DNA from: a virus
Reading direction: 5' to 3' (one strand)
Virus record (IMG/VR): IMGVR_UViG_3300010885_010416
Span: 1-24,021 of that record
Length of the DNA stretch: 24,021 nucleotides
The notes beneath the pieces are model-generated. The model ran no database searches. It was not told the origin of the DNA and saw only the letters and a program-made list of their open reading frames with translations. Made by a program: the position numbers and the translations under genes. Shown here piece after piece: positions 1 through 24,021 of the stretch (positions within the stretch are counted from its first letter, which is position 1; the number at the start of each line of letters is the position of its first letter).

Positions 1-240
1 CAGGAGGAAGAACAGCAGAAGCAAGACGAGCAGCAGAAGCAAGACGAGCAGCAGAAGCAAGATGGCGATGGCGATGGCGATCCACAAGATGGCGATGGCG
101 ATGGCGATCCACAAGATGGCGATGGCAATGGCAAAGACGACAAGCCACAAGATGGCAATGGCAAAGACGGCAAGCCACAAGATGGCGATGGCAAAGACGG
201 CAAGCCACAAGATGGCAAAGGCAAAGCAGACAAGCCCTCA
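1..240 (+). repeat. In-frame tandem repeats encoding a low-complexity linker
   Basis: Three kinds of short tandem unit follow one another. An 18-nt unit (cagcagaagcaagacgag) fills most of bases 1-60. A 27-nt unit rich in GATGGC occurs exactly twice at 61-87 and 88-114. A 30-nt unit ending in AAGCCACAA runs through 121-150, 151-180 and 181-210 with a degenerate copy at 211-240. All unit lengths are multiples of three, so the frame survives gain or loss of copies. The product alternates Gln/Lys/Asp, then DGDGDGDPQ, then GKDGKPQ, which suggests a flexible hydrophilic spacer. Confidence 0.85.
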
Positions 241-933
241 TCCAGCGGGATGTTTGAGAAGTGCCCTGAGCCGAAGCAAGCAGAAGAAGTTGCCACTCGC
301 TGGCGTGAGATCCTGTCTAGCACCATCCAGACTTCTCGCCTCCGTGGCAATGTGTCTGGCGACTTCTTGCAGAAGTTCTCTGAGTTGCTCGATCCTCCTG
401 TCACAATGCGTGACTTGCTTGAGAAGTATGTCTGCGACTTTGCCCTCGCAGACGACAGCACGAAGTCTGACAGACGCTGGCTTGCTAACCACGATATGTG
501 TGTAGCAGGCATCGAGTCCGAACGACACGGCACGCTTGTATTCGTCAAGGATACGAGCGGATCTATCACAGACACAATCCTCAAGACTGCCTGTTCCGTG
601 ATTCAGGATGCCTGTAACACGCTCAATGCATCCCGTATCATTGTGCTGGATGTCGATGCCGCCGTGTGCGATGTCAATGAGTACCTGCCCAACGAGGAGA
701 TACCCGCCACTTGCAAAGGTCGCGGCGGCACAGACTTCAGGCCCGCCTTCAAGTGGGTCGAGGAGAATGCGCCTGATGCCCGTGTCCTGATCTATCTCAC
801 AGACGGGTGGGGTATGTTCCCATCAGAGACTCCCGACATTCCAACACTCTGGTTGTCGTGGGATCTGGAAGAGTCTGGCTATCCTTTCGGTCAAGTTGTC
901 GCACTCGATGTGCTTAACAACGCAGCCGCCTAA
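1..933 (+). CDS. VWA-like domain protein, DUF2201-type (5' end outside window)
   Basis: The reading frame is open from base 1, so the gene is truncated by the window edge and 310 C-terminal residues are visible. Counting codons from base 1, residues 1-80 are a repetitive Gln/Lys/Asp then Asp-Gly-Lys-Pro linker. Residues from about 84 onward are folded. A MIDAS-like metal site is visible: DTSGS at 184-188, Thr in GGTDF at 244, and Asp in YLTDG at 268. This resembles the VWA-like C-terminal half of DUF2201/COG3864 proteins, whose N-terminal half is a predicted metallopeptidase and which commonly pair with a MoxR-type AAA+ ATPase. Neither the peptidase half nor the ATPase is in the window, so both are predictions about upstream sequence. 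The ATG at 250 is internal, because the same frame continues upstream without a stop. The role in the phage is unknown; chaperone-like remodelling or metal insertion is inferred from the family. Confidence 0.75.
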   Translation, partial: QEEEQQKQDEQQKQDEQQKQDGDGDGDPQDGDGDGDPQDGDGNGKDDKPQDGNGKDGKPQDGDGKDGKPQDGKGKADKPSSSGMFEKCPEPKQAEEVATRWREILSSTIQTSRLRGNVSGDFLQKFSELLDPPVTMRDLLEKYVCDFALADDSTKSDRRWLANHDMCVAGIESERHGTLVFVKDTSGSITDTILKTACSVIQDACNTLNASRIIVLDVDAAVCDVNEYLPNEEIPATCKGRGGTDFRPAFKWVEENAPDARVLIYLTDGWGMFPSETPDIPTLWLSWDLEESGYPFGQVVALDVLNNAAA

Positions 934-975
934 ATAAACTAACGGGGGAAGCGCATCCGATCACGCTTACAATCT

Positions 976-989
976 GTCATAAATATGAC
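976..989. promoter_or_regulatory. Perfect palindrome GTCATAAATATGAC, candidate operator
   Basis: GTCATA and TATGAC are exact reverse complements separated by two bases, 35 bp before the next start codon and inside the only gap in this gene cluster. The size and symmetry suit a dimeric repressor. No convincing -35/-10 pair was found around it, so the regulatory role is an inference. Confidence 0.35.
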
Positions 990-1024
990 ACTCTGAAATA
1001 CAACTACACAAATAATACAACTAT

Positions 1025-2035
1025 ATGAAAGCAGAAGAAGTAATCGATGCCGCCCTTAACTTGTCCCCTAAAGATGTGAAGTCATCCGCGTTCAAGTGGA
1101 TCGCCAGCAAGCAGCTACTCGTAGCTACAAAAGTAAAAGAAGGTGCGCCGTATGTGATCATGGCACGTTTCGACGGAGTGACGTTTGTCCACTACGATAT
1201 CGGAAAGTTCTCAGAACGTTATGCGGCTAAAAGTAAGTGGCGTGATGCAGTTACTAAGATCAGCGAGACTGATCTCGTTATTGCATCTACCGCCTATAGT
1301 GAAGTATATTCAGGGTACGCCCCTATCAAACGTAGAATGAGTAGCCACGCTTTGATGGCGACTATCCTTCGTCAGGCATTCAACGCGGATGATTTCAATA
1401 GTCCTTGGGAATGCACATGGGAGCATTTGCTGTGTGCTTATGCCAGTCAGTTCAACAAGTACCGCAACGACTTGTCAACTGGTCTGTCAGCGTTCCACTA
1501 TAGCCCTGAACTAAAGAAGATGAATGCACGTCTCGTTAATCTCGATAGTGTTCTACGAGAAGGTACTGTCTACAATCTCAGAGAGAACTATGTAGAACTA
1601 GAGCATGAGTTCTATGAAGTGCTGAACAAGCTTCGTCGCATGAATAGTTTATCAAATATGCCGTACTCAAAGGGCGACGGCATCGCGTATGCTAGAACAA
1701 AGCTTCTTGTGCAAGCTTACCCTAATCTCAACGGCGTACACTTAGGAGCGCGAGCAAAAGTACAAGACCTCATGCCGCACTGGCAGATCATGAACGGCGA
1801 GAAGATGCTCTCGAATTGGGACAAGTTGACTAACCTATTCAAACTTATGGGTCTTCCAGTTCCTACTCCATTTGGCATTGACTTCACAGACGAGAACATT
1901 CCCGCGCTCTCTGCATTGTACGATGCTGCAAAACATAACATGACCAACTATAGTAGTTGGTATCGTGAGACTAAGCTCGCGCCAACTGAGACTAAACCTA
2001 CGGCTAACACTGAACCAACATCACTCCTCGCTTAA
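1025..2035 (+). CDS. Unrecognised 336-residue protein
   Basis: I do not recognise this family. The start ATG is the first in the frame after a 91-bp gap and lacks a Shine-Dalgarno sequence (AATACAACTAT precedes it), as is usual here. The protein is soluble-looking with no signal peptide or membrane segment. Residues 1-90 mix helix and strand. Residues 105-240 are mainly charged and aromatic helices, including a WECTWEHLLCAY segment near 128-139 and a probable amphipathic helical stretch near 170-215. The last 20 or so residues are a Thr/Pro/Glu-rich tail that looks disordered. It follows the VWA-like gene on the same strand, so a partner or substrate role in that system is possible but not shown. 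Confidence 0.85.
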   Translation: MKAEEVIDAALNLSPKDVKSSAFKWIASKQLLVATKVKEGAPYVIMARFDGVTFVHYDIGKFSERYAAKSKWRDAVTKISETDLVIASTAYSEVYSGYAPIKRRMSSHALMATILRQAFNADDFNSPWECTWEHLLCAYASQFNKYRNDLSTGLSAFHYSPELKKMNARLVNLDSVLREGTVYNLRENYVELEHEFYEVLNKLRRMNSLSNMPYSKGDGIAYARTKLLVQAYPNLNGVHLGARAKVQDLMPHWQIMNGEKMLSNWDKLTNLFKLMGLPVPTPFGIDFTDENIPALSALYDAAKHNMTNYSSWYRETKLAPTETKPTANTEPTSLLA

Positions 2036-2036
2036 T

Positions 2037-2360
2037 ATGAACACACCAATCAACAACAACATGGACATCGACATCAAGAACCCGCTTCACGCCGCCGCTT
2101 ACAAGATGGCCGCCCAACATTTCCTCTCATCGGATCACGATGATTGGGATGCCGTCCGCCTGTTCAATGCCATCACGTGCGACGAAGACAGCGACGACTG
2201 GCTGACGTGCGAGATGGATCGCCAGCTGGTCTACCCGTGGAAGGGCATCGAAGCCGCTTGTAGTTGTCCTATGTGCGATCCGTGGGATGTCTTGCAGGAG
2301 TACATGATCTCGCTCGCAATGGACTTCGTCGCGTTCGCTCAAGTTAACTCCCAATCCTAA
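2037..2360 (+). CDS. Small acidic Cys-containing protein, 107 residues
   Basis: Unrecognised. The start at 2037 lies one base after the previous stop codon (TAATATG), which favours coupling. An in-frame ATG at 2061 is an alternative, and the frame also runs back into the previous gene, which I reject. The first 20 residues are Asn/Ile/Asp-rich. The middle is strongly acidic (CDEDSDDW). A CSCPMC cluster near residues 76-81 could bind a metal. It heads a run of small genes with minimal spacing, typical of early phage accessory genes. Confidence 0.7.
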   Translation: MNTPINNNMDIDIKNPLHAAAYKMAAQHFLSSDHDDWDAVRLFNAITCDEDSDDWLTCEMDRQLVYPWKGIEAACSCPMCDPWDVLQEYMISLAMDFVAFAQVNSQS

Positions 2361-2363
2361 ACC

Positions 2364-2576
2364 ATGAAACTCCACAACACCCCAAGCCTCATAACGCCCC
2401 CAGTCTTGCCGAAAACGCAGCTCGATGGAAAAGCGTTGCTTTACAAACTTGAAGACGACTACCGCGACTATCGCGAGGCGGTCGAAAACCGACTATGTAA
2501 ATCTGACCCAAGCGTACACGCAATGTTCAAAGCGAAAATTGCAGAGGCTACCGCTCAACAGAACCCCGTACCCTGA
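2364..2576 (+). CDS. Small hypothetical protein, 70 residues
   Basis: Unrecognised. It starts three bases after the previous stop (TAAACCATG). The N-terminal 20 residues are Pro/Thr-rich and probably extended. Residues 25-65 are charged and likely helical (KLEDDYRDYREAVENRL), suggesting a short coiled or helical hairpin. It ends 7 bp before the next start. Confidence 0.65.
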   Translation: MKLHNTPSLITPPVLPKTQLDGKALLYKLEDDYRDYREAVENRLCKSDPSVHAMFKAKIAEATAQQNPVP

Positions 2577-2583
2577 ATCTTAT

Positions 2584-2772
2584 ATGACAATCCCGCAACA
2601 TATCTGTGAGGCACTGGACAAGAGTCCTAATGCCTCCGCTCATAACAACATCATCGTGTGCAAACTGAATGAAAAACTTTATGCTGCACGGTGGAATCTA
2701 CAACCCCATGTAATGGAACTCGACCAGCTATGGGAGACTACATCAACCTCAATCCCGTATCCTAAACCATGA
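2584..2772 (+). CDS. Small hypothetical protein, 62 residues
   Basis: Unrecognised. The ATG at 2584 is chosen because the upstream ATG of this frame (2425) would overlap the preceding gene by about 150 bp in another frame. The sequence has two Trp residues and an NNIIVCKLNEKLYAARW stretch that reads as a beta hairpin. Its stop overlaps the next start as ATGA (2769-2772), a translational-coupling signature that supports both genes. Confidence 0.6.
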   Translation: MTIPQHICEALDKSPNASAHNNIIVCKLNEKLYAARWNLQPHVMELDQLWETTSTSIPYPKP

Positions 2773-2948
2773 AACACTTAGTCCTCACGATACACGAAGG
2801 ATGGGTATCGTACACGATGGGTGTATCGTCAGGCTCCCATCCGATTGGCGACGACCTGCCTTCACAAACCATTGACTACCTTCTCCGAATCATTAATCCT
2901 GATTCCCATGAGGTTCACTATTATCCCTTAAACGAAACAACACTATGA
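2769..2948 (+). CDS. Small hypothetical protein, 59 residues
   Basis: This short gene overlaps its neighbours by ATGA at both ends (2769-2772 and 2945-2948), which is strong positional evidence that it is translated. The product begins MKHLVLTIHEGW and mixes beta-like segments with a polar loop rich in Ser, Gly and Asp. No family is recognised and no membrane segment is present. Confidence 0.6.
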   Translation: MKHLVLTIHEGWVSYTMGVSSGSHPIGDDLPSQTIDYLLRIINPDSHEVHYYPLNETTL

Positions 2949-3223
2949 GATTCCCAAACATTGATCACGACACAGCAATCACGCTGGACATTAACGGAGC
3001 AGATGTCTCCATCAAAGCACGACCAGAGAACAATCGCGTGAGCGGATGGGCAGTCATTGCTTTCACTCCCGCCTGTTCTCTCCGCTGCACGAAGACACAC
3101 AGAGACAACTTGCTCGACGGCTTCGCTGAAGCAATCGCCGCCGCAGTAGGTTCCTTTGAGGATGAAGATGCAGAGCGTATCAAAGAGGCGATCCTGTCCA
3201 TCACGACTAACCCTCCTCGATGA
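2945..3223 (+). CDS. Small hypothetical protein, 92 residues
   Basis: Unrecognised. The start overlaps the previous stop by ATGA. The N-terminal half looks beta-rich (AITLDINGADVSIKARP, then WAVIAFTPAC). The C-terminal half is a helix with an acidic patch (VGSFEDEDAERIKEAIL). The stop at 3221-3223 is separated by one base from the next ATG. Position suggests the same polycistronic unit as the preceding small genes. Confidence 0.7.
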   Translation: MRFPNIDHDTAITLDINGADVSIKARPENNRVSGWAVIAFTPACSLRCTKTHRDNLLDGFAEAIAAAVGSFEDEDAERIKEAILSITTNPPR

Positions 3224-3224
3224 T

Positions 3225-3587
3225 ATGAAGAAACAACAGGTGATGATCCCTGCAAAGATGCCTTCACATGATCCGCTGTATCATAGATACGAGGCATGGA
3301 AGATCCTTACTGCTGTGTGTAAGATCTCTGGCATTAACATAACACGCCTTGATTCAAAGGAGAGGAGCAAAGGTCTTACTGCGTGGCGCGACATAGCCTA
3401 CTGCGTTGCTCAGACATTCTTTCTCATGTCTCCAACAGAAGCTGCTAAGTCATTCAATGTTTCTCGTTCCACTATCATCAATAGTGGAACGAGAAGTGAC
3501 AACCTAATCGAGTGTCAGTTGCACGCTGAAACGCAATCGTATGTCGATATGTTATATCGGGTATACGATACGGCTATTGCGGGTTGA
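3225..3587 (+). CDS. DnaA domain IV-like helix-turn-helix protein
   Basis: The start ATG at 3225 follows the previous stop by one base; the longer in-frame opening at 3156 would overlap that gene and is rejected. The protein has 120 residues. Residues 54-92 (RDIAYCVAQTFF, then SPTEAAKSFNVSRSTIINSGTR) match the layout of the DnaA C-terminal DNA-binding domain, where a helix-turn-helix is followed by a D/HTTV-type signature. The signature is only partly kept here. No ATPase domain is present, so it is not an initiator protein but more likely a DNA-binding regulator or origin-binding accessory. A perfect hairpin lies in the codons of the recognition segment. The 3' end overlaps the opposing giant gene by 14 bp. 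Confidence 0.7.
   Translation: MKKQQVMIPAKMPSHDPLYHRYEAWKILTAVCKISGINITRLDSKERSKGLTAWRDIAYCVAQTFFLMSPTEAAKSFNVSRSTIINSGTRSDNLIECQLHAETQSYVDMLYRVYDTAIAG
3461..3495. repeat. Perfect 15-bp inverted repeat inside the HTH gene
   Basis: TTCTCGTTCCACTAT (3461-3475) and ATAGTGGAACGAGAA (3481-3495) are exact reverse complements with a 5-base loop. It covers the codons for residues 80-90 of the HTH protein. On the minus strand it lies about 80 bases beyond the stop codon of the giant gene, so it could also shape or stabilise the 3' end of that transcript. No U-tract follows on either strand, so a standard intrinsic terminator is unlikely. Confidence 0.85.
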
Positions 3588-6500
3588 GCTTGATGTAACG
3601 CGTGTAGCGGTTGAGTTCGTCATTGAACGTCTTCATCCGCTGCACGCCCACATCTCCTAAGCTCAACACCTTTTCGATGAAGGCTGGATTTGGGACTGGC
3701 TTCTCCGATAGTCCGTTGAAGATCAGACTAATGCGGCGATCCCCGTATCCCATATCCTGCTGCTTCATAAGTCCAGCGGCTTCCCGAATCCCGAATCCTG
3801 ATTTAGGAATGTTGAGGAATCCACGAAGTCCCTTGTAAACTTCTTCGTCAATACGAACGCGAGTCTCAACCCAATCTCTGGCGAGTCCCCTGACTTCGTC
3901 GTCAGACAGCGCACGCTGCGTCTTGAGTTGATTGATCCTGCCAGTCAGATCGTTCCGCTCCTTCTGCTTGTTGCGTAGGAACTTCGTCGCACTCTCCGTC
4001 ACGTTGACTTCGCGTGGCTTGATCACATTGAACTCATCCAGTAGAATATGGAGTGGTGCATACTTATCATCAACAGCAAGTCCTTGGGCAGAATTGAAAG
4101 CTTCCCATGCTTTCTGTATCGTGCGCGGATTGAACGAGTTGTCGATAATGTAGCCTAACTTCTTAGCGTATTGCATGATGCCATCAGACTCATAGGCAAT
4201 TGGTTGCTTTGTACTACGATCTTGATTGTTCCATACATCGAGCAATGCTCCAGTAAAGATCTGCGTATCAAGATAGGTACTGGATAAGGCTCCAGTAAAG
4301 TCAGTCATAGCCTTTGAATAGTTTCCTCTAGAGATCTGTTCAAGGCTACGCAAGATCGGATCAGCAACTAACGAGTAAGGATTAATGAACGTAAGGTCGC
4401 CTGACATCAGCTTCCCATCAAGCCATCTGTAGTAGAAGTATGTATTGTCCTTAGCAAACGATGGCATACCTTCACGGAGTGCATCATCCTCGTCGTCTCC
4501 GATTCCCATCCAGCGACGTATTGCTTCAGACGCTGCACCTGAGATGACAAATAAGACAGAGTTCATACCCCAAAAGCGTTTCTGCCCACGACTTCTGATG
4601 ACTGGATTATCTGACTTCCGCTCTTTAGACGCGAGCTTGTAAGTGTTGAAGATGATCCGTGGCACTTCAGTCTTGTATCGCAAGAATGGAGCCACAAACA
4701 TTCCGCCACTACGGACAGTCGCCTGAATAATTGCTGGAGCTTCTGAGTAACTCTGCGCTGTAGCGAGTACGTTGTCTGCTGCAAGACGCTTCATCTCATA
4801 GTCTGACAGTTTAGCGTAGAACGAATCCGTATTGCCAGCATCGAGGTCATGCTGCTTTGCTTTCTGGAATGTCTCAAGTTCATGGTGGAAGTATGCCATC
4901 TTGTAGAACCCATCGACTGCTCCCGACAATGCCTGAAGTCTATCAGTCAATGGCGCAGTTGCATCAGATGCCTTTCCGTAAACAGCTCCAGCTTTTTGCT
5001 TTACAGCTTGAAGCTTCTCCATAATCGAATTAGCTTCTTCCTTCAAACTCTCTGGAGTCTTACGACCTTTGAGAAGATCCTTAATAAGCGACGATTGCAT
5101 CTCATTATTAAGTATGTTCAATGACACTAGCTCTGCTCTGTATGCATCGATGTCGTGCGGATCTTTCACAACTTGTCCGATAAGCTTCATGGATAGTCCC
5201 ATTGATTTGAAGTTAACGAACCCTTGAGATGGGCCGAAGAACAACGTGTTACTCACAATGTTACGAAGATAGAATCCAATCGAACCCATCGTCTTAACAC
5301 CTAAGGATAGTCCAGTAAGCTTGTTGAACAAGTTGGCTACTTCTTTAGTCGCAAACTGTGCAGCTGTCAGGTTGTCATCGATTACTGGCGGGCTATACAT
5401 CTTACGCATCCCTTCGATGAGTTCAATCGGCCCGTACATATTGTATGTTGGATCGTATGTGCCGCCTAAGTCATCTGGAACAATCTCTTTAGAATCGGGA
5501 ACGTATATCTTTCCAGTCCGAAGATTAGCGTAACGCTGTTGCGTCATAGGATCTTTCCTAATGAGTTCCTTCAACTGCTCTTCAGTATACAAGAATCCTT
5601 CTTCAACTGGTAGTCCGTCTTCGTCAATAGCTTGATTGCCCTCTGGATCTAATACTGGCTTTGAACTACCTACTGCAATCAAGTTGTTGTAGAACGACTG
5701 ACGAGCAACCATTGTAGTAACTGTCGAGTAAGTATTCAGCAAGTTTGATACTGCCTCTGTGTCCTGACTATATTCACCTAGCAACGCACGGAGACGAGGA
5801 TCAAGATTCGTTTTGTTCCTGAGGTTATCGATCAGAGATTTAGTAACGCCCTTCGCTAAGACTCCACGCTTACGGTTATACTCTGGATCATACGATTTGA
5901 TATACTGAACCATCAACTGTGCGGGGATCTCAGGATGATCGTCTAGATAATCCTGAGCCTCGATCATAGCTTGCTGTTTCGTTAGTGCCTTCGACCCATC
6001 GATCTTAGACTGCTTAGTCGCGGCATTAACTCTGATGCTAGCTTCTTTCTTGATGTATCTTTCGCGGAAGTACTCCATTGCTTCGTCACGAATCTTGACG
6101 AATACCTCATCCTTAGATGTCAGGACTTTATCTACGTACCCTTCTTCAGAGAAGGTGCGGTAGGATCGAGTGAGGTAGATACCCATTCCCGCATCGAAGC
6201 GCACAGCAAGTGAACCTTTCAGTCCGTATTGCTCTTTCACTTTGCGGGAGAAAGCATCCGTAACCTTACGCATTTCAAGCAGAGCTGCCGCAAGCTCAGG
6301 AGAAGTGAGAGAGATCTTTTCCAGAGCAGCAGACTGCTTACGCAGGATCTCGTCACGTAGTCTAGCACGCTCTGCCGTAACCCGCTGCACAACAAGTCGC
6401 TGATGGACACTAGCAAGATACTCTTTAGAGGTAAGCTTCGCGCTGGTTTCAAGATTGAACTCTCCGTTCTTCACGCGCTGCTTTACTGTCGCAACATAGG

Positions 6501-9500
6501 TGCGGTATTCACTCTGGAACTTCTGCTTAAGCTCTTTATCAATCTGAATAAATTCAGTTGTTCCGACAGCGTCTGCAAGAAGATCGGATGGCGCATTAGC
6601 TTCGCTGCCATATGCTTCCTTGATCTGCTTAGTAATCTTGCTTGTGAGCGACATCCCCAATGCATCTGTAGCACGCTCGAAAGCTTGTTGATTCTTTTTG
6701 AGCTTGATGACCCGTTCATCGATATCGCCTTTGATGAGCTTACGCCATGTACTGGAAGCGTGTTGGTAGTTCCCGTTCTTGAATAGTGCTACGGGAAGTT
6801 CAAGTGTATCGAACAAGTACTTAAAGCGTTCTTCGATTTCCTCATCCGTCGTATCGGGATTGATATCCTTAGCTGTTGCAGCATAGCGGCGGCGGAGTAC
6901 TTCGACGTTAGCTTCTGGAGAGCGTGGATCGAATGGACTATGGTTATCGACATTACGACCTCCAGATTGCATGAACTCAAGCTCGACCGCCATGCGATGA
7001 ATCATCCCAGCAACTTCTGGATTATCTTTATTCAGGTTGTAGCGGGCGTACATCCGCTTGAAGACACCTTTGAAGTAGCGGAACATGATACGCATGAGTG
7101 ACGGATCGCTCTCGTAGAATGCGATGTCTTCCTCCGTAGTGTAACCGCGAGTAATCTTCTGCTTCTCCATACGCAGCATCTCCCCGATAAGCTGGCGTTT
7201 GATCTCGCCATCCTCGTCGTTCTGAAGAGCTTCACGCAATTGACTACGGCGACTAGGATTAGCTGTGTACTCATCGACGATGTTGTAGAAGTCCTGATCG
7301 ATGAACGAGTCTGCCAAACCGTTTAGTTCCTCCGTCGAGATCGCATAGAACTCTGCAACGTGATCAAGCTCTTCTCCGATAAGAGATTCAAGAATCGCCT
7401 TAGCGTTCAACGGATCACTGATAGTGGACTGCTGGTTTAGAAGTGCTTTGCCCATCGTCTCTCTGTTGATAAAGATTGCTGGATAAGTTTCTCCAGCATC
7501 GTTCTTCATCAGAGCCGCGACAATTGCATCCTCAGGACGATCCGCAAAGATTCCGTGTGCGTCTGCTTCAGCTTGCGTGTTGAAGACTTCGACGCTCACA
7601 TCAGCAGGAATCAGTCCGCGAACTGCTTGATCGATCAGAGTGTCGATCACTTCCTTTTGTTCAGCAGTAGTCTCGATATCCTCAGAGATCGATCCGAAGT
7701 TTGCGAAGCGTGTTTGCTGTTGCGATTCTGAAACCTTCTCAACTACAGGAATAATCCTACGACTGACTCCGACACTAATAGCTTCTTGAATACCTCTATC
7801 AATGTAGTCACGACTTGTTCTAGCCATATCGCTGTTGCCAATTTCAGTGAAGTCAGTAAGCGCAGCAAGTGCTGTGTCGAACTCACTCTTTGGTTTAATG
7901 CCAAAGGCACTCAAGATTGCATCATAGATACGAGCGAAGAAGTTTTTGCCCTTAGTCTTAGGATCTTGCAGGAACTTCAGGCTATTCTGGAAGTCTGACG
8001 AAGAGAAGTACGTCGCAACGAACTCTTCAAAGTTCTCTGTAGCAAGCTCGAAAGCAACGCTACGCCTGCCAGTCAAACGGGAATCTTCTGCATACGCTGC
8101 TTTAGTAAGCTCATAAAGTCCTTTAAGTCTTGCCTTTGCCGTGCGCTGCGATGGTGTGAGTGACGCATCAGGTCTATTAAGAAGATCAACAGTGAATGCG
8201 TGAACGTACTCATGTAGCAGAACTGACTCTACGCCATTGCCATAATAGCCTGCAAGATTGACTGAGACACGACCTCCGCCCGATTCAAACGGAATGAAAT
8301 TTCCAGCTTCGTTGTTGTTAATATCCGTGATAACAAACTGAATGTTGCGAATAATGTCTGGATTTTTCAACAAGAGTTTAGCAATGGCTTTATGGTTCTT
8401 ATCCTTGCCACTCTTAGCAATAAGATTCAAAGCAGAAATAACGGACTCGACGTTTCCAGATTCAAGACTAAGTCTCTCGACTTCTTGATTGTTCTTGTTG
8501 CGGTAGAAGGTGCGGTACTTATCAGAGATAAACGAAGGCGCAGCGTAGCTACGCTGACCGATACGTGCAGCAACAACAGTTGATGCGGCTTCTCCTGAGT
8601 CCATTCCCGTTGAAATCAGTTCTTTAATGGCGCGGCTTTCTTGCCGCATGAACTTGATTTCAGCTTCGTTAAAGCCCAACCTAAGCATCCGCTCTTGTAA
8701 ACCCTTATCCCATTGCTTTTTAAATTGGTGCTGGAATACTCCAGAAGATTCAAAGGCGTCGTAAACAGTTCTAGCTGTAGCATTAGACTCTTTAAAGTTA
8801 TCTAAGAACTGTCTACGGAATGTGTGAGAGTCTACTACTGAGAACCTATTCCCAGCTGGGGATGCCCATTGGGCAATAGAGTTAAAGACATCTACGGGCA
8901 TCATAGAGTCAACAAGTTCTGGATTACTTTTAAACGCCGTCTGTTTAGCAAGTCGCTTAATAGCCCGCGCAGCTTCACGATCCCTTCTAAGGATCGCGTA
9001 AGCGTCTTGAATTATTCCAACATTAACTTTGGTTAATTCCTCTGCGTTATTAGTAGTATGGAGATACATACTTGTAGCTTCATCGTACCCATACACGTCT
9101 TTAAGTGCTGCTTCAAATTCATTTTCTGTAAGGTCTGACTTAACTAGTCTGCTGTAAGCATCTGCTTGCGCGTTATCTCTTGACTCTCTATCGTATGTGA
9201 GACGATCTTTAATGCGATCTCTGATCCTACTTACAATTGATGGCACATTTGGAAAATTCCCATTACTATCCGCGTGTGCGATATTATCATTGATAGTATT
9301 TAATAAGAACTGATCAACAACTTTATTTGCCCACTGAGGATCTAGAGTACGAACGGCGTTCTTCTTAGTGGATATTAAAATTTGAGGCTTTATTTCACCC
9401 GATTTAAATCCGAAAGTGTACAGGAAGCTCGCTTTGTTTTCTTCCTCTGACGTAACTTTTAGATCTTGATCTAGTTTAGCGTCAGAAGGAACTGAAAGAC

Positions 9501-12500
9501 TATTGAGCAAGATTGATCTAGCTTGTTCAATTCCTTCGGGCTTAATTGAATAAGTAGATCCGTTTCGCACTAGAAGATCTGATGCTTGTAAAGATTGTAC
9601 AATATGTCCATATGTTAAAGCTCTAGTGAACTCTGGAATAACTTCCATCATGAAGTTGAGCTTAACTTCTTGAACTTCATCAGAACGAAGTTTAAGTCGA
9701 TCTAAGTTTGCAAGCTTAAATAGTTTCTTTGATGCTCCAATATTCTTCATGTATAGTGTATTATCACTACCCACGTTCTGCGTAATTGTAGAGTACACAT
9801 TACCAAAGAAATTGGTAGCATTAATAATGGCTTCAGCAAGTGAGAATTCTTTAGCATCTGAAGTCTCTGTAATATCATTGAGGTTTCTATTTACGGTCAC
9901 TTTACTTTCAACAGAAGACTTAAATCCAGCAAGTAAATCAAAACCGTCTGCAATAGTTTTTGCTACCTTATTTTCTGTTGGCTTACTTTTATCTTTGTGT
10001 ACAATAGAAATCTTTTCGAGAGGATTTGAAGGACTAGGAAACTGTACGTCGTAGATTACTCTCGACTGTTCATCAAATTTAATCGCCTTATTTACAGCTC
10101 CATTAAAATTTTGTGGTACTTTAATTGGGATTTTTGACTTTAGAATATGCGCGACAGTGAACGGATTATTGTCAAATACACCGACACGCACTCCGCCGTC
10201 TCTAAAGATATTATAACGAAGGCTCACTTCCTGTTCGTAGTTTCCAGTAAACGGATTAAACCAACTGAGCTTAGGTGTCTTCTTTGACTCCATAAGTTCT
10301 GTTGGAATACCGTACAACTCAACTACTTCAGCTAAAGAAAGTAGTGGGTACTTAGCAAAAGTACGCGTCGCCAACATATTCGATAGCTCATTGTAATCGA
10401 TAGCGTCACTGTAGTTAGCAGGCATCCCAAATGCTGCGCTCTTCTTAAAGCGGACGACTGCGCCTTCATCAGAAAGGTAATCAAGAACTTTAGGAATTTG
10501 TTCATTGGCAACTTGTACAGCAACGGACGCACCCCTTACACGTTCTTCATCCGCGATCCTAAGCTTTTCAATACGTACTCTCTCAGTTTCAGCTTTAGCT
10601 TCCGCCTTAGCTTGAGCTGCTAATGCTTTAGCGTCACTTGGAACTTTAGGAGCTTTAGGTTCCTTAGGAGCTTTGGGTTCCTTAGGAGCTTTGGGTTCCT
10701 TAGGAGCTTTAGGTTCCTTAGGAGCTTTAGGTTCCTTAGGAGCTTTGGGTTCCTCAGTAGCTTTAGCTTCTTCTACTGCAACTGTCCGCAGACGCTCTGC
10801 AACAGCAGAAGCTTGAAACGGATCAACGTCGTTCTGAGAGGATAGCCGCTCACGAATTCGTTTGTCAGCAGCTTCAAGAGTTAAGCCTCGTCTAACGAGT
10901 GCCTGAACTGCTTCGTTATATTCCTGCCTTGTAAACGAAAGCGAGTCATCGGGTTGGCTTTGGATCGAGTACTTAAGATTCTTATCCGCTTCTGATTGAG
11001 GAAAGATTAAGTTGGGATCTAAAAGTGGGCTTTCGACAATAGCAATAGGAGAAGAGATTTGATCAAGTAAGTCTGGAAGAACTTGTTCGGAAGTCTCAAG
11101 ATAAGCTCCTTGAACTGCGGCACGAAACTCTTCTGGAGAAATGTCACGAAGTCTTTTGATAATCTCGTCGGCTCTACTATCAGCAAGAGGCTGAATCTTG
11201 AGTTCGTTGATTGGGATGGAAAGAACATCGGGAGTAGCATCAGCATTGCCAGCCTCTACTTCCGCCATCGTAGTATTATCGTCACCGATTTTAACGTATG
11301 CAATCGGCCCGTTCTCAGATTCGGCGACGCCAATAACTGTGCCAGAATAGAATCCTTTGCTAGTGCGGCCTGATGCAACTTGTCCAATAAGCGGGTTTAC
11401 CTCTTCTTGTTCTGGTGCAACTTCTGCCGTATCAGTACGGGGACTCTGTGCAACAGAAGAAGTAGCGAAAGGCTTCTTGATTGCGCCTGTGAGATTAGCA
11501 TCTTCGATTGGCTTCTTTGATTCGGCAATACGATCAAGCACACTTTTGATATTGCTGCGAAGCTTATCAACTGTGTCGGGCATCGCGTTGGCTGTCGGTG
11601 CAAGATCACGATTAGTCGCCAGTACGTGTGGATGCTCTGGATTTCCAGAAGATACTTTGACAATGTTGAGCTTACGGATATCTCCAACAGTCTGGTTTAG
11701 ATAATCTGCAACAGCTCGCAGATCTTCAGATCCATAGAAATTATTGATGTCTTTTCCTGAAGTTTTATTGAACCATCCATCTGAGCCAATGCCAAAGATC
11801 GGATACCACTTGCCTACAGCAACGTCAGCTTTGCCGCCATATCCAGTACTGATGTAGAACGGCACACGAATGCCATTGATAGACGCAAGCACTAACGGTC
11901 TTCCAGAATAGTTCAGCACTCTAGCTTCACCAGACTGCTCTTCAAGAGGTCCGCCAGTTACTGTAGCGTACTTAGTAATGTATGGCGCAGAATCAAAAGT
12001 AACTTTGTTGCCGTTGATATCTGCCGCTTGTGCCAAGAAAGATTCAAGCTGCTCAGGATTACTGAAAGACGCTGGCGTAGTTGGCGCAGCTGGTGCGGGA
12101 GTTGCTGCGTTAGCCTGTGGTTTAATGCTTCCAGTTCCGATTAGTCCGACAGCGTTTCTTGCACCAGCAACGGCAGTAGTAGAAGTTTCTTCTGGCTTAT
12201 TAGCCATTGCATTCAGCTGGTCTAGTGTAACAAACTCATCTGAGTTCGCAGCAGCGGCAGCGGGATTAGCCGCAGCTGGCTTTGCAGCAGCTGGAGCAGT
12301 AGCTTTTTGTTGTGGTGCAAAGATGCGCTTCTCGATTGCTTCAGCCGTAAGTGGACTACCAGCAGCACGTAAGTTTTCAGCAATCTGATTTACGACAGAA
12401 GACTTTGCAGCATCTCGACTCTCAGCATCGATCTCTCCGCCTCTCGCGAATTTGCCCAACGTCGCACGGAAAGCTCCAGTTGCTCCACCGAATACGCCGC

Positions 12501-14754
12501 CGTATACCGCAGCCATTCCTGACTGTTTAAGACGCTCAAGTATCGGACGATCCTGATCCGTGAATCCTGTTTCAACAAACCCGTTGATGAAATCTTGCAC
12601 GCCTTCTTCAACTGCTTCGTCAGCAAAGTTCTTTGCGACACCCATTGTGGCAGAAGTCTTGAACAAGTTCTTATAGCCAGCCTTAACTGTATTAGCTACG
12701 ACTTTATTAAAAATCTGATTTGCGGCATCAGACTCAAGTTCTCCAGCAGGGAAGTTAATTCCTTTGATCTTTGAGAGAACAGCTTTCATCTGGCGCGGAG
12801 TTGCTCCGCCCAACATGAAGTCTTCTAGACCTCCGTGTCCCAACATCGAGAAGCCGACAGTAGTCGCTCCAGTGATTGTCGCGGCAATCATTCCGCCAGC
12901 TAAAGCTCTGTCATGTCTTTCCTGCTCAGTCATCTTCTTACCTTCAGGGGAGTCCTGTAGGACAGAGTAGATATTTGCATAGGTGCTGCCACCTTCACGG
13001 GTAGCCGCAGGGACGAACATTGCTGAACGAATCAGGTACTTATTTGCAGTAGTCTCCGCATAGGCTTTAATGGCAGTAGCGGCACTTTGTTCTATCGTTT
13101 GCGTAGCCGTCGCTTTTACAAGACCTTTTGTAACGAGTCGAGCTGCGGCATCTGCTGCCGTTTCAGTTGCTGCTCTAGCGAGTGCGCCCCTTGCAATCCC
13201 AGTAACGATTCCCTTTGCAGTTAAGCGTGCGCCAGCATAAGCTGCTCCGCCGATTCCTCCAGCTTCCGTTAGCAAAGCAGTTATTACTCCATCAGTTACA
13301 ACTGGAGCGATCATCTCTCCAAAGGTAGTAGTAACTCCAAAGTCTTTTCCAAAGATGTTTGCGAGTGTCCTGCGCGAAGCTCTTTTTCGCTGCGATTCTA
13401 GCAGTGCATCTATGCTTTCTTTGTCCTTTGCAACAGCTCCCACAGTATGATAGATATCAGCAAATCCATCATATATAGATGAGCCAATAGCTCCGACAAT
13501 CTCATTCTTAAAATAGTTATAGTCATGTGTATTTAAGAATTGGTCTAAAATTTCAGACTTCTTTTTATTCTGCGCAAAGCCAGTCTGTACAGCATTTGTC
13601 CACTCGTCTGAAAGATACGTGTCTTTAAATACTTGCCCGTAGGTATCGAAAGATGATTCGAGTTTAGACTGACGTGTAGTTTTAAAACTGTTTCGTTGAT
13701 CATCCGTTAAATTTGGATCGGACAGCATACTATCAAATATGTCTTGCTTGATCATTGCGTCACGATGCATGACAGGGGAGCCATATCCAAAATAGTGGAT
13801 GTTCTTCGTAACTTCTTCCCCTTCACGCAGTTTAAGTTTTGCAGAGTCAGCTGCTATAGACCCACTCACATATTCTAAAGCAGCACGCTTATCAGCATCA
13901 GGGAGATTAGCCATTTCTGGATTCTTCTCATCTAAACTATCGATCAGTGTTTTATAATGAAAATCAATATCTCTTAATGCAGCTGTCTTTCCATTATCAA
14001 TGTCACCAATATCGTCAGCTAATTTTAAAGCACCCTTCTTGAATGCTTCATCATTTTGGATAAGTGTAAAAGCCGCAACAGCTGCTTTATCGTAGTTTTG
14101 TAATTGAAACTTAGGAACAGTAGAACCTGTAGGAATCGTATATGCATCTTGAATAGCAAGAGCGTCGTCGGCACTAAGAAACCCCATTCGTTTGCCTTGC
14201 TGATAGGCATCATAAGGAGTCATATTCTTCGCAAGATCTCCGCCGACATAACGCGTGTCGCCTTTAGCATCTTTGATTTTAGCAAAAGGAATAGTACCTT
14301 CGCTGAGTAACTTCATCTGCACCTTATCATAATTGGCGTCAGTAGCCGCTTTAGCTTTAGCTTCAAGCTCTGGCATCGCTGCCTGATAAGTTTCAAGATC
14401 TGGTCCTTCGATCTTGCCCGCATCAAGATTCTTCTTAGTGATGTAGAAGCGACGCATATCGTCGTAGCCAGCATCCTGTTCATTAGTGTTGCCGAAGACG
14501 TAATCAAACTTTCGTTCAAAGGGAACGTCTGTAGGGGCAAACTGTTTATCGATGTCCTCTTTGCTCAACCCCAAAATAGGATCAGATAGTGAAGCATATC
14601 GCGCTTCATCTACTGTCTTATTAATATCTCCATCAAGTTTGCCCTCTTTAAAGTAAGAGTCTTTGACGTATTCAGAATACTTATTACGCTTTTCTAGTTC
14701 ATCGCTAACATTGTTTGAAAGCGACCATTGGTCGATTGATTGAAGCTCAGGCAT
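3574..14754 (-). CDS. Giant polyvalent-type protein with zincin metallopeptidase, 3,726 residues
   Basis: One uninterrupted frame of 11.2 kb. Visible parts, by residue: charged helical N-terminus (1-470); Gly/Ala-rich hydrophobic stretches that could touch membranes (about 479-580, 619-645, 745-765); Ala/Pro linker (about 816-835); a beta-rich domain with a KWYPIFGIGSDGWFNK segment (about 919-1030); six Lys/Pro repeats (1335-1370); a zincin with HEYVH at 2181-2185 and candidate third ligand in ENFEEFVA (2240-2247); a second zincin-like region reading EELDH (2461-2465); charged helices (about 2640-2900); and a C-terminal section (about 3130-3420) resembling the LPD38 domain of phage polyvalent proteins. 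Such proteins are known as multi-effector proteins thought to enter the host with phage or plasmid DNA. No RNA polymerase motifs were seen, so it is not an N4-type virion polymerase. The start is 36 bp after the 351-residue gene. Virion packaging is inferred. Confidence 0.85.
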   Translation of the reverse strand: MPELQSIDQWSLSNNVSDELEKRNKYSEYVKDSYFKEGKLDGDINKTVDEARYASLSDPILGLSKEDIDKQFAPTDVPFERKFDYVFGNTNEQDAGYDDMRRFYITKKNLDAGKIEGPDLETYQAAMPELEAKAKAATDANYDKVQMKLLSEGTIPFAKIKDAKGDTRYVGGDLAKNMTPYDAYQQGKRMGFLSADDALAIQDAYTIPTGSTVPKFQLQNYDKAAVAAFTLIQNDEAFKKGALKLADDIGDIDNGKTAALRDIDFHYKTLIDSLDEKNPEMANLPDADKRAALEYVSGSIAADSAKLKLREGEEVTKNIHYFGYGSPVMHRDAMIKQDIFDSMLSDPNLTDDQRNSFKTTRQSKLESSFDTYGQVFKDTYLSDEWTNAVQTGFAQNKKKSEILDQFLNTHDYNYFKNEIVGAIGSSIYDGFADIYHTVGAVAKDKESIDALLESQRKRASRRTLANIFGKDFGVTTTFGEMIAPVVTDGVITALLTEAGGIGGAAYAGARLTAKGIVTGIARGALARAATETAADAAARLVTKGLVKATATQTIEQSAATAIKAYAETTANKYLIRSAMFVPAATREGGSTYANIYSVLQDSPEGKKMTEQERHDRALAGGMIAATITGATTVGFSMLGHGGLEDFMLGGATPRQMKAVLSKIKGINFPAGELESDAANQIFNKVVANTVKAGYKNLFKTSATMGVAKNFADEAVEEGVQDFINGFVETGFTDQDRPILERLKQSGMAAVYGGVFGGATGAFRATLGKFARGGEIDAESRDAAKSSVVNQIAENLRAAGSPLTAEAIEKRIFAPQQKATAPAAAKPAAANPAAAAANSDEFVTLDQLNAMANKPEETSTTAVAGARNAVGLIGTGSIKPQANAATPAPAAPTTPASFSNPEQLESFLAQAADINGNKVTFDSAPYITKYATVTGGPLEEQSGEARVLNYSGRPLVLASINGIRVPFYISTGYGGKADVAVGKWYPIFGIGSDGWFNKTSGKDINNFYGSEDLRAVADYLNQTVGDIRKLNIVKVSSGNPEHPHVLATNRDLAPTANAMPDTVDKLRSNIKSVLDRIAESKKPIEDANLTGAIKKPFATSSVAQSPRTDTAEVAPEQEEVNPLIGQVASGRTSKGFYSGTVIGVAESENGPIAYVKIGDDNTTMAEVEAGNADATPDVLSIPINELKIQPLADSRADEIIKRLRDISPEEFRAAVQGAYLETSEQVLPDLLDQISSPIAIVESPLLDPNLIFPQSEADKNLKYSIQSQPDDSLSFTRQEYNEAVQALVRRGLTLEAADKRIRERLSSQNDVDPFQASAVAERLRTVAVEEAKATEEPKAPKEPKAPKEPKAPKEPKAPKEPKAPKEPKAPKVPSDAKALAAQAKAEAKAETERVRIEKLRIADEERVRGASVAVQVANEQIPKVLDYLSDEGAVVRFKKSAAFGMPANYSDAIDYNELSNMLATRTFAKYPLLSLAEVVELYGIPTELMESKKTPKLSWFNPFTGNYEQEVSLRYNIFRDGGVRVGVFDNNPFTVAHILKSKIPIKVPQNFNGAVNKAIKFDEQSRVIYDVQFPSPSNPLEKISIVHKDKSKPTENKVAKTIADGFDLLAGFKSSVESKVTVNRNLNDITETSDAKEFSLAEAIINATNFFGNVYSTITQNVGSDNTLYMKNIGASKKLFKLANLDRLKLRSDEVQEVKLNFMMEVIPEFTRALTYGHIVQSLQASDLLVRNGSTYSIKPEGIEQARSILLNSLSVPSDAKLDQDLKVTSEEENKASFLYTFGFKSGEIKPQILISTKKNAVRTLDPQWANKVVDQFLLNTINDNIAHADSNGNFPNVPSIVSRIRDRIKDRLTYDRESRDNAQADAYSRLVKSDLTENEFEAALKDVYGYDEATSMYLHTTNNAEELTKVNVGIIQDAYAILRRDREAARAIKRLAKQTAFKSNPELVDSMMPVDVFNSIAQWASPAGNRFSVVDSHTFRRQFLDNFKESNATARTVYDAFESSGVFQHQFKKQWDKGLQERMLRLGFNEAEIKFMRQESRAIKELISTGMDSGEAASTVVAARIGQRSYAAPSFISDKYRTFYRNKNNQEVERLSLESGNVESVISALNLIAKSGKDKNHKAIAKLLLKNPDIIRNIQFVITDINNNEAGNFIPFESGGGRVSVNLAGYYGNGVESVLLHEYVHAFTVDLLNRPDASLTPSQRTAKARLKGLYELTKAAYAEDSRLTGRRSVAFELATENFEEFVATYFSSSDFQNSLKFLQDPKTKGKNFFARIYDAILSAFGIKPKSEFDTALAALTDFTEIGNSDMARTSRDYIDRGIQEAISVGVSRRIIPVVEKVSESQQQTRFANFGSISEDIETTAEQKEVIDTLIDQAVRGLIPADVSVEVFNTQAEADAHGIFADRPEDAIVAALMKNDAGETYPAIFINRETMGKALLNQQSTISDPLNAKAILESLIGEELDHVAEFYAISTEELNGLADSFIDQDFYNIVDEYTANPSRRSQLREALQNDEDGEIKRQLIGEMLRMEKQKITRGYTTEEDIAFYESDPSLMRIMFRYFKGVFKRMYARYNLNKDNPEVAGMIHRMAVELEFMQSGGRNVDNHSPFDPRSPEANVEVLRRRYAATAKDINPDTTDEEIEERFKYLFDTLELPVALFKNGNYQHASSTWRKLIKGDIDERVIKLKKNQQAFERATDALGMSLTSKITKQIKEAYGSEANAPSDLLADAVGTTEFIQIDKELKQKFQSEYRTYVATVKQRVKNGEFNLETSAKLTSKEYLASVHQRLVVQRVTAERARLRDEILRKQSAALEKISLTSPELAAALLEMRKVTDAFSRKVKEQYGLKGSLAVRFDAGMGIYLTRSYRTFSEEGYVDKVLTSKDEVFVKIRDEAMEYFRERYIKKEASIRVNAATKQSKIDGSKALTKQQAMIEAQDYLDDHPEIPAQLMVQYIKSYDPEYNRKRGVLAKGVTKSLIDNLRNKTNLDPRLRALLGEYSQDTEAVSNLLNTYSTVTTMVARQSFYNNLIAVGSSKPVLDPEGNQAIDEDGLPVEEGFLYTEEQLKELIRKDPMTQQRYANLRTGKIYVPDSKEIVPDDLGGTYDPTYNMYGPIELIEGMRKMYSPPVIDDNLTAAQFATKEVANLFNKLTGLSLGVKTMGSIGFYLRNIVSNTLFFGPSQGFVNFKSMGLSMKLIGQVVKDPHDIDAYRAELVSLNILNNEMQSSLIKDLLKGRKTPESLKEEANSIMEKLQAVKQKAGAVYGKASDATAPLTDRLQALSGAVDGFYKMAYFHHELETFQKAKQHDLDAGNTDSFYAKLSDYEMKRLAADNVLATAQSYSEAPAIIQATVRSGGMFVAPFLRYKTEVPRIIFNTYKLASKERKSDNPVIRSRGQKRFWGMNSVLFVISGAASEAIRRWMGIGDDEDDALREGMPSFAKDNTYFYYRWLDGKLMSGDLTFINPYSLVADPILRSLEQISRGNYSKAMTDFTGALSSTYLDTQIFTGALLDVWNNQDRSTKQPIAYESDGIMQYAKKLGYIIDNSFNPRTIQKAWEAFNSAQGLAVDDKYAPLHILLDEFNVIKPREVNVTESATKFLRNKQKERNDLTGRINQLKTQRALSDDEVRGLARDWVETRVRIDEEVYKGLRGFLNIPKSGFGIREAAGLMKQQDMGYGDRRISLIFNGLSEKPVPNPAFIEKVLSLGDVGVQRMKTFNDELNRYTRYIKLNPQ
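10645..10752 (-). repeat. Six tandem 18-bp repeats encoding EPKAPK units
   Basis: Six consecutive 18-bp units read EPKAPK on the minus strand, covering residues 1335-1370 of the giant protein. Units differ mainly at a synonymous third base (GGG or AGG for Pro as read on the plus strand), so the amino-acid repeat is exact. The following segment is Ala/Lys/Glu-rich and helical. A stiff, extended positively and negatively charged spacer between two halves of the protein is the likely role. Confidence 0.9.
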
Positions 14755-14790
14755 AGCTGGTGCTGGTTGGGGTATGTAGTTTAGGTTAGT

Positions 14791-15846
14791 CTATTTAGGA
14801 GTATTTACTTTAAAACCGCTAAAAATTTTATCTTGTTCTGGAAGAGGAGTAGAAGTTTGATACGGGACTGGAGTGCCGTAAGGGACTCCAGCTGAACGGC
14901 GATAGATTACTGTCTCTTGTTCGTCGAGTTTAGATCCTAACGCCTTATAAAGATCTAAATCATTTTGGTATTGGCTTTCGATCTCTTTTTGATCCTTGCC
15001 TGTGAGCATTGCTAAGTTACGGACGTAAGAACTACGCTGTGAAGGCTTATACAACTTGCCGCCTTCTGGCAAAGGAGGCTGCGGAACATTTGTCTGATTT
15101 TTAGTTTCGCTGCCTAAAGTTGTATTTTGCCAATTTTGTTCAGCTGGCCCAATATATTCAGGAGAATTATACTGTGAGCGCATATCCTTAATGAAGTCTG
15201 ACTGAATCTTAAGTCCTACTTCAGTACGCTCAGCTTCAGCCTTTGACTTGTTCTCTTCCGCAGCTTTCTTATTCGCGTAGTCTACAAGCTTAAGGCGAGC
15301 GGCATCAGGACTCACGATACCTGATGCAAGATCGTTTGCCATCTGTGGATCATACGGAGTAAGCTGCTGGACTAGATTGTAGTTCATGCTCTTCGCTTCA
15401 CGTTCGTCAGAAGCAAGCGCAGAAGCACGCGCTTTGTACGCGTCAAGGGTAGCTGCTCCAATAGCTGTCTTGAATAGCAAAGGATTTTTAGCTTGAAGCT
15501 TTGTAATATCGATGAGCAGATCTGTCGGCTTTGTGCCAGAATCAAACTTCTCGTCAAGCATACTCGTAAACTCACCCATCTTATTTGCCGCATCACGTTC
15601 CTGTTGCAGCTTTAAGGATTCAGACTGGTAGTCAGTCATGGCCCGTTGGAATGAAAGCTGTTCAGTGGCAGACTTAGATAAAGCTGAAAGAGTATCGTTC
15701 TGAGCTTTCAGGAAAGGAGAAACTTCTGCGACATACTTCTGAGACAGATAAGATTTTTCACGATCTGAAAGTCGGCTGGACGAAAGATCTGAAAAATAAC
15801 TGCTCTTCATAGGAGCAATATCACTAGCATAGTCAAAAGTAGCCAT
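14791..15846 (-). CDS. Helical protein, 351 residues, probable virion-associated
   Basis: Unrecognised family. It lies between the 200-residue gene (3-bp gap) and the giant gene (36-bp gap) on the same strand, so all three probably share a transcript. Residues 1-240 are almost entirely polar and helical with many Ala, Lys, Gln and Glu, including probable coiled coils near 60-95 and 190-220 (AAEENKSKAEAERTEVG). Residues 240-351 are more extended and Pro-rich (NVPQPPLPEGGKLY and the YGTPVPYQTSTPLPEQ tail). No signal peptide, membrane segment or catalytic motif is visible. A structural or ejected internal-virion role is inferred from position and composition only. Confidence 0.8.
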   Translation of the reverse strand: MATFDYASDIAPMKSSYFSDLSSSRLSDREKSYLSQKYVAEVSPFLKAQNDTLSALSKSATEQLSFQRAMTDYQSESLKLQQERDAANKMGEFTSMLDEKFDSGTKPTDLLIDITKLQAKNPLLFKTAIGAATLDAYKARASALASDEREAKSMNYNLVQQLTPYDPQMANDLASGIVSPDAARLKLVDYANKKAAEENKSKAEAERTEVGLKIQSDFIKDMRSQYNSPEYIGPAEQNWQNTTLGSETKNQTNVPQPPLPEGGKLYKPSQRSSYVRNLAMLTGKDQKEIESQYQNDLDLYKALGSKLDEQETVIYRRSAGVPYGTPVPYQTSTPLPEQDKIFSGFKVNTPK

Positions 15847-15849
15847 AAG

Positions 15850-16452
15850 TTATCGAGGAGTTGGGACAGGACTAAGAGTACCATTCTTCCTTAAAGCCTC
15901 AATCTGTGCCCTGATAAATTCATTGGTAAGCCTGTTCTGCTCTTCAAGTTGGGCTTGATACTGCATGGCTGCACTAGTAGCTGCTCCATCTTGTTTGTCT
16001 CGCTCTGCTTGATATCCTTCGCTTTTAAGAACTGGCTCTTTAAGTCCAGTAGCTCCAGCAGTTTTAGCAAGATCATTTGCAGCACCACCGAAGCCTTGTC
16101 TTTTAAGGCGTCTAGCCATACGCAAGGCTTTACCCGTATCTGATTCAAGGGCCGTAGCGGGCATACTAGTTGCTGTTGACGTACCCATACGTGCGCCTTG
16201 CATCGCGTCGTAACGATCAAGCAAGCGGGTAGTCGGTCCTTGCGAATTGGATGGGTTCAAGTTTGGTCCGCCGAATGCTCCACTATCTTTTGACCTTTGA
16301 CGGGCTGCGGCTTCGTCGGCATCGAAGATAGATCGCACAGGTTTTGCCGTAGCAAGTGGCATAGCAGGGAGCGGTTTGAACTTTTCTTCTTCATCAGGAA
16401 ATAATCTCCCGCTAGTCGTAGCAAATTTCCCGTTAACAATCGTCGAAGCCAT
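15850..16452 (-). CDS. Low-complexity 200-residue protein, first gene of the giant-gene operon
   Basis: Unrecognised. The protein is rich in Ala, Gly, Thr and Arg with no hydrophobic core segments in its first 100 residues (FDADEAAARQRSKDSG, then NPSNSQGPTTRLLDRYDA). Residues 105-135 contain a basic patch with helix potential (ARRLKRQGFGGAANDLAK). Residues 160-190 form a Gln/Glu/Arg helix probably able to coil. It ends in a Pro-rich tail. A near-consensus promoter lies only 6 bp upstream of the ATG, so the transcript may begin at the start codon itself. Position suggests a virion or scaffold-type component, but the sequence alone does not show it. Confidence 0.75.
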   Translation of the reverse strand: MASTIVNGKFATTSGRLFPDEEEKFKPLPAMPLATAKPVRSIFDADEAAARQRSKDSGAFGGPNLNPSNSQGPTTRLLDRYDAMQGARMGTSTATSMPATALESDTGKALRMARRLKRQGFGGAANDLAKTAGATGLKEPVLKSEGYQAERDKQDGAATSAAMQYQAQLEEQNRLTNEFIRAQIEALRKNGTLSPVPTPR

Positions 16453-16458
16453 TCGCAG

Positions 16459-16487
16459 AATTTACGGCAACACGCTCAATTTGTCAA
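16459..16487 (-). promoter_or_regulatory. Sigma-70-type promoter giving a probable leaderless transcript
   Basis: Read on the minus strand, TTGACA (16487-16482) is followed by 17 bp and TAAATT (16464-16459). The -35 is perfect and the -10 keeps four of six consensus bases. Six bases then separate the -10 from the ATG at 16452, so the expected start of transcription falls on or beside the A of ATG. It would drive the 200-residue, 351-residue and giant genes. Confidence 0.6.
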
Positions 16488-16518
16488 CACATTAGCAATA
16501 CATGCGTTCGACTGAACA

Positions 16519-16539
16519 CCGCCTATCCTAAATAGGCGG
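16519..16539. repeat. 8-bp stem hairpin in the intergenic island
   Basis: CCGCCTAT (16519-16526) pairs perfectly with ATAGGCGG (16532-16539) around a 5-base loop. It lies about 30 bp upstream of the -35 box of the giant-gene operon promoter and 30 bp from the large inverted repeat. There is no U-tract on either side. It may be an operator or a weak transcription barrier. Confidence 0.5.
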
Positions 16540-16569
16540 GATTCGTCAATTATTTTCTCCTATACAATA

Positions 16570-16644
16570 TAAAAAGTCTTATTTAGAAGTACTTCACTAA
16601 TGTGTCGGACACATTAGTGAAGTACTTCTAAATAAGACTTTTTA
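16570..16644 (-). terminator. Perfect 37-bp inverted repeat after the terminase gene, probable terminator
   Basis: Bases 16570-16606 and 16608-16644 are exact reverse complements around a single G at 16607. On the minus strand the hairpin starts 12 bases after the terminase stop. Its stem is framed by AAAAA on one side and TTTTT on the other, the layout of a bidirectional intrinsic terminator, though far longer than usual ones. Each arm also contains its own palindrome GAAGTACTTC (16586-16595 and 16619-16628). A replication or packaging signal, or a protein-binding site, is an alternative. Confidence 0.6.
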
Positions 16645-16656
16645 ACTTACAAAACG

Positions 16657-18447
16657 CTAATCCAACAAAGCCGTCTCCGAATTGCTGAGTGCGCCGCTCA
16701 ATGACTTGAAAGAGTTTGGCGGCTTCCTGAATCCTGCTTCCGTCGAATCGTTCGGTGGTTCCATTGCCACCATCCCCAAACGCTGACGGGCGCAGTCCAG
16801 TGCAAGGAAGGCGGCATCTGCTAAGTCGGGCGACCTTCCGAAGCGGGACTTGAACTCTGGCTTTGATTCGATCTTCACTTTTAGTGAGCCAGTCTTGACT
16901 AGTTCGTAGTTCCTGCTTGTGATTTCCTGTGCCAGATCGGCGGAGATTCCGAATAACTGCTTCGTCCGCATGAGTTCCTTACCCACGAACCACAATTCAG
17001 ATACACGGTTCACGTAGAGTTCCTCGCCAGTAAGCTTGCTGTTCGCGCTGACACGCTTGTCAGAGGGCTTGCCGCCGAAACTGACACGGAATATCGATGG
17101 CGACCACTCGCCTGCCAGAACGTCACAGAAGGGTGCGCCTGCGCCCGTAGCATCGACTGCAAGATTCTCAGGCAAGATGTTCCTACGCTGGCAGTGCTCC
17201 TTGACTTGCCTCACAATCTGGTACGTTCGCGGAATCGCCTTGTTCGTCGCGTCGTCGTTCAGTAGGATCGCCTCTCCGAATTCAAAGACGTAATGCCCCG
17301 TCGTGTCGTAGCCTACTGTAGCAGTATACAGGATCGTCCTATCTCCTCCGTTCGTAAACGCAGGATCGAGTCCCGCAACAATCGTCGGCTTGCCAGCCCA
17401 TTCGACTTTGTTCATTGCCTTGCTGGAAGTCAGCTCAACTTCGCTGTAAATCCCTTGCGTCTCGTCGCTATCAAAGAAGATTGCGCGAATCATCCGCAAG
17501 TAGCCTCTGGACTCCGCGCCCAACAAAGCCCTGTCCTCAATCAGCTTTTCCTCTGTGGGGAGCCAAGGATACAGGACTTCTCCAGCCAGAATGTTGGGAG
17601 AACGCTCGCCGTCCAGCCGTAAGTAGAAGCCACCCCACTTCGTTTTCCAGTTATCTGCCGTATTAGTATCTACAGAGTCCCATCCGCGAAGTGGCTCAGA
17701 CCAGATTCCGAAAGCGTCGAAGCGACTATTCGGGTTGCTCATACCGATCATCTGGAACTCTGGATTCTTTGACAAGTTGGTAAGACCCGCATTTAGAATT
17801 GCTTCCGAAATTTCAGAAAGCTCGTCTCCGATTACGATGACCCGTTTCTGCTTGATACCGATGAACTTGCCAACTGCTTCCCGTGTCTTGCTCTTTTCAG
17901 CCGCAATCAGGGACAGTCCAGCCCGTTCGATCAAATCGCCGTTCTCATTGATGTACGCTACGTTTCCAATTGAATCCCGAATCTTGCACGGTGCGTTGGG
18001 AATCACTGTCAGTAAGCTGATTACGGAACCCCAAATCCGTTTACGGGCTTCACGTAACGTCGTAGAGGTCATCAGGACGAGCGTGTCTTTTGGCTGAGAT
18101 AGCCAGTTGATGATTGCCCACGCTGCCATTGTGTGGGATTTTCCGCTTGATGCCGATCCTCCGATTGCCAGATACTTGTTGCCAATAGCGGCACGCACCA
18201 TTTCTTCAGCCCACGGATGGCGTACCATCAATTTTTCTGGAAGATCCTCGTTGTTCCAAAGCTCATCACAGCAACGCCAGAAGTAAAACTCCTTTGCCCT
18301 ACTGTTCGTATGATTAGCAAATCCGTAGAGCAAAGCAGTCAAAAGACTCGTCGGAGGGATCAACAAACCGCCAATATCCATCTTCCTTGTTGTCGGGTCA
18401 ATACGTGGCTCCAGCAACTTTTTTGTTTTTTCTGACGAAACACTCAT
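16657..18447 (-). CDS. terL: Terminase large subunit (packaging ATPase and nuclease)
   Basis: The protein powers DNA entry into the prohead and cuts the concatemer. Numbered from the ATG at 18447 (596 residues), the ATPase P-loop GSASSGKS is at 97-104 and the Walker B VIVIGDE ends with Asp208-Glu209. The RNase H-fold nuclease carries Asp361 in GLDPAF, Asp432 in AVDATGAG and Asp544 in DLADAAF, the three acidic residues expected to hold metals. Length is normal for the family. An in-frame GTG at 18462 would add five residues, but the predicted transcription start (near 18458) lies inside that extension, so the ATG is preferred. It is divergent from the candidate small subunit, and no portal or capsid gene follows it on this strand. 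Confidence 0.95.
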   Translation of the reverse strand: MSVSSEKTKKLLEPRIDPTTRKMDIGGLLIPPTSLLTALLYGFANHTNSRAKEFYFWRCCDELWNNEDLPEKLMVRHPWAEEMVRAAIGNKYLAIGGSASSGKSHTMAAWAIINWLSQPKDTLVLMTSTTLREARKRIWGSVISLLTVIPNAPCKIRDSIGNVAYINENGDLIERAGLSLIAAEKSKTREAVGKFIGIKQKRVIVIGDELSEISEAILNAGLTNLSKNPEFQMIGMSNPNSRFDAFGIWSEPLRGWDSVDTNTADNWKTKWGGFYLRLDGERSPNILAGEVLYPWLPTEEKLIEDRALLGAESRGYLRMIRAIFFDSDETQGIYSEVELTSSKAMNKVEWAGKPTIVAGLDPAFTNGGDRTILYTATVGYDTTGHYVFEFGEAILLNDDATNKAIPRTYQIVRQVKEHCQRRNILPENLAVDATGAGAPFCDVLAGEWSPSIFRVSFGGKPSDKRVSANSKLTGEELYVNRVSELWFVGKELMRTKQLFGISADLAQEITSRNYELVKTGSLKVKIESKPEFKSRFGRSPDLADAAFLALDCARQRLGMVAMEPPNDSTEAGFRKPPNSFKSLSGALSNSETALLD

Positions 18448-18454
18448 TTTTTTC

Positions 18455-18483
18455 TTGCCCACTTACCTTATTTCATTTAAACA
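18455..18483 (+). promoter_or_regulatory. Possible divergent promoter for the plus-strand operon
   Basis: TTGCCC (18455-18460), 17 bp, then TAAACA (18478-18483), behind a run of seven T. It would start about 9 bases before the ATG at 18499. Neither box is close to consensus. It overlaps the terminase promoter on the other strand, so the two would compete. Confidence 0.2.
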
Positions 18484-18492
18484 TCTTGTCAA
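18465..18492 (-). promoter_or_regulatory. Promoter for the large terminase gene
   Basis: On the minus strand TTGACA (18492-18487) is followed by 16 bp and TAAGGT (18470-18465). The predicted start of transcription near 18458 leaves a leader of about 11 bases before the ATG at 18447. The -35 box shares GTTGACAA with the giant-gene operon promoter. The -10 is weak. Confidence 0.45.
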
Positions 18493-18498
18493 CAACTA

Positions 18499-19101
18499 AT
18501 GGACGAAGAACAAGATATGGATAATCCGCTCTTAACAAGAGCGTTGGAGATGTACGCGAAGGACTACAAAATCAAAACCATTGCAAAAGAACTCAATGTC
18601 CATGCAGGAACGATTCGTCGTTGGTTCAAGAAGATCGGGATTCCCGCGAGGAAAAACGGTTTTGCACAACCTAAAAAGGTTCTTCCAGTTGATATTCCGC
18701 TTGATCCTCTTGCTGACGATCTGGAAGAAAACCTCGATAACTTCACGGATCAAGCTATACGGGTGGCAAAGCACGAAGCCCGAATAGCGGAAGACAGTGC
18801 CTTGATCGAGATCGCTGAATCGCAGTCAACGCCAGCAGATAAGTACCAGCACTACATTGCTGCTGCTGGAATCAAGCTCCTGCGCGACTCAATGAAGAAC
18901 CTTAAAGGTCCAAAGACTGTGCGGGAACTCAGCGAACTTGACCAGTTGATCCGACGTAATTTGGGTCTGAACTCAAAGAGTGGCGGCGGTCAAAGTAAAA
19001 TGCACATTGACATTTCAATTCTCAATAATACAAAAGCTGATCGTGGAGACGGCAGCGTCAAAAAAATGAAACAGACCATCATCGATATTGAACCAGAATA
19101 A
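18499..19101 (+). CDS. Probable terminase small subunit with N-terminal HTH
   Basis: 200 residues. Residues 10-50 form a clear helix-turn-helix (AKDYKIKTIAKELNVHAGTIRRWFKKIG), which in small terminases recognises the packaging site. Residues 90-160 are helical and suit oligomerisation into the small-subunit ring. The tail is polar. Position next to, and divergent from, the large subunit supports the call; the divergent arrangement itself is unusual. A plain regulator of the Terminase_5/HTH_23 kind is the main alternative. The start at 18499 is the first ATG in the frame; an ATG at 18517 would remove six residues. The next gene begins one base after its stop. Confidence 0.6.
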   Translation: MDEEQDMDNPLLTRALEMYAKDYKIKTIAKELNVHAGTIRRWFKKIGIPARKNGFAQPKKVLPVDIPLDPLADDLEENLDNFTDQAIRVAKHEARIAEDSALIEIAESQSTPADKYQHYIAAAGIKLLRDSMKNLKGPKTVRELSELDQLIRRNLGLNSKSGGGQSKMHIDISILNNTKADRGDGSVKKMKQTIIDIEPE

Positions 19102-19102
19102 T

Positions 19103-19345
19103 ATGTTTAAGAACAAAATTGCAGAACTAAATGCTAGAGCCTTAGTTAGGAAAGAACTTCCAGACGGAGATTTTACCTTTGAAATTAAAACCTTAGCGGG
19201 AATCTTTTACCGTGTGTTCCCGTACAATGGGCGCGAAGTTTGTTATCTCGAATCACTGAGTAAAGGAACAACGATGTTTGCTCCTGAATCAGGAGACGGG
19301 CTTCTTGTACGGGCAGATGTAATCAATTACGTTTCAGAGAACTGA
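19103..19345 (+). CDS. Small hypothetical protein, 80 residues
   Basis: Unrecognised. The ATG at 19103 is one base after the upstream stop (TAATATG). An in-frame TTG at 19088 would overlap the previous gene and is rejected. The product opens with a helix (NKIAELNARALVRKEL), then beta strands (FTFEIKTLAGIFYRVFPYNG) and ends VINYVSEN. Its stop overlaps the next start by one base (TGATG), so it is almost certainly co-translated with its neighbours. Confidence 0.7.
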   Translation: MFKNKIAELNARALVRKELPDGDFTFEIKTLAGIFYRVFPYNGREVCYLESLSKGTTMFAPESGDGLLVRADVINYVSEN

Positions 19346-19650
19346 TGTATCACAAATTCAATCAAGAGAATAAGGATCTGATCTTAAAGCTTTCCGCAGA
19401 AGAGTTCAGCTGCACAGTAGATGGTATCCTCGCAGTTGACAGATCAAACCGTCCGTCAAATGCAAGACACGTTTCGATGGCAATCATGAAAGCATTGCTT
19501 AAATGTACTCTCACAGAAGTAGCTGCGGTATTTGGCAAGCACTACACTACTGTGATACACGCGAAGAAGCGTGTTGATGAAGACATGCAATTAAAGAACT
19601 CTGCTTTAGTCGTCATTAGAAAATTTAAAGAGCAGATAACTGAAGAATGA
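19345..19650 (+). CDS. DnaA domain IV-like DNA-binding protein
   Basis: 101 residues. Residues 38-77 match the DnaA C-terminal helix-turn-helix: an RHVSMAIMKALLKCTLTEVA helix pair, FGKHYTTVIHAKKRV at 63-77, close to the DnaA signature in which H/YTTV contacts the DnaA box. No AAA+ domain is present. Phage proteins of this shape may bind DnaA-box-like sites as regulators or replication accessories. It sits between the 80-residue gene (1-base overlap) and the resolvase (ATGA overlap). It is the second such protein in the window; the first, at 3225-3587, has a more degraded signature. Confidence 0.75.
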   Translation: MYHKFNQENKDLILKLSAEEFSCTVDGILAVDRSNRPSNARHVSMAIMKALLKCTLTEVAAVFGKHYTTVIHAKKRVDEDMQLKNSALVVIRKFKEQITEE

Positions 19651-20126
19651 TCGTAGGCATCGACAATGGACTCGACGGCGGATTATGTGCGATCTCAAAG
19701 CACGACGGATCGATCATCGACAAGTTAGCGATGCCAACTTTCCAACGCGCTGGAAAGCGTGAAGTAGATTCAAAGGCGATCTACAACTGGATCTGCGACC
19801 TGAATACTGAATCCTTGATCGCGATTGAGGAGCCGTTGAAACACGCGAAGTCTTCGCAAGCTATGCGCTCGATGGGCATTTCGTTCGGGAAGATCATGGG
19901 GGTGTGTGAGTCCCGCGATCTCAAAGTCAAGCCGATTCAAGTACTGGACTGGCAGAAGAAGATGTTGGGCAAAGTGCCAAAGTCCCAAACAAAAGTTTTC
20001 GCTTTGCGGAAAGCAAACGAACTCGCGCCCGACGAAGACTGGCGCAAGAACGAACGATGCACTGTTCCACATGACGGAATCATCGACGCCTTTTTGATCG
20101 CAAGATTCGTGCTAGAAAATTCTTGA
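19647..20126 (+). CDS. RuvC-type Holliday junction resolvase-like nuclease
   Basis: 159 residues with an RNase H fold. The acidic residues expected of RuvC-like nucleases are in place: Asp6 in IVGIDNG, Glu61 or Glu62 in AIEEP, and Asp143/Asp147 in HDGIIDA. Length is close to bacterial RuvC (about 170). It would cut branched DNA such as Holliday junctions, possibly to clear branches before packaging, which fits its placement between packaging and helicase genes. It overlaps the previous gene by ATGA and ends 48 bp before the helicase ATG. Confidence 0.85.
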   Translation: MIVGIDNGLDGGLCAISKHDGSIIDKLAMPTFQRAGKREVDSKAIYNWICDLNTESLIAIEEPLKHAKSSQAMRSMGISFGKIMGVCESRDLKVKPIQVLDWQKKMLGKVPKSQTKVFALRKANELAPDEDWRKNERCTVPHDGIIDAFLIARFVLENS

Positions 20127-20135
20127 ATTTTTTTC

Positions 20136-20164
20136 TTGTGGTTCTGGCGCGAATGAAGTAAGAG
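20136..20164 (+). promoter_or_regulatory. Possible promoter ahead of the helicase
   Basis: TTGTGG (20136-20141), 17 bp and TAAGAG (20159-20164) lie behind a T-run. The predicted start would leave a leader of only a few bases before the ATG at 20175. Boxes are poor matches, so this is tentative. Confidence 0.2.
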
Positions 20165-20174
20165 CTTGTTCCGA

Positions 20175-21470
20175 ATGAAAACACTATTCCCAAAACAAAA
20201 AGAAGCCAAAGAGTTTTTCCAAGAGCGTATCCGCTGCGGCGGCAGCACGCTCGACAGTTCAAGCGTAGGCACTGGCAAGACTGTCGTAGCTGTCCATCTG
20301 GTGAAAGATCTTGACCGCCCGTTCGCCGTGATCTGTCCAAAGGCCGTTGTTCCCTCATGGGAGCGCGAATGCGAAGCGCACGGCGTGAAGCCATTGTTCG
20401 TCCTGAACTACGAGAAACTTCGCGGAGGCAAGACGAAGTGGATGGCAAAGGCTGGAAAGAAGATCATGCGTTGGTCTTTGCCAGAAGGCACTGTCGTACT
20501 CGTAGACGAGATCCACAAAGCCAAAGGACCGTACACGCTTAACGCGCAGCTTGTCGTGTCTCTCGTACAGCAGGGATATGCGGTACATGGAATGTCTGCC
20601 ACTGCCGCTGAAGACCCTACGGAGATGCGTCCGTTGGGATATGCGCTGGAACTGCACTCGCTCAACAAGCCAGAAGGAAATCTAAAGAGTTGGTTCTCAT
20701 GGATGATGATGAATGGATGCTATCAAGATACGTGGGGTAGTTGGAAGTTGAGCAATAAACAAAAGCTTGTCGAACTGAATAAGCAGATTTACGGAGTCAG
20801 CGGACACAAGCTCACGCCAAAAGACTTTCCTGATTCCTTCCGCGAGAATCGTGTGTTCGTAGAGCCGACGCAGTTCTCCGACTGGAAGAAGATTGATAAG
20901 GCTTACACCGATTTGGGCATCACGCCAGCGATCATCGAAGAGTTTATCGAGTTGGGCAGCGTATCAAATAGCGAACACGTACTCGTCAACATCCTCAAAG
21001 CTCGCCAGCTTGCCGAATCGTTTAAGGCTCCCGATCTTGCGGAGATCGCTGAAGAATACGTCAACGGCGGGAACAGCGTCGTGATCTTTGTGAACTTCTC
21101 CGACACAGTAGACGCGCTCTGCTCTAAGCTCCGTTGCCGTAAGATTGACGGTCGGCAAACAGCAGCAGAACGCCAGCTTGCTATCGACCGCTTTCAGGCT
21201 GACGATGATCATTGTCTTGTCGTCAATATCGCCGCTGGAGGCACTGGCTTGTCACTGCACGATGTCAACGGAAACCGTCCACGCATCTCGTTGATCTCGC
21301 CGACATTCAACGCAAAGGACTACTTGCAAGTATTGGGCCGAATCCATCGCAACGGAGCGAAGACAGATGCACTACAGAAAGTGCTAGTCGCCGCTGGTTC
21401 CATCGAAGAAACAGTCATGAAGGCGATCAACGCGAAGACTGCCAATATGCAAGCCCTACATGGATCATGA
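20175..21470 (+). CDS. Superfamily 2 (SNF2-like) DNA helicase/ATPase
   Basis: 431 residues from the ATG at 20175; an in-frame TTG at 20166 is less likely. Motif I is SSVGTGKT with Lys35; motif II is DEIH at 111-114; motif III is SAT at 141-143; motif VI is QVLGRIHRNG with Gln385, Arg389 and Arg392. Motif V is NIAAGGTGLSL. This is a complete two-domain SF2 core with SNF2-type motif VI, compact in size like phage helicases. It probably remodels or unwinds DNA in replication or recombination, next to the RuvC-like gene. The 3' end overlaps a 31-codon ORF by ATGA. Confidence 0.9.
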   Translation: MKTLFPKQKEAKEFFQERIRCGGSTLDSSSVGTGKTVVAVHLVKDLDRPFAVICPKAVVPSWERECEAHGVKPLFVLNYEKLRGGKTKWMAKAGKKIMRWSLPEGTVVLVDEIHKAKGPYTLNAQLVVSLVQQGYAVHGMSATAAEDPTEMRPLGYALELHSLNKPEGNLKSWFSWMMMNGCYQDTWGSWKLSNKQKLVELNKQIYGVSGHKLTPKDFPDSFRENRVFVEPTQFSDWKKIDKAYTDLGITPAIIEEFIELGSVSNSEHVLVNILKARQLAESFKAPDLAEIAEEYVNGGNSVVIFVNFSDTVDALCSKLRCRKIDGRQTAAERQLAIDRFQADDDHCLVVNIAAGGTGLSLHDVNGNRPRISLISPTFNAKDYLQVLGRIHRNGAKTDALQKVLVAAGSIEETVMKAINAKTANMQALHGS

Positions 21471-21562
21471 AAATAAAATCACGAATTATGAAAATTTTTC
21501 TTGCCGCCGTAATTTTGCGGTATACTGTCAGGGAAATTCTTAACACGTACTTAACAAAATGA
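21467..21562 (+). CDS. Micropeptide of 31 residues, possible membrane-active
   Basis: A short frame between the helicase and the 70-residue gene overlaps both by ATGA (21467-21470 and 21559-21562), the coupling pattern used elsewhere in this window. The product MKIKSRIMKIFLAAVILRY has a basic start followed by a hydrophobic stretch about ten residues long, then a polar tail. It could be a short membrane or holin-like peptide, or chance. A -10-like TATACT for the next gene lies inside it. Confidence 0.4.
   Translation: MKIKSRIMKIFLAAVILRYTVREILNTYLTK
21521..21526 (+). promoter_or_regulatory. TATACT -10 box, possible internal promoter
   Basis: TATACT matches five of six -10 bases, 32 bp before the ATG at 21559. 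No good -35 lies 16-18 bp upstream (TTCTTG or TTTCTT), although a T-run does. It would separate the small-gene tail from the helicase. Confidence 0.25.
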
Positions 21563-21771
21563 GCTTTGGAACTGGAGCAGGAAAAGGGGATTTGCCACGC
21601 GCCGTAAAGGGCGAAGCATTCCGTGCCGCATACGACAGCATCAAGAAACCTGAATCGTTGGACTTGCTTCTGGCACAGTTCGATGATGCTATGAACAATA
21701 GAAACTCTGCGCTTGTTGAAGAGCTGCACGCGCAAATTAAAGCCCATCCTTATTACAGAGGAAAACCGTAA
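21559..21771 (+). CDS. Small phage protein, 70 residues (GKGDxPR N-terminus)
   Basis: The N-terminus MSFGTGAGKGDLPRAV is a Gly-rich basic segment of a type often seen at the start of small uncharacterised phage proteins. Residues 20-62 are helical (AFRAAYDSIKKPESLDLLLAQFDDA) and the end is HPYYRGKP. The function is unknown. The leader GTACTTAACAAA has no Shine-Dalgarno. Confidence 0.7.
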   Translation: MSFGTGAGKGDLPRAVKGEAFRAAYDSIKKPESLDLLLAQFDDAMNNRNSALVEELHAQIKAHPYYRGKP

Positions 21772-21782
21772 ACTAAACAGCG

Positions 21783-21836
21783 GTGGACTTGATCGAAGTC
21801 GCCCTGACCGATAAACAGGGAAACGTGCGTCGCTAA
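21783..21836 (+). CDS. Possible 17-residue micro-ORF (GTG start)
   Basis: A GTG-initiated frame reads MDLIEVALTDKQGNVRR and stops. Its TDKQGNVRR ending resembles the YDENGRLRLSR ending of the following micro-ORF, which is the main reason to list it. No ribosome-binding site is seen. Confidence 0.2.
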   Translation: MDLIEVALTDKQGNVRR

Positions 21837-21857
21837 CCGCACTCGCTGACCAATTTT

Positions 21858-21914
21858 ATGAGAGAACAATACTACTACTACGACGAAAACGGAAGACTTA
21901 GACTAAGCCGCTAA
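21858..21914 (+). CDS. 18-residue micro-ORF
   Basis: ATG-initiated, reading MREQYYYYDENGRLRLSR. Four consecutive tyrosines followed by a DENGRL beta-turn are unusual and the frame fills the gap between two genes. The stop lies 11 bp before the next ATG. It may be a real micropeptide or a leader ORF for the following gene. Confidence 0.35.
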   Translation: MREQYYYYDENGRLRLSR

Positions 21915-21925
21915 ACAAAAACACT

Positions 21926-22162
21926 ATGGATACTACAAACATACCGAAGACGCTACCAATTAAATGCTCCGCTGACGACTACGAAGCTATTATTGGTTGG
22001 ATGTCTAAGCAACCACGACATGAACTTGACGGGTGTGTAAACAGTACGGTTCGTTGGTCTTACTATATTTGCGATGAAGGGATCTTCTCAACTATTAAAG
22101 TAACGGATAACGGAACAAAAGAAGTCTTTGCCGTCCCTTTAGGTGATCCTGAGAACTGGTAA
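21926..22162 (+). CDS. Small hypothetical protein, 78 residues
   Basis: Unrecognised. The start follows AAACAAAAACACT, typical of this window. Residues 10-30 include a helix (SADDYEAIIGWMSKQ) and the rest reads as a beta-rich domain (TVRWSYYICDEGIFSTIKVTD, then KEVFAVPL). It is probably a soluble small domain. The next gene starts 15 bp downstream. Confidence 0.7.
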   Translation: MDTTNIPKTLPIKCSADDYEAIIGWMSKQPRHELDGCVNSTVRWSYYICDEGIFSTIKVTDNGTKEVFAVPLGDPENW

Positions 22163-22177
22163 TAAACAAAAACTACA

Positions 22178-22294
22178 ATGAAAGAAGTAATAACCTTTGG
22201 CCTAATCTGGATCTTCGCTGCATTGGTTACGGCTACTCTATGGCACGCAGCAGTTGGAGGAAACGATGACGATAACTACCCACCAAAATTATGA
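22178..22294 (+). CDS. Small membrane protein, 38 residues
   Basis: This short gene is supported by its leader (AAACAAAAACTACA), a single hydrophobic segment of about 20 residues (FGLIWIFAALVTATLWHAAV) and a 4-base ATGA overlap with the ligase-like gene. The tail is short and acidic (GGNDDDNYPPKL). One membrane helix with a cytosolic or periplasmic tail is likely; a role in lysis or membrane targeting cannot be shown. Confidence 0.6.
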   Translation: MKEVITFGLIWIFAALVTATLWHAAVGGNDDDNYPPKL

Positions 22295-22947
22295 ACACAC
22301 TAGAATTCAAACCATTCCCGAAAATGGCTCGCCTTCGCCGCGACTGCCTCATCACTGAAAAAATCGACGGCACAAACGCCAGCATTTACATTGGCCCTTA
22401 CATTTCTGGAGATGCACAGTGCATTGGAATCCAGTACACAGAAAATGTTCCTTTGGGAATGTGGGTTGGTAGCCGCAACCGTTGGATTACCTTAGCAGAC
22501 GACAACTTTGGTTTTGCTAGATGGGCATACGACCATACGTCAGAACTATTCGGCTTAGGCGAAGGCCACCATTTTGGAGAATGGTGGGGCAGCGGCATTC
22601 AACGCGGCTACGGGTTTAAGAACGGCGAGCGTTTCTTCAGCCTTTTCAATGCAGCCCGTTGGGTTGAGCATGACCAACCAACATATCGAATTGAGCAGGA
22701 TAATCCCAAAGCAATGCCAAAATTTACGGAAAACGCGCCAGCTTGCTGCAAAGTGGTTCCTGTACTGTATGATGGAATATTCAGCACTCTTACCGCAAGA
22801 GGTGAATTAAACCGACTTGCGTTTTGGGGTAGCATAGCCTCACCAGAATACATGAATCCTGAAGGAATCGTGGTATACCACAAAGCTGCTCGCGTTGGAT
22901 TTAAGATGACAATTGATGACGACGATAAACCGAAAGGCAAACAATGA
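22291..22947 (+). CDS. RNA ligase-like covalent nucleotidyltransferase
   Basis: 218 residues. Motif I is EKIDGTNA with the presumed AMP-accepting Lys24; motif III-like is GEWWGSGIQRGYG at 96-108; motif IV is EGIVV at 191-195; motif V is GFKMT with Lys205. This matches the adenylation core of the RNA_ligase (PF09414-type) family. The protein ends soon after motif V, so no C-terminal ligase-specific domain is present. It could repair RNA cut by host defence nucleases or join another substrate; the sequence does not tell which. ATGA overlaps link it to the genes on both sides. Confidence 0.8.
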   Translation: MNTLEFKPFPKMARLRRDCLITEKIDGTNASIYIGPYISGDAQCIGIQYTENVPLGMWVGSRNRWITLADDNFGFARWAYDHTSELFGLGEGHHFGEWWGSGIQRGYGFKNGERFFSLFNAARWVEHDQPTYRIEQDNPKAMPKFTENAPACCKVVPVLYDGIFSTLTARGELNRLAFWGSIASPEYMNPEGIVVYHKAARVGFKMTIDDDDKPKGKQ

Positions 22948-23921
22948 ACACACAATACAACGACCCCAAAGGCGCAGCAGGTGCACTGAAAACGCCATTA
23001 GGCTTAATCCCATCCTACGCAATGGAACAAACTGCGTGGGTACACAAGTTTGGCGCAGAGCGTTACGGTGCATACAACTGGCGCAAAACTGGCGTTTGTG
23101 CCAGCACTTACGTCAACGCTATTCTGCGACACCTTAACGCATGGCGTGACGGCGAAACACTCGATCCTGAATCTGGCATCAGTCATCTGGCACACGTTGC
23201 CTGTAGCTGTAACATTTTACTTGATGCAGGATTCTGTGGCACGTTACAGGATGATCGGAACACTACGCCGCCTAATACGGCTGTAAGTAAAATGGATAAG
23301 CCTATGCCGATTCAGCACACAGAGTATAGGTTTCTTGAGGTAGGAGAGATGGTACAGGAAGGTGACGAGTATTACGGTGGCGATAAGTGGTACGTCACAA
23401 ACTATAATCCAGCTTGGAAGTGTACAGCAGCGGCATCAAATGTTTACCGCCGCAAAGTCAAGCCTATTGGAGAACCAATCCAGCACACAGAGTACAGGCT
23501 TCTTGAAGTGGGGGAGATGGTACAGGAAGGTGACGAATGCTATTGCGGTTTTTTTAGAAATTGGAGGGCTACTGACAATTACGGAGAATTAGTTTGTAAT
23601 GGTGGTTTAGCGTACCGCCGCAAAGTCGAGCCTATTGAAGAGCCTATTGAAGAGCCTATTCATATTGGAATAGGATATAGGCTTCTTGAAGTAGGAGAGA
23701 TCATACAAGAAGGTGACGAGTTCTATGCTGAATCAGCAGATGAATGGTTCTTTACACATGTTGGACATGTGTCGATTCATAATACTGGTGAGGCAAAGTA
23801 CCGCCGCAAAGTAGGAGCGAATGAGCCTCACCTTTGCACGTGTGGCAGAATCAAGATCAACCACTTCATGTTGGGCTTAATCTGCGAAGACTGCAACCTT
23901 CAATGGCAAGATCCCTATTGA
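22944..23921 (+). CDS. dATP/dGTP diphosphohydrolase-like domain fused to three repeats and a zinc-ribbon-like tail
   Basis: 325 residues. Residues 1-105 resemble the phage dATP/dGTP diphosphohydrolase family (DUF5664-type): KFGAERYGAYNWRK, then ILRHLNAWRDGE and ESGISHLAHVACSCNILLDA, a helical layout in which the Glu/Asp/His residues would bind metal. Such enzymes remodel the dNTP pool. Residues 123-178, 179-238 and 239-295 are three repeats of the form YRLLEVGEMVQEGDE...YRRKV, a module common in phage proteins of unknown role. Residues 297-321 hold CTC...CEDC, suggesting a zinc ribbon. The start overlaps the ligase-like gene by ATGA. Fusion of these parts is unusual; a frameshift artefact is unlikely because the frame is continuous. 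Confidence 0.75.
   Translation: MNTQYNDPKGAAGALKTPLGLIPSYAMEQTAWVHKFGAERYGAYNWRKTGVCASTYVNAILRHLNAWRDGETLDPESGISHLAHVACSCNILLDAGFCGTLQDDRNTTPPNTAVSKMDKPMPIQHTEYRFLEVGEMVQEGDEYYGGDKWYVTNYNPAWKCTAAASNVYRRKVKPIGEPIQHTEYRLLEVGEMVQEGDECYCGFFRNWRATDNYGELVCNGGLAYRRKVEPIEEPIEEPIHIGIGYRLLEVGEIIQEGDEFYAESADEWFFTHVGHVSIHNTGEAKYRRKVGANEPHLCTCGRIKINHFMLGLICEDCNLQWQDPY
23310..23828 (+). repeat. Three tandem repeats inside the diphosphohydrolase-like gene
   Basis: Units begin at 23310, 23478 and 23658 and encode about 56-60 residues each, sharing EVGEMVQEGDE and YRRKV with variable middles. Units 1 and 2 are also similar at DNA level at their starts (CAGCACACAGAGTA is shared), implying recent duplication; unit 3 is more diverged. 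Between units 2 and 3 a short EEPI repeat is added. Confidence 0.85.
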
Positions 23922-23958
23922 TTTTACTGCACACTAAAACCACTAATTTTACTGACCA

Positions 23959-24021
23959 ATGAGAATACCAGATCCCATTAAGATTAAAGGCCATTACGGC
24001 ACGCACACCTGTACAGCGATC
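23959..24021 (+). CDS. Start of an unrecognised gene, cut by the window end
   Basis: An ATG followed by 20 open codons to the window edge reads MRIPDPIKIKGHYGTHT and onwards. It starts 37 bp after the previous stop. Too short to identify. Confidence 0.45.
   Translation, partial: MRIPDPIKIKGHYGTHTCTAI

Follow-up and report, generated by a model that had tools for sequence, protein, structure and literature searches.

T7 RNase III sites of the R1.1 type are intergenic hairpins between co-directional genes, with the shape stem, internal loop, stem; the R1.1 substrate is 60 nt long (47 and 13 nt products). The T4-type PeSL (promoter-early stem-loop) cassettes, reportedly described by Arbiol (2010) and Comeau (2014), are said to combine a stem-loop and a promoter in a repeated intergenic unit. 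In phage SPbeta, the repeated intergenic element SPBRE, a 15 bp motif in prophage promoter regions, is bound by the phage-encoded protein MrpR (PMC10516654). Clustered substitutions that turn an imperfect inverted repeat into a perfect one, as well as inversions of the spacer, are documented (PMC8604942, PMC8794818), and template switching at short inverted repeats was, according to PMC8604942, first proposed by Ripley for bacteriophages.

The window analysed here, a 24,021-base IMG/VR virus record, carries a perfect 75 nt palindrome that appears to have been evened out recently from an imperfect hairpin, which an uncultivated, mostly marine phage group has at the heads of its late (virion) gene blocks. 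Like the T7 sites the element lies between co-directional genes, but it spans 69–74 nt, its copies flip and are homogenised inside each genome, and its cleavage by RNase III is putative. It recalls the PeSL cassettes in that a TTGAC box stands behind every examined copy in the lineages of the window and of the relatives G001 and G040, and differs in belonging to unrelated phages, in its near-fixed span with an internal loop, in occupying late-operon sites, in having a constant partner gene and, in one family, in leaving no space for a promoter at the site of that gene. Compared with SPBRE it is a far longer palindrome (about 72 bp) located behind stop codons, for which protein binding is putative only. 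The main interest is the multi-copy, homogenised hairpin family around the palindrome rather than the perfect palindrome: a repeated noncoding cassette of near-fixed length that keeps the same neighbouring gene and belongs to a phage group not represented among 50,697 phage records (TerL, the ~146 aa partner protein and a portal-like protein found no match there).

The palindrome and its setting

The palindrome occupies positions 16570–16644 on the minus strand (sense in the terL direction) and was delimited by repeat search, comparison with relatives, and folding. As given in the preliminary description, its arms (16570–16606 and 16608–16644) are 37 nt each, 100% complementary and separated by 1 nt. 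The sequence GAAGTACTTC, reported there as present in each arm, has exactly two occurrences in the window, starting at 16586 and 16619, 33 bp apart, where 0.04 copies are expected from shuffles. Folding of the terL-direction strand gave −54 kcal/mol (z = −12), and none of 200 shuffled sequences was as stable; a chance origin is excluded. In the lower stem, the 5′ strand (TAAAAAGTCTTAT, 16632–16644) is conserved in the relatives L003 and L004, and the 3′ strand (ATAAGACTTTTTA, 16570–16582) includes the T-run. The upper stem, defined from relatives and folding, pairs TTCACTAATGTGTC (16608–16621) with GACACATTAGTGAA (16593–16606); all four strands are read from the minus strand.

The upstream gene, terL (16657–18462, minus strand), matches the PHROG terminase large subunit (1.5e-17), and the palindrome starts 12 nt 3′ of its stop codon. 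Behind the element, on the same strand, are a TTGAC box (16545–16549), which recurs behind all three copies in G001, and a consensus sigma70-type promoter of the next operon (TTGACA-17-TAAATT, 16487–16459), found by promoter scan, so that the described position between terL and the late-operon promoter was confirmed. The promoter directly precedes the ATG (at 16452) of a 200 aa gene (15850–16452, minus strand), the first of the giant-gene block in the ORF list. Its product had no match in profile and family searches, and none was found in Pfam for the product of the giant gene, an ORF of 3726 aa (3574–14754, minus strand). An Rfam search returned no hit, and a nucleotide search of the palindrome region against annotated phages gave nothing beyond chance matches of 24–26 bp.

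Several minor features were also seen. One piece of the giant protein resembles, at 23% identity, a protein of Pseudoalteromonas phage vB_Pun_Y3 annotated as an ADP-ribosyltransferase. The interval from palindrome to promoter holds another short inverted repeat (CCGCCTAT/ATAGGCGG, 16519–16539), one arm of which is altered in L003. The −10 box ends only about 5–8 nt ahead of the start codon at several genes (16487–16452 on the minus strand of the window, in the relatives L192 and L221, and at the 87 aa gene in L279), a geometry that suggests leaderless mRNAs in these phages. A 101 aa ORF at 19345–19650 (plus strand) carries a motif that, judged by eye, is like the DnaA C-terminal domain (HYTTVIHAKKRV).

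Origin of the perfect arms

The nearest relatives, L003 and L004, have TerL proteins 100% and 99.8% identical to that of the window, and the DNA flanking the palindrome is about 94–95% identical. Both carry the same hairpin with an internal loop between the lower stem (AAAAAGTCTTAT/ATAAGACTTTTT) and the upper stem, which is that of the window. Across the 206 noncoding bases at 16459–16664, 8 of the 11 differences between the window and L004 are inside 10 bp (16622–16631, minus strand), leaving three in the other 196 bases. In the relatives this tract is one side of the internal loop (CATAATGCTG in L004), while in the window it is the complement of 16583–16592 (minus strand), the partner tract identified by comparison with the relatives; all eight clustered differences equal the complement of their partner positions. 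Such clustered one-arm changes, matching the complement of the opposite arm, are the mark of template switching, and a single template-switch event, by which one arm would have been rewritten from the other, is the simplest account.

Among the remaining terL copies that passed the strict rule given below, symmetry does not exceed 88%, and perfect arms are unique to the window among the collected copies. Perfection therefore appears to be a derived state and not a conserved one. The preliminary description had read perfect conservation of both arms as selection on the hairpin itself; that argument falls away, as perfection is confined to the window, relatives have an internal loop and one arm seems to be a copy of the other. 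Since template switching and exchange would keep arms matched, arm perfection is by itself no sign of selection. GAAGTACTTC is probably a by-product of arm homogenisation. Its second copy (16619–16628) arises from the arm overwrite and is found in neither relative, and its first (16586–16595) is present in L004, where the motif occurs once, and altered in L003, which has GAAGGACTTC in its place; the suggestion that paired dimers bind the two copies does not fit these relatives.

The window copy alone is perfect, as would also be the case if the arms were an assembly or library artefact and the real genome lacked them. This is very unlikely, given that both flanks are normal and co-linear with the relatives and that a mis-join would presumably have to occur across about 13 bases in common, fewer than the usual assembly word sizes. 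The window shares with known quasipalindrome homogenisation the clustered substitutions that perfect an imperfect inverted repeat, but here they occur in a repeated, functional-looking phage element, along with whole-element flips. It provides a natural case of perfect hairpin arms that apparently come from a mutation mechanism and not from selection, and a caution against taking arm perfection or 'compensatory' changes as functional proof.

The hairpin family downstream of terL

A TerL search yielded 80 related viral contigs; together with two further TerL searches and a genome search it brought the collection to 105 distinct regions downstream of terL. A strict rule, requiring an A-tract, C/G-T, arms at least 50% symmetric and a T-tract, finds the hairpin element in at least 46 of the 105; an automatic fold listing includes coding-region false positives, and 46 is the strict-rule count. 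The AAAA-to-TTTT span is 69–74 nt in the strict terL copies despite wide sequence divergence, and the T-run is 4–8 in the 46 distinct copies. Most copies fold as lower stem, internal loop, and upper stem, with z-scores from −6 to −12 across the folded elements; hairpins are weak in some lineages. TTGACA boxes like that of the window's promoter follow terL copies in relatives.

In 15 ungapped copies of 72 nt the centre varies freely and the outer AAAACT/AGTTTT is invariant. Of the pair cells, 96% hold standard pairs, compared with 85% after shuffling, and changes on both sides are seen at 13 pairs, a number that 0 of 500 shuffles attained. The hairpin is a conserved feature, and its arms co-vary in relatives. 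At the level of sequence comparison, this covariation shows a shared paired structure; it does not alone prove selection on pairing, because template switching can itself create double changes. The T-run, on the downstream side, is more often the longer of the two runs than the A-run is (21:9, p = 0.004, uncorrected for relatedness). G.U and A.C mismatches on the transcribed strand are similar in number (35:29), so no clear RNA-strand signature emerges.

Relatives that lack the palindrome and keep the same gene order had been named as evidence against the preliminary description. At terL they exist: G014 and G015 have kept terL, a few genes and a giant gene of 4.3–4.4 kaa, and have no element there, but both retain a copy elsewhere in the genome. 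These genomes also bear on the proposed packaging or replication role. Long palindromes can serve in packaging, concatemer resolution or replication, and the element adjoins terL. A pac/cos, concatemer-resolution or replication signal beside the terminase gene is nevertheless highly improbable, since genomes hold 1–4 copies, several of them far from terL, and many relatives, including ones with the same gene order, have no element at terL.

Two other candidates were rejected: a protelomerase telomere, on the 4–7 unpaired central bases of several relatives, and N4-type hairpin promoters, on the size that such promoters have. Two MAG contigs carry TerL relatives; one equals a viral contig in length and match range, so no host is inferred.

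A second site and its partner gene

A second element site lies about 10–60 nt before a gene of 143–157 aa (the ~146 aa gene) in each of the 27 records that yielded a start for this gene, and is also present in phages without an element at terL; the fragment in the window does not include this gene. The gene ahead of the element at this site is, in most of the records, a small basic one of about 87 aa, whose stop codon either coincides with the start of the element or lies just before it. The ~146 aa gene in turn precedes a gene of about 750 aa, termed portal-like from its size, position and composition only, the product of which had no family match in a profile search. In one family the ~146 aa gene starts only about 13 nt behind the element, and the copies at this site in G004 and G008 leave no space for a promoter behind the element. 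G006 and G040 each have a third copy, which begins at a small gene's stop codon and is followed by a gene of 347/361 aa. Neighbours can be read clearly for part of the copies, to which those near the contig starts of G001, G002 and G013 and one of G017 do not belong; where both are resolved, the copy lies behind the upstream stop codon and between co-directional genes.

The ~146 aa protein matches PHROG HNH families (3e-5 and 9e-5) and, weakly, the N-terminal region of 1u3e, a homing endonuclease chain (I-HmuI, 0.037), and one member matches Pfam NUMOD4 (0.02). Its model has a mean pLDDT of 84 and a pTM of 0.49, and a fold search with it gave no significant match. It resembles a pair of NUMOD4-like modules that lack a nuclease, and the constant neighbour gene may encode a DNA-binding protein.

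The main rival to a transcript boundary, the reading preferred below, is a DNA operator, i.e., a long dyad bound by the ~146 aa NUMOD4-like protein, which would regulate its own operon and control the operon behind terL, with the copies co-evolving. The fixed association with the gene in 27 of 27 records (10–60 nt) is in its favour, as are the near-fixed span, the indifference to orientation, the absence of RNA-strand asymmetry and the likeness of copies inside one genome. The PHROG, I-HmuI and single NUMOD4 matches point the same way, but the NUMOD4 assignment is weak and the fold search brought no significant match. Furthermore, the centre of the dyad varies freely yet stays paired, whereas recognition by sequence would not need pairing, and a position right behind stop codons, with T-runs, would be unexpected. 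An operator is possible, though not likely. Rather unlikely is a two-part control of late genes in this uncultured group, in which the near-fixed-length element, copied and evened out inside each genome through template switching and exchange, would be read by the adjacent double-NUMOD4-like protein, autoregulating the portal operon and timing the operon behind terL.

A candidate transcript boundary

On balance, the element is probably a phage-specific hairpin cassette of near-fixed length that heads late operons and acts as a transcript boundary, whether a terminator or an RNase III-type site. This reading is supported by the same hairpin at terL in relatives, its place behind stop codons with co-directional neighbours, the excess of T-run over A-run, the promoter behind the terL copy, the stem/loop/stem shape and the pairing that persists although the upper stem varies in sequence. 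The multi-copy state, the concerted evolution, the arm overwrite in the window and the flip between L204 and L221 (below) also support it; the lack of RNA-strand mismatch asymmetry and the weak hairpins of some lineages count against it.

At such a boundary, the hairpin and U-run would end or process the mRNA of the upstream gene, either terL or the ~87 aa gene ahead of the ~146 aa and portal-like genes. Intrinsic termination, RNase III-type cleavage or both would do this and leave a 3′ end that is protected, so that the late operon behind the element would have its own expression. Arms and copies alike would stay matched through template switching and through exchange among the copies.

The terminator role named in the preliminary description is plausible from the sequence: a stable hairpin followed by a T-run is found 3′ of a gene. 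A G+C-rich stem directly before an unpaired T-run is not; the lower stem beside the T-run is A+T-rich and in the folded structure the T-run pairs with the A-run, so that this is not a classical terminator, and a consensus scan of the window did not list the element. Where only about 13 nt precede the ~146 aa gene, strong termination would silence the portal operon unless relieved. As in RNase III sites of the T7 type, a long stem with an internal loop is found between co-directional genes.

Copies within genomes

Whole records were scanned with the pattern AAAAST-N52-66-ASTTTT, some hits of which are due to chance (0–2 per record in the reversed control). Most long records have 1–4 paired copies, e.g., at 190, 21817 and 60925 in G001 and at 7532, 25267 and 29900 in G006, and there are four in G040. 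Ten genomes were compared within one family: the terL copy of a genome and its best second-locus copy were on average 95.3% identical, as against 75% for the same locus in two genomes; in the upper stem the values were 97.5% within and 69% between genomes, the best-matching orientation being chosen in every comparison. Copies are thus alike within a genome, as in the SPBRE/MrpR system, and their greater likeness within than between genomes amounts to concerted evolution.

The element can also be inverted in place. That of L204 is 93% identical to the L221 element as the reverse complement and 82% as written, while the 3′ flanks are 91% identical. In most genomes of the family compared above, the element at the second locus and the terL copy have opposite orientations. 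That a 72 bp noncoding element evolves in concert and flips inside single phage genomes is directly testable.

A REP/MITE-like element, selfish or mobile and palindromic, that spreads inside each genome and homogenises its copies there might also account for the flips, the tandem copies and the presence of several near-identical copies in one genome. TA is present at both element ends, but the main loci are fixed: two loci recur across many genomes, with a few others, and phages that have diverged widely share these main loci instead of having insertions at dispersed places. Unsystematic inspection brought up neither a transposase nor a target duplication, and this explanation is improbable.

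Tandem duplicates of the element, about 115–135 bp apart, occur directly ahead of the ~146 aa gene in G008, G004, G037, G041, G054 and G020, and likewise in G040 at 43968 and 44103. In the leader of the ~146 aa gene of L299 (G035), many dispersed pieces of the GTGCTGTAAAACCGTTTT/CAGCACCAAAG motif surround the element, as if repeatedly copied. Another repeated inverted repeat, of the CATAGCTGACAGCC...GGCTGTCAGCTATG type, is found twice per genome near small ORFs, at 43322–43364 and 43598–43640 in G004 and at 1166–1209 and 1550–1592 in G008.
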